Of a DNA stretch of 64,000 nt, positions 1 to 64,000 are shown one piece after another. How positions within the stretch are numbered: position 1 is the first letter of the stretch; each line of letters starts with the position of its first letter. The position numbers and the translations under genes were made by a program. Origin of the DNA: Xylanimonas oleitrophica (GTDB lineage: Bacteria; Actinomycetota; Actinomycetes; Actinomycetales; Cellulomonadaceae); assembly GCF_003244315.1 (NCBI RefSeq), contig NZ_QKWH01000004.1, positions 186,001-250,000 on the forward strand, written 5' to 3'. The notes below the pieces were generated by a model. It had not been told where the DNA came from. It saw nothing but the letters and a program-made list of their open reading frames with translations, and ran no database searches.

Positions 1-44
1 TGCGGGCCGAGGCGCTCACGGACGCGGTGGCGCTCGCGGGCTGA
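1..44 (+). CDS. C-terminal tail of an upstream gene (partial)
   Basis: One plus-strand frame is open from the window edge and ends at the TGA at 42-44, giving the residues RAEALTDAVALAG. The composition (Ala, Leu, acidic residues, GC-rich third positions) suits a real C-terminus. It lies 7 nt from the convergent stop of the LuxR-type gene. Too little is present to name the product, and an accidental open frame cannot be excluded. Confidence 0.4.
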   Translation, partial: RAEALTDAVALAG

Positions 45-51
45 ACCGCCG

Positions 52-2652
52 TCAGACGGCCAGGACGCGCGAGAGCTCCGACCGGTTGTCCACGCCGAGC
101 TTGCGGAAGACTCGGTGCAGGTGGTTCTCCACCGTCCGCACCGAGATCAGCAGGCGCCGCGCGATGTCCTGGTTGGACAGCCCGGCGGCGGCGAGACGAG
201 CGATCTCGTCCTCGCGGGCGGTGAGCTCGGCCGCCTCGGCCGCCGACCGCAGCCCGGCGAGGGCGTCCGCGCCCCACGGCGCCAGACGGCGGCGGGCGGC
301 GTCGTGCACCTCGGCGGCCCTCCCGGCGCGGCCGGCGGTCCGCAGCAGCCGCGTCGCGGCGGAGTACGCCGCGGTCGCCTGGGCCACCAGGCCGGCGTCC
401 GCCAGAGCGTGGGCCTCGTCCACCAGCCGCTCAGGGTCCTCGGCTGCCAGCGCGTCCACGAACTCCTGGAACCGGCCGATGATCGGTGCCGGGACGAGGG
501 CCGCCGTCTGCCGCAGCACCTGCGCCCGTTCCGACGTCGGCTCCTCCATCATGGCCAGCATCCCCGCCGTGTAGCCGGAGACGAGATAGCCGTGCGCCAG
601 CAGCGCCTGCGCCTCGTCCCACAGGCGCGTGGCGGCGAGCGCACGGGCCTCCGCCGGGGGCCGGCCCTCGGAGTCCAGCCGTGCGAGGGCGAGCGTCGGC
701 GAGCCCAGCGGGTAGGGGCCCGGACCCGTGCGCAGGGCCAGCGCCTGCTGGGCGAGGGTGCGCGCCGTCGTCGTGCGTCCCTCCTGCTGCGCGAGGTCGG
801 CCGCGATCGACAGCAGCGCCACCTGCTGCGAGCGCTCCAGGGCGGGCAGCACCCCCGCCGACAGCACCGAGCCGAGCAGGTTCCGCAGCTCGGTGGTGCG
901 CCCCCACGTCAGCAGCACCTGCGCGACGACGTACGCGGCGCCCACGATGCCCTCGACGTCGTGCACGCGCCGCGCCGCCTGCAGCTGGTCCTGCGCCCGC
1001 TCCAGCGCCTCCTCCAGGCGGCCCTCCATGAGCAGCGCCCACGACCGGGAAGCCGCACGCACCTGGGCGAACGGGGTGGTCGGCTCGCCCAGCTCCTCGA
1101 ACAGGGCGCGCGCCTCGGCCGAGCGGCCACGGGCCAGCAGCAGCTCGGCCCGCACCGTGCCCACCACCTGCACCGTGTCGGACGGGGCGGTGCCCGGGAC
1201 CGGCAGGGTCAGGTCCGCAGGGTCCGGCGCGTGCTCCACCATGAGGGTCAGGAACGCCTCGATGCCGTCCACGAGCCACACCCACTCGTCCGCCTCGAGG
1301 CGCGTGCGGTCCAGCACCTCGTGCACCTGCCTCAGGTCCCGCTCCGTGGTGCCCACGAACAGCGCGTACCAGACGTCGAACGTCACCAGGTCGCGGCGGT
1401 CACCCGTGCGGGGCGTGCCCGCCAGCACGGTGCGCACCGCCTGGGGGCCCGCCCCCGTGACCAGCATGGTGCGCAGCAGCGGCGCCGCCGTGCGCGGTGA
1501 GGGTGTCTGCTCCCACTCGCTGCGCCGCAGCAGCAGCTCGCGGTGCCAGTGCTCCAGCAGCAGGCGGTTGACGATGGTGTCCGACTCCATCGACGTGCCC
1601 GCCGCCGACGCCTCCGGGGTGAGCTGCCACGGCGTCGCCGTGGCGCTCGGCCGGTCCGCGAGCGAGCCGCCGAACGCCCGGGTCACCGCCTCGTCCACCT
1701 TCAGGTGCCGCGCCCCCACGCCCAGGTGGCGGAAGTACTCCACGATGCCGAGCGGGAACACCCCCACCAGCATCTCGTCGCCGCGGGGCACGAACCGCAG
1801 CAGCCGGTAGCCGTCGAGCTCCTCGAGCACCTCCCACGACATGAGCCGGCGGGCCGTGCTCACGTCCACCGTGCCCGCCAGGGCCAGGGCGTGCAGCCCG
1901 TCGATCGCCGGGGGGCTCAGACGCTGCAGCAGCGGGTCCACGCTGCGCACCATCTCCGGCGTCCACATGTCCGGCCCCGCCTGCCAGACGCCGTCGACCT
2001 GCCGCAGGCCGCCGTGCTGGCGGGCGCCCTCCGCCAGCGCCAGGGCCAGGCCCGGCAGGCCGCCCGACGCCGCGAACACGCGGGAGACGGTGGCGGCGTC
2101 GATCGGCCCGCCCAGGGCGTCGACCAGCAGCGTCTGCGTGTCCACGAACCCCAGCGGCGGCACCTGCAGGGTCACCCCCGGCTGCACCTCGGCCGGCACC
2201 CGGTACGGGCGGCGCATGGCCCGCGGCTTGGGGTACGACGTCGACAGCAGCGGGAACGGGGCGATCTGGTGCGCTGCCACGATCGCCCCGATCGACGTCT
2301 CGTCCAGGTCCACCTCGTCGTCCACCACGAGCAGCGCCCGACCGCCCCGGACGGCCGCCAGGATCCCCTGCACCGCGGCCGAGACCGCCGTCGTCGCCTG
2401 GGAGCCCTGTCGCGCCACCAGGCCGGCGATCGCCAGCGCCTCGAGCGGGCGCTCCCGCAGCGCCAGCACCCCGTGGACCCGCACCACGTGCCAGCCCGCG
2501 TCCTCCAGCTCGTCCGCCACGGCCTGCGCCAGCAGGGTGCGGCCCGAGCCGGGCAGACCCTGGAGGTCCACGCTCCTGCCGGCCATCAGGTGCCTGACGG
2601 CGTCGTCACGGACGTCGACGTGCAGCGTGCCCGAGAGGGTCATGCGTCTCAT
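52..2652 (-). CDS. LAL-type ATPase/LuxR transcriptional regulator
   Basis: Large cytoplasmic regulator of about 866 residues. The N-terminus carries an AAA/STAND-type NTPase with a Walker A loop GLPGSGRT near residues 32-39 and a Walker-B-like stretch ALLVVDDEVD near residue 100. The middle is a long Ala/Leu/Arg-rich helical region of TPR-like character. The last ~60 residues form a LuxR/GerE helix-turn-helix (LTAREDEIARL, then VRTVENHLHRVFRKLGV). This is the LAL architecture, in which ATP or ligand binding controls DNA binding. Target genes are unknown; the gene is divergent from the small-peptide/AraC pair, an obvious candidate. The start is uncertain: ATG at 2652, ATG at 2643 or GTG at 2658 are in frame and none has a clear ribosome-binding site. 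Further upstream the frame becomes Arg/Pro-rich and unlike protein. Confidence 0.88.
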   Translation of the reverse strand: MRRMTLSGTLHVDVRDDAVRHLMAGRSVDLQGLPGSGRTLLAQAVADELEDAGWHVVRVHGVLALRERPLEALAIAGLVARQGSQATTAVSAAVQGILAAVRGGRALLVVDDEVDLDETSIGAIVAAHQIAPFPLLSTSYPKPRAMRRPYRVPAEVQPGVTLQVPPLGFVDTQTLLVDALGGPIDAATVSRVFAASGGLPGLALALAEGARQHGGLRQVDGVWQAGPDMWTPEMVRSVDPLLQRLSPPAIDGLHALALAGTVDVSTARRLMSWEVLEELDGYRLLRFVPRGDEMLVGVFPLGIVEYFRHLGVGARHLKVDEAVTRAFGGSLADRPSATATPWQLTPEASAAGTSMESDTIVNRLLLEHWHRELLLRRSEWEQTPSPRTAAPLLRTMLVTGAGPQAVRTVLAGTPRTGDRRDLVTFDVWYALFVGTTERDLRQVHEVLDRTRLEADEWVWLVDGIEAFLTLMVEHAPDPADLTLPVPGTAPSDTVQVVGTVRAELLLARGRSAEARALFEELGEPTTPFAQVRAASRSWALLMEGRLEEALERAQDQLQAARRVHDVEGIVGAAYVVAQVLLTWGRTTELRNLLGSVLSAGVLPALERSQQVALLSIAADLAQQEGRTTTARTLAQQALALRTGPGPYPLGSPTLALARLDSEGRPPAEARALAATRLWDEAQALLAHGYLVSGYTAGMLAMMEEPTSERAQVLRQTAALVPAPIIGRFQEFVDALAAEDPERLVDEAHALADAGLVAQATAAYSAATRLLRTAGRAGRAAEVHDAARRRLAPWGADALAGLRSAAEAAELTAREDEIARLAAAGLSNQDIARRLLISVRTVENHLHRVFRKLGVDNRSELSRVLAV

Positions 2653-2809
2653 CGTCACCCAGCGCCCGGAGCCGTGCCACGTGGCCGATCGGGGTGCGCC
2701 AACCGGCCCCGCGCCCCGCTCCCGGCGGCGAGGGTGGACGTACCGCGGCGGGGAGCACCCCCGGCGCACGGCCGGCCGACGTCCCCTCCGCCGCCGTGCC
2801 ACCCGCGGC

Positions 2810-2853
2810 GGACGGGCGCCCGCGCGCGGCCCCCTCCCGCGCGGGCGCCGTCC
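2810..2853 (+). promoter_or_regulatory. Strong GC hairpin before the small-peptide ORF
   Basis: An almost perfect stem (GGACGG plus CGCCCGCGCG pairing with CGCGCGGGCG plus CCGTCC, one bulged G) closes an ~11-nt loop and ends 30 nt before the ATG at 2884. It lies in the 231-bp gap between the divergent LuxR gene and the peptide ORF. It could be a leader-RNA structure such as an attenuator, or simply a product of high GC; no U tract follows. Confidence 0.4.
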
Positions 2854-2883
2854 GGCAACCGTCACGAGCAGGAAGGACCAGCC

Positions 2884-2988
2884 ATGCTCACCTCCCGGAC
2901 CGCCGTCGTCCGCACCCTGCGCAGGGACCTCGTCGTGGGCGCCCTGCTGGCCGTGGTGCTGTGCCTGCCGATCGTGTGCGTGGGCTGA
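2884..2988 (+). CDS. 34-residue single-pass membrane peptide
   Basis: Short ORF with a good ribosome-binding site (GGAAGGA at 2871-2877, 6 nt before the ATG). The peptide has a basic N-terminus (TSRTAVVRTLRRD) followed by one hydrophobic segment (LVVGALLAVVLCLPIVCVG), so a small inner-membrane protein with the N-terminus inside is likely. Its TGA overlaps the ATG of the AraC regulator as TGATG, implying translational coupling. No family is recognised. It could be a real membrane peptide, a regulatory leader peptide, or only a ribosome-loading ORF for the next gene. Two Cys lie in or near the hydrophobic segment. Confidence 0.6.
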   Translation: MLTSRTAVVRTLRRDLVVGALLAVVLCLPIVCVG

Positions 2989-3803
2989 TGGAGCGCCGAC
3001 GCCAGGCGCGGTACGGCGCCTACCTGCTCTCCCTCGTCCAGACCGGCCCCGCCAGGCACCGTGTGCCCGGCGACAACTTCGGCCACCCGTGGCGTGCCGT
3101 GCGGCTGGTGGTCGTGCTCGACGGCGAGGTCACCGTGCGCGCGGCCGGCACCGTCGAGGTGCTGGGGCGCCGTGCCGCCGTGCTCGCCGTGGGCTGGCGC
3201 CCGTTCGAGGTATCGACGCCGGGCGCGCTGCTGCTGGAGGTCGACGTGGCCGTGGACCGCACGGCCCTGCGCGGCACCTTCGACGACTCGCCGCTGGCGG
3301 TGTGGGGGGCCGGCACCGTGGTGCCCGGTGCGACGGCGGCCGCCCTGCGCGAGCTGCTGCGCCACCCGGGAGCCGAGCCGCAGGTGCACGCCCAGACGGT
3401 GCGCGTGGTGGAGCAGCTGGTCACCTCGGTGCTGTCCACGCGGCCCCGGCCGCCCTCGCCCGAGCTGCTCGAGCAGGTGGAGCGCGACCGCGTGGTGCAG
3501 CACATCGCCGCCCACCACGCCGACCACGGCCTGACGCCCGCGCGGATCGCGGAGCACTTCGGCGTCTCCACCCGCACCCTGCACCGCCTGTTCGAGGACG
3601 ACGAGCGCACCGTGTGCGGGTGGGTGGCGCACGAGCGCCTGCGCAGCGCCCTCGCGCGGCTGCACGACCCGCGCTACGCGTCCGTCACGCTCGAGGACCT
3701 GGCGGAGCTGTGCGGGTACGGGTCGGCGCTCGCCCTGCGGCGGGCGGTGCTGGCCGCGACAGGCTCGACGCCGTCGGAGCTGCGGTCGAGGCTCGCGAGC
3801 TGA
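2988..3803 (+). CDS. AraC-family transcriptional regulator
   Basis: Protein of 271 residues. The N-terminal ~140 residues look like a cupin-type sensing half (LDGEVTVRAAGTVEVLG). The C-terminal ~100 residues form the double helix-turn-helix of the AraC family: first HTH at LTPARIAEHFGVSTRTLHR, second around VTLEDLAELCGYGSALALRR, ending TPSELRSRLAS. The ATG shares bases with the TGA of the preceding 34-residue peptide, so expression probably depends on that ORF being translated. The longer upstream frame is rejected because it runs through the GC hairpin. The ligand and regulon are not evident. Downstream lies the convergent TetR gene. Confidence 0.85.
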   Translation: MERRRQARYGAYLLSLVQTGPARHRVPGDNFGHPWRAVRLVVVLDGEVTVRAAGTVEVLGRRAAVLAVGWRPFEVSTPGALLLEVDVAVDRTALRGTFDDSPLAVWGAGTVVPGATAAALRELLRHPGAEPQVHAQTVRVVEQLVTSVLSTRPRPPSPELLEQVERDRVVQHIAAHHADHGLTPARIAEHFGVSTRTLHRLFEDDERTVCGWVAHERLRSALARLHDPRYASVTLEDLAELCGYGSALALRRAVLAATGSTPSELRSRLAS

Positions 3804-3857
3804 CCGCGCGATCCGGCGGCGGAGCGTTCCCGGCGGCGGTGCGCTGCCCGGTGGTGC

Positions 3858-4460
3858 TCAGGCCGCGACGAACTGCGCGCCCACGGCGCGCAGCACGAAC
3901 GCCTCGGCGGCGCGGATGGCGCGCTCTCGGGCCGCGGGCTCCTCGGGGATGAGCCGGCCGGACAGGCAGGCGTTGACGAGCTGCACGGTGGGGTCGATGT
4001 CCTGCTCGGGGAACTCGCCGGCGGCGATGCCGGAGCGCAGGATGCGCCGCAGGATCGACTCGACGATCTCGGCGTGCTCGCGCAGCCGCTGCAGCGTGGG
4101 GCGCGAGAGCACCGTGCGCAGGTCCGGCCCGGGCGCGAGGTGGAAGACGCGGGCGAGCTGGGCCTGCTGGCGGATGTAGGTGCGCAGCTGCTCGACCGGG
4201 TCGTCGACACCCTCGAGCGCGCGCTCCAGGGTGTGGGCGTACTGCTCGGTCTCGTGGGTGATGAAGCCGAGGAGGAGCGCTTCCTTGTCGGGGAAGTGGT
4301 TGTAGACGGCGGTGCGTCCCACGCCTGCTGCGGCGGCGATGTCCGCGAGCGTGATCGTGTCGAACCCGCGCTCCTGCATCAGCGTCGAGAGTGCGGTGAA
4401 CAGCTTGTGCCGGGTCATCTGGCGGTGCTCGTGCAGGCTCTTGCCGATGATCTTGGGCAT
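3858..4460 (-). CDS. TetR-family transcriptional regulator
   Basis: Protein of 200 residues, typical for the family. The N-terminal DNA-binding domain spans about residues 15-62 (HKLFTALSTLMQERGFDTIT, LADIAAAAGVGRTAVYNHFP, DKEALL), followed by a helical ligand-binding domain. A perfect-ended inverted repeat lies directly upstream of its start (4462-4487) in the 68-bp space shared with the divergent DinB-like gene. Autoregulation and repression of that neighbour are therefore the simplest model. The ligand is unknown. Confidence 0.9.
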   Translation of the reverse strand: MPKIIGKSLHEHRQMTRHKLFTALSTLMQERGFDTITLADIAAAAGVGRTAVYNHFPDKEALLLGFITHETEQYAHTLERALEGVDDPVEQLRTYIRQQAQLARVFHLAPGPDLRTVLSRPTLQRLREHAEIVESILRRILRSGIAAGEFPEQDIDPTVQLVNACLSGRLIPEEPAARERAIRAAEAFVLRAVGAQFVAA

Positions 4461-4461
4461 G

Positions 4462-4487
4462 CTGACATCATAGGGGCACTACGTCAG
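4462..4487. promoter_or_regulatory. Candidate TetR operator palindrome
   Basis: A 26-bp imperfect inverted repeat with identical outer pentamers, CTGAC at 4462-4466 and GTCAG at 4483-4487. Inside these the arms agree up to purine-purine changes at most positions. It sits 2 bp outside the TetR start codon and 30 bp before the -10-like hexamer of the divergent gene, the normal place for a TetR operator. Confidence 0.55.
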
Positions 4488-4516
4488 TACCAGGGACAGC
4501 AGCCCTTGCAGCGCCG

Positions 4517-4522
4517 TACGCT
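4517..4522 (+). promoter_or_regulatory. -10 element of a probable leaderless promoter
   Basis: TACGCT ends 6 nt before the ATG at 4529 and no Shine-Dalgarno sequence lies between, so the transcript probably starts at or near the start codon of the DinB-like gene. Confidence 0.5.
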
Positions 4523-4528
4523 GCGACG

Positions 4529-5056
4529 ATGCAGCGCGACGGCATCGAGCCCGACACCAAGGACTGGACCTGGGTGCTGGAGCGCCCCTGCCCCGAGTGC
4601 GGCTTCAGCGCCGCCGGGATCGAGCCGCACGCGGTCGGCGACGCCGTCCGCGCCACCCTCCCGCGGTGGCGCACCGCGCTCACCCGGGCCGACGTCGCCA
4701 CCCGCCCGGCCGCCGGCGTGTGGTCGCCGCTGGAGTACGGCGCCCACGTGCGCGACGTCTTCCGCGTCTTCGACACCCGGCTCGCCGCCATGCTCCAGCA
4801 GCACGACCCGCTCTTCGACGACTGGGACCAGGACGCCGCGGCGCTCGCGGACGGGTACGCCCACCAGGATCCGACGGTCGTCGCGGGAGAGCTGGAGGAG
4901 GCGGGCGCGGCGGTGGCGGCGCGCTTCGACACCGTGGGCCCGGACGACGCCGAGCGGCCCGGGCGCCGCTCCAACGGGTCGGTGTTCACCGTCCGCACGC
5001 TGGGGCGGTACTTCCTGCACGACGTCGTCCACCACCTGCACGACGTGCGCGCCTGA
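4529..5056 (+). CDS. DinB-like four-helix metal-binding protein
   Basis: Protein of 175 residues resembling the DinB/maleylpyruvate-isomerase-like (YfiT) four-helix bundles that are numerous in actinobacteria; some are mycothiol-dependent transferases. Supporting features are the N-terminal WTWVLERPCPECGF segment seen in this subgroup and His-bearing helices (LEYGAHVRDVF and LHDVVHHLHDV) in the places of the metal triad. It is divergent from the TetR regulator and shares its candidate operator, so it may be its target. The substrate is unknown and metal binding is inferred. Confidence 0.75.
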   Translation: MQRDGIEPDTKDWTWVLERPCPECGFSAAGIEPHAVGDAVRATLPRWRTALTRADVATRPAAGVWSPLEYGAHVRDVFRVFDTRLAAMLQQHDPLFDDWDQDAAALADGYAHQDPTVVAGELEEAGAAVAARFDTVGPDDAERPGRRSNGSVFTVRTLGRYFLHDVVHHLHDVRA

Positions 5057-5175
5057 GCCGTCTGGCAGGGCGTCGATCCGGGCCGGACCGGGTGAAAACG
5101 GGCCGACACGCCGTCTGGAGACGCAGGAATCTCAACATGTAACACGAACCCTCCCGGCTCGCACCTCGGGGCCGC

Positions 5176-5181
5176 TACCGT
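5176..5181 (+). promoter_or_regulatory. -10 element of a probable leaderless promoter
   Basis: TACCGT ends 7 nt before the ATG at 5189; no ribosome-binding site is present between them. Confidence 0.5.
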
Positions 5182-5188
5182 TCGCGCC

Positions 5189-6190
5189 ATGCCGCACGCC
5201 GCCCCGTTCGTGCCCCCCGAGCGAGCCGCGGACCACCTGCTGCTCGTCCCCGCCGACGACAGCCTGCCGACGCTGCCCGAGCTCGTCGGCGCGTGGTTCC
5301 CCGACCCCACGTGGCTCCGCGAGCCCGTGGTGCCGCCCGAACGGCCGTCGTCCGGTGCGCGCTTCCGCGGTCTGCGGCCCAGCAAGCCCGCCGAGCCCGT
5401 GCCCGGCCTGCTGCGCGTGGGGGAGGAGCACGGGCTCCACGGCCCCTTCCCGGTGGATGCCGAGCAGGCGGCCGACCTCGGGATGGCGGGCCCTGCCTCC
5501 GCCTGGGCGCTGACCAGGATCGAGGGCGAGGCGTTCCCGCGCAGCCGTCGCCCGGCGTCGTACGACGACCGTGACGGCATCTCGCGAGCGTTCGCGGCCG
5601 GGCTGCCCGAGGGCGAGGAGCTGCGGGCGGTCCAGTGGGCCGTCGCGGCCGCGCGCAAGGTGGGTGGGGTGGTGCTGGTCGACGGTCAGGTGCGGCTGGC
5701 GCCGGACCCGCGCGGGGCCGTGGACCTCACGCTGTACTCGGCACGTGCCATGGCGGCCGCCGACCTGCTGCACCAGGTCCGGGTGCTGGTGGCCACGGCC
5801 GAGATCGAGGCGCAGTCCACCGGGATCGACGGCGCGGCGCAGTACACCGTGGTGGGCCGCACGCCCTACGACGGCGCCGTGTCCGTGCGCGTCGAGCGGG
5901 TCGATCGTGTGCCGCGCTCCCTGGCGGGCCTCGACTGGCAGCTCTACGGGCCGTTCACCTACCACCTGGGCTGGGTGCCGCAGGACCCGTACGAGCTGCA
6001 GACAGAGCAGCCGTCAGGTCTGCACCTGATCGCGCGCGGTCGCATGCGCGTGCTCCTGGCGCGGCTCGCCTCGGGGTTGCACGAGCGGCTGGAGGGCGTG
6101 TTCGTCGACGACGGCGGCTTCGTGGTCGGTGCCGCCGAGCTTGCCGGCCGGCTCGACGACCAGGAGGACGGCGCGCGCGCCTGGGTGTGA
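5189..6190 (+). CDS. Protein of unknown function, paralog of 9238-10362
   Basis: Protein of 333 residues with no signal peptide or membrane segment, so probably cytoplasmic. I do not recognise a named family. It is clearly related to the protein encoded at 9238-10362: both share RAF-AGLP-(E/N)-EE-R-V-W-VA-AR-GG-V-VD, then DP-AVDL-SA, and a C-terminal block (TYHLGW or AYHVRW, then HLIARGR or HLVARKR). The shared acidic and aromatic positions suggest one globular domain of about 200 residues. A leaderless-type -10 precedes the start. The two genes bracket pirin, tRNA-Gly and dcd. The function cannot be assigned. Confidence 0.75.
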   Translation: MPHAAPFVPPERAADHLLLVPADDSLPTLPELVGAWFPDPTWLREPVVPPERPSSGARFRGLRPSKPAEPVPGLLRVGEEHGLHGPFPVDAEQAADLGMAGPASAWALTRIEGEAFPRSRRPASYDDRDGISRAFAAGLPEGEELRAVQWAVAAARKVGGVVLVDGQVRLAPDPRGAVDLTLYSARAMAAADLLHQVRVLVATAEIEAQSTGIDGAAQYTVVGRTPYDGAVSVRVERVDRVPRSLAGLDWQLYGPFTYHLGWVPQDPYELQTEQPSGLHLIARGRMRVLLARLASGLHERLEGVFVDDGGFVVGAAELAGRLDDQEDGARAWV

Positions 6191-6201
6191 GGCGGCCCGA
6201 C

Positions 6202-6238
6202 TTGTCCACAGGCTGTGTCCACAGGGTTGTGTGGACAG
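6202..6238. promoter_or_regulatory. DnaA-box-like cluster A
   Basis: Three 9-mers in 37 bp: TTGTCCACA at 6202-6210, a perfect match to the actinobacterial DnaA box; GTGTCCACA at 6215-6223, 8 of 9; and TGTGGACAG at 6230-6238, 8 of 9 on the minus strand. It lies immediately after the stop codon of the preceding gene. Weaker matches follow at 6270-6289. Confidence 0.5.
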
Positions 6239-6583
6239 CCACCCGCACCCTGCCCGACCTGCGGTGAGACCGTCCACGGGTGTGGACCGCCGCCCGGAGG
6301 CCGCGCCGCCAGGCTCGCGCGAGCGCGCCGGACGCCGCCGGGCGCGGGGGAGCGTGCGGGCGCCGAAGGGTGCGGGTGGCGGGCCGCCGTCGAGCCTGAC
6401 CAGGCGAGATGCTTGAAACACCGCGGAAATCCGGGGGTCACGCAGGCGGCGGGCCGGGTGAGGAACGCGCGGGCGGCGCGCTGGCGGTGCGGTCCGAGCC
6501 CGGCAGCGGGGGCGGTCGGGGCGGCCCGGGTCGGCGGTGCGGGTGGTTGAGCACTAGCGCAACCCGTCACCGGGACGGTCCCG

Positions 6584-6650
6584 TCATCCACAGATTTGTT
6601 CCACAGGGTTGTGGGTGATGTGGGGATTCCGCCACAGCGCCTGTGGATGA
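6584..6650. promoter_or_regulatory. DnaA-box-like cluster B
   Basis: TCATCCACA at 6584-6592 (8 of 9 to TTATCCACA), TGTTCCACA at 6597-6605 (7 of 9) and TGTGGATGA at 6642-6650 (8 of 9, minus strand). The latter two are accompanied by CAGGG or CCTGTGG extensions. About 350 bp separates this group from cluster A. No AT-rich unwinding element is visible between them. Confidence 0.45.
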
Positions 6651-7025
6651 ACCTGTGGTCGGTGAGAAGGCTCACCCGAGCCTCGTCCTGGGCCTTGCAC
6701 GACCCCCGGGACGGGGGCTACAAACGTGGCTACCGGTTCCGACCACGAGGACCCCACGGCCCCGCTGCAGAGGGCCACGGGCCTCGCGGCGGAGCAAGGT
6801 CGACCGGAGAACGACGAGCCATCCCGTACCGCGGTGCGGGCTGCGGGTGACGACGCAGGTGCTCGGGCGGGGCCGGAAGACCACCCGCGTCCGGCGGGCC
6901 GTGGAGAACGGGTCAGGGGTGCCTCGCGAGGAACGGCTCCTGACCTGACGGCTCGTCGGGGCCGTGACGTCGACGCGGCGCCCCTGGTCCCCGGGACCGT
7001 CGATCAGGGGTACGCGGTTGTCATC

Positions 7026-7055
7026 CGAGGCCCCCCGGCAGGCCGGGGGGCCTCG
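7026..7055. terminator. Terminator-like perfect hairpin
   Basis: Perfect 14-bp arms (CGAGGCCCCCCGGC and its complement) around a 2-nt AG spacer, without a U tract. It ends 61 bp before the pirin start and about 840 bp after the last upstream CDS, so it either insulates pirin or ends an unannotated plus-strand transcript. Confidence 0.6.
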
Positions 7056-7104
7056 GCCATGCCCGGAGCCGCTGCCCCACCGAGCCGTCCCCGCCGTCGC
7101 CCCC

Positions 7105-7110
7105 TACGCT
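7105..7110 (+). promoter_or_regulatory. -10 element of a probable leaderless promoter
   Basis: TACGCT ends 6 nt before the pirin ATG at 7117; no ribosome-binding site lies between. Confidence 0.5.
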
Positions 7111-7116
7111 CGCACC

Positions 7117-8172
7117 ATGAGCGACCTCGGGAGCCGGACGGCCGCAGGCGGCGTGCAGCTGCTGTCGGCGCGCGACGTGCCGCTCGGCGGCCCCCGCGCG
7201 ATGTCGGTGCGGCGCACCATCCCCCAGCGCGCGCGGTCGCTCGTCGGCGCCTGGTGCTTCTGCGACCACTACGGGCCCGACGACGTCACCCGCTCCGGCG
7301 GCATGCAGGTGCCCCCGCACCCGCACACGGGCCTGCAGACCGTCTCCTGGCTCTTCGCCGGAGAGATCGTGCACCGCGACAGCGTCGGCTCGCTGCAGAC
7401 GGTGCGCCCCGGCGAGCTCAACCTCATGACCGCCGGCGTCGGGATCTCCCACTCCGAGGAGTCTCCGGAGGGCGACCGCCCGCCCACGCTCCACGGGGTG
7501 CAGCTGTGGACGGCGCTGCCGGCGTCGGCGATGGACGTGGCGCCCCACTTCGAGCACCACGAGGACCTGCCCGTCGCCGAGCGCGACGGCGCCCGCGTCC
7601 AGGTGTTCCTGGGCGCCCTGACCGTGCACGGCCGGCGCCTGGTCTCGCCCGCGACCACGTACACGCCGCTCGTCGGCGCCCAGCTCGACCTCGCGCCCGG
7701 CAGCCGGGTCGAGCTCGAGGTGGACGCCGGTCACGAGCACGCGCTGCTGGTGGACTCCGGCGACGTCACCCTCCAGAGAGGCGCCGTGCCCCAGGCCGAG
7801 CTCGGCTACGTGGCCCCCGGCCCCGAGCGGCTCGTGGTCGAGGCCGGTGCCGACGCCCCCGCCCGTGCGGTGCTCATCGGTGGCGCGCCCTTCGAGGAGG
7901 ACATCGTCATGTGGTGGAACTTCGTGGGACGCACCCACGACGACGTCGCCCGTGCCCGCGCCGACTGGATGGCCCAGCTCGCCGACGCTCCCGACGACGC
8001 GGCCCAGACCGAGTACGCCGACGGCGCCGCCGAGCGCCGGTTCGGGAGGGTCGACGGCTACCCGTCCGGCCCGCTGCGCGCCCCCGCCCTGCCGGACGTG
8101 CGGCTCAAGCCGCGCACACGGCCCACCGCGCCCACCGAGCCGTGGATGGCGGAGCCGAACGCCTGCAGCTGA
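7117..8172 (+). CDS. Pirin-family bicupin protein
   Basis: Protein of 351 residues with the two-cupin pirin layout. The N-terminal cupin carries the conserved metal set: His68 and His70 in PPHPHTGLQTV, and His112 and Glu114 in GVGISHSEES. The C-terminal cupin (residues ~170-290) ends with the FEEDIVMWWNFVGR segment typical of the family. Bacterial pirins are Fe-containing and some have quercetinase activity or bind metabolic enzymes; which applies here is unknown. The start is chosen at the ATG just after a leaderless -10; the longer upstream frame crosses the terminator-like hairpin. A bidirectional terminator follows. Confidence 0.9.
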   Translation: MSDLGSRTAAGGVQLLSARDVPLGGPRAMSVRRTIPQRARSLVGAWCFCDHYGPDDVTRSGGMQVPPHPHTGLQTVSWLFAGEIVHRDSVGSLQTVRPGELNLMTAGVGISHSEESPEGDRPPTLHGVQLWTALPASAMDVAPHFEHHEDLPVAERDGARVQVFLGALTVHGRRLVSPATTYTPLVGAQLDLAPGSRVELEVDAGHEHALLVDSGDVTLQRGAVPQAELGYVAPGPERLVVEAGADAPARAVLIGGAPFEEDIVMWWNFVGRTHDDVARARADWMAQLADAPDDAAQTEYADGAAERRFGRVDGYPSGPLRAPALPDVRLKPRTRPTAPTEPWMAEPNACS

Positions 8173-8211
8173 CCCCCTCGTGCCGCACCCGCCACGAGGA
8201 GGCGGGGACGA

Positions 8212-8245
8212 CGAAGGCCCCCGGACCGTGGTCCGGGGGCCTTCG
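8212..8245. terminator. Bidirectional terminator between pirin and tRNA-Gly
   Basis: Perfect 16-bp arms (8212-8227 and 8230-8245) separated by 2 nt, between the pirin stop and the 3' end of the convergent tRNA gene. It can end both transcripts. Confidence 0.8.
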
Positions 8246-8248
8246 AGC

Positions 8249-8322
8249 TGGAGCGGGTGACGGGAATCGAACCCGCGCTGTCAGCTTGGGAAGCTGAAGT
8301 TCTACCATTGAACTACACCCGC
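8249..8322 (-). tRNA. tRNA-Gly (anticodon CCC)
   Basis: Minus-strand cloverleaf. The acceptor stem is GCGGGTG pairing with CACCCGC, with discriminator T and an encoded CCA at 8251-8249. The D arm contains GTTCAATGGTAGAAC. The anticodon arm is TCAGC, loop TTCCCAA, GCTGA, so bases 34-36 read CCC and decode GGG. The T arm is GCGGG-TTCGATT-CCCGT. Length is 74 nt with CCA. Confidence 0.95.
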
Positions 8323-8441
8323 GCAGCCACACGTCGTCGTCCGCTCGTCGTCAGGGACGACGGTGTGCGCGGCCCCGATCATACCCATCCCGGCCGCGTT
8401 GGCCGAACCGACGTCCACGGCGGCGCTCGCGGGCAGGATCC

Positions 8442-8474
8442 GACCCGCGCCGGACCCGCGCCGGACCCGTGCCG
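8442..8474. repeat. 11-bp tandem repeat upstream of dcd
   Basis: Three head-to-tail copies of a GACCCGCGCCG unit, the third with one change, within the 191-bp gap between the divergent tRNA-Gly and dcd. Probably replication slippage in GC-rich DNA; no function is suggested. Confidence 0.55.
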
Positions 8475-8501
8475 GAACCCGCACCGCACAGCGTGCAGGT
8501 C

Positions 8502-8507
8502 TACCGT
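8502..8507 (+). promoter_or_regulatory. -10 element of a probable leaderless promoter
   Basis: TACCGT ends 6 nt before the GTG start of dcd at 8514. This supports the GTG start over the longer upstream frame. Confidence 0.55.
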
Positions 8508-8513
8508 GTCCCC

Positions 8514-9089
8514 GTGCTGCTCTCCGACCGTGACATCCGGGCCGAGCTGGACGCCGGCCGCGTCGTCCTCGACCCGTACGAGCCCGCGATGATCCAGCCG
8601 TCCAGCATCGACGTCCGGCTCGACCGCTGGTTCCGGCTCTTCGACAACCACAAGTACCCGTTCATCGACCCGGCGCAGGAGCAGCCGGAGCTGACGCGCC
8701 TGGTGGAGGTCAAGGGCGACGAGCCCTTCGTCCTGCACCCGGGCGAGTTCGTGCTCGGCTCCACCTACGAGTCGGTGACGCTGCCCGACGACGTCGCCGC
8801 CCGCCTGGAGGGCAAGTCGTCGCTGGGGCGCCTCGGCCTGCTGACGCACTCGACGGCCGGGTTCATCGACCCTGGGTTCGCGGGGCACGTGACGCTCGAG
8901 CTGAGCAACGTGGCGACCCTCCCGATCATGCTGTGGCCCGGCATGAAGATCGGCCAGATGTGCTTCTTCCGGCTGTCGTCACCGGCCGAGAACCCGTACG
9001 GCTCCGAGAGGTACGGGTCCCGCTACCAGGGGCAGCGCGGGCCGACGGCGAGCCGGTCCTGGCAGTCGTTCCACCGGACGGCCGTCTGA
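8514..9089 (+). CDS. dcd: dCTP deaminase
   Basis: Protein of 191 residues that deaminates dCTP toward dUTP/dUMP for thymidylate synthesis; it acts as a cytoplasmic homotrimer. Diagnostic motifs are QPSSIDVRL near residue 28, GKSSLGRLG at 100-108, [11 protein letters not shown] at 112-122 and the catalytic Glu129 in VTLELSN. The length and the conserved C-terminus ([11 protein letters not shown]) match actinobacterial enzymes, some of which, as in Mycobacterium, also hydrolyse dUTP. Whether this one is bifunctional cannot be told by eye. The GTG start follows a leaderless -10 and gives the usual MLLSDRDI N-terminus. Confidence 0.96.
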
Positions 9090-9237
9090 GCCGTCGCCGT
9101 CGGACTCGCAGGGGGTGCGGATGAACGAGCACGAACGGGGCATAGGCGACAGGGGCGAGCACCGCTACGCTCGGTCGCGCCACGAGGGCGCCAGGGCGCG
9201 CCCTCGGGCGCTACCCAGCCGGAAGGAGCTCCGCCGC

Positions 9238-10362
9238 ATGGCCCAGAGCGCGACGTCGTCGCAGCCTGCGCTGCCCCGGTCGTCCACCCGTGGTCACCAG
9301 GCCCGCCACCTGCTCGCACTGCCCGCCGACGTCGTCGTCGACGAGGTCGAGGTGCTGGCGCTGTCACGGTTCCCGTCGACGCGCTGGGAGGTGGTGCCGC
9401 GCGAGCTGCCGGGCGCCGACGTGCCGGTGGGGCGCATGGCCGGTCCGGGGGAGCCGGGCGTGCTGCGGCTGAGCCGGCACTCGACGCTGACGGGGCCGTA
9501 CCAGCCCGCCGGTCAGGGGTTCGACGCCGGTCTGCCGGGCGGTACCGCGGTGGTGTTCGACGTCGTGTGCCCGCGCGAGCGGTGGGACGACGCGCCGCCG
9601 CAGGACGGCGGGGACCGTGACGGGCTGGCGCGCGCCTTCCCGGCGGGCCTGCCGAACCGTGAGGAGGAGCGTGTCGTCACCTGGCTGGTCGCGGTGGCGC
9701 GGCGCCTGGGCGGCTCGGTGCGGGTCGACGTCGGTGGCATGTGGGACGAGAGCGCGTCGCCGACCGCACCGGTCGGCACCGGGGTGGTGCTGACGCCCGA
9801 CCCGGGCGCGGCCGTGGACCTGTCGGTGTTCTCGGCCGTGTGGCTCGACCCGCAGGCGTGCCACCGGGTGGTGCAGGCCGTGCACCCGCGGGCCCGCCTG
9901 GCCACGGAGGGCGCCGACTACCAGGGGCCGCCGCAGGGCATCGCGGAGCGGCCGCTGTACCCCGGCGAGCAGATGGACCCGGACGTGCGCCGGGCGCTGC
10001 ACGCGGCCGCCGACGAGTTCGACATCGCGGCCCTGCGGGCGCCGCAGGTGCTCGACGGCTTCGGCGTCGTCGTCGACCTGGACCACGACGGCTGGGTGAC
10101 CGTCGAGGTGGCGGGCGAGGAGGTGCTGCCGCCGCTGCTGCGGGAGCTGCCGTGGGCCCAGGGCGGCTGCGTGGCCTACCACGTGCGCTGGGACCCGCCG
10201 GACATCGTCGAGGCGCAGCGGGAGCACCCGCACCACGCGCACCTGGTGGCGCGCAAGCGTGCCGCGGAGCTCGTGTCGCGCGTCGCTGCCGCGATCTGGG
10301 AGGCCGCGGGCGGGGAGATCGCCGACGAGGCAGACTTCCTCGTCGACCCCGAAGACCTGTAG
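9238..10362 (+). CDS. Protein of unknown function, paralog of 5189-6190
   Basis: Protein of 374 residues, probably cytoplasmic. The start is set by a good ribosome-binding site (GGAAGGAGCT, ending 7 nt before the ATG); an earlier in-frame GTG gives only a low-complexity basic extension. It shares the core of the protein at 5189-6190: RAFPAGLPNREEERVVTWLV, then ARRLGGSVRVD, DPGAAVDLSVFSA, AYHVRWDPPDIVEAQ and HLVARKR. It carries ~40 extra residues, partly an insert near residues 215-260. No named family is recognised. The pair may be an old duplication with pirin, tRNA-Gly and dcd between the copies. Confidence 0.8.
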   Translation: MAQSATSSQPALPRSSTRGHQARHLLALPADVVVDEVEVLALSRFPSTRWEVVPRELPGADVPVGRMAGPGEPGVLRLSRHSTLTGPYQPAGQGFDAGLPGGTAVVFDVVCPRERWDDAPPQDGGDRDGLARAFPAGLPNREEERVVTWLVAVARRLGGSVRVDVGGMWDESASPTAPVGTGVVLTPDPGAAVDLSVFSAVWLDPQACHRVVQAVHPRARLATEGADYQGPPQGIAERPLYPGEQMDPDVRRALHAAADEFDIAALRAPQVLDGFGVVVDLDHDGWVTVEVAGEEVLPPLLRELPWAQGGCVAYHVRWDPPDIVEAQREHPHHAHLVARKRAAELVSRVAAAIWEAAGGEIADEADFLVDPEDL

Positions 10363-10470
10363 CGTCCCGCCCGGACACCGCCTGGAACCGGCGCGTCACC
10401 TGGCCGGCACCTCGCGGAAGCACCTCACGGCCAGACTGCGCGCAGTACCGACTCGAGGGGACGGGCCCGG

Positions 10471-11814
10471 ATGGTGACGACGCCGTTACGGCGCAACACG
10501 AGGTTCCAGCTGCTGTGGGTGGGCAGCGCGGTCTCCGGCCTGGGGTCCTCGATGACCTATCTGGCCTTCCCGCTGCTGATCCTCGCGGTGACGGGCTCGC
10601 CGGGCCTCGCGGGGATCGTCGGGGCGTGCCGGATGGCGGCCAGCATCGCCGTCTCGATGCCCGCCGGGGTGTGGGTGGACCGGTTCGACCGCCGGCGCGT
10701 GCTCGTCGCCTGCGAGGCGGTGCGCATCGCCGCGACGGGCAGCCTGGTGACCGTCATGCTGGTGGGTGGTGCGGACGCGCTCTCGCTGGCCCACATCCTC
10801 GTCGTGGCGGTGCTCTCCGGCACGGCCGACGCGTTCTTCCAGCCGGCGTACGCGACCGCGATCCGTGCCGTGGTGCCGCGCGAGCAGCTGCCGCAGGCGT
10901 ACGCGCAGGAGGAGGCTCGCAGCCACGCGGCGTCCCTCGCCGGCCCCCCGCTCGGTGGTGCGCTGTTCGGCCTCGCCCGGGTGCTGCCGTTCCTCGCCGA
11001 CCTGGTCAGCTACGTGGTGTCGCTCGTGTGCATCCTCGCCGCGCGGGTGCCGCGCCGACCGGCGCAGGAGGTGCGCCAGGAGGTGCGGCAGACGGCGGGC
11101 CAGACGGCGGGTGGGCGGCTGGCCGAGGAGGGGCGCCGCGTGCGGCGCGACGTCGGGGAGGCCGTCCGGTGGATCTGGCGGCGTCCGGGCATCCGGGCGG
11201 CGCTGATCTTCTCGATGGTCATCAACCTCGTCGCCGGCGCCGAGCTGATCCCGCTGATCACGATGATGGAGTCGCGGGGCGCGACGTCGGTCGACAGCGG
11301 CCTGGTGCTGGGGGCTGCGGGTGTCGGCGGTCTCCTGGGGGCGTTCGTGGCGCCTCGGCTGTCGCGCACCCTGTCGCCGGGCCTGCTCATGGCCGCGGTG
11401 GGCGGCGTCTTCGGGGCGGCGATGTGCGCGTCCACCTTGCCGTTCGGCGTCTACTGGCCGGCGGTGACGCTGTTCCTGGGGATGGTGACCGTGCCGGCGC
11501 TGAACGTGGTGCTCAAGGTGCTGGTGGCACGCACCGTGCCCGAGGTGATGATGGGCCGCGTCGTGGCGGCGCTGAGCATGGTGAGCCTGGGGCTGGAGCC
11601 GCTGAGCCCGCTGATCGGTGGGGCGCTCGCGGAGGTCGCGGGCGGGGCGAGCGCGCTGCTGGTGCTCGGCGGTGTGCTGGTGGTGGCGTCGGTCGGGTTC
11701 GTGGTGCTGAGCCCCGCGCTGCGGGGGCTGCGGGTGGAGGCCGAGGCGGGCGACGAGGCCGTGTCGGCGGAGGGTGCGACGGAGCCCGGTGAGGCTGCTC
11801 GGCAGGGAGGCTGA
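10471..11814 (+). CDS. MFS-type exporter
   Basis: Integral membrane protein of 447 residues with about 12 hydrophobic segments. The start of the fold and the motif-A-like loop between TM2 and TM3 (GVWVDRFDRRRV, residues ~66-77) place it in the major facilitator superfamily, nearest to drug or siderophore exporters of the MFS_3 type. The central cytoplasmic loop (~residues 195-235) contains a short duplicated segment (QEVRQEVRQTAGQTAGG). The substrate is not deducible. The start is ATG 10471; GTG 10474 is equally possible. A 219-bp gap separates it from the Mrp operon. Confidence 0.85.
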   Translation: MVTTPLRRNTRFQLLWVGSAVSGLGSSMTYLAFPLLILAVTGSPGLAGIVGACRMAASIAVSMPAGVWVDRFDRRRVLVACEAVRIAATGSLVTVMLVGGADALSLAHILVVAVLSGTADAFFQPAYATAIRAVVPREQLPQAYAQEEARSHAASLAGPPLGGALFGLARVLPFLADLVSYVVSLVCILAARVPRRPAQEVRQEVRQTAGQTAGGRLAEEGRRVRRDVGEAVRWIWRRPGIRAALIFSMVINLVAGAELIPLITMMESRGATSVDSGLVLGAAGVGGLLGAFVAPRLSRTLSPGLLMAAVGGVFGAAMCASTLPFGVYWPAVTLFLGMVTVPALNVVLKVLVARTVPEVMMGRVVAALSMVSLGLEPLSPLIGGALAEVAGGASALLVLGGVLVVASVGFVVLSPALRGLRVEAEAGDEAVSAEGATEPGEAARQGG

Positions 11815-11848
11815 ACAACGGTCAACGCCGCGTATGGCGCGCGTTGTT
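11814..11848 (+). terminator. Weak hairpin after the MFS gene
   Basis: AACAACG at 11814-11820 pairs with CGTTGTT at 11842-11848, with partly pairing GC-rich sequence between. It overlaps the last base of the MFS stop codon. It may terminate the MFS transcript before the Mrp operon. Confidence 0.35.
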
Positions 11849-12033
11849 CCCGGTTATGCCGTTGGCGGACGGTGACATTCCACCTCCTGAGCCTCCGCTG
11901 TCCACGAGTCAAGAACGGATAGGCTGACGCCGAATCGCCCACCCGCCCGCGTCTCGCGGTGCCGCTGGCGACCCCACGGGACGCCGTGCTGGGCCGTCGT
12001 GCGTCGCCCGGCGCCCGACAGGACGGAGCGGAC

Positions 12034-15000
12034 GTGCTTCCGGTACTCCTCGCCCACCTGGTCCTGGCGCTCGTCGCGCCTGCGCTCGTCGGCTGGATGG
12101 GCCGCAAGGCGTTCTGGGTGCTCGCCGCCGGGCCCGCGTCGGCGGCCGTCTACGCGCTGACGCAGACGGGGGCGGTGCTCGACGGCCGCTTCCCCGTCGA
12201 GCAGGCGAGCTGGGTGCCTGGGCTGAGCCTGGCCCTCGACTTCCGCCTCGACACCCTCTCGTGGCTGATGCTGCTGGTGGTCGGTGCCGTCGGAGCGCTG
12301 GTGCTCCTCTACTGCAGCGCCTACTTCTCCCGTGACGCCGGGGGCCTGCGCCGGTTCGCCGGGGTGCTGGTGGCGTTCGCGGGCGCCATGGTCGGTCTCG
12401 TCACCGCCGACGACCTGCTGCTGCTGTTCGTCTTCTGGGAGCTGACCACCGTCTTCTCCTACCTGCTCATCGGGCACTACGCCGCGCGCAAGCCGTCGCG
12501 CCGTGCGGCGATGCAGGCGATCGTCGTGACCACCGCGGGCGGCCTGGCCATGCTCGTCGGCCTGGTGATCCTCGGGGAGACGGCCGGCACGTGGCGCCTG
12601 TCGGAGGTGCTGGCCGACCCGCCGCAGGGCACGGCCGTGACGGCGGCGGTGATCTGCCTCCTCGCGGGGGCCGCCACCAAGTCGGCGCTCGTGCCCACCC
12701 ACTTCTGGCTCCCGGCGGCGATGGCCGCTCCCACCCCCGTCTCGGCCTACCTGCACGCCGCCGCGATGGTGAAGGCGGGCGTGTACCTGGTGGCGCGGTT
12801 CGCCCCGGCCTACGCGGACCTGCCCGCCTGGCGCGTCATCGTCGTCGTGCTCGGGTCGGCGACCTTGCTCCTGGGCGGCTACCGTGCCCTGCGCCAGCAC
12901 GACCTCAAGCTGGTCCTGGCCTTCGGCACCGTCTCGCAGCTGGGCCTCCTGATCCTGCTGCTGGGCTACGGCACCCAGGGGGCCGCGCTGGCGGGTCTCG
13001 CGCTGCTCGGTGCGCACGCCATGTTCAAGGCGGCGCTGTTCCTCGTCGTCGGCGTGGTCGACGCGGCGGCCGGGACGCGCGACCTGCGCAAGCTCAGCGG
13101 GCTCGCGCGGCAGATGCCGCTGACGGCCACCGCGGGCGTGCTGGCGACCGCGTCGATGATCGGCCTGCCGCCGTTCGCCGGCTATGTCGGCAAGGAGGCC
13201 GCCCTGGAGGCGTGGAGCGCCGAGGGCGACCCGCTGGGCCCGGTGATGCTCGTGGTCGTCGCGCTGGGCTCGGCCCTGACGGTCGCCTACGGCCTGCGGT
13301 TCGTGTGGGGGGCGTTCGGCACCAAGCGGGCCGTGCCCGCGCCGGGCAAGGAGGCGCCGGCAGGTTCCCCGCAGGCACCGTCGAGCACGCCGGTCCAGCG
13401 CCAGCCGCTGCTGCTGGTGGCCCCGGCGCTGGTGCTCGGCGCGATGGGCCTGGTGGTGGCGCTGGTGCCGCACGTGGGCGAGCAGCTCCTGGCGCCGCAC
13501 GCCGCCCTGTACCCCGCAGGGCACGCCGGCCACCTGACCTTGTGGGCGGGCTTCACGCCGGCGCTGGCCATCACGGTGCTGGTCCTGGGCGCCGGGGTGC
13601 TGCTGTTCTGGCAGCGGGCGCACGTCGAGCGCTTCCAGAACGCGCTGTGGTCGCCGCTGGGGGCCGACGTCGTCTACCGCCGGTGGATGCGGCGTCTCGA
13701 CGACCTGGCGGCGGACGTCACCGGTGGCACGCAGCGTGGTTCGCTGCCGTTCTACCTCGGCGCGATCCTCCTGGCCCTCGTGGCCGGGCCGGGTGTCGCG
13801 CTCGCCGTGGGCGTCTTCGGCAGCGGCACGCGGCTGCCGGTCGCGGCCGACGCCGCGGGCCGTGACGACGTCTTCCACGTCGGCCCGCTGGCGATGGTGC
13901 CGTTCGACCGGCCCGCCCAGCTCGTGGTCATCGTGATCGTCATCGTGGCCACGGTGCTGGCCGCCCGGGCCCGGCGCCGCCTCAAGGCCGTGATGCTCGT
14001 GGGCGTGGCCGGTTACGGCATGTCGGTGATCTTCCTGCTGCACGGAGCCCCGGACCTGGCGCTGACGCAGGTGCTCTCCGAGACGGTCACGCTGCTCGTC
14101 ATGGTGCTGGTGCTGCGGCGCCTGCCCCCGTACTTCTCCGACCGGCCTCTGGCCGCGAGCCGCTGGGTGCGCCTGGCGATCGGTGTGCTGGTCGGCCTCG
14201 TGATGATGCTGTTCGTGCTCGCCGCTCCGCTGGCGCGCGTGGCGACGCCGATCTCGGTGGACTTCCCGGAGGAGGCCGTCACCTGGGGCGGCGGCCACAA
14301 CGTGGTCAACGTGGCCCTGGTGGACATCCGCGCCTGGGACACGGTGGGAGAGATCTCCGTGCTCCTGGTCGCCGCCACCGGCGTCGCGTCCCTGGTGTTC
14401 CTGCGCCAGCGCAGCGGTGCCGTGCTGCGCCTGGCCGGCCGTCGCGACCCGGGGGCCGCGGTCGCGCACGCCGACGACGCCCACGCGGGCCGCGCGCCGG
14501 GTGGGGACGTGCCCGCGCCGCCGTCGGGCGCCGTGGACCCGACGGCGATCCGCACCGTCGACCCCGCCCCGCCCCGCACGGGCGGGGCGCGCGGTGGCCG
14601 TGGCGGCACGACGACGTGGATCGTCGCGGGGCCCACGCTCGCTCCCGAGCGCCGCTCGGTGCTGTTCGAGGTGGTCACCCGGATCCTCTTCCACGCCATG
14701 GTCGTCTTCGCCCTGTTCCTGCTGTTCAGCGGGCACAACAACCCCGGCGGCGGGTTCGCGGCGGGCCTCGTGGTCGGCATCGCGCTCACCGTGCGCTACC
14801 TGGCCGGCGGGCGCTACGAGCTGGGCGAGGCCGCGCCCGTGCACCCGGGCCTGATCCTCGGCACCGGCCTGTTCCTCTCCGCCGGGGTGGGGCTCGCCGC
14901 GCTGCTGGCCGGCAAGCAGGCCATCGAGAGCTTCATCATCGACCTCTACCTGCCGGTGTTCGGGCACGTCCACCTGGTGACGTCGCTGTTCTTCGACCTC

Positions 15001-15099
15001 GGCGTCTTCCTCGTCGTCATCGGGCTCGTGCTCGACATCCTGCGGTCCCTGGGGGCCGAGATCGACCACCACGCCGAGCTGGAAGGGGCCGTCAAGTGA
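12034..15099 (+). CDS. mrpA: Na+/H+ antiporter subunit A fused to subunit B
   Basis: Protein of 1,021 residues, first gene of the Mrp (Mnh) multisubunit Na+(Li+)/H+ antiporter of the inner membrane, related to complex I NuoL. The first ~500 residues carry the NuoL/proton-conducting core (FWELTTVFSYLLIG, PTPVSAYLHAAAMVKAGVYL, GTVSQLGLLILLLGYG, HAMFKAALFLVVGVVD). A C-terminal NuoJ-like region follows. After a Pro/Gly-rich linker (about residues 805-875) comes a full MrpB domain (FHAMVVFALFLLFSGHNNPG to the end). The GTG start is preferred because GGACGGAG lies just upstream; the earlier frame is soluble and unlike a membrane protein. The downstream subunits overlap by 1-4 bp. Confidence 0.93.
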   Translation: MLPVLLAHLVLALVAPALVGWMGRKAFWVLAAGPASAAVYALTQTGAVLDGRFPVEQASWVPGLSLALDFRLDTLSWLMLLVVGAVGALVLLYCSAYFSRDAGGLRRFAGVLVAFAGAMVGLVTADDLLLLFVFWELTTVFSYLLIGHYAARKPSRRAAMQAIVVTTAGGLAMLVGLVILGETAGTWRLSEVLADPPQGTAVTAAVICLLAGAATKSALVPTHFWLPAAMAAPTPVSAYLHAAAMVKAGVYLVARFAPAYADLPAWRVIVVVLGSATLLLGGYRALRQHDLKLVLAFGTVSQLGLLILLLGYGTQGAALAGLALLGAHAMFKAALFLVVGVVDAAAGTRDLRKLSGLARQMPLTATAGVLATASMIGLPPFAGYVGKEAALEAWSAEGDPLGPVMLVVVALGSALTVAYGLRFVWGAFGTKRAVPAPGKEAPAGSPQAPSSTPVQRQPLLLVAPALVLGAMGLVVALVPHVGEQLLAPHAALYPAGHAGHLTLWAGFTPALAITVLVLGAGVLLFWQRAHVERFQNALWSPLGADVVYRRWMRRLDDLAADVTGGTQRGSLPFYLGAILLALVAGPGVALAVGVFGSGTRLPVAADAAGRDDVFHVGPLAMVPFDRPAQLVVIVIVIVATVLAARARRRLKAVMLVGVAGYGMSVIFLLHGAPDLALTQVLSETVTLLVMVLVLRRLPPYFSDRPLAASRWVRLAIGVLVGLVMMLFVLAAPLARVATPISVDFPEEAVTWGGGHNVVNVALVDIRAWDTVGEISVLLVAATGVASLVFLRQRSGAVLRLAGRRDPGAAVAHADDAHAGRAPGGDVPAPPSGAVDPTAIRTVDPAPPRTGGARGGRGGTTTWIVAGPTLAPERRSVLFEVVTRILFHAMVVFALFLLFSGHNNPGGGFAAGLVVGIALTVRYLAGGRYELGEAAPVHPGLILGTGLFLSAGVGLAALLAGKQAIESFIIDLYLPVFGHVHLVTSLFFDLGVFLVVIGLVLDILRSLGAEIDHHAELEGAVK

Positions 15100-15650
15100 T
15101 CGTCCTCGACACCGTCCCCTCGGCCGCGCTGGCGCTCGTCGTCGGCGTCCTGTTCGCCGGCGGGGTGTACCTGCTGCTCGAGCGCTCGCTCACGCGCGTG
15201 CTGCTCGGGTTCGTGCTGATCAGCAACGGCGGCAACCTCGCCATCCTCATGGCCGGCGGCCGCGCCGGAGCCGCCCCGCTGGTGCGCGAGGGCGAGTCCC
15301 AGGTCCCGATGAGCGACCCCCTGGTCCAGGCGATGATCCTCACCGCCATCGTCATCACCCTCGCCCTCACGGCGTTCGTGCTGGCCATGGCCTACCGCTC
15401 GTGGCAGCTCAACGGCCACGACGAGGTGCAGGACGACGTCGAGGACCGCCGCATCGCGCGCCTGGCCGCGCGCAACGCGCCCAGCTACTCCGACGCCGAC
15501 ACCGCGGAGACGGGCGAGACCCTCGACGAGGAGGCCGCCGAGGTGCACGACGACATCGAGGAGAGCCTGGTGGTCCAGGAGACGGCGGCGCCCCGCGAGG
15601 GCCGCGCCGAGGGCACCGAGGGTGCCGAGGGCACGGAGGCGCGCCGATGA
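15096..15650 (+). CDS. mrpC: Na+/H+ antiporter subunit C with acidic tail
   Basis: NuoK-like subunit with three membrane helices in the first ~110 residues (GVYLLLERSLTRVLLGFVLI, SNGGNLAILMA, MSDPLVQAMILTAIVITLAL). The start is GTG at 15096, overlapping the mrpA stop as GTGA. The protein is 184 residues, whereas MrpC is usually about 115. The extra C-terminus is a charged, Glu/Asp-rich tail (TAETGETLDEEAAEVHDDIE) predicted to be cytoplasmic and disordered. It may be lineage-specific. Confidence 0.92.
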   Translation: MIVLDTVPSAALALVVGVLFAGGVYLLLERSLTRVLLGFVLISNGGNLAILMAGGRAGAAPLVREGESQVPMSDPLVQAMILTAIVITLALTAFVLAMAYRSWQLNGHDEVQDDVEDRRIARLAARNAPSYSDADTAETGETLDEEAAEVHDDIEESLVVQETAAPREGRAEGTEGAEGTEARR

Positions 15651-17353
15651 TCGAGTGGTCCGCCGGGACGCTGGTGCCGCTGCCGGTCCTCGTCCCCCTC
15701 TTCGCCGCTGGCCTGACGCTCGCGCTCCACCGGCACGCCCGCGTGCAGCGCGTCATCTCGGTGCTCGCGCTGCTGCTCATGATGGGCTCGGCGGCCGCGC
15801 TCGTGGTGCTGGCCGACCAGGGCGCCGTCGTGACGGTCATCGGTGACTGGGCGGTGCCCGTGGGCATCAACCTGGTGGCCGACCGGCTCTCGGCGATCAT
15901 GCTGCTGGTCAGCACCGTCGTGCTGCTGTGCGTGCTCTGGTACTCGATGGCCCAGGGCATGGTGGACAGCGCGGCCGAGGACCGGGCGAACGCCCGCGCC
16001 GAGGTGTGGGCCCAGGGCCGGCAGGACCGTGCCCGTGAAGCTGCCGAGGCCGGCACCGAGCTGGGGGCCGACGTCGACCCGGAGGCGGACGAGAACGAGC
16101 AGCGCGAGGTGCTGCCGATCGCGATCTACCACCCGACGTTCCTGGTGCTCGCCGCCGGTGTGGCCGCCGCGTTCCTCGCCGGCGACCTGTTCAACCTGTA
16201 CGTCGGGTTCGAGATCCTCCTCGCGGCGTCCTACGTGCTGCTGACCCTGGGCGGCACGGCCGACCGGATCCGCGCCGGCAGCGTGTACGTCGTCGTCGCG
16301 CTGCTCAGCTCGGTGGTGTTCCTCGCCGGCGTGGGCATGGCGTACGCGGCCACCGGCACCGTGAACCTGGCTCAGCTCGCCGAGCGCCTGCCTGACGTCG
16401 ACCCGTCGGTGCGCCTGGGGATCCAGCTGCTCCTGCTGCTCGGGTTCGGCATCAAGGCCGCCATCTTCCCGCTGTCCGCGTGGCTTCCCGACTCCTACCC
16501 GACGGCGCCCGCGCCCGTCACCGCGGTGTTCGCGGGCCTGCTCACCAAGGTGGGCGTGTACGCGATCATCCGCACCCAGACGCTGCTGTTCCCGCCCAAC
16601 GAGGCGGTCGACCGGGTGCTGCTGGTGCTCGCCCTGGCCACGATGCTCGTGGGCATCCTCGGCGCCGTGGCGCAGGACGACGTCAAGCGTCTGCTGTCCT
16701 TCACGCTGGTCAGCCACATCGGGTACATGATCTTCGGCGTCGCGCTGGCCGGCGAGGCCGCCACCGCCGCCGCGATCTTCTACGTGGTGCACCACATCAC
16801 CGTGCAGACGGCGCTGTTCCTCGTGGTGGGGCTGGTGGAGCGCCGTGGGGGGTCGACGTCGCTCGACCGGCTGGGCGGGCTCGCCAAGCTCGCCCCGGGC
16901 CTGGCCATCCTGTTCTTCGTGCCCGCCATGAACCTGGCCGGCATCCCGCCGCTGTCCGGGTTCCTCGGCAAGGTGGGCCTGCTGCAGGCGGGCGTGCGCG
17001 ACGGTTCACCGCTCGCCTGGGTGCTCGTCGTGGGCTCCGTGGTGACCTCGCTGCTCACGCTCTACGCGCTGGTCAAGGCCTGGAACAAGGCGTTCTGGCA
17101 GGCGGCGCCGGACGACGTCGTCTCCGGGCGCGTGGGCGAGGCGCGGCTGCCGCTCGGCCTCGTGGGTCCCACGGCCGTGCTGGTCGGGTTCAGCCTCGCG
17201 CTCACCGTGGTGGCCGGGCCGCTGTACGCGTACGCCGAGCGCGCCGCCCACACGCTCACCGACGGGCACAGCTACGTCGAGGCGGTGTTCCCCGACGGCG
17301 GGGACCGCGGCATCGGCGAGTCCGACGCGACGACGAGCGAGGGGAGCCACTGA
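15647..17353 (+). CDS. mrpD: Na+/H+ antiporter subunit D
   Basis: Membrane protein of 568 residues with the proton-conducting antiporter core shared with NuoN/NuoM (FNLYVGFEILLAASYVLLTL, LLGFGIKAAIFPLSAWLPDS, YPTAPAPVTAVFAGLLTKVG, LLSFTLVSHIGYMIFGVAL). Between early helices it carries a ~50-residue charged insert (roughly residues 110-160, ARAEVWAQGRQDRAREAAEA and acidic residues after it). The ATG overlaps the mrpC stop as ATGA. Confidence 0.94.
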   Translation: MIEWSAGTLVPLPVLVPLFAAGLTLALHRHARVQRVISVLALLLMMGSAAALVVLADQGAVVTVIGDWAVPVGINLVADRLSAIMLLVSTVVLLCVLWYSMAQGMVDSAAEDRANARAEVWAQGRQDRAREAAEAGTELGADVDPEADENEQREVLPIAIYHPTFLVLAAGVAAAFLAGDLFNLYVGFEILLAASYVLLTLGGTADRIRAGSVYVVVALLSSVVFLAGVGMAYAATGTVNLAQLAERLPDVDPSVRLGIQLLLLLGFGIKAAIFPLSAWLPDSYPTAPAPVTAVFAGLLTKVGVYAIIRTQTLLFPPNEAVDRVLLVLALATMLVGILGAVAQDDVKRLLSFTLVSHIGYMIFGVALAGEAATAAAIFYVVHHITVQTALFLVVGLVERRGGSTSLDRLGGLAKLAPGLAILFFVPAMNLAGIPPLSGFLGKVGLLQAGVRDGSPLAWVLVVGSVVTSLLTLYALVKAWNKAFWQAAPDDVVSGRVGEARLPLGLVGPTAVLVGFSLALTVVAGPLYAYAERAAHTLTDGHSYVEAVFPDGGDRGIGESDATTSEGSH

Positions 17354-17982
17354 TGGACGACCGGACCGGCGTGGCGCCCCGGCGCTCCTCGTGGCGCCGA
17401 CGTGTCCAGCGCCTGCGCGAGCAGTGGCGCACCGTCGTGGTGCTCACCGTGATGTGGCTGCTGCTGTGGGGCGACCTCTCGTGGGGCAACGTGGTGGCGG
17501 GCGCAGCGCTGGCCGTCGTCGTCGTCACCGTGCTGCCGCTGCCCTCGATCGGCACCCACGCGACCTTGCGCCCGTGGCCCCTGCTGGTGCTCGTGGCCCG
17601 GTTCGTGGCCGACCTCGTGGTGGCCTCGTTCCAGGTCGCCTGGCAGGCGGTGTGGCCCGGGCCGCAGCCGCGCGGTGGTGTGGTGGCCGTGCCTCTGCGC
17701 ACCACCTCCGACGTCTTCTTCACCACCATCGCCGAGCTGTCCGCCCTGGTGCCCGGCTCGCTGGTGATCGAGGCGGACCGTGACCGCGCCACGCTCTACC
17801 TGCACGTGCTGGACCTCGCCGTCTCTGGTGGCGCCGACGCCGTGCGCGAGCGCACGCGCAAGCTCGAGGAGCGCGTGCTGCGCGCCTTCGCCGAGAAGGA
17901 CGAGCTGCGCCGCACCGGCCTGCTCGACGGCGGTGAGGCGGCGTCCGCCGGTGCCGCCGCTGCCGGGGAGGAGACCCGATGA
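17353..17982 (+). CDS. mrpE: Na+/H+ antiporter subunit E
   Basis: Protein of 209 residues with two N-terminal membrane segments (TVVVLTVMWLLLWGDLSWGN and the following helix) and the conserved MrpE C-terminal domain (PGSLVIEADRDRATLYLHVL, DL). It ends in an Ala/Glu-rich tail. The start ATG overlaps the mrpD stop as TGATG. Confidence 0.92.
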   Translation: MDDRTGVAPRRSSWRRRVQRLREQWRTVVVLTVMWLLLWGDLSWGNVVAGAALAVVVVTVLPLPSIGTHATLRPWPLLVLVARFVADLVVASFQVAWQAVWPGPQPRGGVVAVPLRTTSDVFFTTIAELSALVPGSLVIEADRDRATLYLHVLDLAVSGGADAVRERTRKLEERVLRAFAEKDELRRTGLLDGGEAASAGAAAAGEETR

Positions 17983-18371
17983 TCGTCGTCAGCGTGGTCG
18001 CGTCCGTGCTGCTCGCGGTGGCCGCCGTGCTCGCCATCGTGCGCCTGGAGCGTGGTCCGTCGATGCTCGACCGCACGGTCGCGTTCGACGTGCTCACCAC
18101 CACCCTGGTGGGCGCCATCGCCATCGAGGCGGCCTGGTCGCGGCGCACCGAGACGATCCCCATCCTCGTGGTGCTCGCCCTCGTGGGCTTCGTGGGGTCC
18201 GTGGTGATCGCCCGGTTCGCGTCCGTGGAGCCCGAGGGTGAGGGGCGCATCCGCACGGCCGAGGAGGTCGCCGCCGAGGAGGCCGAGCGGCAGGCGGCCC
18301 TCGAGACCGAGCGCGAGTCGGTGACCGACGCCGAGCACCACGGTGGCGGCGCCAACGGGGAGGTGCGGTGA
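17979..18371 (+). CDS. mrpF: Na+/H+ antiporter subunit F
   Basis: Small subunit of 130 residues with three membrane helices (MIVVSVVASVLLAVAAVLAI; TVAFDVLTTTLVGAIAIEAA; IPILVVLALVGFVGSVVIAR). It retains the family's R-(L/G)-E-GPS--DR motif (RLERGPSMLDR). The C-terminus is extended by an acidic tail. The ATG overlaps the mrpE stop by 4 bp. Confidence 0.92.
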   Translation: MIVVSVVASVLLAVAAVLAIVRLERGPSMLDRTVAFDVLTTTLVGAIAIEAAWSRRTETIPILVVLALVGFVGSVVIARFASVEPEGEGRIRTAEEVAAEEAERQAALETERESVTDAEHHGGGANGEVR

Positions 18372-18724
18372 TGGAGGACCAGGGCTTCTGGGTCACGGTG
18401 GCCGACGTGGTCGCCGCCGTCTGCCTGCTGCTGGGGGCGTTCTTCTCGTTCTCCGCGGGCGTGGGCGTGCTGCGGTTCGGCAACCTGCTGGCGCGCATGC
18501 ATGCCGTGGCCAAGCCGCAGGTGCTCGGTCTCATCCTGCTGCTCACCGGTGTCGCGCTGCGGCTGCACAGCTGGCCGGCCACCACCATGCTGGCGCTCGT
18601 GGTGATCTTCCAGCTCCTCACCTCGCCCGTCGCGGCGCACATGGTGGGCCGGGCCGGCATCCGCACCGGCAAGGTCAGCGAGAACGACCTCGAGGTGGAC
18701 GAGCTGACGAACCCGCCCCGGTAG
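18371..18724 (+). CDS. mrpG: Na+/H+ antiporter subunit G
   Basis: Last subunit of the antiporter, 117 residues, with three membrane helices and the family motif FFSFSAGVGVLRFGNLLARMHA followed by K-Q-LGLILLLTG. The ATG overlaps the mrpF stop as TGATG; a GTG one codon earlier is also possible. The complete A(B)-C-D-E-F-G set in one overlapping operon implies a functional complex for pH and sodium homeostasis. Confidence 0.92.
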   Translation: MEDQGFWVTVADVVAAVCLLLGAFFSFSAGVGVLRFGNLLARMHAVAKPQVLGLILLLTGVALRLHSWPATTMLALVVIFQLLTSPVAAHMVGRAGIRTGKVSENDLEVDELTNPPR

Positions 18725-18790
18725 CGGCGGTCGCAGGGCCTGCTGGCGGCGGCCGATGCCGGCGTCGGGGCCGCCCGGCATGATCGCGGC

Positions 18791-19513
18791 ATGGACCACT
18801 CGCAGCAGCCCGTGGTGCGGGTGATCCCGCACGAGTCGACCACGCTGCCGCCCGGCACGTGGCCGCGCACCGTGCCCGCCGTCGACCAGGTGCTGTCCGA
18901 GGGGCTCGACCTGCCGCCGGGCGTCACGTTCCTCGTCGGCGAGAACGGCTCCGGCAAGTCCACGCTGGTCGAGGCGGTCGCGGTGGCCTACGGCCTCTCG
19001 CCCGAGGGCGGCACGGCGTTCGGGCACCACAGCACCCGGCCGACCGAGTCCCCGCTGCCGGGAGCGATCCGGCTCCAGCGTGGCATCGGCTCCGGCCGCT
19101 GGGGGTTCTTCCTGCGTGCCGAGACCATGCACGGCTGGTACACGTTCGTCGAGCAGAACCCGGGCGCCCGCGACCCCGTCTTCCACGAGATGAGCCACGG
19201 CGAGTCGTTCCTGGCCGTGCTCGAGTCGCGCTTCGGCTCCGCGGGGCTCTACTGCCTCGACGAGCCGGAGGCCGCCCTGTCGTTCTCCTCGACCTTGTCG
19301 CTGATGAAGGTCCTCACCGACGTCGTGGAGCAGGGCGGGCAGGTGCTGTGCGCGACGCACTCGCCCGTGCTCGCCGCGCTGCCCGGCGCCCGCATCCTCG
19401 AGGTCGGGCCGTGGGGGCTGCGCGAGACGGCGTGGGAGGACCTGGAGCTGGTGCGGCACTGGCGCGCCTTCCTCGACTCCCCACCGCGGTACCTGCGGCA
19501 CCTCCTGGACTGA
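18791..19513 (+). CDS. Small ABC/AAA-type ATPase
   Basis: Soluble protein of 240 residues with a single P-loop ATPase domain: Walker A GENGSGKST near residue 50, a signature-like SHGESF near 136, Walker B LYCLDEPEAALS near 155 and an H-loop ATHSPVL near 190. There is no membrane partner or fused coiled coil. It resembles stand-alone AAA_15/21-type ATPases (YhaN/RecF-like minimal heads) more than transporter subunits. The role is unknown. A CATGAT -10-like hexamer lies 6 nt before the ATG. It is convergent with ogt, 28 bp away. Confidence 0.8.
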   Translation: MDHSQQPVVRVIPHESTTLPPGTWPRTVPAVDQVLSEGLDLPPGVTFLVGENGSGKSTLVEAVAVAYGLSPEGGTAFGHHSTRPTESPLPGAIRLQRGIGSGRWGFFLRAETMHGWYTFVEQNPGARDPVFHEMSHGESFLAVLESRFGSAGLYCLDEPEAALSFSSTLSLMKVLTDVVEQGGQVLCATHSPVLAALPGARILEVGPWGLRETAWEDLELVRHWRAFLDSPPRYLRHLLD

Positions 19514-19541
19514 GCGGGCCCGGTCCGCCCTACCGGTCCGC

Positions 19542-20093
19542 CTACCGGGTCGTTCCCCGGGCGGCCTCGCGCACGAGCAGGCTCTCCTTGACCGCCAGGC
19601 CGTACCGGAAGCCGCCGAGGGTGCCGTCGGTGCGCAGCACCCGGTGGCAGGGCACGAACAGCGCCGCGGCGTTCATCGCGCACGCTCCCGCGGCGGCGCG
19701 CACGGCTGCCGGGCGGCCGGCGCGCGCGGCGTACTGGGTGTAGGTGACGACCTCCCCGGGGCCGACGTCGCGCAGCACGTCCCAGGCCAGCTCGCGGAAC
19801 TCGCCCGACCGCTGCCGCACCGGCACCCGGCCGGGGGCGGTGAGGTCGCCGTCGTAGTACGCCCCGACGGCGTCGACCGCGTTCGCCAGCACCGTGCCGG
19901 CAGAGGTCTCCGTGACTGCCGGTGCGCCAGCGCCGTCCGGCGTGGCCGGCACCGGCCGGAGCACGGGGTGGACGAGCGCCACCAGCGACGCGACGTCGTC
20001 GGTCCAGCCGGAGGCGAGCACGGCGTCGTCGCCGGCGACGACGGTGAACGGGCCGTCGGGCGTGGTGAGGGTGGCGGAGCGGACGGTGGTCAT
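19542..20093 (-). CDS. ogt: Methylated-DNA--protein-cysteine methyltransferase
   Basis: Suicide repair protein of 183 residues that transfers alkyl groups from O6-alkylguanine to its active Cys. The C-terminal DNA-binding half contains the active site PCHRV with the upstream FRELAWDVL and [10 protein letters not shown] blocks and the following [17 protein letters not shown]. The start ATG overlaps the stop of the Ada-AlkA gene by 4 bp (ATGA), so the two repair genes are translated from one message. The earlier in-frame region belongs to the upstream gene in another frame. Confidence 0.95.
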
Positions 20094-21859
20094 GGAGTCT
20101 CCTCGGGGGAAGCCGCGGCGTCGGGTGACGGGGCAGGCAGGGTCGGGTCGGGGTCGGCGGGGACGCCGGCGGGCAGCGCCGCCACCCGCCACAGGTGCAC
20201 GGCCGCGTAGGAGCGCCAGGGTGCCCAGCGGGCGGCGTGCTCGGCCAGCGCGCGGTGCTCTCGGGCGGTGGCCCGGCCCGGCCCGCGGACGACGATGCCG
20301 GCGCGTGCGGCTCCGGCCAGCAGCGCGACGTCGCCGTCGAGCCACGCGTCCGGGTCGCCCAGCACGCGCATCGCCACGTAGGCGGCCGTCCACGGGCCGA
20401 TGCCCTGGCGCGCGACGAGCGCGGCCCGGAGCGCCTCGGGCTCCTGGCCGACGTCGACGGCGAGGTCACCGTCGGCCAGGGCACGGGCCGTCTCGAGGGC
20501 GGTGCGCACCGCACGGGCCGGCAGCCGCAACGGGCGCCGCGGGTCGGGCGGTCCACCGGGGCCGGGCAGCGGCAGGCCGACCGCCACCTGCGCCGAGGTG
20601 GGGAAGAGCGTGGTCAGGCCCTCGAACGACGACGCGTACGGGGTGCCGAGGGCCGCGGCGAGCCGGCTCAGGTGCGTGCGGGCGGCGGCGACCGAGACCT
20701 GCTGGCCCACGACGGCGCGCAGCACCAGCTCGTGCGGGTCTGCGGTGCCGGGCACGCGCATGCCCGGGGCGGCTGCGACGAGCGGAGCCAGGGCCGGGTC
20801 GATGGCGAGCGCGGCGTCCACGGCCACGGGGTCGGCGTCGAGGTCGAGCAGGCGGCGCACGCGCGCCACGGCCGTGCCGACGTCGGCCAGGGACGCGAGC
20901 TCGACCCGCAGCCGCAGGTCCCAGCTCTCCGTGCCAGAGGGAGCACGCGTCGTCGCCCGCGCTGACGCGAGGGTGGCGGTGACCTCCACGGCCGCTGGGC
21001 CGTGGGGCAGGGCGAGGGTGCGCGCGTAGCGCAGCGCGGTGCCGTGCCCTCGTGCACCGCGAGCCGACGGCGGTGCGTCGCCGTCGTGCGCGCCCAGGAC
21101 CTGCGGCTGCGCGGCGCCGCCGATCCGGACGGCCTCGACGCCCGCCACGGCACGCGCGGCGAGGAACGCGAACAGCCCGCGGGCGTCGAACGGCTCGCGC
21201 ACCGGGAGCGCGAGCTCCAGCCGCACGGGGTCCTCCGGTCCGCGCGACGCGGCGTGCGTCCCGGCCGCGGCCCCACGGCCACGCCGGGCGGCGGCGCGGG
21301 CACGCAGCTCACCCGGCGTGGCGCCGAACACCTCCGCCACCGTGTCGTTGAACTGCCGGACGGAGCCGAAGCCCGCCGCGAACGCCACGTCCACGAGGCG
21401 CAGGTCGGTGCCCACCACCAGGGCGCGAGCCGTCTGTGCCCGCTGGGCGCGCGCCAGGGCGAGCGGGCCGGCCCCCAGCTCGCTGACGAGCAGCCGGTGC
21501 ACGTGCCGGGCGCTGTACCCGAGGCGCGCGGCGAGGCCCTGGACGCCGTCGCGGTCGACCACCCCGTCGGCGACGAGGCGCATGGCCCGGCCGGCGAGGT
21601 CGCCGCGCAGGTTCCACGCGGGCGTGCCGGGGGCTGCCTCGGGCAGACAGCGCTTGCAGGCGCGGTAGCCGGCCTCGTGCGCGGCGGCCGAGGTGAGGTA
21701 GAACGTGACGTTCTCAGGCTTCGGCGTCCGTGCCGGGCACGAGGGACGGCAGTAGATCCCGGTGGAGCGCACTGCCGTGAAGAACTGCCCGTCGAACCGG
21801 GCGTCACGCGCGGCGATGGCGCGGTACCGCTCGGTGAACAGCTCCTCGGGGGTGGTCAT
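20090..21859 (-). CDS. Ada-type regulator fused to AlkA DNA glycosylase
   Basis: Protein of 589 residues combining adaptive-response sensor and base-excision enzyme. Residues 1-80 form the Ada zinc domain with all four Cys (Cys37, Cys41, Cys68, Cys71), where methylphosphotriester damage is sensed. Residues ~90-190 form an AraC-type HTH ([20 protein letters not shown]). The remainder is AlkA: an N-terminal fold, then the helix-hairpin-helix [15 protein letters not shown] followed by [14 protein letters not shown], which bears the catalytic Asp. It is predicted to excise 3-methyladenine and to regulate itself and ogt. Some related proteins lack glycosylase activity; here the HhH-Asp signature looks intact. 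Confidence 0.93.
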
Positions 21860-21930
21860 GCCGTCATCCTCGTCCCCGCTCCTGTGCGGCGGCTAGCGGG
21901 ATTCGGACACGACGGTGGGGCGCGCCGGCC

Positions 21931-22989
21931 CTATCTGCGACCGGCCCGGCTGCTGTGCGCCTCTGCGGCGTCGGGCCGGTCGCCGAACCGGTCCTCCAGC
22001 CACGCCACCACGGTCCGCAGGTACTCCTCGCGCGCAGGCCGCGGTGAGAGCGCCAGGTCGTGCGCGCCCCCCTCGATGGGCACGAAGAGCACGTCGTCCC
22101 CGATGCGAGCGGCCCCGCGGCGGATGTGCTCGACGTCGAGCACGGAGTCGGTGGACAGCAGCTCGGGGTGGTGCACCGTGTTCGGCCCGGACCGGGCCGA
22201 GGCCAGCACCAGGGCGGGCACGCCCACGTCGACACCGCGGTTCACCCGCCGGTGCGCGGCCCGCACCGAGCGGAACCAGCCCGCCCGCACCGGGAACCCC
22301 TCGGCCGGCTTCCAGGCGAGGTCGAACTCCCACTCGCCGCCGGTGCTCGCGTGCAGGGCCCGCCCGTAGTGGGGGTGCAGCCCGCCCACGGTCAGGCGAG
22401 GAGCCACCCTCCCAACCACGTCGATCACCCGGGTGGCGGGCCCGCGCAGGAACCAGCTCGCGTTGAGGTCGAACCAGGGGCTGTTGAGCACGAGCGCATC
22501 GGCCCGTCCGCGCCGCGCGGCCGCCCACAGCGTCGCCACGAGGCCGCCCGTCGAGTGCCCGAGCACCACCAGCCGGTCATGACCCGCCGCACGGACCGCG
22601 GCCGCCGCGGCGTCGAGGTCCTGGGCGTGCAGCGCCAGGTCGGGCACCACGTTCGGGTCGAGGCCGGCGGCCGTGTGCGCGTCCATGGAGCGTCCGTACC
22701 CGCGCAGGTCGACGGCGTAGAACGCGTGCCCGGCGGCGGCGAGGGCGTCGGCCAGGTGCGGGTGGAAGAAGTAGTCCACGAACCCGTGCACGTACAGGAC
22801 CGCGACCCGCCGTGGCGCTTCCCCGGCGGTGCCAGGACGAGCGTGGCCAGGGCCGGGCGCCGAGCCCGGCGCCGGAGGGGTGGAAGGCACGTGCCGCACG
22901 AGGGTGGCCTCCGCCCCGCCGGGCAGCAGCAGGGTGCGCTGCTCGAAGCCGGCACCCAGGACGTCGGGGCGCCAGCCGGTCCCGGTCAT
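21931..22989 (-). CDS. Alpha/beta hydrolase (monoacylglycerol-lipase-like)
   Basis: Protein of 352 residues. An alpha/beta-hydrolase fold begins at VAVLYVHGFVDYFFHPHLAD with the oxyanion HG motif. The nucleophile elbow is GHSTGG near residue 142, and the late histidine is probably in IEGGAHDLALS. The cap region (LNSPWFDLNASWFLRGPATR) is typical of monoacylglycerol lipase-like serine aminopeptidase_S33 proteins. There is no signal peptide. Its start overlaps the stop of the LppM-like gene (ATGA), so both are co-translated. The substrate is unknown. Confidence 0.85.
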   Translation of the reverse strand: MTGTGWRPDVLGAGFEQRTLLLPGGAEATLVRHVPSTPPAPGSAPGPGHARPGTAGEAPRRVAVLYVHGFVDYFFHPHLADALAAAGHAFYAVDLRGYGRSMDAHTAAGLDPNVVPDLALHAQDLDAAAAAVRAAGHDRLVVLGHSTGGLVATLWAAARRGRADALVLNSPWFDLNASWFLRGPATRVIDVVGRVAPRLTVGGLHPHYGRALHASTGGEWEFDLAWKPAEGFPVRAGWFRSVRAAHRRVNRGVDVGVPALVLASARSGPNTVHHPELLSTDSVLDVEHIRRGAARIGDDVLFVPIEGGAHDLALSPRPAREEYLRTVVAWLEDRFGDRPDAAEAHSSRAGRR

Positions 22990-23942
22990 GCGTCAGGGCC
23001 CGACGTCGGCCCGGCGGTGGGGCTCGACGGCGGACCGGGTGGGTGGCTGCCGGGCGTGTAGGTGCCGGGCGGGGCCTGCGCCGCGGCCTCCTTGCGCCGC
23101 CGCGAGCGTGCCCCGAGCACCGCTGCCAGGGCGGCGAGCAGCACCAGCACGGCGGCGGCGAGGGCCAGCCACGGCCACGGGGCGCCGTCCTCGTCGGTGG
23201 CGGTGGTGGTGGCGCCGTCGTCGTCCGCGGCGACCGGTACCGAGGGCGACGCGGAGGGGGAGGGCGCGGCGCCCGTGGGCAGGGCGGACGCGCGCGCGGA
23301 GATCTCGGTGCGCTGCCCGGGGGCGGGCTGCCAGCGCGCGGTGCTGCCGTCGGCGGTGCCGTCGGTCTCCGTGACCGGGCCGGGGAAGGTCACGGACAGG
23401 TCGATCTGCATCTCGTCGAGCACGGCCTGCGGCACGTTCTCCTGCCCCTCGGCCAAGGAGGTGAGGTCCATGACGCCGGAGGCCACGTACTCGTCGCCCT
23501 CGCGGACCACGGTCAGCTGCTCCCCACCCACCGTGGCCGTCTGGCCGATCGGGGTGGGTGGCAGTGTCACGCGGGTGCCGGTCCAGCCGTCCTGGGCGTA
23601 GGGCTCCTCGGTGGCGCCCTCGGGGAGCTGGCCGGTGATCTGCCCGCCAGCCTGGTCCCACAGCTGCTGGGGATCGGCGCCGAGCTGGGCGGCGGCGTCG
23701 TCGGCGAACGCGAACACCATCGTGCCCGCCATCGTGTCGTCGGGAGAGACGGTCATGCCGACGTCGACCTTGACGCAGCCGGCGAGGGCCAGGGCCACCA
23801 CGAGGGCCGTGCCCAGCGCGGCGAGGGGCCGCCGTCGGGCCGCGTGGCCCAGGGAGGCGGTGGCCCGGGGCGAGGGCGGCGAGACCGTGCTCGGTGCCGG
23901 GCGTGGGGAGGTCGACGGCGGTGACGAGCGCATGCGGCTCAT
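22986..23942 (-). CDS. LppM-like lipoprotein with C-terminal membrane anchor
   Basis: Protein of 318 residues. A long N-terminus precedes a hydrophobic signal ending in a lipobox (ALALAGC, Cys near residue 56). The ectodomain (VKVDVGMTVSPDDTMAGTMV onward, about residues 57-215) matches the LppM/DUF3153 domain of actinobacterial cell-envelope proteins. It is followed by a Ser/Pro linker, one membrane helix (WPWLALAAAVLVLLAALAAV) and a Pro/Gly-rich cytoplasmic tail. In Mycobacterium LppM is linked to envelope properties; the biochemical role is unknown. The first Met may be too early: the ATG at 23933 is also possible. The gene is divergent from clpB. Confidence 0.8.
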   Translation of the reverse strand: MSRMRSSPPSTSPRPAPSTVSPPSPRATASLGHAARRRPLAALGTALVVALALAGCVKVDVGMTVSPDDTMAGTMVFAFADDAAAQLGADPQQLWDQAGGQITGQLPEGATEEPYAQDGWTGTRVTLPPTPIGQTATVGGEQLTVVREGDEYVASGVMDLTSLAEGQENVPQAVLDEMQIDLSVTFPGPVTETDGTADGSTARWQPAPGQRTEISARASALPTGAAPSPSASPSVPVAADDDGATTTATDEDGAPWPWLALAAAVLVLLAALAAVLGARSRRRKEAAAQAPPGTYTPGSHPPGPPSSPTAGPTSGPDA

Positions 23943-24009
23943 GGTGCCAGGCAGGCACGAGCGCGGCGCGGGTGCCGCGCTCGCCGCCCGTCAGGAGCGC
24001 TTGCGGTCA

Positions 24010-24034
24010 AAGTTGAGCGGAATAGACTCAACTT
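24010..24034. promoter_or_regulatory. HAIR-like HspR operator before clpB
   Basis: Inverted repeat AAGTTGAG (24010-24017) and CTCAACTT (24027-24034). Aligned to the HspR consensus CTTGAGT-N7-ACTCAAG it matches 11 of 14 fixed positions with the correct 7-bp spacing. It lies 55 bp before the clpB start. HspR represses clpB and the dnaK operon in other actinobacteria, so heat-shock control by HspR is likely. No hspR gene is in the window. Confidence 0.75.
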
Positions 24035-24088
24035 CGGCGAGGTTCCCAGGTCAGGACCCTCATCACACCGCACCTTCCCGGAGAACCG

Positions 24089-26710
24089 ATGGACACCAAG
24101 CTCACGACCATGTCGCAGCAGGCCCTGGGTGACGCCGTGCAGTCGGCGTCCGCCGCCGGCAACCCCCAGCTCGAGCCCGCCCACCTGCTTGCCGCCCTCC
24201 TCCAGCAGCAGGGCGGCGTCGCCGTCGGGCTGCTCGACGCCGTGGGGGCCAGCACGCAGGAGATCGGGCGCAAGGTGCGCGCCGCGCTCGTGGCGCTCCC
24301 GCAGGTCAGCGGCAACGCGGTGGCACAGCCCACGCCCAGCCGCGCCACCTCCGTCGTCCTGGAGAACGCCCGCAAGGAGGTCGAGGCCCTCGGCGACGAG
24401 TACGTCTCCACCGAGCACCTGCTCATCGGCATCGCTGCCGGGCAGTCGCCCGCCGCCCAGGCGCTCGCTGACGCCGGAGCCACCGCCGACGCCCTGCGCG
24501 CCGCCCTGCCCGCCGTGCGCGGGAGCAGCCGCGTGACCAGCCCCAACCCCGAGGGCACCTACAAGGCGCTCGAGCAGTACGGCACCGACCTCACCCAGCG
24601 CGCCCGTGACGGCCGCCTCGACCCCGTCATCGGCCGCGACTCCGAGATCCGCCGCGTCATCCAGGTGCTCAGCCGCCGCACCAAGAACAACCCGGTGCTC
24701 ATCGGCGAGCCGGGCGTCGGCAAGACCGCCGTCGTCGAGGGCCTCGCCCAGCGCATCGTCGCCGGGGACGTGCCGGACTCGCTGCGCGGCAAGCGTCTCG
24801 TCTCGCTCGACCTCGCCTCGATGGTGGCCGGTGCCAAGTACCGCGGCGAGTTCGAGGAGCGCCTCAAGGCCGTGCTGCAGGAGATCGAGGGGTCCGACGG
24901 CGAGATCGTCACGTTCATCGACGAGCTGCACACCGTGGTCGGCGCGGGTGCCGGCTCGGAGGGCGCGATGGACGCCGGCAACATGCTCAAGCCCATGCTC
25001 GCCCGCGGCGAGCTGCGGCTCGTCGGCGCCACCACCCTCGACGAGTACCGCGAGCACATCGAGAAGGACCCGGCCCTCGAGCGCCGCTTCCAGCAGGTCT
25101 ACGTGGGCGAGCCCTCCGTGGAGGACACGGTGGCGATCCTGCGCGGCCTCAAGGAGCGGTACGAGGCCCACCACAAGGTGACCATCGCCGACTCCGCGCT
25201 CGTGGCCGCCGCCGGCCTCTCCGACCGGTACATCTCCGGCCGCCAGCTGCCCGACAAGGCCATCGACCTCGTCGACGAGGCCGCGTCCCGCCTGCGCATG
25301 GAGCTCGACTCCTCGCCCGTCGAGATCGACGAGCTGCAGCGCGCCGTCACGCGCCTCGAGATGGAGGAGGTCGTGCTCAGCGAGTCCGAGGACGCCGGCT
25401 CCCGCGAGCGGCTGGAGCGGCTGCGCGCCGAGCTCGCCGACAAGCGCGAGGAGCTGGCCGCGCTGACCGCCCGGTGGGAGGCGGAGAAGGCGGGCCACAA
25501 CCGGGTCGGTGACCTGCGCGCCCGCCTCGACGGCCTGCGCACCGAGATGGAGCGCCGCCTGCGCGACGGCGACCTCGAGGGCGCCGCGCGCATCCAGTAC
25601 GGCGAGATCCCCGCCGTCGAGAAGGAGCTCGCCCAGGCCGAGCAGGCCGAGGCCTCTGCCGACGACAACGCCCCCGAGCAGCCCATGATCGCCGACAAGG
25701 TGGGCGCGGACGAGATCGCCGAGGTCGTCTCCGCCTGGACCGGCATCCCCGCCGGCCGCCTCCTGCAGGGCGAGACGGAGAAGCTCCTCCACATGGAGGA
25801 CGTCATCGGCGCCCGGCTCATCGGGCAGCAGTCCGCCGTGCGCGCCGTGTCCGACGCCGTGCGCCGCTCCCGCGCCGGGGTCTCCGACCCCGACCGCCCC
25901 ACGGGCTCGTTCCTGTTCCTCGGGCCCACCGGCGTGGGCAAGACGGAGCTGGCGAAGGCGCTCGCGGACTTCCTGTTCGACGACGAGCGCGCGATGGTGC
26001 GCATCGACATGTCCGAGTACTCGGAGAAGCACTCCGTGGCCCGCCTGGTCGGTGCGCCCCCGGGGTATGTCGGTTACGAGGAGGGCGGTCAGCTCACCGA
26101 GGCGGTGCGGCGCCGGCCGTACTCGGTGGTGCTGCTGGACGAGGTGGAGAAGGCCCACCCGGAGGTCTTCGACATCCTGCTGCAGGTGCTGGACGACGGC
26201 CGCCTCACCGACGGGCAGGGCCGCACGGTGGACTTCCGCAACGTCATCCTCGTGCTGACGTCGAACCTGGGCTCGCAGTTCCTCGTGGACCCGACGATGC
26301 CCGACGAGGCCAAGCGCGAGAACGTCATGACGGCGGTGCGGGCGGCGTTCAAGCCGGAGTTCCTGAACCGGCTCGACGACGTGGTGATCTTCGACGCGCT
26401 CACCCTCGAGGAGCTGGGCAGCATCGTGGACCTGCAGGTGGCGGCGTTCGCGCGGCGCCTGGCCGACCGCCGGATCGCTCTCGACGTGACGACGGCCGCT
26501 CGTGAGTGGCTGGCGCTCGAGGGTTTCGACCCGGCGTACGGCGCACGGCCGCTGCGCCGGCTGGTGCAGCGGGAGATCGGTGACCGCCTGGCCCGGCTGC
26601 TGCTGGCCGGGGAGGTGACCGACGGCGCCACCGTCGTCGTCGACCGGCCCGTGGACCTGGCGGAGCCGGGGCTGGAGCTGCGGCCGGTGGGCGAGGCGCA
26701 GCCCGCCTGA
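24089..26710 (+). CDS. clpB: ATP-dependent disaggregase ClpB
   Basis: Hexameric Hsp100 chaperone of 873 residues that extracts proteins from aggregates together with DnaK. Order of parts: Clp N-domain (1-~145), first AAA+ ring with Walker A GEPGVGKT near residue 206 and [16 protein letters not shown], middle coiled-coil domain (~400-525, [14 protein letters not shown] onward), second AAA+ ring with GPTGVGKTE near 612 and [14 protein letters not shown], and the small C-terminal domain. Pore loops (KYRGEFEER and GYVGYEEGG) are intact. There is no ClpP-binding loop, as expected. It is single-cistron, preceded by the HAIR-like operator and followed by a long hairpin. Confidence 0.97.
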
Positions 26711-26731
26711 CACGGACGGGCCCTCTCTCAC

Positions 26732-26794
26732 CGTTGTGGGCGGGCGACTCGCCGCAATTCCGCGAGGATTGCGGCGAGTCGCCCGCCCACAACG
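26732..26794. terminator. 63-nt perfect hairpin, palindrome family copy 1
   Basis: Perfect 27-bp arms (26732-26758 and 26768-26794) around a 9-nt loop, between the convergent clpB and xylulokinase-like genes. It probably terminates both. The arm core GTTGTGGGCGGGCGACTCG is closely related to the arm of the hairpin at 33929-33991 (shared pattern GTGGGCGGG-N-GAC-N-CGCCGCAA), although the two sit in different contexts. No U tract follows on either strand. Confidence 0.75.
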
Positions 26795-26808
26795 ACGACC
26801 GGAGGGTG

Positions 26809-28389
26809 TCAGCCTGCGGTGGCGAGGCGGGCGAACGTCTCCTTCAGCGCGGGATAGAGGCCTCGGTAGGCCTCGAAGACGGCGCCGTACCGGGCGGTGG
26901 CCGCGGGTTCGGGGACGACGTCGTGGCCCGTTGCGACGAAGGGCCAGGCGTCGCGGGCCCCGGCCGGGGCGTCGCCTGGCCGCCCGGGCGCGTCGCCGGA
27001 GCCTGCCAGGTGCTCGTGCGCCTGGATCGCCGCTCCGGCGGCGCTGACCTCGCCGTCGGAGCACACCCGCACGGTCCGCCCGGTGACGTCCGCGACGATC
27101 TGCGCCCACAGCGCGGAGCGGGCGCCGCCGCCGACGGCGCGGATCTCGCGCACGGGTGACCCGGTGGCCTTCTCGAGGGCCTCGAGCTGGAGCCGCAGCT
27201 CCAGGGCGACGCCTTCCAGCACGGCCCGGTACAGGTGGGCGGGGGTGTGCCGCCCGTGCCAGCCGACGACGGCGCCGCGCGCGAGGGCGTCCCAGTGCGG
27301 GGTCTGCGCGGCGTTCCAGTAGGGCAGGGCGAGCAGCCCCTCCGCGCCGGGCGGCACCTGGGCGGCCTCGGCCTCCATGGTGGTGACGTCCGAGCCCGCG
27401 AACCGGGCGGTCCAGGAGGCGACGTAGGCAGCGGCGTTGAGCACGGTCTCGAGCACGTAGGTGCCGGGCCGCACCCCCGCGAGCGTACGGAACGCGGGGC
27501 TCGTGATGTACACGTCGGAGGAGACGCCGCACACCATCGACGTGCCCAGGTTCAGGTAGGCGACGCCCGGCTCCTCGACGCCGAGCGCCAGGCCCGCCGA
27601 CTGACCGTCCCCGATGCCCGCCACCAGCGGCACCGGACCCGGCAGCCCGAGGTCCGAGGCGACGTCGGGCAGCAGCTCGCCGATCACCTCGCCCCCGGCC
27701 ACGAGCCCCGGGAGCTGCTCGGGCCGGAGCCCCACAGCCTCGACCAGCTCGGGCGACCAGTCGAGGCGCGCCAGGTCGAACAGGCCGAGCGTGTCCGCCG
27801 AGGCGTGGCTCGTGGCCAGGTGCCCGGTCAGGCGCAGCGCGAGGTATGCCTGGACGTCGGCCACGTGCGCCGCCGCGTGAACCACCTGCGGCTCGTGCTC
27901 GGCCAGCCACGCGATCTTGTAGACGGCGGGCGTGGTGTCCGGCGGCTTGCCCGAGACGTCGTGCACGGACCGCCCGCCGCTCAGCGGGCGCGCGCCGAGG
28001 GTGGCGATCTGCTCGTGGGCGCGCGAGTCCACCCACAGCACGGCGGGGCGCAGCGGCTTCCCCTCGCCGTCCAGCAGCACGAACGACTCGCGCTGGTGCG
28101 TGATCGCCAGGGCTCCGACCCGGCTGCGCTCGGCGGGCGCGAGATCCTCCACCGCGGCGTGGACAGCAGCGACCGTGGCCTCGAACCAGGCGTCGGCGTC
28201 CTGCTCGTGGAACCCGGGCTGCGGGTTCTGCGTCGTCAGCGGCTGCGAGGCGGCCGCCACCACCTGCCCGGCGGTGTCGACCACCACGGCCTTGGCCGCC
28301 GTCGTCGAGCAGTCCACCGCCACCACCCACGAGGTGCCGGAACCGGCGCGCGCACCGTGCGCGGGCCCCGGCACGCCGGGGGCGGTCAC
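26809..28389 (-). CDS. FGGY-family carbohydrate kinase, xylulokinase-like
   Basis: Protein of 526 residues of the FGGY sugar-kinase fold. The N-terminal phosphate loop is VVAVDCSTTAAKAVVVD, the substrate segment includes ITHQRESFVLLD, and the C-terminal ATP-binding part contains IRAVGGGARSALWAQIVADV, an FGGY signature 2 type sequence. It phosphorylates a pentulose or related sugar with ATP; D-xylulose is the best guess from overall similarity and because the co-translated upstream gene is a polyol dehydrogenase that would make a ketose. The start is GTG overlapping the stop of that dehydrogenase (GTGA). Confidence 0.85.
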   Translation of the reverse strand: MTAPGVPGPAHGARAGSGTSWVVAVDCSTTAAKAVVVDTAGQVVAAASQPLTTQNPQPGFHEQDADAWFEATVAAVHAAVEDLAPAERSRVGALAITHQRESFVLLDGEGKPLRPAVLWVDSRAHEQIATLGARPLSGGRSVHDVSGKPPDTTPAVYKIAWLAEHEPQVVHAAAHVADVQAYLALRLTGHLATSHASADTLGLFDLARLDWSPELVEAVGLRPEQLPGLVAGGEVIGELLPDVASDLGLPGPVPLVAGIGDGQSAGLALGVEEPGVAYLNLGTSMVCGVSSDVYITSPAFRTLAGVRPGTYVLETVLNAAAYVASWTARFAGSDVTTMEAEAAQVPPGAEGLLALPYWNAAQTPHWDALARGAVVGWHGRHTPAHLYRAVLEGVALELRLQLEALEKATGSPVREIRAVGGGARSALWAQIVADVTGRTVRVCSDGEVSAAGAAIQAHEHLAGSGDAPGRPGDAPAGARDAWPFVATGHDVVPEPAATARYGAVFEAYRGLYPALKETFARLATAG

Positions 28390-29390
28390 GGGGCGATCAC
28401 GACCTTGAGACCCTCGCGTCGGTTCGCGACCTCGAACGCCTCCGCGGCGTCGTCGAGGGAGAACGTGTGCGACACGATCGAGGCCACGTCCACCCGCCCG
28501 TTCGCGACCAGGGAGATCGCTCGCGGGTAGACCTCCTTCATCCGCCGGGCCATGCGGAACGTCAGGCCCTTGCGCCGGGCGGGCGCGGCCGGGAACGTGG
28601 TGCTGTCGTCCTCCGGGATGCCGGCGAGCACCACGGTGGCACCCGGACGGGCCGCCTCGATCGACAGCGCCACGGCCTCGTCGGTGCCCGCGCACTCGAT
28701 CACGCGGTGCGCGCCGAGCGGTGCGACGGCGGCGGCCATCGCCTCCTCGTAGTCCTCCTGGGTCGGGTCGAGCACGACGTCGGCCCACCGTGCGGCGGCC
28801 TCCCGGCGGTGCGCCATCGGCTCCACCGCCACCACCGTGGTCGCACCGGCTGCCCGCGCGACCTGCAGCGCGCACAGGCCGATCGGGCCGCAGCCCACCA
28901 CGACGACGGTCTCGCCCGTGCGCGGGTGGGCCAGGTCCACGGAGTGGATCGCGACGCCGAGCGGTTCCAGCATGGCGGTGTCCGCAGGGCTGAGGCTGTC
29001 GGGGACGGGGTGCAGCCGGTCCGCCGGCCAGGCCACGTACTCGCGCAGGGCGCCGTCCGTGCTGCCGTGCCCGGCGAACCGCACCTGGGGGCACAGGTTG
29101 CCGTGCCCCTCGACGCACATCTCGCAGTGCCCGCACGGGATCGCCGGGTCCACCGCCACGTGCACGCCCTCGTCCGGGCCGGAGGCGATGACGCCCGCGA
29201 ACTCGTGCCCCAGCACGAGCGGGTCGCTCAGCCCGGCGTCCCCGATGCCGCCCTCGGCGAACCAGTGCAGGTCGCTCCCGCACAGCCCGACGGCGGTGAC
29301 GCGCACCAGCACCTCGCCGGGGCCGGGGGTGGGCGGCGGCTCCTCGGCCACGCGCAGGTCCGAGACGGCGTGCAACCGGGCTACCTTCAT
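28386..29390 (-). CDS. Zinc-dependent polyol/alcohol dehydrogenase
   Basis: Medium-chain dehydrogenase of 334 residues. The catalytic Zn site starts at GLCGSDLHWF and LVLGHEFAG. The structural Zn loop has four Cys (IPCGHCEMCVEGHGNLCPQ). The Rossmann motif VVVVGCGPIGLCALQ near residue 165 is followed by an acidic residue (VVAVEP), favouring NAD+. The pattern fits the sorbitol/xylitol/threonine dehydrogenase group. Together with the overlapping kinase gene it forms a polyol-to-ketose-phosphate pathway without its own transporter here. A TAGGGT hexamer 7 nt before the start suggests a leaderless start of its own despite the beta-lactamase gene ending 10 nt upstream. Confidence 0.88.
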   Translation of the reverse strand: MKVARLHAVSDLRVAEEPPPTPGPGEVLVRVTAVGLCGSDLHWFAEGGIGDAGLSDPLVLGHEFAGVIASGPDEGVHVAVDPAIPCGHCEMCVEGHGNLCPQVRFAGHGSTDGALREYVAWPADRLHPVPDSLSPADTAMLEPLGVAIHSVDLAHPRTGETVVVVGCGPIGLCALQVARAAGATTVVAVEPMAHRREAAARWADVVLDPTQEDYEEAMAAAVAPLGAHRVIECAGTDEAVALSIEAARPGATVVLAGIPEDDSTTFPAAPARRKGLTFRMARRMKEVYPRAISLVANGRVDVASIVSHTFSLDDAAEAFEVANRREGLKVVIAP

Positions 29391-29397
29391 GCTCGCC

Positions 29398-29403
29398 ACC
29401 CTA
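29398..29403 (-). promoter_or_regulatory. -10 element of a probable leaderless promoter
   Basis: On the minus strand TAGGGT ends 7 nt before the dehydrogenase ATG. It coincides with the stop codon of the upstream beta-lactamase gene, so it may be chance or an internal promoter. Confidence 0.35.
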
Positions 29404-30477
29404 GCCAGGCGGTGCGGCCAGGGCCCGCCCGGCGAGCGCGTCGACCACGACGCGCGTCGCCTCGGCCACCAGCGCCGGGTCCGCCTCGCCGTCCGGCGTG
29501 CGGCGGTTCGAGTACACCGCCAGGACCAGGGGTGCCGCGTCCGGGCGCTCGACGACGGCGATGTCGTTGCGCGTGCCATGACCACCGGCGCCGCTCTTGT
29601 CGCCCACCACCCATCCGTCCGGCACTCCCGCCCGGATCAGCGCGTCACCGGTGGTGCTGTCCCGGAGGGCGTCCCGCAGGGCTGCGCGCGCCTCGGGGCG
29701 CAGCGCGTCGCCGAGCGCCGTCTCCCGCAGGGCGGCGGCCATCGCCGCGGGGGTGGCCGTGTCCTGCGTGCTGCCCGGGGCCCAGTCGTTGAGGTCAGGT
29801 TCCGCGCGGTCCACGGAGACGGGCACCGTCGCCGTCCCGTCCGGGGAGAGGAGCTCGTGGAGGGCCGCCTCGAGCGACTGGGGCCCGCCCAGCCGGTCGA
29901 GCAGCAGGTTGGCCGCGGTGTTGTCGCTCACGGTGATCGACGCCCGGACCAGCTCCAGCACGGTCATGCCCTCGTCCACGTGCAGCTCGGTGACGGGGGA
30001 GTAGGTGACGAGGTCTTCCGCCCCGTACCGCACCACCTCGTCCCAGCCGTCGGGGCCGGTGCGGTCCAGGACGAGGCCGCCCGCGAGCGCCTTCATCGTC
30101 GAGGCGAACGCGAACCGTTCGTCGGCGCGGTGCTCGATCACCGTGCCGTCGCCGGTGTCCAGGGCGTGCACGCCGAGCCGTGCGTCGAAGCGTTCTTCGA
30201 GCGCGGCGAAGGCCTCGGCGGTGGCGGCGCTGAGGTCGTCCCGCCGAGCCAGGGTCTCCTGGGCGCTCTGGGCGCTCTGGGCGCTATGGGCGGTCCGGTC
30301 CGCCGTGGCGACGGCACCGGCGCTGGCGGTGCCCGCGGGCTGCGGGCCCGCGCAGGCGGTGAGGGACGTGGCGGTGAGGGACGTGGCGGTGAGGACGGCG
30401 ACGGCGAGCGCCCGGCGTCGGGCGCCGGCCGGGGCCCGGAGCCGAGGGCTGGTGGGGGGCGGCGGTGGGACCGGCAT
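29401..30477 (-). CDS. Class A beta-lactamase (lipoprotein)
   Basis: Serine beta-lactamase of 358 residues. All class A signatures are present: STMK (Ser70-Lys73, Ambler numbering), SDN (130-132), EPDLND in the omega loop (Glu166 to Asn170) and KSG (234-236). The N-terminus has an Arg-rich start, hydrophobic stretch and lipobox (LTAC), so export and lipid anchoring are likely, followed by an Ala/Gln-rich linker. Signal and linker contain in-frame tandem repeats (ATSLT, SAQ). The start Met at 30477 is chosen because it leaves a normal-length signal; ATG at 30513 is an alternative. No BlaI/BlaR-type regulator is adjacent. Confidence 0.93.
   Translation of the reverse strand: MPVPPPPPTSPRLRAPAGARRRALAVAVLTATSLTATSLTACAGPQPAGTASAGAVATADRTAHSAQSAQSAQETLARRDDLSAATAEAFAALEERFDARLGVHALDTGDGTVIEHRADERFAFASTMKALAGGLVLDRTGPDGWDEVVRYGAEDLVTYSPVTELHVDEGMTVLELVRASITVSDNTAANLLLDRLGGPQSLEAALHELLSPDGTATVPVSVDRAEPDLNDWAPGSTQDTATPAAMAAALRETALGDALRPEARAALRDALRDSTTGDALIRAGVPDGWVVGDKSGAGGHGTRNDIAVVERPDAAPLVLAVYSNRRTPDGEADPALVAEATRVVVDALAGRALAAPPG
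30261..30287. repeat. 9-bp tandem repeat in the beta-lactamase linker
   Basis: Three copies of a GGGCGCTCT unit, the third with one change, encoding SAQ-SAQ-SAQ on the minus strand. Copy-number change would keep the frame and only alter linker length. Confidence 0.7.
30356..30394. repeat. 15-bp tandem repeat in the beta-lactamase signal peptide
   Basis: About 2.6 copies of GCGGTGAGGGACGTG, encoding ATSLT repeats inside the signal-peptide hydrophobic region on the minus strand. Length change would stay in frame but alter the signal. Confidence 0.7.
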
Positions 30478-30523
30478 GGCCCCAGCGTGCACGCGGCGGG
30501 TGTGCTGGGCCACCTGCGGGCGG

Positions 30524-31243
30524 TCAGTCGAGGAGGCTGCCCGAGGTCCCGCCGGGGGTCACGGCCAGGCACAGGCTGGCGCGGTCGCCCGCCTCCCAGC
30601 CGGCCTCGGACGGGGTGACGACGACGAACTCGAGGCCGGCGGGCGGTTCCGATCCGAGCATCTGCGGGCCGCACACGGCCGCCGCGCGGGCGGCGAGCGC
30701 CTCGGTGCCGGGCCAGACGGCGGCGGGGACGGCGTCGCGCCGGCCCACGACCTGCGCCTGGTGCTCCTCGGTGCAGGGCACCACACGGACGAGGCCGAGG
30801 GGGTCGCTGCCCTCGGGCAGCTCGTCGATGCAGGAGCCCAGCACGAGCTGGACGGCGTGGGCGCGCACCGGGGTGTCCGGTGCGGAGGCGACGGGCGCCC
30901 AGGCGCGGTCGCGCAGGTGGCCGGCGCCGAGCACGGTACCGGTGACGAGGAGAGCGAGGGCCAGGACGCCGCCGACCACGAGGAGGACCCGACGGCGGGC
31001 GGTGCGTCGTCGGGCTGCCTCGACGGCCGGGTCGTGCGGGGGTGGGAGCGTGCCGGTCCAGGCGGGGGTGGTGCCGGGAGCGCCGACGCCGTGGGCGAAG
31101 GCGCTGCCGGGGCCCGCCCCGCCGGGGGCCGTGCCGCCGTCGGGCCGCACGGGCGGCAGCTCGACGTGCGCGAGGTCGGGGACCGCGCCGGTGGGCGTGG
31201 GCGCGGCGAAGACCGGCCCCTCCGGCTCCTGCGGCGTGCTCAT
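30524..31243 (-). CDS. Membrane protein with septum-formation-type domain
   Basis: Protein of 239 residues: Pro/Gly-rich cytoplasmic N-terminus (~80 residues), basic stretch, one membrane helix (VLLVVGGVLALALLVTGTVL) and an extracytoplasmic domain of ~120 residues with Cys-containing blocks (LGSCIDELPEG, RVVPCTEEHQAQVVG, AAAVCGPQML, ASLCLAV). This Cys/His pattern resembles the Septum_form family (PF13845) of actinobacteria. A second protein of this kind is encoded at 60405-61409. The function is unproven. TAGGTT lies 6 nt before the ATG, suggesting leaderless transcription. Confidence 0.7.
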   Translation of the reverse strand: MSTPQEPEGPVFAAPTPTGAVPDLAHVELPPVRPDGGTAPGGAGPGSAFAHGVGAPGTTPAWTGTLPPPHDPAVEAARRRTARRRVLLVVGGVLALALLVTGTVLGAGHLRDRAWAPVASAPDTPVRAHAVQLVLGSCIDELPEGSDPLGLVRVVPCTEEHQAQVVGRRDAVPAAVWPGTEALAARAAAVCGPQMLGSEPPAGLEFVVVTPSEAGWEAGDRASLCLAVTPGGTSGSLLD

Positions 31244-31249
31244 GCGGTC

Positions 31250-31255
31250 AACCTA
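31250..31255 (-). promoter_or_regulatory. -10 element of a probable leaderless promoter
   Basis: Minus-strand TAGGTT ends 6 nt before the ATG at 31243; no ribosome-binding site is visible. Confidence 0.5.
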
Positions 31256-31284
31256 TCCGCCGGGAGAGGCGTGGGGGGCGGCGC

Positions 31285-32118
31285 TCAGTCGGCCAGGTCG
31301 AGGATGACGGGCACGTGGTCGCTGGCGCCCTTGCCCTTGCGCTCGTCCCGGTCGATGGTCACGGCGCCCACGCGGGCGGCGAGGGCGGGGGAGGCCCAGG
31401 TGAAGTCGATGCGCATGCCCTTGTTCTTGGGGAACGCGAGCTGCTTGTAGTCCCAGTAGGTGTAGGTGTGCTCGGCGGGCAGGTGCTCGCGGCTGACCTC
31501 GCGGTAGCCGGCACCCGCGAACGCCGCGAAGGCCTCGCGCTCGGCGGGCGTGACGTGGGTGGAGCCCTCGAACACGGAGACGTCCCAGACGTCGGTGTCC
31601 AGGGGGGCCACGTTCCAGTCGCCCACGAGCGCCACCTGGGCGGCGGGGTCGTGGGCGAGCCAGCCGGCGGCCTGCGCGCGCAGCGCCTCGAGCCAGGCGA
31701 GCTTGTACGTGTAGTGGGGGTCGTCGACGGCGCGCCCGTTGGGCACGTACAGCGACCACACGCGCACGCCGCCGCAGGTGGCGCCGAGGGCGCGGGCCTC
31801 GTGCACCGGGTCGGGGGCGTCGCCGGGCAGCTCGCCGTCGCCGGTGGTGGCGGGCTTGGCGAACCCGGGCTGGCCGGGGAACGCGGGGGCGACGTCCTCG
31901 ATGCCGACGCGGGAGATCACGGCGACGCCGTTCCACTGCGAGAAGCCGACGTGCGCCACCTCGTAGCCGGCGGCCTCGAACGCGAGGTACGGGAACTGGT
32001 CGTCGCGGCACTTGGTCTCCTGGATCGCCAGGACGTCGGTGCCCGAGCGTTCGAGGAAGGCGACCACGCGGTCGACGCGGGCACGGATCGAGTTCACGTT
32101 CCAGGTGGCGATGCGCAC
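31285..32118 (-). CDS. xthA: Exodeoxyribonuclease III / AP endonuclease
   Basis: Mg-dependent endonuclease/exonuclease/phosphatase-fold enzyme of 277 residues that incises abasic sites and has 3'-exonuclease activity. Signature blocks: IATWNVNSIRARVDRVV at the start, LAIQETKCRDDQFP with the metal Glu, WSLYVPNGRAVDD, LVGDWNVAP, and the C-terminal RIDFTWAS plus GASDHVPVI with the catalytic Asp-His pair. The GTG start is chosen because it gives the conserved N-terminus and follows a TAGGGT -10 by 7 nt. Confidence 0.95.
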   Translation of the reverse strand: MRIATWNVNSIRARVDRVVAFLERSGTDVLAIQETKCRDDQFPYLAFEAAGYEVAHVGFSQWNGVAVISRVGIEDVAPAFPGQPGFAKPATTGDGELPGDAPDPVHEARALGATCGGVRVWSLYVPNGRAVDDPHYTYKLAWLEALRAQAAGWLAHDPAAQVALVGDWNVAPLDTDVWDVSVFEGSTHVTPAEREAFAAFAGAGYREVSREHLPAEHTYTYWDYKQLAFPKNKGMRIDFTWASPALAARVGAVTIDRDERKGKGASDHVPVILDLAD

Positions 32119-32125
32119 GGCGGCC

Positions 32126-32131
32126 ACCCTA
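32126..32131 (-). promoter_or_regulatory. -10 element of a probable leaderless promoter (xthA)
   Basis: Minus-strand TAGGGT ends 7 nt before the GTG start of xthA. Confidence 0.5.
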
Positions 32132-32155
32132 AGCGGGCCCATCACGGTGATACCG

Positions 32156-32176
32156 CGTCTCAACTTTGTTGAGACG
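32156..32176. promoter_or_regulatory. Candidate operator between xthA and the ABC operon
   Basis: Perfect palindrome CGTCTCAAC-TTT-GTTGAGACG (9-bp arms, 3-bp spacer) in the divergent promoter region. A further CGTCTC half-site occurs near 32229. The size and shape suit a dimeric regulator. It lies 25 bp outside the xthA -10 and about 200 bp before the solute-binding gene. No regulator gene is adjacent. Confidence 0.5.
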
Positions 32177-32377
32177 GCGGCCCAGCGGCCGCCGGAAAGC
32201 CGAGAACCCTGGCCGATCCGGGGAAGACGCCGTCTCGGTGTGCTGTTGCACCTGGCACCCGGGGCGCTCTACCGTCTGCGGGCAACCCGGCCGGGTGATA
32301 CTGAGTCCCACCACGGTCGGCCGGGCACCCCGCCCAGCACGGCCGCCCTCCCCGGGGCGCCGACCCGAAGGAGCCTC

Positions 32378-33922
32378 ATGGCACGCCCCCACACGCGCGG
32401 CAGCGCTGCCGCCCGCCTCACGCCGAGGGCGGCGCTCGTCGCCGCCGCGACGGCGCTCACGCTCGCCGCGTGCACCGCCGGCTCGACGTCGCCCGACCCG
32501 TCGGCAGGCCCCGGCGAGGCACGCACCGACGCCACCGTCGTCGTCGGCGCGGAGCCGGTGAACCTCGACTTCACCACCACCGCCGGTGCCGCCATCCCGC
32601 AGCTCCTGCTCAACAACGTCTACGAGACCCTGGTCAAGGTGGACCAGGACGGCGAGATCGTGCCGCTCCTCGCCGAGAGCTGGACCGTCAGCGACGACCG
32701 CACGGTCTACGACTTCACCCTGCGCCAGGGCGTCACCTTCTCCGACGGGTCGGACCTGACGGCCGAGGACGTCGCCGCCTCGTTCGACCGGGTCAAGACG
32801 GACTGGCTGCACGCCACCAAGGCCAAGATGGACGTGGTCGCCAGCACCGAGGCCCTCGCCCCGGACCACGTGCGGGTCACCCTCTCCCGCCCGTCGAACG
32901 CGTGGCTGTTCGACATCGCCACGGCCGTGGGCGCCGTCTTCCCGGAGGAGCTCGGCTTCGACCTGCGCACCACCGCCGTCGGCAGCGGGCCCTACGAGGT
33001 CACCGACGTCGTCCAGGGAGACCACATCACCCTCACCGGCCGCGACGACTACTGGGGCGGCGCCCCGGAGCTCGACACCGTCACCGTGCGCTACATGACC
33101 GACACCACCGCCGCGACCAACGCGCTGCGCGCGGGCGACGTCGACATGCTGTACGGCTCGGCCTCGGCGGACCAGGTGGTCCAGCTCGAGGCGGGCGGCC
33201 AGTTCCAGGTGCTCGAGGGCACCTCCACCGGTGACGTGCTGCTCAGCCTCAACAACCGGGCGGCCCCGTTCGACGACGTGCGGGTGCGCCAGGCGATCTC
33301 GTACGCGATCGACCGCCAGGCCGTCATGGACACCGCCTCGGCGGGGTACGGCACGCTCGTGGGTGCGATGGTCACCCCGCAGGACCCGTACTACGAGGAC
33401 CTCACCGACGTGTACCCGTACGACCCGGATCGGGCACGCGAGCTGCTGGCCGAGGCCGGGGCCACGGACCTGCACGTCACGTTCGACGTGCCGAACCTCG
33501 GCTACGCGACCACGGCGGCCGAGGTGATCGTCTCCCAGCTCGCCGACGTGGGCGTCACGGCCACGATCGTCACCGACGAGTTCCCCGCCGTGTGGCTGGA
33601 CAAGGTCTACACGCGCCACGACTACCAGATGTCGGTCATCCAGCACTCCGAGGCCCGCGACCTGCTGACCGTGTTCAGCCCGGACTACTACCTGGGCTAC
33701 GACGACGCCGAGGTGCGCGCCCTCGCCGAGCAGGCCGACGCCGGCACGCCGGAGGAGTACGTGGCCGGGATGCGCCAGGTGGTGCGCCGGATCGTCGACG
33801 ACGCCGCGGGCGTGGTCCTGTACCTGGCGCCCACGCTCGTGGTGGCCGACCAGGGGCTGGCCGGCATCAAGGCGAACGCCGTCACCGAGTCGATGGACCT
33901 GACGGACCTCCACTGGCAGTGA
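32378..33922 (+). CDS. ABC-type (oligo)peptide substrate-binding lipoprotein
   Basis: Protein of 514 residues of solute-binding family 5 (DppA/OppA/NikA type). The signal peptide ends in a lipobox (LTLAAC, Cys near residue 31), so it is anchored outside the membrane. Family landmarks: NVYETLVKVDQDGEIVPLLA, ESWTVSDDRTVYDFTLRQGV, GSGPYEV, VRQAISYAIDRQAVM. It delivers substrate (peptide, sugar or nickel class not distinguishable) to the permeases encoded next. The ATG follows a GAAGGAG ribosome-binding site. A long hairpin separates it from the permease genes. Confidence 0.92.
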   Translation: MARPHTRGSAAARLTPRAALVAAATALTLAACTAGSTSPDPSAGPGEARTDATVVVGAEPVNLDFTTTAGAAIPQLLLNNVYETLVKVDQDGEIVPLLAESWTVSDDRTVYDFTLRQGVTFSDGSDLTAEDVAASFDRVKTDWLHATKAKMDVVASTEALAPDHVRVTLSRPSNAWLFDIATAVGAVFPEELGFDLRTTAVGSGPYEVTDVVQGDHITLTGRDDYWGGAPELDTVTVRYMTDTTAATNALRAGDVDMLYGSASADQVVQLEAGGQFQVLEGTSTGDVLLSLNNRAAPFDDVRVRQAISYAIDRQAVMDTASAGYGTLVGAMVTPQDPYYEDLTDVYPYDPDRARELLAEAGATDLHVTFDVPNLGYATTAAEVIVSQLADVGVTATIVTDEFPAVWLDKVYTRHDYQMSVIQHSEARDLLTVFSPDYYLGYDDAEVRALAEQADAGTPEEYVAGMRQVVRRIVDDAAGVVLYLAPTLVVADQGLAGIKANAVTESMDLTDLHWQ

Positions 33923-33928
33923 CCCCGA

Positions 33929-33991
33929 CGCTGTGGGCGGGAGACACGCCGCAACCGCAGAACGGTTGCGGCGTGTCTCCCGCCCACAGCG
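33929..33991. repeat. 63-nt perfect hairpin, palindrome family copy 2
   Basis: Perfect 29-bp arms (33929-33957 and 33963-33991) around the 5-nt loop CAGAA, between the binding-protein gene and the first permease gene of the same operon. The arm (CTGTGGGCGGGAGACACG, then CCGCAACC) is closely related to that of the hairpin at 26732-26794. In this position a stable hairpin could protect the upstream mRNA or reduce readthrough, giving excess binding protein over permease. Confidence 0.75.
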
Positions 33992-34017
33992 GAGGATGAG
34001 CGGATGGGAGCGAGCAC

Positions 34018-34968
34018 GTGACGCGACACCTGCTGGGCCTGGTGGCCCAGCTGCTCGCGACCCTCGTCGTGGCCACCGTCCTGATCTTCCTCGTGCTGCG
34101 CGTGCTGCCCGGTGACGCGGCCGTCGTCGCCCTGGGCCTCAACGCCACCCCGGAGGCGCTCGCGCAGTGGCGCGCCCTGCACGGCACCGACCGCCCGCTG
34201 CTGGTCCAGTACGGCGAGTGGGTGGGCGGGATGCTCCGCGGCGACCTGGGCACGTCGTTCGTCACCGGGCGCGAGCTGACCCCGCTGGTGGCCGACCGCC
34301 TCCAGGTGACCCTGATCCTCGTCGGCCTGGGCATGCTGCTGGCCCTGCTCGCGGCAGTCCCGCTCGGCACCCTCGCCGCCGTCAAGCACCGCTCCCCCTG
34401 GGGCACCGTCATCGCCGGCGCCTCCCAGGTGGGCGTCGCGATCCCCAACTTCCTGGTGGGGGTGCTGCTCGTCTCGTACTTCGCGGTGCGGCTCGGCTGG
34501 CTGCCCGCCGGAGGGTGGACGCCCCCCGCCGTCGACCCCGCACAGTTCTGGCGGCACGTCATCCTGCCCGTCGTCGCGCTCGGCACCGTCCAGGCCGCGA
34601 TCGTCACCCGGTACGTGCGCTCGGCCGTGCTCGAGGTGATGCGCGAGGACTTCCTGCGCACCGCCCGTGCCGCCGGCCACACCCGCGGCAGCGCGCTGGT
34701 ACGCCACGGCCTGCGCAACGCCGGCGTGCCGGTGGTCACCGTGGTGGGTGTGCAGCTCGCTGCGATGCTCGTCGGCGCGGTGGTGGTGGAGCGCGTGTTC
34801 GTGGTGCCCGGCCTGGGCTCGCTGCTCGTGGACTCCGTGGCCCAGCGGGACCTGCAGGCCGTGCAGTCCATCGTGGCCGTGCTGGTGCTCGTGGTGGTGG
34901 TCGTGAACTTCCTGGTCGACTTCCTGTACACGGTGCTCGACCCACGGCTGCGGGTGGCGGCCCGATGA
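34018..34968 (+). CDS. ABC peptide-type permease, DppB family
   Basis: Inner-membrane permease of 316 residues with six predicted helices. The DppB/OppB-type N-terminus (LVAQLLATLVVATVLIFLVL) has the characteristic RVLPGDAA segment. The cytoplasmic coupling (EAA) loop is around VMREDFLRTARAAGHTRGSA. The C-terminus ends DFLYTVLDPRLRV. The start is GTG at 34018, 26 nt after the hairpin; the nearby ATGs are out of frame. It forms the channel with the next gene product. Confidence 0.92.
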   Translation: MTRHLLGLVAQLLATLVVATVLIFLVLRVLPGDAAVVALGLNATPEALAQWRALHGTDRPLLVQYGEWVGGMLRGDLGTSFVTGRELTPLVADRLQVTLILVGLGMLLALLAAVPLGTLAAVKHRSPWGTVIAGASQVGVAIPNFLVGVLLVSYFAVRLGWLPAGGWTPPAVDPAQFWRHVILPVVALGTVQAAIVTRYVRSAVLEVMREDFLRTARAAGHTRGSALVRHGLRNAGVPVVTVVGVQLAAMLVGAVVVERVFVVPGLGSLLVDSVAQRDLQAVQSIVAVLVLVVVVVNFLVDFLYTVLDPRLRVAAR

Positions 34969-35852
34969 GCGCGCTCGGCCCCGGACCCGACGGCGTGGTG
35001 CTGCCCGACGCCGCCACGGCCGCGCCGCGCCGCAGCCCCGGCGTGCACGCCCAACTCGTGGTGGGTGCGCTGCTCGTGCTGGTGGTGGTGGCGCTCGCGC
35101 TCGTCTCTCTCGTGTGGACCCCGTACGACCCGGTGCGGGCCGTGCCCGCCGACCGGCTCCAGGGCCCCAGCGGCACCCACTGGCTCGGCACCGACAGGTT
35201 CGGGCGCGACGTGCTCAGCCAGCTCATGGTGGGTGCCCGCATCACCCTCTACGTGGGGGTGGTCGCCGTGGGCATCGGTGCCGTCGTCGGCGTGCCGCTC
35301 GGCGTGCTCGCCGGCATGCGCGGCGGCTGGCCCGGAACCCTGCTCATGCGCGGCTCGGACGTGCTGCTCGCCTTCCCGGGCCTGCTGCTCGCCATCGTGT
35401 TCGGCGCCGCGTTCGGCACGGGCACGACGACGGCGATGGTGGCGCTCGGCATCGGCGCGATCCCCGCGTTCGCCCGCGTGGCCCGCTCGGGCACCCTCCA
35501 GGTGATGCGCACCGACTACGTGCTCGCCGCCCGCGCCGCCAACCGGCCCGCCTGGGCGATCGCCGTCCGGCACGTGCTGCCCAACATCGCCGGCCTCGTG
35601 GTGGTGCAGTGCTCGGTCAACTACGCCCTGGCCGTGCTCGCCGAGGCCGGCCTGTCCTTCCTCGGGCTCGGCACCGCCCCGCCCACGCCCTCGTGGGGCC
35701 GCATGCTGCAGGAGTCGCAGCAGTTCCTCGGCACCCACGACCACCTCGCCGTCGCCCCCGGCGTGGCCGTGGCCGTGGCCGTGCTGGGCTTCAACCTGCT
35801 GGGCGACGGGCTGCGCGACGTGCTCGACCCCCGGCTCAAGGGGGTCCGATGA
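34965..35852 (+). CDS. ABC peptide-type permease, DppC family
   Basis: Partner permease of 295 residues. DppC landmarks are WLGTDRFGRDVLSQLMVGAR after the first helix, the EAA loop MRTDYVLAARAANRPAWAIA, and the C-terminal LSFLGLGTAPPTPSWGRML and LGDGLRDVLDPR. The ATG overlaps the DppB stop as ATGA, consistent with equimolar synthesis of the heterodimer. Confidence 0.93.
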   Translation: MSALGPGPDGVVLPDAATAAPRRSPGVHAQLVVGALLVLVVVALALVSLVWTPYDPVRAVPADRLQGPSGTHWLGTDRFGRDVLSQLMVGARITLYVGVVAVGIGAVVGVPLGVLAGMRGGWPGTLLMRGSDVLLAFPGLLLAIVFGAAFGTGTTTAMVALGIGAIPAFARVARSGTLQVMRTDYVLAARAANRPAWAIAVRHVLPNIAGLVVVQCSVNYALAVLAEAGLSFLGLGTAPPTPSWGRMLQESQQFLGTHDHLAVAPGVAVAVAVLGFNLLGDGLRDVLDPRLKGVR

Positions 35853-37738
35853 GCACGCCCACCGGTCCGGTGGGTCCCGCCGTGCCCGGCCGCCCCGCCG
35901 CCTCGGACGGCACAGGGCACGCCCCGGCGCTCGCCGTGGACGGCCTCACCGTCCGCGCCGGCGACCGCACGCTCGTCGACGACGTCAGCCTCACCGTCGG
36001 CGCGGGCGAGCGCGTGGGCCTCATCGGAGAGTCCGGCAGCGGCAAGTCCATGACGGCGCTCGCGGTGATGGGCCTGCTGCCCGACGGCGTCACGGCCACG
36101 GGGGCGGTGGACGTGGCCGGCGAGCGCGACCTGCTCGCCCGGGGCGAGCGCCGTCTGGCCCCGCTGCGCGGGTCGCTGATGTCGATGGTGTTCCAGGAGC
36201 CGATGACGGCCCTGGACCCGTTGGTGCGCGTGGGCGCCCAGGTGGCCGAGGTGGTGCGGCTGCACGACGGCGGCTGCTCCCGGCAGCGGGCTGCCGAGCG
36301 GGCGGTGGCGCTGCTCGGCGAGGTGGGGCTGCCTGATCCGGAGCACGCCGCGCGGGCGTACCCGCACCAGCTCTCGGGCGGGCAGCGGCAGCGGGTGCTG
36401 GTCGCGATGGCGATGGCCAACGACCCGGCGCTGCTGGTGGCCGACGAGCCCACCACGGCGCTGGACGTCACCGTGCAGGCGCAGGTGCTGGACCTCATGG
36501 GCGAGCTCGTGGCCCGGCGCGGCACCGGGCTGCTGTTCATCACGCACGACCTGGCGGTGGTGTCGCGGGTGTGCGAGCGGGTGCTGGTGATGAAGGACGG
36601 CGCGGTGGTGGAGGCCGGGCCGGTGGCGGAGGTGTTCGCCGCCCCGCGGCACCCGTACACGCGGGGTCTGCTGGCGGCGTCGGACCTCACGGCCACGGAC
36701 GAGCGGGGGCGCCTGTTCACGGTGGAGACGGCGGACGGGTACCGGCCGGGCGGGGCGGCGCGCCTGCGCGGGGCGGACGTCTCCCTGCGGCAGGTCGAGC
36801 CTCCGGGCGGCCCCGCCGGGCCGGGCACGGACGACGCGCTCATCCGGCTGCACCAGGTGACCAAGCGGTACGTGCGCTCCCGGGGCAGCGTGCTCCACGC
36901 GGTGACGGGCGGCCGGGCCGGGCAGCGCGCGCGCACGGTGGACGCCCTGTGCGGCGTCTCGTTCGCCGTCGCGCCGGGGGAGCGGTTCGGGCTCGTGGGC
37001 GAGTCCGGCTCGGGCAAGACGACGGCGCTGCGCCTGCTGGCTGGGCTGGACACCCCGACCTCAGGGACCGTGGAGGTCGCGGGCGTGCGTCTCGCGGGCC
37101 CTGGGCCGGACGGTTGGCCCGGCGGCGGTCCGGCCGGGCGCGCGGGCCGCGTGCAGACGGCCGGGCCGCGCGACCTGGCGCGCGTGCGGGCCGACCTCCA
37201 GATGGTGTTCCAGGACCCGATGGGCTCCCTGGACCCGCGCATGAGCGTGGGCGAGATCGTGGCCGAGCCGCTGCTCAACCCGGCCAACCGGCGCGGGCTG
37301 GAGGAGGCGGCCACGGCCGAGGGGCGCCGGGAGCTGGTGCGCGAGGTGCTGGCCGCCGTGGGGCTGCCTGTCGACGCCGGCCGGCGCTACCCGCACCAGC
37401 TCTCGGGCGGCCAGCGCCAGCGCGTCTCGATCGCCCGGGCGCTGGTGTGCCGGCCGCGCGTGCTGGTGGCCGACGAGCCGGTTAGCGCGCTCGACGTGTC
37501 CGTGCGCGCGCAGGTGCTCAACCTGCTCTCGGACCTGGCGGACGAGCGCGGCCTGACCCTCGTGCTGGTGTCCCACGACCTGGGCGTGGTGCGGCACCTG
37601 TGCGATCGGGTGGCCGTGATGCGGGCCGGCGAGATCGTGGAGCAGGGGTCGACCGAGGAGCTGTGGGAGGCGCCGCAGCACGACTACACGCGGCGTCTCC
37701 AGGCTGCGACGCCCACCCTGGCGCGTACGGCTCGCTGA
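35849..37738 (+). CDS. Fused two-cassette ABC ATPase (DppD-DppF type)
   Basis: Cytoplasmic ATPase of 629 residues carrying both nucleotide-binding domains of the importer in one chain. Cassette 1 (~30-270): Walker A GESGSGKS, signature LSGGQRQR, Walker B LLVADEPTTALD, H-loop ITHDLAVVS. Cassette 2 (~330-620): GESGSGKTT, LSGGQRQR, VLVADEPVSALD, VSHDLGVVRH. Each is followed by the C-terminal extension typical of peptide transporters (HPYTRGLLAA, HDYTRRLQAA). The long loop after Walker A in cassette 2 has a Gly-rich insert. The ATG overlaps the DppC stop. Confidence 0.93.
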   Translation: MSTPTGPVGPAVPGRPAASDGTGHAPALAVDGLTVRAGDRTLVDDVSLTVGAGERVGLIGESGSGKSMTALAVMGLLPDGVTATGAVDVAGERDLLARGERRLAPLRGSLMSMVFQEPMTALDPLVRVGAQVAEVVRLHDGGCSRQRAAERAVALLGEVGLPDPEHAARAYPHQLSGGQRQRVLVAMAMANDPALLVADEPTTALDVTVQAQVLDLMGELVARRGTGLLFITHDLAVVSRVCERVLVMKDGAVVEAGPVAEVFAAPRHPYTRGLLAASDLTATDERGRLFTVETADGYRPGGAARLRGADVSLRQVEPPGGPAGPGTDDALIRLHQVTKRYVRSRGSVLHAVTGGRAGQRARTVDALCGVSFAVAPGERFGLVGESGSGKTTALRLLAGLDTPTSGTVEVAGVRLAGPGPDGWPGGGPAGRAGRVQTAGPRDLARVRADLQMVFQDPMGSLDPRMSVGEIVAEPLLNPANRRGLEEAATAEGRRELVREVLAAVGLPVDAGRRYPHQLSGGQRQRVSIARALVCRPRVLVADEPVSALDVSVRAQVLNLLSDLADERGLTLVLVSHDLGVVRHLCDRVAVMRAGEIVEQGSTEELWEAPQHDYTRRLQAATPTLARTAR

Positions 37739-37768
37739 ACCGGCCGGACGCGCTGCGCGTGGTCCCGG

Positions 37769-38560
37769 TCAGGCGGGCCGGTACCGGTTCTCCGGCCGCC
37801 CGGTGCCGCCGTACCGGGGTGCGACGCGAGCCCGGCCGGTGGTCACGAGGTGCTCGAGGTAGCGGCGCGCGCTGACACGGGACATGCCGACGGCGGCGGC
37901 GACCTCCGACGCCGAGAGCCCCAGGCCGTGACGCCCGGCTTCTGCGCCGCCCCGCCCGGCGGCTGCGCCCTCCCGCCCGGTACCTGTGCCGGCCCCGGCT
38001 GCCTCGCGCAGCGCCTGCTCGACGAGCTCGAGGCTGCGTGCCGAGAGACCCTTGGGCGTGGGCTGGGCGGCACGGGCGAGCAGCCGGTCCACCTGCTCCT
38101 GGTCCAGCGCGGGCGCCTCCCCGGCCCGCCGCAGCGCTTCGCGGGCGGCCCAGGTCGCGTCGAGCCGGTCGCGCAGGGCGGCCGCGGTGAAGGGCTTGAC
38201 GAGGTAGTGGACGACGCCGCCGGCCATGGCGCGCCGCACGGCGTCGGCCTCGCGGGCTGCGGTGGTGGCGAGCACGTCGAGGGGCGGGCCGGGCAGGGTG
38301 CGCAGCCGGGTGAGCACGTCCAGCCCGTCGCCGTCGGGCAGGTGGACGTCGAGGAGGACGACGTCGGGGCGCAGCGTCGCGGCCAGGCGCAGCGCCTCCG
38401 TGCCGGTGACGGCGGAGCCGACGACGACGAACCGCGGGTGGGTGGCGACGTAGCCGCGGTGCAGCTCGGCGACGACGGGGTCGTCCTCGACGACGAGCAC
38501 GCGCAGGCGCCGGCCGGGCAGGTCGGTGGTGGGTGCGGGTCGCAGGGGCAGGGTGGTCAC
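37769..38560 (-). CDS. CitB/DcuR-type response regulator
   Basis: Protein of 263 residues. The receiver domain (~20-135) has the acidic pocket Glu25-Asp26-Asp27, phospho-acceptor Asp71 in VVLLDVHLPDGDGL, and the conserved Lys in HYLVKPF. An Ala/Gly-rich linker leads to a C-terminal HTH (LGLSASEVAAAVGMSRVSAR, RYLEHLVTTGRA) of the kind found in CitB/DcuR regulators. The GTG start overlaps the kinase stop (GTGA), so both are translated together. The likely target is the divergent tctCBA operon. Confidence 0.9.
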   Translation of the reverse strand: MTTLPLRPAPTTDLPGRRLRVLVVEDDPVVAELHRGYVATHPRFVVVGSAVTGTEALRLAATLRPDVVLLDVHLPDGDGLDVLTRLRTLPGPPLDVLATTAAREADAVRRAMAGGVVHYLVKPFTAAALRDRLDATWAAREALRRAGEAPALDQEQVDRLLARAAQPTPKGLSARSLELVEQALREAAGAGTGTGREGAAAGRGGAEAGRHGLGLSASEVAAAVGMSRVSARRYLEHLVTTGRARVAPRYGGTGRPENRYRPA

Positions 38561-39951
38561 GGGTGTCCCCCTCCGGTGCGGACGGGCTGCGCAGCGCCGG
38601 GCGCGGCCGGCACGACGACGGGGGCGGTCGGGGCGGCGAGCGCGGCGCCGGGGAGCGTGACGGCGACGCGGGCACCGCCGAGCGGGGAGGTGGAGACGCG
38701 GACGCCGCCGCCGTGCCGTTCGGCCGCGCGGCGCACGAGAGCGAGCCCGACGCCGCGCGAGCCGCGCTCCGGTGTGGGCTGCTTGGTGCTGAACCCGTCC
38801 TCGAGCACCGCACGTCGGGAGGCGCGCGGGATGCCGGGGCCGTCGTCGTCGACCACCACGCGCAGGGTCCCGGCGCGTCCGTCGGTGCGGGCGGGCTCGC
38901 CGCCGTCGTCGACCAGCAGGTGGACGTGCCCGCCGGGGCCCACGGCCTCGGCGGCGTTGTCGACAAGGTTGCCGAGCACGGTCAGCAGGTCCTCGTGGCG
39001 GGCGGCGCCCTGCGGCCCGGGCGGGGCGACGCGGGAGCCGGCGTCCACCTCGAACCCGATGTCGTGCTCGGCGGCGATGCGGGCCTTGACGCGCAGGAGT
39101 GCGACCACCTCGGGGGCGCGGACCGCCTCGGGCACGGGTGGGGCGGCGCCGGGCTCGGCGTGGGCGGCGCGCTCGATGAACCGGACGGCGTCGTCGGTGC
39201 GTCCGAGCTCGAGCAGGCCGGAGATGACGTGGAGCTTGTTGGCGAACTCGTGCGACTGGGCACGCAGGGCGGCGGTGAGGCCGCGGGCGCCGTCGAGGTC
39301 GTGCATGAGGGCGCGCACCTGGGCGGGCTCGAGGCGGAAGAACCGTTGCCGCACGAGGTGGGCCACCCAGGCGGCGCAGAGCACCCCGACGACGGTGGCG
39401 CCGGCGAGGGCGAGGAAGAGCTGGGCCAGGCCGGACATCCAGTCCCTGCGCAGCTCGGACTCGAGGATGCCGACGCTGGCGACGCCGACGACGGCTGCGG
39501 GGGAGGCGTCGTCGGCGGTGGGGCCGTAGACGGGCACCTTGACGCGCCAGGACTCGCCGAGGGTGCCCGTCTGGGTGCCGGTCCACACCTGCCCGGCCAG
39601 GGCGGGGGAGGGGTCGGTCGAGACGCGCTCGCCGATGCGGTCGGGGTCGGGGTGGGAGTAGCGCGTGCCGTCGGGGCCCGCGACGACGACGTAGGTGACG
39701 TCGGAGGCGCGGCGGATGAGCTCGGCGATCGGCTGGATGGTGGCGGCGGGGTCGGCGTCGTCGAACGCCTCGACGACGGCGGGCAGGCCGGCCACGGACT
39801 GGGCGACGCCGGTCATGCGGTCGAGGTAGGCCTCGCGGAGCTGGTGCTCCTGGATGGTGGACGCGACGACGCCGGTGGTGCACACGAGCACGAGCACGAT
39901 GGCGACCTGCAGCAGCAGGAGCTGCACACGGAGCGACATTGCCCGGACCAT
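38557..39951 (-). CDS. CitA/DcuS-type sensor histidine kinase
   Basis: Membrane kinase of 464 residues. Two membrane helices (VQLLLLQVAIVLVLVCTTGV and AQLFLALAGATVVGVLCAAW) enclose an extracytoplasmic PAS-like sensor (~35-175) with VTYVVVAGPDGTRYSHPDPD and GVASVGI. This type binds C4-dicarboxylates or citrate. The cytoplasmic part has the DHp helix AQSHEFANKLHVISGLLELG with the phospho-His, then an HATPase domain (VLGNLVDNAAEAV, VDDDGPGIP, GSRGVGLALVRR). The cytoplasmic PAS common in this family appears short or missing. Start choice: ATG 39951; ATG 39939 or 39969 are possible. Confidence 0.9.
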   Translation of the reverse strand: MVRAMSLRVQLLLLQVAIVLVLVCTTGVVASTIQEHQLREAYLDRMTGVAQSVAGLPAVVEAFDDADPAATIQPIAELIRRASDVTYVVVAGPDGTRYSHPDPDRIGERVSTDPSPALAGQVWTGTQTGTLGESWRVKVPVYGPTADDASPAAVVGVASVGILESELRRDWMSGLAQLFLALAGATVVGVLCAAWVAHLVRQRFFRLEPAQVRALMHDLDGARGLTAALRAQSHEFANKLHVISGLLELGRTDDAVRFIERAAHAEPGAAPPVPEAVRAPEVVALLRVKARIAAEHDIGFEVDAGSRVAPPGPQGAARHEDLLTVLGNLVDNAAEAVGPGGHVHLLVDDGGEPARTDGRAGTLRVVVDDDGPGIPRASRRAVLEDGFSTKQPTPERGSRGVGLALVRRAAERHGGGVRVSTSPLGGARVAVTLPGAALAAPTAPVVVPAAPGAAQPVRTGGGHP

Positions 39952-40002
39952 GCGCTCAGTGTGACCCATGGCACAGCGGATCGTGGTGCACGGCCGACCG
40001 AA

Positions 40003-40030
40003 ACGACCACAACGTTCCTTACGACCACAA
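40003..40030. promoter_or_regulatory. Direct repeats upstream of tctC
   Basis: ACGACCACAA occurs at 40003-40012 and again at 40021-40030 (18 bp start to start, nearly two helical turns) in the 163-bp divergent region between the sensor kinase and tctC. Same-face direct repeats are typical of response-regulator sites, so this is a candidate binding site for the adjacent CitB/DcuR-type regulator. Confidence 0.5.
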
Positions 40031-40114
40031 GGGGACGCCGCACGGCGCACCGTTCCTACGCTCCCCGGGAACGGCCACGGCACCGACGCCGCGGCTCGGA
40101 CTCGAGGAGGAGTC

Positions 40115-41134
40115 ATGCGTCCCGTCAGGATCTTCGCCGCGGCCACCGCCGTCGTGCTCGCCACGGCGCTGACCGCGTGCTCGGCGCTGGCGTCCGGCGA
40201 CCAGGGCGCCGGCGGGAGCGCCGCCGCAGAGGGCGGCATCGGCTCCCTGAGCATCGTCGTCCCCGCCGAGCCCGGCGGCGGCTGGGACCAGACCGGCCGC
40301 GCCATGCAGGCCGCCGCCCAGACGGAGGGCCTCGTGCCCAGCGCCAGCGTCACCAACGTCGGCGGGGCCGGCGGCACCGTGGGCCTGGCCAACATCGCCA
40401 ACTCCAACGACCCGTACACGCTGCTGGTCATGGGCCTGGTCATGGTGGGCGCCGTCGAGACCAACCAGTCGCAGGCCCGCATCGAGGACACCACCCCCAT
40501 CGCCCGCCTCACCGAGGAGCAGGAGATCATCGTGGTCCCCGCCGGCTCCCCGTACGAGACGATCGACGACCTCGTCGAGGACATCAAGGCGAACGGCAAG
40601 GGCGTCACCATCACCGGCGGCTCCGCAGGCGGCACCGACCACATCCTCGCGGCGATGCTGCTCAAGGCAGCCGGCGTGCCCTCGGCCGACGTCGCCACGA
40701 CCCTCAACTACGTCGCCTACTCCGGCGGCGGGGAGTCCCTGGCCGCCCTGCTGGGCAACAACGTCGACGCGGGCATCTCGGGCGTCGGCGAGTACGCGGA
40801 GCAGGTCCAGGCGGGCACGCTGCGGGCGCTCGCCGTCTCCGGCGCGGAGCGGGACCCGGCCCTGCCGGACGTCCCCACGCTCACCGAGGCGGGCTACGAC
40901 GTCGAGCTGACCAACTGGCGCGGCGTGGTGGCCCCCGGCTCGATCGACGACGAGCAGCGCGCCGCCCTCACCGAGCTGGTCACGTCGCTCGCCCGGTCGC
41001 AGACCTGGCAGAGCACGCTGGAGGAGCGCGGCTGGAGCGACGCGTTCCTCGCCGGGGACGAGTTCGACGCCTACCTGACCGAGAACATCAGCGAGGTGCA
41101 GTCGGTGCTCCAGGACATCGGGCTGGTGCAGTGA
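40115..41134 (+). CDS. tctC: Tripartite tricarboxylate transporter binding protein
   Basis: Extracytoplasmic solute receptor of 339 residues for the TTT transporter. A short signal peptide ends in a lipobox (ALTAC, Cys22), so it is a lipoprotein. Family landmarks: LSIVVPAEPGGGWDQTGRAM at the mature N-terminus, NVGGAGGTVGLANIA and GGSAGGTDHILAAMLLKAAG lining the ligand site. The ligand class is a carboxylate such as citrate or another tricarboxylate, inferred from the family and the divergent CitAB-like system. The ATG follows GAGGAGG by 3-4 nt. Confidence 0.93.
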   Translation: MRPVRIFAAATAVVLATALTACSALASGDQGAGGSAAAEGGIGSLSIVVPAEPGGGWDQTGRAMQAAAQTEGLVPSASVTNVGGAGGTVGLANIANSNDPYTLLVMGLVMVGAVETNQSQARIEDTTPIARLTEEQEIIVVPAGSPYETIDDLVEDIKANGKGVTITGGSAGGTDHILAAMLLKAAGVPSADVATTLNYVAYSGGGESLAALLGNNVDAGISGVGEYAEQVQAGTLRALAVSGAERDPALPDVPTLTEAGYDVELTNWRGVVAPGSIDDEQRAALTELVTSLARSQTWQSTLEERGWSDAFLAGDEFDAYLTENISEVQSVLQDIGLVQ

Positions 41135-41787
41135 GCACCGCGCAGGGTCCGACGGCGGGGGCCGACGGCACGTCGCTGGCCCCCGCCCCCGGGGCGCAGG
41201 AGGCCCCCGGCGGCAGCGACACCGCCGGTGCTGACGGTGACCGCGGTGCTGACGGTGGCCCCGAGGCCGGCGTCGGCCGGGCCGCGCCCACGGGCCGCCG
41301 CCTGGGCGAGCTCGTCGTGGCCGCGGTCGTCACGGGTCTCGGTGCGTTCGTGCTCGTGGACGCGGGCTCGATCGTCGTGCCGGGCTCGGCCAACACCCTC
41401 GGGCCGCGCGCCTTCCCGTACCTGGTGGGCGGCCTGCTGCTGGTCGCGGGTGTCGCCCTGCTGGTCCAGGTGCTCCGCGGGCGCCTGGGCGAGGAGGAGG
41501 GCGGCGAGGACGTCGACCTCGCCGTCCGCACCGACTGGCGCACCGTGGCGATCCTCGCCGGCGTGTTCGTGCTGCACGTGTTCACCATCAACCCGCTCGG
41601 CTGGCCGCTCGCCGGCGCCCTCCTGTTCGCCGGCTCCGCCGTCGCGCTGGGAGCCCGCCCGTGGTGGCGGGCCGTGGCCGCCGGCGTGGTGCTCGCGCTC
41701 GTCATCCAGGTCGTCTTCGGCGCCTGGCTGGGCCTGAGCCTGCCTGCCGGACCGTTCCTGAGAGGGGTGCCGTTCCTCCATGGGTGA
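41131..41787 (+). CDS. tctB: Tripartite tricarboxylate transporter small subunit
   Basis: Membrane protein of 218 residues with four helices and the TctB pattern ([47 protein letters not shown]). The N-terminal ~50 residues are an unusual Ala/Gly/Asp-rich soluble extension. The GTG start overlaps the tctC stop (GTGA). Its end overlaps the tctA start by 8 bp. Confidence 0.9.
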
Positions 41788-43339
41788 CCTTCCCGCCCTG
41801 CTCGAGGGCTTCACCACCGTGCTGCACCCCACCTACCTGCTGTACGCGCTGTTCGGCGTGTTCGTGGGCACCGCGGTGGGCGTGCTGCCCGGCATCGGCC
41901 CCGCGATGACCATCGCGCTGCTGCTGCCCCTGACGTACTCGCTGGAGCCCGCGGCGGCGATCATCGTGTTCGCCGGCATCTACTACGGCGGCATGTACGG
42001 CGGCTCCACCACGTCGATCCTGCTGAACACCCCGGGCGAGTCGGCATCGATCGTCACCGCGCTCGAGGGCAACCGGATGGCCCGGGCCGGCCGCGGTGCC
42101 GCCGCGCTGGCCACGGCGGCGATCGGCTCGTTCGTGGCCGGCACCGTGGCCACGGTCGCGCTGACGTTCGTGGCACCGGTCGTGGCCCGCTGGGCCGTGC
42201 GGCTCGGCGAGCCCGACTACTTCGCGCTCATGGTGGTCGCGTTCATCACCGTGGGAGCCCTGCTGGGGTCGTCGGTGCCGCGCGGCATCGCGGCCCTCGG
42301 CCTCGGCCTCTTCCTCGGCCTGGTGGGCACCGACACCCTGACGGGCCAGCAGCGCTTCACGTTCGGGCTGCCCAGCTTCGCCGACGGCATCGACGTCGTC
42401 GTGGTGGCCGTGGGCCTGTTCGCCGTGGGGGAGGCGCTCTACACCGCCTCGCGGCTGCGGCACGGGCCCGTGCACGTCATCCCCGTCGAGAAGGGGTGGC
42501 GCACCTGGATGAAGCGCGAGGACTGGCGCCGCTCCTGGAAGCCGTGGCTGCGAGGCACCGCCATCGGCTTCCCCGTGGGCACCATCCCCGCGGGCGGAGC
42601 CGACGTCGCCACCTTCCTGTCGTACGCGGCCGAGCGGCGGCTGGCCGGCCCGCACCGCAAGCAGTTCGGCCGTGGCGCCATCGAGGGCGTCGCCGGCCCG
42701 GAGTCCGCCAACAACGCGGCCGCCGCCGGCGTCCTCGTGCCCCTGCTGACCCTGGGCCTGCCGACGACGGCGACCGCCGCGATCATCATCGCCGCGTTCC
42801 AGTCCTACGGCATCCAGCCGGGCCCGCTGCTCCTGCAGAACCAGTCAGGTCTCGTGTGGGCGCTCATCGCGAGCCTCTACATCGGCAACGTGATGCTCGT
42901 GGTCCTCAACCTGCCGCTGGTGGGCATGTGGGTGCGCATCCTGCAGATCCCGCGCCACTACCTGTACGCGGGCATCCTCCTGTTCGGCGCCCTCGGCTCC
43001 TACGCCCTGAACTTCTCCCCGGTGGACGTGCTGATCCTCCTGGGCATCGGCGTGGTCGGGTTCTTCATGCGCCGGTTCGGGTACCCCGTGGCCCCCATGG
43101 TGGTGGGCATGATCCTCGGGCCCATGGCGGAGGACAGGCTGCGGCGCTCCCTGGCGATCAGCCAGGGCGACCTCACGTACCTGGTCACGAGCCCGTTCGC
43201 GGCCAGCGCGTACCTCGCGATCGTCGTCGTGGTGTGCCTGGGGCTGTGGCTGCGCCGGCGCGAGCAGAAGGTCGACGCCGAGCTGGAGGGCCTGGCGGAG
43301 GAGATCCGGGTCGAGTCGCAGCAGCAGGAGGTGCGCTGA
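41780..43339 (+). CDS. tctA: Tripartite tricarboxylate transporter large subunit
   Basis: Permease of 519 residues with 11-12 helices. Conserved TctA blocks: [40 protein letters not shown] followed by [37 protein letters not shown] and [19 protein letters not shown]. It forms the Na+- or proton-driven channel with TctB. Its stop overlaps the start of the usp remnant (TGATG), showing that remnant was once part of the operon. Confidence 0.95.
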
Positions 43340-43446
43340 TGGGGGACGAGGCGCTGCCCGGCACCGGCGTCGTCGTCGTGAGCACCACCACCCAGCAGGT
43401 GCTGTTCACCGCGCCCTGCCCGGTGCTGGCGGTCCGTGGCGCCTAG
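43339..43446 (+). pseudogene. Collapsed universal stress protein gene
   Basis: Thirty-five codons starting at an ATG that overlaps the tctA stop. The first ~14 residues ([14 protein letters not shown]) look like a UspA N-terminus with its first beta strand. The last ~20 (STTTQQVLFTAPCPVLAVRG) match the UspA C-terminal strand and its QQVL-APCPVLAV motif. The roughly 100 residues between, including the nucleotide-binding loop, are missing, yet the frame is kept. UspA genes often follow tctA in actinobacteria. It is best read as an internal-deletion remnant; a functional microprotein is less likely. Confidence 0.6.
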
Positions 43447-43449
43447 GCT
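43444..43449 (+). promoter_or_regulatory. -10 element of a probable leaderless promoter
   Basis: TAGGCT ends 7 nt before the ATG at 43457 and overlaps the stop codon of the usp remnant. Confidence 0.45.
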
Positions 43450-43456
43450 GGGCCGC

Positions 43457-44230
43457 ATGGGTACCGCGCTCGTCACCGGCGCCACCGCCGGGCTCGGACT
43501 GGAGTTCGCCTGGCAGCTGGCCACGGCCCGGCACGACCTCGTGCTCGTCGCGCGCGACGAGGAGCGGCTGGAACGGGTCGCCCGGCAGATCCGTGCCGCC
43601 GCCGGCGTGCGGGTGGAGGTGCTGCCCGCGGACCTGTCGGCGCCGGGCGACCTCGACCGCGTGGCCGAGCGCCTGGCGGTGACGGGCGACGAGCCCGGCG
43701 ACGACCGGCGACCGGTGGGACTGCTGGTCAACAACGCCGGGTTCGGCACGAGCCAGCGGTTCGTCGACGGCGACCTCGACGTCGAGCTGCAGGCGCTGGA
43801 CGTCATGGTCCGGGCCGTGCTGGTCCTCACCCGGGCGGCCGTGGCGCAGATGACGGCTCGCGGCCGTGGCGCGATCCTCAACGTGGGATCGGTGGCCGCG
43901 CTGACGGCGGGCGGCACCTATGCCGCGGCCAAGGCGTGGGTCCGTTCGTTCACCGAGGGCCTCGCCGCCGAGCTGCGGGGCACCGGCGTGACGGCCACCG
44001 TGGTGGCGCCCGGGTTCACGCACACCGAGTTCCACGCCCGCGCAGGGTCGGACATGGCGTCGTTGCCCGAGCTGGCCTGGCTGCAGGCGCCGCGCGTGGT
44101 GGCCGACGCGCTGGCCGACGTGCGCCGCGGGGTCGTGCTGTCCACGCCGTCGGTGCGCTACAAGGCGGCGTCCGCGCTGCTGCGGGTGCTGCCGCGCGCG
44201 GCGGTGCGCCGCCTGGGCCACTACCGCTGA
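43457..44230 (+). CDS. Short-chain dehydrogenase/reductase
   Basis: NAD(P)-dependent oxidoreductase of 257 residues. The classical SDR pattern is present: TGATAGLGLEFA cofactor motif at the N-terminus, NNAG near residue 95, active-site Ser in LNVGSVAAL and YAAAKAW (Tyr-x3-Lys). An Arg or basic residue after beta 2 (VARDEERL) suggests NADPH. The C-terminus is hydrophobic/basic (SALLRVLPRAAVRRLGHYR), suggesting membrane association as in DltE/YqjQ-like SDRs. The substrate is unknown. The start follows a leaderless -10. Confidence 0.9.
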   Translation: MGTALVTGATAGLGLEFAWQLATARHDLVLVARDEERLERVARQIRAAAGVRVEVLPADLSAPGDLDRVAERLAVTGDEPGDDRRPVGLLVNNAGFGTSQRFVDGDLDVELQALDVMVRAVLVLTRAAVAQMTARGRGAILNVGSVAALTAGGTYAAAKAWVRSFTEGLAAELRGTGVTATVVAPGFTHTEFHARAGSDMASLPELAWLQAPRVVADALADVRRGVVLSTPSVRYKAASALLRVLPRAAVRRLGHYR

Positions 44231-44310
44231 GCTACAGCCAGTCCGCCGGCGCCCGTCCCGCTGCACCGCGGTGTCGATGATGCTCACGGCCACATCCTGG
44301 TGGCCGCCCG

Positions 44311-44316
44311 TACGCT
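44311..44316 (+). promoter_or_regulatory. -10 element of a probable leaderless promoter (pyrE)
   Basis: TACGCT ends 7 nt before the GTG start of pyrE. Confidence 0.5.
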
Positions 44317-44323
44317 TGTCCCC

Positions 44324-44902
44324 GTGACCACCGCTGACTTCTCCCCGACCCCCCGCGAGCAGCTGCTCGAGCTCATCAAGGAGCTCGCCGTCGTGCACGG
44401 CAAGGTGACGCTGTCCTCCGGCAAGGAGGCCGACTACTACGTCGACCTGCGCCGGATCACGCTGCACCACCGGGCAGCGCCCCTGGTGGGCCACGTGCTG
44501 CTGGACCACCTGGAGGAGCAGGGCCTCGGCACGGCGGAGGTGGACGCCGTCGGCGGCCTCACGCTGGGGGCCGACCCCATCGCCGACGCCCTGCTGCACG
44601 CCGCCGCCTCGCGCGGGCAGGAGCTCGACGCGTTCGTGGTGCGCAAGTCCGCCAAGACGCACGGCATGCAGCGCCAGATCGAGGGCCCGGACATCGCCGG
44701 CCGCAAGGTCGTCGTCGTGGAGGACACGACGACCACGGGCGGGTCGCCCATCACCGCGATCGAGGCCGCCCGCGCCGCGGGTGCCGAGGTGCTCGCCGTG
44801 GCCACGATCGTGGACCGCGCGACCGGGGCGGGGGAGAAGATCGAGGCCCTCGGCGTGCCCTACCACTACCTGTTCAGCCTGGAGGACGTCGGGCTGGCCT
44901 GA
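44324..44902 (+). CDS. pyrE: Orotate phosphoribosyltransferase
   Basis: Enzyme of 192 residues converting orotate and PRPP to OMP in pyrimidine synthesis. The PRPP-binding signature is VVVVEDTTTTGGSPITAIEA near residue 125. The flexible catalytic loop is RKSAKTHGMQRQIEG. An N-terminal LSSGKEADYYVDLRRI block is typical of PyrE. The GTG start is supported by the leaderless -10. It is isolated from other pyr genes here. Confidence 0.95.
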   Translation: MTTADFSPTPREQLLELIKELAVVHGKVTLSSGKEADYYVDLRRITLHHRAAPLVGHVLLDHLEEQGLGTAEVDAVGGLTLGADPIADALLHAAASRGQELDAFVVRKSAKTHGMQRQIEGPDIAGRKVVVVEDTTTTGGSPITAIEAARAAGAEVLAVATIVDRATGAGEKIEALGVPYHYLFSLEDVGLA

Positions 44903-44914
44903 CGCGGCGGCGTC

Positions 44915-45703
44915 TCAGGGCAGGTGCTGCTCCAGCCCTCTGAACCAGCGCTCCTGGTAGGCGGGCAGGCCGGCGGCCAGGGCGCGGCGCACCCCGTCGC
45001 GCACCTGGTCGGCCGACCACCAGCCACGGCGCACCAGCGCGGGGACGACGTGGTCGTCGAGCCGGCGCCCGTACGTCGTCTGGTCGCGCTGCGCCGGCGA
45101 TGCGCCCTTGACCCCCGGCACGTCGAACAGCCGCGCGAACGTCGTGGTGATCAGCACCGGCCGCTCTTCCAGGTAGCGGAGCAGCTGGGCGCCGTCGCCG
45201 GTGCCGGGCACGCCGGTCACCAGCATCAGCACGGCCCCGTCCTCGACCGGCGGGGGGACGAGTCCGGCGTGGGCCCAGTCGAACATCGCCGCCCGCCCGG
45301 CGTTGCGGTCCCAGGCCTTGGGGTCGGCCCGGAACTGATCCGACCAGCGGGTGACGAAGGCCGGCAGGTCGTCCGGCAGCAGGCGTGGCAGCACGTCACG
45401 GGCGACGGCGAAGTCCAGGGGCCACAGGCCCGTGGCCCGCGCGAGCGGCGAGGTGGCCAGCAGCACGCACTCCGCCACCTGGTGGTGGCCCGGCCTCAGC
45501 GGGCCGTCCCAGGCAGGCTCGCGGGCGGCGACCGGGGCGGCGAGCAGCTCGCGCGCCGTGGTGCGCAGCCGGGCCGGGAGCCGGCGGCGGGCCGCAGGGT
45601 CGAGCGGTTCCAGCACGGCCACGGCCGCCGCGAGGTCGCCCGAGCGCAGCGCACCGGCCAGCAGCGCCGCCGGCTGGGCGAGGCCAGACCCGGCGGCGTT
45701 CAC
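44915..45703 (-). CDS. Hypothetical protein
   Basis: Soluble protein of 262 residues, Ala/Leu/Arg-rich and mostly helical, with no motif I can assign. The C-terminal YQERWFRGLEQ and the helical, HEAT-like character recall, from memory, the N-terminal part of much larger actinobacterial proteins of the DUF6493 type, so it may be a shorter relative or truncation; this is unverified. The GTG start overlaps the stop of the HAD phosphatase gene (GTGA), implying co-translation. Confidence 0.65.
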   Translation of the reverse strand: MNAAGSGLAQPAALLAGALRSGDLAAAVAVLEPLDPAARRRLPARLRTTARELLAAPVAAREPAWDGPLRPGHHQVAECVLLATSPLARATGLWPLDFAVARDVLPRLLPDDLPAFVTRWSDQFRADPKAWDRNAGRAAMFDWAHAGLVPPPVEDGAVLMLVTGVPGTGDGAQLLRYLEERPVLITTTFARLFDVPGVKGASPAQRDQTTYGRRLDDHVVPALVRRGWWSADQVRDGVRRALAAGLPAYQERWFRGLEQHLP

Positions 45704-46476
45704 ACCAGCTCGACCAGGTCCGCGATCGAGTCGACCACGTGCGAGGGCCGGAAGGGGTACTTCTCCACCTCGTGGGCAGCGGTCGAGCCGGTCATGACCA
45801 GGAACGTCTCCAGCCCTGCCTCGATGCCGGCGACGACGTCGGTGTCCATGCGGTCGCCGATCATCGCCGTGGTCTCGGAGTGCGCGTCGATGCGGTTGAG
45901 GGCCGAGCGGAACATCATGGGGTTGGGCTTGCCCACGTAGTACGGCTGGCGGCCCGTGGCGGCGGTGATCATCGCGGCCACCGACCCGGTGGCGGGCAGC
46001 GGGCCCTCCTTCGAGGGGCCGGTGGTGTCCGGGTTCGTGGCGATGAACCGCGAGCCGCCCAGGATGAGTCGGATCGCCTTGGTGATGGCCTCGAACGAGT
46101 ACGTGCGGGTCTCGCCGAGCACCACGTAGTCCGGGTCGTTCTCCGTGAGCGTGTAGCCCGCCTCGTACAGCGCGGTGGTCAGGCCCGCCTCGCCGATGGC
46201 GTACGCCGAGCCGCCCGGCACCTGGTCGGTGAGGAACTGCGCGGTGGCCAGGGCGGAGGTCCAGATGGACTCCTCGGGCAGGTCGATGCCGCTGTCGGCC
46301 AGCCGCGCCCGCAGGTCGCGGGCCGTGAAGATCGAGTTGTTGGTCAGCACGAGGAACGGGCGGCCCTTGTCCCGCAGGGCCTTGATGAACTCCGGCGCAC
46401 CGGGGATGGCGTACCCCTCGTGCACCAGGACGCCGTCCATGTCGGTGAGCCAGGACTCGATGCTGCGCTCGGTCAC
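45700..46476 (-). CDS. HAD-IIA family phosphatase (NagD-like)
   Basis: Enzyme of 258 residues of the haloacid-dehalogenase superfamily, class IIA. Motif I is WLTDMDGVLVHE (nucleophile and acid/base Asp), motif II is LVLTNNS, the Lys is in YYVGKPNPMMF, and motif III/IV is MIGDRMDTDV. A type C2 cap lies between motifs II and III. Such enzymes dephosphorylate nucleotides or sugar phosphates. The GTG start has a GAGAGGA site upstream. It is co-translated with the hypothetical gene at 44915. Confidence 0.92.
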   Translation of the reverse strand: MTERSIESWLTDMDGVLVHEGYAIPGAPEFIKALRDKGRPFLVLTNNSIFTARDLRARLADSGIDLPEESIWTSALATAQFLTDQVPGGSAYAIGEAGLTTALYEAGYTLTENDPDYVVLGETRTYSFEAITKAIRLILGGSRFIATNPDTTGPSKEGPLPATGSVAAMITAATGRQPYYVGKPNPMMFRSALNRIDAHSETTAMIGDRMDTDVVAGIEAGLETFLVMTGSTAAHEVEKYPFRPSHVVDSIADLVELV

Positions 46477-46713
46477 GGGTTGTCCTCTCGGTCAGGTGCT
46501 CGAGCCCGCCGGCGCCGGGGCGGCGGCAGCGGGCCGTCGTCCCCGACCGTACCGGCCGGGGCCCGCGCTGCGCCGGTGGCCGCGCTCGTGGCGCGGACCC
46601 GGTGCGGCGGGTGCGACGGCGCCCGGCGGGGCGCTGGGACGCCGTGGTGGTGGAGGTGCCGTGCACGGAGCGTGAGGGACGCCGCCGCCCGCCTCGCTCG
46701 CCTCCGCGCCCAC

Positions 46714-46719
46714 TAGGCT
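46714..46719 (+). promoter_or_regulatory. -10 element of a probable leaderless promoter
   Basis: TAGGCT ends 7 nt before the GTG at 46727. The 250-bp divergent gap before the HAD gene holds no other recognised element. Confidence 0.5.
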
Positions 46720-46726
46720 TCCGCGG

Positions 46727-47719
46727 GTGACGACCTCCCGCTCCCCGGAGCCGCCTCGCCACGTCGCTCCTCCCGTCGCAGCCCCGGCGTCCGCCGGTGT
46801 GCGCACCAGCTGGCGCTCGGCGCCGCTGTCCGCGCTGCGCGGCGGCCTGGTCGGCGCGGCGGAGTCGGTGCCCGGCATCTCCGGCGGCACCATCGCGCTC
46901 GTGGTGGGCCTGTACGACCAGCTCATCGACGCCGCCGGCCAGCTGCTGCACGCCGTGCGCACCCTGGTGGCCGACGTCGCCCGCGGCCGTGGCGCGTCCG
47001 CCGGCCTGCGCGCGCTGCGGCAGATCGACTGGCCGCTGCTGGTGCCGGTGCTGGCGGGCATGGTCGTGGTGCTGCTGGTGTCCCTCAGCGTGGTGGCGCC
47101 GCTGCTCGAGGAGCACCCGGTGCCCACGCGGGCGGTGTTCTTCGGGATGATCGTGGTGTCGGTGGCGGTGCCGCTGCGGATGATGCCGCACCGGTTCCGA
47201 CCCCTCGACGGCGTGCTGCTGGTGGTCGCGGCCGTGGCCGCGTTCGCGCTGACGGGCCTGCCTGCCGCGCAGTCGACCGGCGACCCGGCCCTGTGGTTCG
47301 TGTTCCTGGGGGCGGCGCTGGCGATCAACGCGCTCGTGCTGCCCGGCGTCTCCGGGTCGTTCCTGCTGGTGGTGCTCGGTCTGTACGTCCCGGTCCAGGA
47401 GGCGTTGCACGCCCGCGACCTGGGGTTCGTCGGGACGTTCCTCCTGGGCGCCGTCGTGGGCCTGGCCTCGTTCGTGAAGGTGCTGCAGTGGCTGCTGCAC
47501 CACCGGCGCCAGGGCACGATGGCGGTGCTCGCGGGCCTCATGATCGGCTCCCTGCGTGCCCTGTGGCCGTGGCAGGACGCCGACGGAGGTCTGCAGGCGC
47601 CGTCGGAGAGCGTCGTGCTGGTGGTGGTGCTGGCGTTCGCCGGTGCCGCCGTCGTCCTCGCGGCGATGCTGTGGGAGTCGCGCCTGACGGCCGCGGGGCA
47701 GACGCCCGGCCGTGCCTGA
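46727..47719 (+). CDS. DUF368 membrane protein, probable undecaprenyl-phosphate translocase
   Basis: Integral membrane protein of 330 residues with 8 or more helices. It has the two DUF368 hallmark repeats: RGGLVGAAESVPGISGGTIA near residue 38 and INALVLPGVSGSFLLVVLGL near 203, which form re-entrant loops in a pseudo-symmetric fold. DUF368 proteins (PopT) have been shown in other bacteria to return the C55-P lipid carrier across the membrane for cell-wall synthesis. That function is inferred here from family membership. The GTG start follows a leaderless -10; the stop overlaps the methylase start by 8 bp. Confidence 0.88.
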   Translation: MTTSRSPEPPRHVAPPVAAPASAGVRTSWRSAPLSALRGGLVGAAESVPGISGGTIALVVGLYDQLIDAAGQLLHAVRTLVADVARGRGASAGLRALRQIDWPLLVPVLAGMVVVLLVSLSVVAPLLEEHPVPTRAVFFGMIVVSVAVPLRMMPHRFRPLDGVLLVVAAVAAFALTGLPAAQSTGDPALWFVFLGAALAINALVLPGVSGSFLLVVLGLYVPVQEALHARDLGFVGTFLLGAVVGLASFVKVLQWLLHHRRQGTMAVLAGLMIGSLRALWPWQDADGGLQAPSESVVLVVVLAFAGAAVVLAAMLWESRLTAAGQTPGRA

Positions 47720-48356
47720 GACGCCCGACGGCGTCGGGGTCGGCCCTTGGGAGGGTCCCTGGCCCGAGGACGCGCGCTACGACCCCGAGCTGCTCGAGCA
47801 CGGCGACCGGCGCAACGTCGTCGACCGTTACCGCTACTGGTCTGTCGAGGCCGTCGTGGCCGACATGGACGCGCGGCGCGACCCCGAGCGGTTCCTGCAC
47901 GTGGCCATCGAGAACTGGGCGCACGACCTCAACATCGGCTCCGTGGTGCGCACCGCCAACGCCTACAACGTGGCGGGCGTCCACGTGGTGGGCCGGCGCC
48001 GCTGGAACCGCCGGGGGGCGATGGTCACCGACCGTTACCTGCACGTGCACCACCACCCCGACGCCCAGGCCCTCGCCGGGTGGGCGGCCACGGCCGGTCC
48101 CGGGGGCGAGCGGGTCCCGCTGGTCGGCGTGGACAACGTGCCCGGCTCGGTGCCGATCGAGGGGCGGGAGCTGCCCCGGCGGTGCGTGCTCGTGCTGGGC
48201 CAGGAGTCCACGGGCCTGACGGCCGAGATGCAGGCGGTGTGCGACGTCGTCGTGCACGTCACCCAGCACGGCTCCACGCGCTCCCTGAACGCCGGCGCGG
48301 CCGCGGCGATCGCCATGCACTCCTGGGCGTTGCAGCACCTGCCGCCCGGCCGCTGA
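47712..48356 (+). CDS. TrmH-family (SpoU) RNA 2'-O-methyltransferase
   Basis: SAM-dependent SPOUT methylase of 214 residues. The three SpoU motifs are present: motif 1 IENWAHDLNIGSVVRTANAY, motif 2 CVLVLGQESTGL, motif 3 GSTRSLNAGAAAAIAMHSW, with the knot-forming C-terminus. The target ribose (tRNA or rRNA) is unknown. GTG start within the end of the DUF368 gene, so the two are probably co-translated. Confidence 0.9.
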   Translation: MPETPDGVGVGPWEGPWPEDARYDPELLEHGDRRNVVDRYRYWSVEAVVADMDARRDPERFLHVAIENWAHDLNIGSVVRTANAYNVAGVHVVGRRRWNRRGAMVTDRYLHVHHHPDAQALAGWAATAGPGGERVPLVGVDNVPGSVPIEGRELPRRCVLVLGQESTGLTAEMQAVCDVVVHVTQHGSTRSLNAGAAAAIAMHSWALQHLPPGR

Positions 48357-48488
48357 GCGCTCCCGGGAGGGGACCTTGGTCCCGACTCCGGCCGCGATCG
48401 TCTCGCGGGCCGGGGTGGGAGTGACGGCCGAGGCGCGGGCGTGGGAGGATCGACCAGGCATATCCGTACGTCACCTGGAGTATCAAAG

Positions 48489-49508
<1,020 letters not shown>

Positions 49509-49525
49509 TCCTCCGCTGAGGACGC

Positions 49526-49561
49526 CGAAGGGCCCGCACCCCCGGGGGTGCGGGCCCTTCG
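49526..49561. terminator. Terminator after fba
   Basis: Perfect 36-bp palindrome (18-bp arms, no dedicated loop) starting 17 bp after the fba stop. It probably also ends the convergent STAS gene transcript. Confidence 0.85.
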
Positions 49562-49639
49562 TGCGTGCCGGGCGCTGCGTGGTGCGTGCCGCCGGGTGCC
49601 GCCTGCGCGTGCCGGTCGGCCGGGACGCGCTCGTGCCGG

Positions 49640-50041
49640 TCAGCGGGGGACGTCGATGCCCTCGTCCTCGTCCACGATCTCGAGCAGCTCCCCGATCCGC
49701 GTCACCTCGAGGAGGAACTTCACCGTGGGCGGGGCCCGCAGGATGCGCACCTTGTGCGGCAGCCGGGACGCCAGGCGCGCGAGGAACGCGACGCCGGAGG
49801 AGTCCATGAAGGTGATGTGGTGGGCATCGATCTCCACCGGCAGACCGGTGGCCTCCGCCTCGGTCATGGCCTCGCCGAGCTCGGGGCCGATGTCGGCGTC
49901 GATCTCGCCGGAGAGCACCAGCCGTGCTCGTGAGGCCCCCACGATCAGGTGGACGCTCGCGGGATCCCCCATGTCGGGCAGATCGTCGTGCGTGTCCGGG
50001 CCGCCCAGCGTGGCGGCCTTCGGTTCTGATGCTTCGCGCAC
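49640..50041 (-). CDS. STAS-domain anti-sigma factor antagonist
   Basis: Soluble protein of 133 residues. An acidic ~28-residue N-terminus precedes a STAS domain with the phospho-site FMDSSGVAFL (Ser81), the target of an RsbW-type kinase and SpoIIE-type phosphatase. Unphosphorylated, it would sequester the kinase and free a sigma factor. The GTG start is supported by GAGAGGAG located 5-6 nt upstream. It is divergent from the phosphatase/kinase gene (113 bp) and resembles the second STAS gene at 52592. Confidence 0.85.
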   Translation of the reverse strand: MREASEPKAATLGGPDTHDDLPDMGDPASVHLIVGASRARLVLSGEIDADIGPELGEAMTEAEATGLPVEIDAHHITFMDSSGVAFLARLASRLPHKVRILRAPPTVKFLLEVTRIGELLEIVDEDEGIDVPR

Positions 50042-50154
50042 GATGCTCCTCTCAAGTTCCCGGCATGCCTCGCGTCCTGTCGGGTACCACACTACGGTTT
50101 GATGACCAGCAGGAACACCACCATGACGGTGCACACTCGCACAGCGGAGGCCGA

Positions 50155-52488
50155 ATGACCGATATGCCCGGTCTGAGCCCTCTGTCGTCCCCGAAAGAGC
50201 CCCGTCCGCCGCTGCCCCCGATTGTCGCAGAGATGGCGGCCGGCTCGCCCCTGTGCATGTTCCTGACCGGCACGCTGGAGGAGGGGATGCCCCTTCTGTG
50301 GGTGAACGAGGCATTCGTCGCCAAGACGGGGGTGCACCCGGGGCTCCCGTCGGTGCAGCCGGGCGCCACGCCGGGTCCGGTCGGGCCGCTGGGCCGGCTG
50401 CTCGCCGCGCCGGAGGACGCCCAGAGCCTGCTGCCGGTGCTGGCCGCGGGGGAGCCGGGCGTGTTCACGCTCCAGTGCCGCCAGCGGGACGGCGGCACCT
50501 ACTGGGCCCACGTCACGTTCACGCCCCGTCACGACGACGCGGGCCGTCTCACCCACTACCTCGGCGTCAGCGTGGACGTGTCGGCGTACGTGGACGAGCA
50601 CGCGGCGCAGCTGCACACCCTGGAGGTGGAGCGCCGTCAGCGTGCCGACCTGGACCTCATCGCGCAGTCCACCGAGCTGCTGGGCGACCTGGAGTACCCG
50701 TACGCCCTGCGCGACATCGCCGACCTGCTGCGCTCGTTGGTGCCGTGGTCGGGCTTCTACCTCAACGACGACGGCCTGGTGTTCGCCGAGGGCATCGACG
50801 TGGCCGCGCCGCCCAGCGGTCGGGGGCGCCGGCACGCCCGGTACGTGCCCGACACGGCCACGGACGCCCTGGAGGGGGACGCCCAGCACCCGCTGCGCCG
50901 CGCCCACGCCGTCGACGCCGTGCAGGACCTCCTCGACGGCCTGGTGGACGGTCCCGTGCTGGTGCGGCTCGACGTCGACTACCCGACGTACTCGGCGTCG
51001 GGCTGGCTGCGCCGCGACCTGGTCCACCGGGTGCTGGAGGAGACGGGGGCGCGCCCGGGCTCCGTCGTCGTGCACGCGGTCGGCGGGCGGCGCCAGGTGC
51101 TCGGCCTCCTGGTCACGTGGCACGGTGACGCCGCGCCGGGGCCGGGCGTCGTGGTCGACGACGACGAGACGGACCCGTTCGGCGTGGCCCGCGGCGTGCA
51201 CGGGGTGCAGGACGACGTGCGCACCGTGGTGGAGGTGATCGCCCGCCGGGCGGGCACCGCGATCGACAACGCCCGCCTGTACGCCCGTGAGCACCGGCTG
51301 GCCGAGGCGCTGCAGCGGGCCATGCTGCCCGAGCAGGCGGACGTCACGGGCCTGGACGTGTGGACCTACTACGCGCCCAACGCCGAGCACGCCCAGGTGG
51401 GCGGCGACTGGTACGACGTGCTGCAGATCGACGAGGAGACCGCCGGTCTGGTCATCGGCGACGTGGTGGGGCACGACGTCGAGGCGGCTGCGGCCATGGG
51501 CCAGCTGCGGTCGGTGGTGCGCTCCTACGCGTACGAGCTGACCACGCCCGGCGTCGTGCTGGAGCGGGTCGACCAGCTGGTGCAGGGCATGCGGATCCCG
51601 CGCTCGGCGAGCCTGGTCTACGCGACGCTGCGCCCGCGCCCGCAGGAGGAGCCGGCCGCGCCCGGCGGCACCGCGCCGGGCCTGACGTGGGACGTGGAGT
51701 ACACCCGTGCGGGCCACCTGCCGCCCCTGCTGCTGCGCGACGGCGAGGTGACCCAGCTCGACGAGGGCGGTGGCTCGCTCGTGGGCTTCGGGTTCGCCGA
51801 GCGGCACACCGCCACCGAGGTGCTGCGCCCCGGTGACGTGCTGCTCTTCTACACCGACGGGCTCATCGAGCGCCGCGACCGGTCGCTCAAGGTCGGCCTC
51901 GACGCGCTGGTGGCGACCTCGCGCCGCATCACCGCCCGCGACGCGGCCGGGGTGGGCGAGGAGCTGCTCTCGCGGCTGGCGGACGCGCCGGAGGACGACG
52001 TCGCCATCGTGGTGGTGCGGGTGCCCGACCCGGTGGGCGACGCCGGCACCCCGGCGCTGAGCCCTCGCTCGCGGCGCTGGCTGCTGCCGAGCGAGCCCGC
52101 GTCGATCGGCCGGGCGCGCCATGCCGTGCTGCGCAGCTGCGAGGCGTGGGGGCTGCCCGACTCGGCGTCGGCGGAGCTGGTGGTCTCCGAGCTGGTCGCC
52201 AACGGCGTGCTGCACGGCTGGGGAAACATCTCGCTGCGCCTGTTCGACACGGGCGAGGGGCTGCGCATCGAGGTCGAGGACGCGAACCCGGCCCCTCCTG
52301 TCACCACGGACGGGCACCCCAACCGGGTGGGTGGGTTCGGCATGCAGATCGTCGAGCGGCTGGCCGACTGGGGCTGGCGGCCGGCCGGCTCGGGCAAGCT
52401 CGTGTGGGCCAAGCTGCGCCAGCCGGCGTCGGTGGGGGCGGGCGGTGGCTCGTCGTCGGGCAGCGGCGGGGGCGCGGCCGCGCGGTAG
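50155..52488 (+). CDS. PAS-GAF-PP2C phosphatase with C-terminal RsbW-like kinase
   Basis: Soluble signalling protein of 777 residues. Domains: PAS (~25-145; GTYWAHVTFTPRHDDAGRLT), GAF-like (~165-380), SpoIIE-type PP2C phosphatase (~395-640; VGGDWYDVLQIDEETAGLVI, GDVVGHD, YTRAGHLPPLLL, FYTDGLIERRD) and HATPase_c_2 kinase (~655-760; SELVANGVLHG, VEDANPAPP, GGFGMQIVERL). All PP2C metal-site Asp positions appear intact. One polypeptide thus holds both the activating phosphatase and the anti-sigma kinase of a partner switch; the two flanking STAS proteins are the probable substrates. Start ATG 50155 (GGAGG 4 nt upstream); ATG 50164 is possible. Confidence 0.9.
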   Translation: MTDMPGLSPLSSPKEPRPPLPPIVAEMAAGSPLCMFLTGTLEEGMPLLWVNEAFVAKTGVHPGLPSVQPGATPGPVGPLGRLLAAPEDAQSLLPVLAAGEPGVFTLQCRQRDGGTYWAHVTFTPRHDDAGRLTHYLGVSVDVSAYVDEHAAQLHTLEVERRQRADLDLIAQSTELLGDLEYPYALRDIADLLRSLVPWSGFYLNDDGLVFAEGIDVAAPPSGRGRRHARYVPDTATDALEGDAQHPLRRAHAVDAVQDLLDGLVDGPVLVRLDVDYPTYSASGWLRRDLVHRVLEETGARPGSVVVHAVGGRRQVLGLLVTWHGDAAPGPGVVVDDDETDPFGVARGVHGVQDDVRTVVEVIARRAGTAIDNARLYAREHRLAEALQRAMLPEQADVTGLDVWTYYAPNAEHAQVGGDWYDVLQIDEETAGLVIGDVVGHDVEAAAAMGQLRSVVRSYAYELTTPGVVLERVDQLVQGMRIPRSASLVYATLRPRPQEEPAAPGGTAPGLTWDVEYTRAGHLPPLLLRDGEVTQLDEGGGSLVGFGFAERHTATEVLRPGDVLLFYTDGLIERRDRSLKVGLDALVATSRRITARDAAGVGEELLSRLADAPEDDVAIVVVRVPDPVGDAGTPALSPRSRRWLLPSEPASIGRARHAVLRSCEAWGLPDSASAELVVSELVANGVLHGWGNISLRLFDTGEGLRIEVEDANPAPPVTTDGHPNRVGGFGMQIVERLADWGWRPAGSGKLVWAKLRQPASVGAGGGSSSGSGGGAAAR

Positions 52489-52591
52489 CCGTGAGCAGCC
52501 GGTGACGGCGCGGCGGCTCGGTGCTGGTGGCCCGTGCGGGTGGCTCGGTACGGGCCGCCGCGCGCGGCGCGGGGCCTGGCCCCGGGCCGGG

Positions 52592-53017
52592 TCAGCCCTC
52601 GGTGGGACGACGGCGCTGCGGCAGCGCCGTGGGGGTCTGTGGCGCGGTGTCGGGCTCGGTGGCCTCGGTGCCCGTGGCGTCGCCGGCCTGCACGTCCCCG
52701 GACTCGCAGCTGTGCTCGTGGTCGATGCGGAACATGTCCAGCGCCCCGCACACCTCCAGCACGAACAGGTCGCGCTCGTCCGCTCCGCGCAGCACGGTGG
52801 CACCGCCGCGCTTGCGGCCGGCGTCCGCCAGCGAGATGAGGAACGCCGCCCCGGTGGAGTCCATGAACGTGACCCGGCACATGTCGATGACCAGCAGCTG
52901 GCGCCGCAGACCCACGACCCGTGCCGCGATCTCGGGGAACTGGTCCCGTTCGGCGAGGTCCAGGTCGCCGGCGATCACGAGGGTCGCCGTCGTGGGCGAC
53001 GTCGCGATCTCGATCAT
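52592..53017 (-). CDS. STAS-domain anti-sigma factor antagonist
   Basis: Protein of 141 residues: STAS domain at 1-~105 with phospho-site FMDSTGAAFL (Ser54), then a polar, Thr/Ala/Pro-rich tail of ~35 residues. It faces the PP2C-kinase gene tail to tail, while the other STAS gene faces it head to head. The two antagonists may integrate different inputs or act on different kinases. The 103-bp gap to the PP2C-kinase gene holds nothing recognisable. Confidence 0.85.
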   Translation of the reverse strand: MIEIATSPTTATLVIAGDLDLAERDQFPEIAARVVGLRRQLLVIDMCRVTFMDSTGAAFLISLADAGRKRGGATVLRGADERDLFVLEVCGALDMFRIDHEHSCESGDVQAGDATGTEATEPDTAPQTPTALPQRRRPTEG

Positions 53018-53078
53018 GGAGCGAGACTACCTGGACACCGCGACGGCGGGGCGGTCATGGCGCTGGCAGGATGGCGTC

Positions 53079-53528
53079 ATGACCGACGCGCACTCCCGCG
53101 ACCTCATGGCTCCCGAGCCCACGCTGCTGCCCGACGACCTGCCGCAGGTGCGCACGGGCCTCGACTCCGGGGAGGACCCGGCGGCGCTGGCGGCCGCCTA
53201 CCCGGCGTCGTCGCTCGCGTGGGCGGCCCTGGCCGAGGCGACTCTCGACGGTGCCGACGGCGAGCCCGGCACCGCACGAGCGGTGACGGCCTACGCCTAC
53301 GCCCGCACGGGCTACCACCGCGGCCTTGACTCGCTGCGACGCGCGGGGTGGCGCGGCCGTGGTCCGGTCCCGGCGTCGCACGAGCCCAACCAGGGGTTCC
53401 TGCGCGCGCTGCTGGCGCTCGCGCTGGCGGCGAGGCTGATCGGGGAGGACGCCGAGCACGAGCGCTGCGTGCAGTTCCTGGCCGACTCCGGGACGTCGGT
53501 GGACGAGGTCCGCGCGCTCCTCGGCTGA
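53079..53528 (+). CDS. DUF3151 family protein
   Basis: Soluble, helical protein of 149 residues matching the actinobacterial DUF3151 pattern ([15 protein letters not shown]-like helix, [20 protein letters not shown] with [19 protein letters not shown]). The function is unknown. It precedes purA by ~120 bp; I recall the same neighbourhood in other actinobacteria. Confidence 0.85.
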
Positions 53529-53649
53529 GGCCCGCTCCTCGCCGGATGGTCAACGCCGGGTAAACTCGCACGCGGCCCGGTCGGCGGCTCCGACCGAACC
53601 CCCCCCGGGGCGAACGCCGGGTCTCGTCTACCTCAAGGGAGTGTTCCCC

Positions 53650-54942
53650 ATGCCAGCGGTCGTGCTCGTCGGTGCCCAGTGGGGCGATGAGGGCAAGGGC
53701 AAGGCGACGGACCTGCTCGGGTCCCGCGTCGACTACGTGGTGAAGTTCAACGGCGGCAACAACGCCGGTCACACCGTGGTGATCGGCGACGAGAAGTACG
53801 CGCTGCACCTGCTCCCCTCGGGCATCCTGTCGCCGGGCGTGGTGCCGGTGATCGGCAACGGCGTCGTCGTCGACATCGAGGTGCTGTTCGAGGAGCTGGA
53901 CGCGCTGATCGAGCGCGGCGTGGACGTCTCCCGCCTGCTCGTCTCGAGCCAGGCGCACGTCATCACGGGCTACCACCGCACCATCGACAAGGTCACGGAG
54001 CGGTTCCTCGGCAAGCGCCGCATCGGCACCACGGGCCGCGGCATCGGCCCGGCGTACGCGGACAAGATCAACCGTGTGGGCATCCGGATCTCGGACCTGT
54101 TCGACCCGAAGATCCTGCGCGCCAAGGTGGAGGGCTCGCTCGACCAGAAGAACCACCTGCTGGTGAAGGTCTACAACCGCCGTGCGGTGGACGTGGACGC
54201 CACGGTGGACGAGCTGCTGGCCTACGCCGAGCGCCTGCGACCGATGGTCGCGAACACGCCGCTGGTCCTCAACGACGCCCTCGACGAGGGCAAGACGGTC
54301 CTCTTCGAGGCGGGCCAGGCCACGATGCTCGACATCGACCACGGCACGTACCCGTTCGTCACCTCCTCCAGCGCGACGGCCGGCGGTGCGGTGACGGGCT
54401 CGGGCATCGGCCCGACGCGCGTCGACTCGGTGCTCGGCGTCATCAAGGCGTACACCACGCGCGTGGGCGAGGGTCCGTTCCCCACCGAGCTGTTCGACGA
54501 CTCGGGCGAGTACCTGCGCAAGACCGGCGGCGAGTACGGCGTCACCACGGGCCGCCCGCGCCGCACCGGCTGGTACGACTCGGTGATCGCCCGCTACGCC
54601 TCGCGCATCAACGGCCTGACCGACCTGGTGGTCACCAAGCTGGACGTGCTGACCGGCCTGGAGAAGGTGCCGGTCTGCGTGGCCTACGACGTCGACGGCA
54701 CCCGCTACGACGAGATGCCGGACGACCAGACGGCGTTCCACCACGCCAAGCCGATCTACGAGGAGCTGCCCGGCTGGTGGGAGGACATCTCCGGTGCCCG
54801 CACGGTCGAGGACCTGCCCAAGAACGCGCAGGAGTACCTGACGTTCATCGAGAGCATCTCGGGCTGCCGCATCTCGGCGGTCGGTGTGGGTCCGCGCCGC
54901 GACGAGATCATCCCGATCCACGACCTGATCCACGGTCGCTGA
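53650..54942 (+). CDS. purA: Adenylosuccinate synthetase
   Basis: GTP-dependent enzyme of 430 residues that condenses IMP and aspartate on the way to AMP. Motifs: [12 protein letters not shown]-loop at ~8-18, [25 protein letters not shown], and the C-terminal [15 protein letters not shown] equivalent ([14 protein letters not shown]). The start ATG 53650 follows AAGGGAG by ~9 nt. A GC hairpin (CGGTCGG-CGGCT-CCGACCG near 53579) lies in the 5' region; no recognised riboswitch. A long inverted repeat follows the stop by 37 bp. Confidence 0.97.
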
Positions 54943-54979
54943 ACCTTCTCGACGGTCGCTGACGGGCGACCGGCCCCGG

Positions 54980-55033
54980 GACGCCGTACGTTCCCTCGCC
55001 ATGGAGAACCAGAGCGAGGGGACGTACGGCGTT
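54980..55033. promoter_or_regulatory. 20-bp-arm inverted repeat enclosing the next start codon
   Basis: Arms at 54980-54999 and 55014-55033 match at 18 of 20 positions; both mismatches would be G-U pairs in RNA, so all 20 could pair. The 14-nt centre contains the ATG of the solute-binding-like gene (55001), and the left arm contains its TACGTT -10. It may be the purA terminator, an operator over the promoter and start, or both. Confidence 0.6.
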
Positions 55034-55762
55034 CGCCGTCAGGGCACGACGGCGGAGCCCGCCGTCGTGCGCGAGCTCGCCCCCACGGGGGCGCTGCGCG
55101 CCGTGGTGAACCTGGGCAACCCGGTGCTGGCGCAGGGGGAGCCGGACGCCCCGCGGGGCGTGACGGTGGACCTGGCTCGCGAGGTCGCGCGCCGCCTGGG
55201 CGTCGGCGTCGAGCTGGCGTGCGTGCGCGCGGCGAAGGCGTCGTTCGAGGCGGTCGCCTCGGGCGAGGCGGACCTCGGCTTCCTCGCGGTGGAGCCCGCC
55301 CGGGCCGAGCGGGTCGCGTTCACCGCGCCCTACGTGGTCATCGAGGGCGTCTATGCGGTGCCGGTGTCCTCGGGGACGACGACGGCGGAGGACGTCGACC
55401 GCGACGGTGTCCGCGTGGGCGTCAAGGAGGGCTCGGCCTACGACCTGTACCTGACCCGCACGCTCGAGCGGGCCGAGATCGTGCGCGGGGTCGAGGGCAC
55501 CGTCGTCTTCGAGTCCGAGGGGCTGGACGTGGCCGCGGGCATCCGCCAGCCGGTGGAGCGGTGGGCTGCCGAGCGCGGTGACCTCCGGGTGCTGGAGCCG
55601 CGCTTCACCGAGATCCGCCAGGCCGTGGCCACCGGGCGCGACCGGTCCGCCGAGGCGGTCACGTGGCTCGGCGTCGTGGTCGAGGAGCTGAAGGCGAACG
55701 GGTTCGTGGCGGAGGCGCTGGCGGCCTCCGGCCAGGACGCGAGCGTCGCCCCGCCCGCCTGA
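55001..55762 (+). CDS. Solute-binding protein family 3-like, no signal peptide
   Basis: Protein of 253 residues with the periplasmic amino-acid-binding fold: LRAVVNLGNPVLAQG strand, GVTVDLAREVARRLGV, FLAVEPARAERVAFTAPYV and the IRQPVERWAAERGD end. It lacks a signal peptide and lipobox, and no permease or ATPase gene is near, so it is probably cytoplasmic and not a transporter receptor. It may be a ligand sensor or a divergent enzyme. The start ATG sits within the centre of the inverted repeat; a downstream GTG near 55070 would also give the conserved core. Confidence 0.75.
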   Translation: MENQSEGTYGVRRQGTTAEPAVVRELAPTGALRAVVNLGNPVLAQGEPDAPRGVTVDLAREVARRLGVGVELACVRAAKASFEAVASGEADLGFLAVEPARAERVAFTAPYVVIEGVYAVPVSSGTTTAEDVDRDGVRVGVKEGSAYDLYLTRTLERAEIVRGVEGTVVFESEGLDVAAGIRQPVERWAAERGDLRVLEPRFTEIRQAVATGRDRSAEAVTWLGVVVEELKANGFVAEALAASGQDASVAPPA

Positions 55763-55772
55763 GGCCCACCTC

Positions 55773-55778
55773 TACACT
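55773..55778 (+). promoter_or_regulatory. -10 element of a probable leaderless promoter (purD)
   Basis: TACACT ends 8 nt before the GTG start of purD at 55787. Confidence 0.5.
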
Positions 55779-55786
55779 GGGCGTCC

Positions 55787-57082
55787 GTGAAGATCCTCGT
55801 CGTCGGGACCGGTGCCCGCGAGCACGCCATCGTCCACGCCCTCGCCGCCGAGTCCCGGGACGGGCAGGGTCACGAGCTGCACGCCGCCCCCGGCAACCCC
55901 GGCATCGGGCGGGAGGCCACGCTGCACCCGGTCGACGCCACCGACGGCGCCGCCGTGACGGCGCTCGCGCAGCAGCTCGGCGCGGAGCTCGTGGTGGTGG
56001 GTCCCGAGGCACCGCTGGTCGCGGGCGTGGCCGACGCCGTCGCGGCCGCCGGCATCCCCGTCTTCGGGCCGTCCGCCGAGGCGGCGCGGCTCGAGGGCTC
56101 CAAGGCGTTCGCCAAGGAGGTCATGGCGGCCGCGAACGTCCCGACGGCGATGGCGCACGTGTGCACCACGCTGGCCGAGGTCGCTGAGGCGCTCGACGGG
56201 TTCGGCGCCCCCTACGTGGTCAAGGACGACGGCCTGGCCGCCGGCAAGGGCGTGGTGGTGACGTCGGACCGTGACGCTGCCCTCGCCCACGCGGGCGCTG
56301 CCCTGCTGGCCCGTGGCGCCGAGGGACGCGTCGTGGTCGAGGAGTACCTCGACGGCCCCGAGGTCTCCCTGTTCTGCATCAGCGACGGCACCACCGTGGT
56401 GCCTCTCGTCCCGGCCCAGGACTTCAAGCGGGCCGGGGACGGCGACGCCGGCCCCAACACGGGCGGGATGGGCGCCTACACCCCGCTCGACTGGGCGCCC
56501 GCCGGGCTCGTGGACGAGGTGGTGGAGCGCATCGCGCAGCCCACCGTGGACGAGATGGCCCGCCGGGGCACCCCGTTCGCCGGCGTGCTGTACGTGGGCC
56601 TCGCCCTGACCTCCCGCGGCACCCGCGTCGTGGAGTTCAACGCCCGCTTCGGCGACCCCGAGACCCAGGTGGTGCTCGCGCGCCTGCGCACCCCGCTGTC
56701 CACCGTGCTGCTCGCCTCGGCCACCGGCACGCTGGCCGACCTGGAGCCGCTGCGCTGGTCGCCGGACCCGGTCGTCAACGTCGTCGTCGCCGCCCACGGC
56801 TACCCGGGCACCGTGCGCTCCGGCGACCCGGTCACGGGCGTCGAGGACGCCGAGGCGCTCGACGGCGTGCACGTGCTGCACGCCGGCACCTCGCTCGACG
56901 GCGACATCCTGGTCGCCTCCGGCGGCCGCGTGCTGTCCGTCGTCGCGCAGGGGGGCACGCTGGACGAGGCCCGCGCTCGCGCCTACGAGGGCGTCGCGGT
57001 GATCGGTCTGGAGGGGTCCCACCACCGCACCGACATCGCCCTCAAGGCCGCGCGCGGCGAGGTCACCGTCCCGGCCGTCTGA
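55787..57082 (+). CDS. purD: Phosphoribosylamine--glycine ligase
   Basis: ATP-grasp enzyme of 431 residues, second step of purine synthesis. N-terminal VVGTGAREHAIVHAL, PGNPGIGREA; ATP-grasp SKAFAKEVMAAANVPTA, VKDDGLAAGKGVVV, VVEEYLDGPEVSLF; metal site VEFNARFGDPETQVVL. GTG start supported by the leaderless -10. Not linked in one operon to purA or purC here. Confidence 0.96.
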   Translation: MKILVVGTGAREHAIVHALAAESRDGQGHELHAAPGNPGIGREATLHPVDATDGAAVTALAQQLGAELVVVGPEAPLVAGVADAVAAAGIPVFGPSAEAARLEGSKAFAKEVMAAANVPTAMAHVCTTLAEVAEALDGFGAPYVVKDDGLAAGKGVVVTSDRDAALAHAGAALLARGAEGRVVVEEYLDGPEVSLFCISDGTTVVPLVPAQDFKRAGDGDAGPNTGGMGAYTPLDWAPAGLVDEVVERIAQPTVDEMARRGTPFAGVLYVGLALTSRGTRVVEFNARFGDPETQVVLARLRTPLSTVLLASATGTLADLEPLRWSPDPVVNVVVAAHGYPGTVRSGDPVTGVEDAEALDGVHVLHAGTSLDGDILVASGGRVLSVVAQGGTLDEARARAYEGVAVIGLEGSHHRTDIALKAARGEVTVPAV

Positions 57083-57096
57083 CTCGCCGCGCACGA

Positions 57097-57990
57097 TCAC
57101 TGCGCGGCGGCGACGAGTGCTTCCCTGACCACCTGGACGGCGCGGCGTGCCAGGGTTCCCCGGCGCACGAGAGCCCAGATCCGACGCTCGCCGAGCCCTT
57201 CCACCGGATAGGTGGCGATGTCGCCTCGCTGCGACACCGCGCGCTGCGGCAGCACCGTGACGGCGAGGTCACGCGCGCAGAGGTCCAGGAGCAGCTCCAG
57301 GCTCGTGCACCGAGCCACGACGTGAGGCTCGAACCCTGCGGCGCGGCACCGTCCGGGCAGCAGGCGTCCGAGCTGGCTGCTCTCGCTCTCCAGGGCCCAC
57401 CGTTCCCCGGCCAGCTCTTCCAGCCGGACCGGCGCCGACCCGTCACCGAGGCGTCGTCCCGCTGCGGCGACCACGAGCAACGGGTCGCGCGTGAGCTCGG
57501 TGCGGCGCAGGACCGGGTCCTCGACGAGCGGCACGTCCTCTTGGTCGAACGTCACCACCACGTCGCAGGTGCCGCGGTGCAGCGCCTCGACGCTGTCGTG
57601 CGGCTCCAGCTCGTGCACCTGGAGCTCCAGACGCGGGTGGGACCGCGCGAGTGCAGCCATGGCGGGCAGGACGATCGTCGAGACCGCGCTCGCGAAGCCA
57701 CCGACCCGGACCACCCCCATCGCCTCCGTCCCCATCTCGGAGAGCTCGACCTCGACGGCCTCGAGATGCTGCAGGACCTCGCGGGAGAGCTGAGCCAGGC
57801 GACGGCCTGCGGGCGTGAGCTCGAGCAGCCGCCCACGCCGTTCGAACAGCGAGGTGCCGGCCTCCCGCTCGAGCCGGGCGAGCTGCTCGCTGACGCTCGC
57901 CGGGCTGAGGTGGAGGGCCGTGGCTACCGCGCGGACCGTGCCGAGGCGGTCCAGACCGTCGATGAGCCGCAGCCGCCACGGGTTGAGCAT
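57097..57990 (-). CDS. LysR-family regulator beside ACC deaminase
   Basis: Protein of 297 residues. N-terminal winged HTH (LGTVRAVATALHLSPASVSE with QLARLERE), linker helix, then a type-2 periplasmic-like effector domain (GVVRVGGFASAVSTIVLPAM onward). It is divergent from the ACC deaminase gene with 115 bp between, the classic LysR target arrangement. The intergenic region contains short inverted elements (CAGG-AAA-CCTG around 58061) but no unambiguous T-N11-A box. Most characterised acdS genes are controlled by an Lrp-type regulator, so a LysR partner is notable. Confidence 0.9.
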   Translation of the reverse strand: MLNPWRLRLIDGLDRLGTVRAVATALHLSPASVSEQLARLEREAGTSLFERRGRLLELTPAGRRLAQLSREVLQHLEAVEVELSEMGTEAMGVVRVGGFASAVSTIVLPAMAALARSHPRLELQVHELEPHDSVEALHRGTCDVVVTFDQEDVPLVEDPVLRRTELTRDPLLVVAAAGRRLGDGSAPVRLEELAGERWALESESSQLGRLLPGRCRAAGFEPHVVARCTSLELLLDLCARDLAVTVLPQRAVSQRGDIATYPVEGLGERRIWALVRRGTLARRAVQVVREALVAAAQ

Positions 57991-58093
57991 CGTGCTTCCT
58001 CTCGCCGGTGCGATGGTCGGGGAGACCCTATCGTCAGGCGCTGCCGAACAGCCTGCCAGGAAACCTGTGCTGGTGGTGAACGATCAGGATGCC

Positions 58094-58099
58094 TAGCGT
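58094..58099 (+). promoter_or_regulatory. -10 element of a probable leaderless promoter (acdS)
   Basis: TAGCGT ends 6 nt before the ATG at 58106. Confidence 0.5.
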
Positions 58100-58105
58100 C
58101 GGCAC

Positions 58106-59116
58106 ATGGCGCTCTCCGACTTCCCTCGCTACCCCCTCACCTTCGGCCCCAGCCCCGTGCACCCGCTCGATCGCCTGACGGCGCACCTCGGTGGTGCGCG
58201 CGTGTGGGCCAAGCGCGAGGACGTCAGCTCCGGTCTGGCCTATGGCGGCAACAAGGTGCGCAAGCTCGAGTACCTCGTGCCGGACGCGCTCGCCCAGGGT
58301 GCGGACACGCTCGTCTCGATCGGGGGGTACCAGTCGAACCACACCCGCCAGGTCGCCGCCGTGGCAGCAGCGACCGGGATGAAGGCGGTGCTCGTGCAGG
58401 AGCGCTGGGTGGACTGGCCCGACCCCCTCAACGACCGCGTCGGGAACATCCTCCTCTCACGCGTCATGGGTGCCGAGGTCCGGCTGGACCCCGCCGGGTT
58501 CGGCGTCGGCCTCAAGCCGAGCTGGGAGCGGGCGATCGAGGAGGTGCGCCAGCGCGGCGGCACCCCATACCCGATCCCCGCGGGCGCCTCCGACCACCCG
58601 CTCGGTGGGCTGGGGTTCGCCCGGTGGGCGCAGGAGGTCGCCGAGCAGGAGCGTGAGCTCGGGATCTTCTTCGACACGATCGTGGTGTGCGCGGTGACGG
58701 GTTCGACCCAGGCCGGCATGATCGCCGGGTTCGCGGGGCAGGAGCGCCCCCGTCGTGTCATCGGGATCGACGCGAGCGCCAAGCTCGACGAGACGCGGGA
58801 CCAGGTGGAGCGCATCGCCCGGCGCACGGCCGCTCTGGTCGGGCTGGGCCGAGAGCTGGCCGACGACGAGATCCAGGTGCTCCCGGGATGGGCGGGGGAG
58901 CGCTACGGCGTCCCGGTCGACTCCACGCTCGAGGCGATCAGGCTCGTCGGCAGGCTCGAGGGCGTCATCCTCGACCCGGTGTACGAGGGAAAGTCGATGG
59001 CCGGGCTGATCTCGCTCGTCGCCGACGGCACCATCCCCCGCGGCTCGAACGTGCTGTTCGCGCACCTCGGTGGCCAGCCGGCGCTCAACGCCTACTCTGC
59101 GCTCTTCACCGACTGA
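58106..59116 (+). CDS. acdS: 1-aminocyclopropane-1-carboxylate deaminase
   Basis: PLP enzyme of 336 residues that opens ACC, the ethylene precursor, to 2-oxobutyrate and ammonia. The N-terminus [22 protein letters not shown]-lysine K50 in [11 protein letters not shown], and [16 protein letters not shown] match true AcdS. The discriminating residues, Tyr-Glu in [12 protein letters not shown] and Leu in [13 protein letters not shown], are those of ACC deaminase and not of D-cysteine desulfhydrase. Divergent LysR regulator upstream. Confidence 0.9.
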
Positions 59117-59279
59117 CGCGGCCCGAGGCCCGGTACACGACGGGCGGCGAGGTGTCGCCGCCCCCGCTGTCCGGGGCTGCACCGTCACCTCCGCCGAGCA
59201 GCGACCGGGTGACGCGCTCACCGTCGGACGTCATGGCCGGACGCTAGCGCGCGCCGGTGGGCGGGCGCGAGGGCCGTGG

Positions 59280-59285
59280 GACACT
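59280..59285 (+). promoter_or_regulatory. -10-like element before purC
   Basis: GACACT, a one-base variant of TANNNT, ends 7 nt before the GTG start at 59293. Confidence 0.35.
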
Positions 59286-59292
59286 CTCCTGC

Positions 59293-60300
59293 GTGACCGA
59301 CGCGCGCAGTCCTCGTCTCGACCCCGCCGCCGACGCCTTCGCCGGTGGCCCGCTCGACCTGCCCGGCTGGCGGCACGTCTACTCCGGGAAGGTCCGGGAC
59401 CTGTACGAGCCGGACCTGCCGGCGCTCGGGGGCGCCCATCCGCTGGGTGACGTGGTGCTCGTCGTCGCCTCGGACAGGGTCTCGGCCTACGACCACGTGC
59501 TGACCCCCGGCATCCCCGACAAGGGCGTGGTGCTCACCCAGCTCAGCCTGTGGTGGTTCGAGCAGCTCGTCGACCTGGTGCCGAACCACGTGGTCTCGAC
59601 GGCGCCGAGCGCGATGCCGCTCGACGGCCTGGTGCCCGACGTCGTCGCCGGGCGGGCCATGATCTGCCGGCGCCTGGAGATGTTCCCCGTCGAGTGCGTG
59701 GCCCGCGGCTACCTCACCGGGTCCGGGCTGGCGGAGTACCGCGAGTCGGGGTCCGTGACGGGCATCGCCCTGCCGAGCGGTCTCGTGGACGGTTCTCGCC
59801 TGCCCGAGCCGATCTTCACGCCCGCCACCAAGGCGGAGGTGGGGGAGCACGACGAGAACGTGCCCTTCTCCGGTGTGGTCGAGCGGGTCGGAGCCGATGC
59901 GGCCCACACGCTGCGAGAGCTCACCCTGGCCGTCTACGCCCGTGCGGAGGAGATCGCCCGGGACCGCGGCGTGATCCTCGCGGACACCAAGCTCGAGTTC
60001 GGCACCCTGCCGGCCGGGGACGTGACGGCGGGCGAGCCTGGCCCGGGCGCCGTCGTCCTGGGTGACGAGGTGCTCACCCCCGACTCGTCGCGGTTCTGGC
60101 CCGCCGACCAGTGGGAGCCGGGCCGGGTGCAGCCCAGCTTCGACAAGCAGTTCGTGCGGGACTGGCTGACCTCGGCGGAGTCGGGCTGGGACCGCTCGGG
60201 GGACGCTGCTCCGCCGGCCCTGCCCACCGCAGTCGTCGAGCGCACCCGCGACCGGTACCTCGAGGCCTACGAGCGGCTGACGGGCGAGCGCCTCTTCTGA
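59293..60300 (+). CDS. purC: SAICAR synthase
   Basis: Phosphoribosylaminoimidazole-succinocarboxamide synthase of 335 residues, longer than the ~240-residue form and like the actinobacterial/eukaryotic type. Motifs: YSGKVRDLYE, VASDRVSAYDHVL, the PVECVARGYLTGS signature, ADTKLEFG metal site and VQPSFDKQFVRDWL. The GTG start gives the normal N-terminus. It is followed by a strong palindromic terminator. Confidence 0.96.
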   Translation: MTDARSPRLDPAADAFAGGPLDLPGWRHVYSGKVRDLYEPDLPALGGAHPLGDVVLVVASDRVSAYDHVLTPGIPDKGVVLTQLSLWWFEQLVDLVPNHVVSTAPSAMPLDGLVPDVVAGRAMICRRLEMFPVECVARGYLTGSGLAEYRESGSVTGIALPSGLVDGSRLPEPIFTPATKAEVGEHDENVPFSGVVERVGADAAHTLRELTLAVYARAEEIARDRGVILADTKLEFGTLPAGDVTAGEPGPGAVVLGDEVLTPDSSRFWPADQWEPGRVQPSFDKQFVRDWLTSAESGWDRSGDAAPPALPTAVVERTRDRYLEAYERLTGERLF

Positions 60301-60338
60301 GCCGGGTGCGGTCAGCTCCGCGAACGGTGACCGACGAA

Positions 60339-60390
60339 CGACGGGCGTGCCCCTCGTCCTGAGCGCTCAGGACGAGGGGCACGCCCGTCG
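60339..60390. terminator. 52-bp perfect palindrome, bidirectional terminator
   Basis: Perfect 26-bp arms with no spacer between the convergent purC and septum-formation-type genes. It overlaps neither coding sequence; the minus-strand gene ends 15 bp away. The arm sequence is unrelated to the 26.7/33.9-kb palindrome family. Confidence 0.85.
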
Positions 60391-60404
60391 GTGTGCCGGG
60401 AGGC

Positions 60405-61409
60405 TTACCAGCCGGAGCCCTGGGCGCTGCCCGTGAGCGGCGAGCCGTCGAACGACGTCACGAAGCACGTGATCTCGCGGTCGCCCGTCGCCCACGTCTC
60501 GTCCGTCGGGAACGCGTAGCTGACCGCGAGCTGCGACGCGGTCGGGTCGCTGCCGACGTACGGCGTGAACGCGTCGGTGCAGAACTGGTCCGCCGTGCCG
60601 ACGATCGGCTCCTCGCCGGGGTACACGGCGTCCGTGAGCGCGGTGGTGCCGTAGACCTCGCCCAGGTGCTCGCCGGCGCAGTCGACCACGGTGATGCTGC
60701 TCGTGTCGACAGCGTCCGCGGGCAGGTCGAAGCACTGCGAGACCGCCAGCGCAACCGTGTCGTCGGCGGTCTCCTCGGCGGTCTCAGCGGTGCCGCCCGC
60801 GGTGGTGGGCTCGTCGGTCACCTCCGCCGGGACCTCGACCTCGACGGGCGCCTCGGCCTGCTGCTGGGCCTGGTTGTAGGCGTCCTCGAAGCCGTCACGG
60901 AAGTCCTGGGAAGTCACCAGCACGAGGGCGAGGCCGAGCCAGACCAGGTGCGCGAGCAGGCCGAGGGAGCCGAGCACGACGCCGGCGATCGCGAAGCCGC
61001 GGCCGGGACGGCCCGACTTCTTGGTCCGGGACAGGCCGAGGATGCCGAGCACGAGGGCCACGACGCCGGTACCCAGGATGCCCGTGACGAGCGCCGCGAT
61101 CGAGACGCCGTCCGTGCCCGCCTGCTGGGCAGGCCCGGCAGGCGCCTGCGCCGCGACGGGGGCCGCAGGAGCTGCGGGCGCGGTGCTTGCGGGCTCGGGG
61201 GCGGGAGTCGCGGACGGCTCCTGCGCCTCGGTGGCCTCGGTGGCCGGGCCGGGATCGGCCTGCGCCGGGGTCTCGGTAGCGGGCTCGGGGCTGCTCTCGG
61301 AGGTGGTGCTCTCGGTGGTGGCCGGCTCCGTGGCGGGTGTCTCGGGAGTCGTCGGCGTGGCCGGCTCCGAGGGGTCGTCGGAGGCGGGGCTGGTGGGCTG
61401 GGTGCTCAT
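60405..61409 (-). CDS. DUF4190-type membrane protein with septum-formation domain
   Basis: Protein of 334 residues. The first ~115 residues are a Pro/Thr/Glu-rich, low-complexity cytoplasmic tail. Two membrane helices follow (VSIAALVTGILGTGVVALVL and GFAIAGVVLGSLGLLAHLVW), the DUF4190 layout. The extracytoplasmic C-terminus has the Cys blocks of the Septum_form type (VSQCFDLPAD, VVDCAGEHLGEVYG, ADQFCTDAF, EITCFVTSF). It is related in this last part to the protein at 30524-31243. Role unproven. Confidence 0.75.
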   Translation of the reverse strand: MSTQPTSPASDDPSEPATPTTPETPATEPATTESTTSESSPEPATETPAQADPGPATEATEAQEPSATPAPEPASTAPAAPAAPVAAQAPAGPAQQAGTDGVSIAALVTGILGTGVVALVLGILGLSRTKKSGRPGRGFAIAGVVLGSLGLLAHLVWLGLALVLVTSQDFRDGFEDAYNQAQQQAEAPVEVEVPAEVTDEPTTAGGTAETAEETADDTVALAVSQCFDLPADAVDTSSITVVDCAGEHLGEVYGTTALTDAVYPGEEPIVGTADQFCTDAFTPYVGSDPTASQLAVSYAFPTDETWATGDREITCFVTSFDGSPLTGSAQGSGW

Positions 61410-61545
61410 GCTGGCCTTGTCGTTCGTGCGGATGTCAGGCGGCACAGTAGCGGTGCCCGGGGCTGCGCGGGGAGGGCATATGCGCTGATTGGTCCCGAGA
61501 TGCCCGGCCGGTTTGCCCGATGCGTGCCTTCCGGTGGACAGGATG

Positions 61546-61568
61546 TATCGGTCGCCGATATATATCGG
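61546..61568. promoter_or_regulatory. Overlapping palindromes, candidate PadR operator
   Basis: TATCGG-TCG-CCGATA (61546-61560) overlaps CCGATATATATCGG (61555-61568), a perfect 14-bp palindrome. The AT-rich core is conspicuous in this GC-rich genome and ends 2 bp before the PadR ATG. Short ATAT-centred palindromes are typical PadR sites, so autoregulation is likely. Confidence 0.7.
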
Positions 61569-61570
61569 TC

Positions 61571-61954
61571 ATGAGCCCACGCGCCCCCGCAGCGTTCCGG
61601 ATGACGGAGCAGGCCTACCTCGTGCTGCTCGCTCTCAGCCCTGAGCCGCTGCACGGGTACGCCGTGATCGGTGCCGTCCGGGACCTGACCGACGGGGCCA
61701 CGGTGCTCGGGGCAGCCAGCCTCTACGGAGCACTCGACCGGCTCACCGCGGCCGGCCTGGTCGAGCCCGCCGGGGAGGCCGTCGTCGACGGGCGCGTGCG
61801 GCGCTACTACCGCGTCACCGAGGCCGGCCACCGCGCTGCGCAGCAGGAGACCGAGCGTCTGCGCGCGCTGGCCGCGCGCGCCGAGCGCACGCTCCGCGGA
61901 GACCGGCCCACCGGCCCCGGCGCCCTGGGCGACCTGGCCGGGAGTCCGGCATGA
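61571..61954 (+). CDS. PadR-family transcriptional regulator
   Basis: Winged-helix regulator of 127 residues: LVLLALSPEPLHGYAVIGAV, then VLGAASLYGALDRLTAAGLV recognition region and RRYYRVTEAGHRAA wing, with a C-terminal helix. The start at ATG 61571 is chosen because the longer frame runs through the operator palindromes. It overlaps the next membrane-protein gene by 4 bp (ATGA). PadR proteins commonly repress the transporter or membrane-protein gene encoded with them. Confidence 0.92.
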   Translation: MSPRAPAAFRMTEQAYLVLLALSPEPLHGYAVIGAVRDLTDGATVLGAASLYGALDRLTAAGLVEPAGEAVVDGRVRRYYRVTEAGHRAAQQETERLRALAARAERTLRGDRPTGPGALGDLAGSPA

Positions 61955-62553
61955 GCGCCGGGGGAGCGCGGGACGACGAGGCCCGCCGCCGCGCCTTCGC
62001 CCGCTCCGCGCGCCGCTGGATGCACGCCTACCCCCGGCGCTGGCGCGACGTGCGCGGCGACGAGCTGCTGGGCGTGCTGGAGGACGTCGCGGCCGAGGGC
62101 GCGGCGGCCGGCGGCGGGCGGTTCCCGCGGCGGCTGCCGGCGCGCGAGGCGGCGGCACTCGTCCGGGCCGGGTGGGCGCTGCGCTGGCGCGAGCGGCCGC
62201 CCTGGTACCTCTGGCTCGCCTACCGGGCTCTCGACAGGCGCCTCCCGGAGCGCTACCTGTGGTGGGTCGTCGACGACATCCGTGGGCCGCTGTACCTGTG
62301 GCGGCGGCTGAGCCTCGCGGTCGCGAGCGGTGCCCTCACGTACGCGGCCCTCTCTGTGGCTGGCGTCCTGGTGAGGGGGTTCTCCTGGGGCACGGTGGCC
62401 GCGATGCTCGCGGGATTCCTCGTCATGTCCGTCCTGACGCGCGGCTATCACCGGCGGACCGCCATGCAGCGGCACGTCTACGACCACCCCGCAGCGGCGG
62501 GTGCGAGGCCCGGCGCGGGCGGGCGCGCCGACCCCCCGCCGTCTTCCCGGTAG
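61951..62553 (+). CDS. Membrane protein co-translated with PadR
   Basis: Protein of 200 residues. A basic N-terminus (ARRRAFARSARRWMHAYPRR) leads to a conserved-looking WRDVRGDELLGVLEDVA segment, seen in many actinobacterial PadR-linked proteins. Two hydrophobic segments follow (LSLAVASGALTYAALSVAGV and TVAAMLAGFLVMSVL), with a Gly/Pro-rich tail. Role unknown; the overlap with padR indicates a joint function in envelope stress or permeability control, as an inference. Confidence 0.75.
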   Translation: MSAGGARDDEARRRAFARSARRWMHAYPRRWRDVRGDELLGVLEDVAAEGAAAGGGRFPRRLPAREAAALVRAGWALRWRERPPWYLWLAYRALDRRLPERYLWWVVDDIRGPLYLWRRLSLAVASGALTYAALSVAGVLVRGFSWGTVAAMLAGFLVMSVLTRGYHRRTAMQRHVYDHPAAAGARPGAGGRADPPPSSR

Positions 62554-62667
62554 AGTGGGCAGCGGAACCCCGCCGTCGTGCTCCCGCTCGTCCGCCGTGC
62601 GCAGTGCCCGCAGGCCCGCACCGGACGGGATCCCGGAGCGACGGTGACCCAACCTGAAGGAGCCCCC

Positions 62668-62955
62668 GTGGGACGCGTCGTCGTCGAGGTCATGCCGAAG
62701 CCCGAGATCCTGGACCCCCAGGGCAAGGCCGTGGTCGGGGCGCTGCCGCGTCTCGGCTTCACCCAGTTCACCAGCGTGCGTCAGGGCAAGCGCTTCGAGC
62801 TCGAGGTCGAGGGCGACGTCACGCCCGAGGTCCTCGCCGCCGCCCAGGCCGCCGCCGAGACCCTGCTGAGCAACCCGATCATCGAGGACGTCGTGCGCGT
62901 GGCCGACGTCGAGGCCGACGCCGCCGGCACGATCACGTCCGCGGGTCTCGCCTGA
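62668..62955 (+). CDS. purS: FGAM synthase subunit PurS
   Basis: Small subunit of 95 residues of the three-part formylglycinamidine ribonucleotide synthase, bridging PurQ and PurL. Pattern: [40 protein letters not shown], and [14 protein letters not shown]. The C-terminus is ~10 residues longer than usual. GTG start with GAAGGAG 5-6 nt upstream. Its stop overlaps the purQ start (TGATG). Confidence 0.94.
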
Positions 62956-63683
62956 TGACCGCCGTGGCCCCCGAGACGCTCGACGGCGCCCGCGTCGGCG
63001 TCATCACGTTCCCCGGCACGCTCGACGACCGTGACGCGGCCCGTGCGGTGCGCCTGGCCGGCGGCACCCCCGTCGCTCTCTGGCACGCGGACGCCGACCT
63101 CCACGGCGTGGACGCCGTCGTCATCCCCGGCGGGTTCTCCTACGGCGACTACCTGCGCGCCGGAGCGATCAGCCGCTTCGCTCCCGCGATGGGATCGGTC
63201 GCAGACGCCGCGCAGGGCGGCATGCCCGTGCTGGGCATCTGCAACGGCTTCCAGATCCTCACCGAGGCGCACCTGCTGCCCGGGTCGATGGTCAAGAACG
63301 ACCACCTCCAGTTCATCTGCCGCGAGCAGCCGCTGGTCGTGGAGAACGCGTCGACGGCGTGGACCAACCAGTTCGAGGCGGGGCAGCGCATCACCATCCC
63401 GCTGAAGAACCAGGACGGCCAGTACGTCGCCGACGAGCGCACCCTCGACGAGCTCGAGGGCGAGGGCCGTGTGGTGTTCCGCTACGACGGCTGGAACCCG
63501 AACGGCTCGCGCCGCGACATCGCCGGCATCACCAACGAGCGCGGCAACGTGGTGGGTCTCATGCCCCACCCGGAGCACGCCGTCGAGCCCGGGTTCGGCC
63601 CCGCCGGCAAGGCGGGCGTGCGCACCGGCACCGACGGCCTGACGTTCTTCACCTCGGTGCTGGCCGCTCTCGTCAAGGCCTGA
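62955..63683 (+). CDS. purQ: FGAM synthase glutaminase subunit PurQ
   Basis: Class I glutamine amidotransferase of 242 residues that supplies ammonia to Pur[19 protein letters not shown] at the N-terminus, oxyanion loop [15 protein letters not shown], nucleophile Cys in [10 protein letters not shown], and His-Glu of the triad in MPHPEHAVE. purL is not adjacent: a hairpin and a convergent MBL-fold gene follow instead. Confidence 0.96.
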
Positions 63684-63701
63684 CCTCTCCGTCACCCCTC
63701 C

Positions 63702-63763
63702 GTCGCGGGCCCCTGGACCTCCGCTCCTGACACCTCAGGACCGGAGCCTCAGGGGCCCGCGAC
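63702..63763. terminator. Long hairpin after purQ
   Basis: Arms of 29 nt (63702-63730 and 63735-63763) with 25 matching positions around a 4-nt CACC loop, 18 bp after the purQ stop. The right arm overlaps the last codons of the convergent MBL-fold gene, so one element probably ends both transcripts. Confidence 0.8.
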
Positions 63764-64000
63764 GTCGTCGGTCCGGCGCAGGTCCGTGCGGCGCAGGTGG
63801 TCGAGCTGTGCCACCACCGACTGACGGGCCGCGCCCCGCACCGAGGGGGCGACGTCGGCGTACACGTGCGCGACGACGTCGTCCGCCGTCGAGCCCGGAC
63901 CCAGCGCCACCAACGCCTCGCGCACCTGGTCCAACCGCTCGTGGCGGTGCGTCCGGTAGGCACGGACCGCCGCCGCGAGATCGTCCAGCACGGGTCCGTG
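63749..64000 (-). CDS. MBL-fold metallo-hydrolase, C-terminal part (partial)
   Basis: Open to the window edge; 83 codons of the C-terminus are visible. HGPVLDDLAAAVRAYRTHRH is the last metal-ligand His segment plus helix of LACTB2-like metallo-beta-lactamase-fold hydrolases. The following DQVREALVALG and ADDVVAHVYADVAPSVRGAA match their C-terminal winged-helix domain, ending in an Arg/Asp-rich tail. The N-terminal HxHxDH motif lies outside the window. It is convergent with purQ. Confidence 0.8.
   Translation of the reverse strand, partial: HGPVLDDLAAAVRAYRTHRHERLDQVREALVALGPGSTADDVVAHVYADVAPSVRGAARQSVVAQLDHLRRTDLRRTDDVAGP

Follow-up and report, generated by a model that had tools for sequence, protein, structure and literature searches.

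A conserved DnaA-box array beside a predicted structured RNA gene in Xylanimonas oleitrophica and its relatives: a candidate origin-proximal DnaA control locus

The locus described here lies in the window, i.e. the whole stretch of 64,000 nucleotides of Xylanimonas oleitrophica DNA that we analysed, and occupies the 926 bp, read as non-coding, between a plus-strand gene ending at 6190 (5189-6190; no Pfam match) and a plus-strand gene of the pirin family starting at 7117 (7117-8172; Pfam PF02678/PF05726, start codon assigned by eye). The upstream gene may encode an SseB-like protein. Its product and that of 9235-10362, both flanking the locus and both without Pfam match, look like paralogues by eye. 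An RNA search places a tRNA-Gly (CCC) gene on the minus strand at 8249-8322. The intergenic DNA carries two groups of DnaA boxes followed by a predicted structured RNA gene on the plus strand. Cluster 1 (6202-6238) comprises three boxes, an exact TTGTCCACA at 6202-6210 (+), GTGTCCACA at 6215-6223 (+) and CTGTCCACA at 6230-6238 (-). The main array (6584-6662) comprises five boxes, three of them weak: TCATCCACA at 6584-6592 (+) and again at 6642-6650 (-), the weak TGTTCCACA at 6597-6605 (+), and two weak minus-strand boxes at 6610-6618 and 6654-6662. An earlier note on this DNA had reported the five 9-mers starting at 6202, 6215, 6230, 6584 and 6642, and all of them are present as stated; the weak boxes at 6597 (+), 6610 (-) and 6654 (-), i.e. 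boxes 2, 2b and 4 with 2-3 changes each, were absent from it, and their positions recur in relatives. The two clusters of boxes in 450 bp of non-coding DNA that it described do exist, but it missed that the second belongs to an array of fixed geometry and that a conserved RNA gene follows behind this main array.

Five near-perfect DnaA boxes within 450 bp are not due to chance. The window contains 10 matches with at most one change from TTGTCCACA/TTATCCACA, five of which fall inside these 450 bp, and when 300 first-order Markov samples were drawn from the window, the fullest 450-bp stretch never held more than three boxes (in 5 samples) and usually held one; comparable random clusters, named by the earlier note as grounds for dropping its proposal, were not found in these samples. 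Counting the motif TTRTCCACA genome-wide (3.49 Mb, 28 contigs), as the note had suggested, gave 15 matches, all being TTGTCCACA, vs 3 for the reversed control. The strict pattern CCACA-N9-CACAG-N3-TGTG occurs at two places in the source genome, which are the two clusters, and its reversed control at none. Chance clustering of the 9-mers, or their being binding sites of an unrelated protein, would be in line with one-mismatch boxes being common in this high-GC genome, in which TTGTCCACA with one mismatch is found 220 times vs 167 times for the reversed control; since such single boxes barely exceed the background, it is the clustering that counts, and the Markov samples, the empty reversed-pattern search, the conservation of the spacing in other families and the recurrence of CTGTCCACA, GTGTCCACA and TTGTCCACA in the genome's own oriC-like cluster render this explanation very improbable.

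The putative promoter of the RNA (6695-6724, +; TTGCAC - 18 bp - TACAAA) begins approximately 32 bp downstream of the last DnaA box and is conserved by eye in relatives, where variants such as TTGCAG, TTGCGG or TTGTGC and TAGAAA or TACAAC occur; a stringent consensus promoter/terminator scan returned no site, so that the promoter is called on conservation. The RNA gene itself, of about 330 nt (6726-7060, +, ends approximate), is predicted from fold and alignment, and in the window the main array lies 64-142 bp upstream of it. It contains a conserved core (6790-6890, +) predicted to form a three-way junction supported by covariation, with a closing stem GGUC-GA-CCGG ... CCGG-AA-GACC, an inner stem and two hairpins. 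The 3' end is marked by a terminator-like GC-rich hairpin, an inverted repeat at 7025-7056 (+), which the stringent scan did not report because it has no T-run; the aligned RNAs of relatives likewise terminate in GC-rich inverted repeats.

The fold of the whole RNA is unusually stable (z = -4.5; none of 100 shuffles as good). Single-core folds have z-scores of -0.68 to -3.2, the 101-nt core of the window with -0.68 not being unusually stable, and the case for an RNA structure is therefore not built on stability alone. We aligned 16 sequences of the upstream/whole region and 15 sequences of the core using MAFFT, and RNAalifold analysis of the core alignment yielded 19 consensus pairs, eight of them with double changes, and the model R1. 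Among 81 distinct RNA sequences, 17 of the 19 pairs change on both sides and 95.7% of the cells pair, a figure favoured by this alignment having been fitted to the model structure, vs 33-44% for slid-structure controls. Four divergent members folded singly share the closing stem, internal loops and two hairpins, and in Cellulomonas APG4 the outer stem GGUC/GACC is inverted to GACC/GGUC. Judged from the alignments, the region is a structured RNA with compensatory changes. A protein-coding reading of 6726-7060 is not favoured, covariation and indels fitting an RNA. Searches of Rfam 15 gave no credible match to a known family: at gathering thresholds only tRNA was found in the window, the region 6191-7116 returned two chance-level matches (E 3.6 and 6.4), and the loci of six divergent relatives gave only tRNAs at E<=0.5. 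The genes next to the RNA vary by lineage, being pirin in the family of the window, and a GNAT acetyltransferase (L215), a phosphate transporter (L154) or an FtsX-type permease (L153) elsewhere; with other neighbours in other families and a terminal hairpin of its own, the RNA is unlikely to be a pirin leader or riboswitch. The earlier note had also considered DnaA control of the neighbouring gene. Since the RNA unit recurs beside pirin, GNAT acetyltransferase and phosphate transporter genes, which are unrelated, such control is more plausibly directed at the RNA than at pirin.

In several families of the class the array shows the same layout, a plus-strand box, a second plus-strand box at 13 bp, a weak minus-strand box at 26, and minus-strand boxes at 58 and 70, the spacing of 13/45/12 bp being preserved between families. 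The conservation in related genomes for which the earlier note had asked is thus present in the form of a fixed-geometry array. We quantified the geometry in 108 distinct pattern-bearing arrays aligned on box 1; selection by the pattern makes boxes 1, 2 and 2b conserved by construction, and box 3 entered a later selection. A minus-strand box (at most 2 changes) lies 57-69 bp from box 1 in 96 arrays, in 89 of them at 57 or 58, a weak minus-strand box (at most 3 changes) is found at offset 26 in 70, and box 4 (at most 3 changes) follows 12 bp beyond box 3 in 87. Box 4 was part of no selection, and yet its TGTGG positions show an identity of 0.87-0.99 among the 68 arrays that have box 3 at 58. 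Spacing this rigid over class-level distances is more suggestive of DnaA assembling in a defined way than of loose titration sites. Cluster 1 has counterparts as well: the array pattern, found 584 bp upstream of the RNA core in the window, also lies 530-595 bp upstream of the core in four further genomes (G302, G317, G330, G363), and an Isoptericola locus (L009) has a three-box cluster at the position matching cluster 1.

Conservation was followed at several depths. Among 80 dcd-centred loci the two-cluster layout is the same in Isoptericola QY 916, partial layouts are found, e.g. in Actinotalea, Cellulomonas APG4 and Promicromonospora, and most loci, Microbacterium and Arthrobacter included, are without the array layout at this place. 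Of 297 genomes of the order searched at the DNA level, 51 showed a match of any kind; the matches with E below 1e-7 all belong to the same family, and the others are short and weak. Model R1 detects the RNA in 109 of 150 family genomes, representing 20 of 25 genera, and in 10 of 394 genomes of the class; model R2, built from 84 sequences, detects it in 39 of the 394 at E<=0.01, absences in these searches being soft as Infernal's stricter filters were used for more than 40 genomes. Inspection of the upstream DNA covered those of the 42 class places from R2 that had a locus, 12 having none. The RNA matches in 12 of 26 named genomes comprise Isoptericola BMS4, Cellulomonas massiliensis, Cellulosimicrobium cellulans MP1, Cellulomonas Leaf395, C. 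humilata, C. iranensis, Cellulomonas Root485, Cellulomonas IC4_254, Oerskovia turbata, a Demequina MAG, Pedococcus bigeumensis and, as a weak match without boxes, Kitasatospora paracochleata; at least four of the 12 are family genomes already counted and no new evidence (G777=G074, G779=G406, G784=G412, G788=G336). No RNA match was obtained in the other 14, i.e. C. triticagri, C. cellasea ET82, Sanguibacter, two Kribbella, Ruania, Kitasatospora phosalacinea, Pseudokineococcus, two Streptomyces, Actinomyces johnsonii, an Actinomycetales MAG and two Microbacterium. Weak R2 matches without promoter or boxes at four loci (L160, L213, L220, L222) are probably false, and so is the match L193 in G209, whose array lies elsewhere (L099). 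Four genomes of genus g12 (G343, G354, G371, G391) have two RNA matches each, in G343 about 2 kb apart.

Array and RNA are closely associated. At least one DnaA box with at most one change is present in the 400 bp upstream of 80 of 83 distinct RNA loci (84 model matches minus L010, which is the same place as L166), compared to none of 83 downstream control stretches, with about 10 of the 83 loci biased towards boxes through having been fetched by a DNA query containing the array. One box was found at 7 loci, two at 25, three at 29, four at 14, five at 5 and none at 3. Sixteen of 20 class RNA loci outside the model carry at least two upstream boxes and four carry none, and at least two are found at 11 of the 12 RNA loci of the named genomes. 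Starting from the array instead, the strict pattern occurs at 112 places in 99 of the 150 family genomes, vs three genomes for the reversed control, and at 81 of the 112 the next 1 kb contains an R1 match on the same strand, at a median of 206 bp to the core and in 71 of these 81 at 156-247 bp. In the class the pattern is present in 26 of 394 genomes (reversed control, 11), 18 of which have the RNA about 200 bp downstream. Counted per family genome, 80 have both, 29 the RNA only, 19 the array only and 22 neither (Fisher p 0.003), a moderate co-occurrence partly explained by the strictness of the array pattern and by R1 missing diverged RNAs. Ten genomes of genus g99 have a further array-pattern place, which is separated from the RNA by about 60-85 kb in those with both on one contig. 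That array, promoter and RNA hold a near-constant order and spacing next to varying neighbouring genes is what one would expect if the boxes were purely the control region of the RNA, with DnaA acting as an ordinary transcription factor and the array having no titration or DnaA-state function.

Arrays are also found on their own. Neither promoter nor RNA core is recognisable at nine array places, i.e. in Sanguibacter (L022), in genus g9 (L100), at five loci of genus g106 (L278-L280, L283, L284) and at L277 and L264; the first seven are spacing-intact and thereby speak against a pure control region, as does genus g106, in which five genomes (G307, G321, G334, G346, G364) have the array only and two (G356, G373) have array and RNA. 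Other cases include two arrays with a degenerate core motif (L099 and L102, genus g5), L267, which has a promoter-like element and an unfiltered R2 score of 24.8 bits, L233, which was missed by the class R2 search and scores 21.4 bits at the expected place, and L225 (G013), where another, second array of boxes is accompanied by a promoter-like element but by no clear RNA match. At L264 (G397) a terminator-like hairpin resembling that of the RNA directly follows the array and no core separates the two, which looks like a loss of the RNA; this genome does have an RNA match, on a different contig. Boxless RNAs are rarer, L155 and L214 (both family f39, the latter being one of the four boxless class loci) retaining the promoter-like element and the RNA. 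As the array without RNA is commoner than the RNA without boxes, and persists where the RNA is unrecognisable, the array probably has a DnaA role of its own, apart from the RNA. An explanation of the boxes as nothing but an RNA control region is accordingly on the unlikely side.

The dnaA gene of the source genome is located on another contig (C24, at about 109.7 kb), with an oriC-like box cluster just downstream of it (C24:110038-110536). Nothing found in this fragmented genome speaks against the earlier note in placing the boxes far from dnaA. Three further DnaA-box-like sites lie near dnaA, upstream of a gyrB gene assigned by eye (C24:114841-114881). We located dnaA in 31 genomes, mostly picked for few contigs, and found the RNA approximately 105-751 kb from dnaA in 30 of them, corresponding to 2.4-15.6% (median 6.9%) of the length used, figures that are approximate with 14 of the lengths being rounded genome sizes; in 27 of the 30 the RNA is transcribed away from dnaA. 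The 31st genome, G209, was dropped, its doubtful boxless RNA match lying about 28% of the chromosome from dnaA and its array at 6.2%, and this count omits the additional RNA copy present in each of G343 and G371. Origin proximity could partly be inherited synteny, and shared synteny within the family limits the independence of these positions. A secondary or relic replication origin, brought to mind by box clusters of both orientations in non-coding DNA, is scarcely conceivable: the genome has its separate oriC-like cluster at dnaA, the locus is not beside dnaA/dnaN in the source genome or, given the distances above, in the 30 relatives, an RNA gene adjoins it, and no AT-rich unwinding stretch is visible by eye in 6190-7116. 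In this the earlier note, which had judged oriC unlikely, is borne out.

An origin-proximal position together with arrays lacking the RNA would also fit a pure DnaA titration or DnaA-state locus of the datA/D78 type, the RNA being an independent neighbour or a by-product whose transcription does no more than modulate occupancy, and datA of E. coli is described as being always close to oriC and modulated in its activity by read-through transcription (PMC4585315, PMC10950094). Strong selection on the RNA structure, the near-constant distance between array and RNA, and transcription directed away from the array and not through it argue against this explanation, which we regard as decidedly unlikely.

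Our best reading, to which we give an even chance, is that of an origin-proximal DnaA control locus, datA/D78-like, joined to a DnaA-regulated RNA gene. This corresponds to a model according to which DnaA, probably as ATP-DnaA, would assemble into a defined oligomer on the array; that DnaA binds the array is highly probable. Acting by itself, the array may bind DnaA or change its state soon after being duplicated behind the fork, the locus being near the origin in relatives and hence copied early, and might thereby damp re-initiation, an effect reported for datA and for the D78 cluster of Streptomyces; an action of the array on DnaA or on initiation is about equally likely to be true or false. 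In genomes that have the RNA, its transcription would be tuned by the complex of DnaA and array, 32-110 bp upstream of the -35 box, and a regulation of the RNA by DnaA is somewhat probable. As no box overlaps the promoter, activation or long-range modulation appears likelier than occlusion. RNA output would thus follow DnaA state and origin copy number, and the action of the RNA would most likely reside in the conserved internal loop (CCGGARAACG / CCGGAAG), plausibly as a protein ligand. More tentatively, and with a probability somewhat short of even, this could represent a replication checkpoint extending over several actinobacterial families, in which an origin-near DnaA oligomer array of fixed geometry both sets DnaA activity and drives a new family of structured RNA, whose output would then be a readout of the initiator state. 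Taken together, the interpretation of the earlier note is partly supported.

To our knowledge, the restraint of re-initiation is much less understood in actinobacteria than in E. coli, and the RNA would, on this reading, be the first known to us to have its gene arranged around such an array away from oriC, conserved and bound by DnaA. The linked RNA may connect replication initiation to gene expression, and the fixed-spacing array near dnaA provides a concrete target for deletion in Cellulomonas, Isoptericola, Cellulosimicrobium and Promicromonospora. Our literature searches, with the key Streptomyces cluster paper outside the comparison, found no paper describing the RNA or the array.

Ms1 (scr3559), also described for Cellulomonas, Actinotalea and Oerskovia (PMC9130861) and reported to be about 300 nt long (PMC11077062), resembles the RNA in being a structured RNA of Actinobacteria. 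The Ms1 gene is described as adjoining a HAD hydrolase gene with oxidoreductase-type neighbours (PMC9130861), and neighbours of this type, ORFs assigned by eye, are found elsewhere in the source genome (contig C7, L203) near a CpaE-type match that stays under its cut-off (125.6 vs 154.45 bits). R2 gave no match in this neighbourhood at E<=1, and we rule out an Ms1/6S-like identity of the RNA by location and by this result rather than by direct sequence comparison. CoRP of Corynebacterium is likewise a recently found actinobacterial RNA beside tRNA genes; it is reported to be 516 nt long, to lie between tRNA-Gln/Glu genes, to bind RNA polymerase and to have, as far as the source describes, close homologues only in Corynebacterium (PMC11077062). 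Nearest in idea to the array-linked RNA, though alphaproteobacterial and likened to it by description only, are two cell-cycle small RNAs, i.e. CcnA of Caulobacter, encoded at the origin and presumed to be activated by CtrA (PMC8959179), and EcpR1 of Sinorhizobium, described as repressing dnaA mRNA (PMC4414408).

Turning to the array, no RNA of the array-linked family is known to us at the DnaA-box clusters of Bacillus subtilis. The datA locus of E. coli requires an IHF site and promotes DnaA-ATP hydrolysis, and DARS reactivates DnaA by exchange of DnaA-bound ADP for ATP. In E. coli, datA is described as a non-coding locus near oriC with four to five DnaA boxes of conserved spacing and position, linked to transcription of a tRNA-Gly operon (PMC4585315, PMC10950094). 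Four to five boxes with conserved spacing are also found here, though three of the five window boxes are weak, and 30 of the 31 relatives, G209 having been dropped, have the locus at most 15.6% of the chromosome from dnaA. Unlike at datA, the adjacent transcript is a predicted structured RNA directed away from the array. A tRNA-Gly gene lies near the array as beside datA, perhaps by coincidence; in Cellulomonas APG4 (L014, 7211-7281) the array directly adjoins it, as in Actinotalea solisilvae (L015) by sequence reading. Such adjacency occurs only in some lineages and was rejected as a datA-like hallmark. DARS1 and DARS2, whose core is described as three DnaA boxes with conserved spacing (PMC4585315), resemble the locus in this spacing, being likened by description and not base by base. 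The B. subtilis clusters, reported to restrain initiation (Okumura 2012, cited in PMC10950094), are, like the array, origin-proximal and outside oriC, albeit in another phylum. A conserved region close to the origin that is dense in DnaA motifs is said to favour titration (PMC12371093), and TTGTCCACA is described as a high-affinity DnaA box (PMC4285127).

Closest by lineage are the D78 and H69 DnaA-box clusters of Streptomyces coelicolor (Smulczyk-Krawczyszyn 2006, cited in PMC10950094), which, like the array, are actinobacterial clusters outside oriC, with D78 being set beside it by description only. D78 reportedly has high affinity for DnaA and its deletion is said to raise the frequency of initiation. 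We know of no RNA partner or fixed array for D78/H69, and the RNA model gave no match in the two named Streptomyces genomes. The datA/DARS-like locus proposed by the earlier note stands in so far as a datA/D78-like element is the best-fitting known kind, the activity being suggested by analogy.
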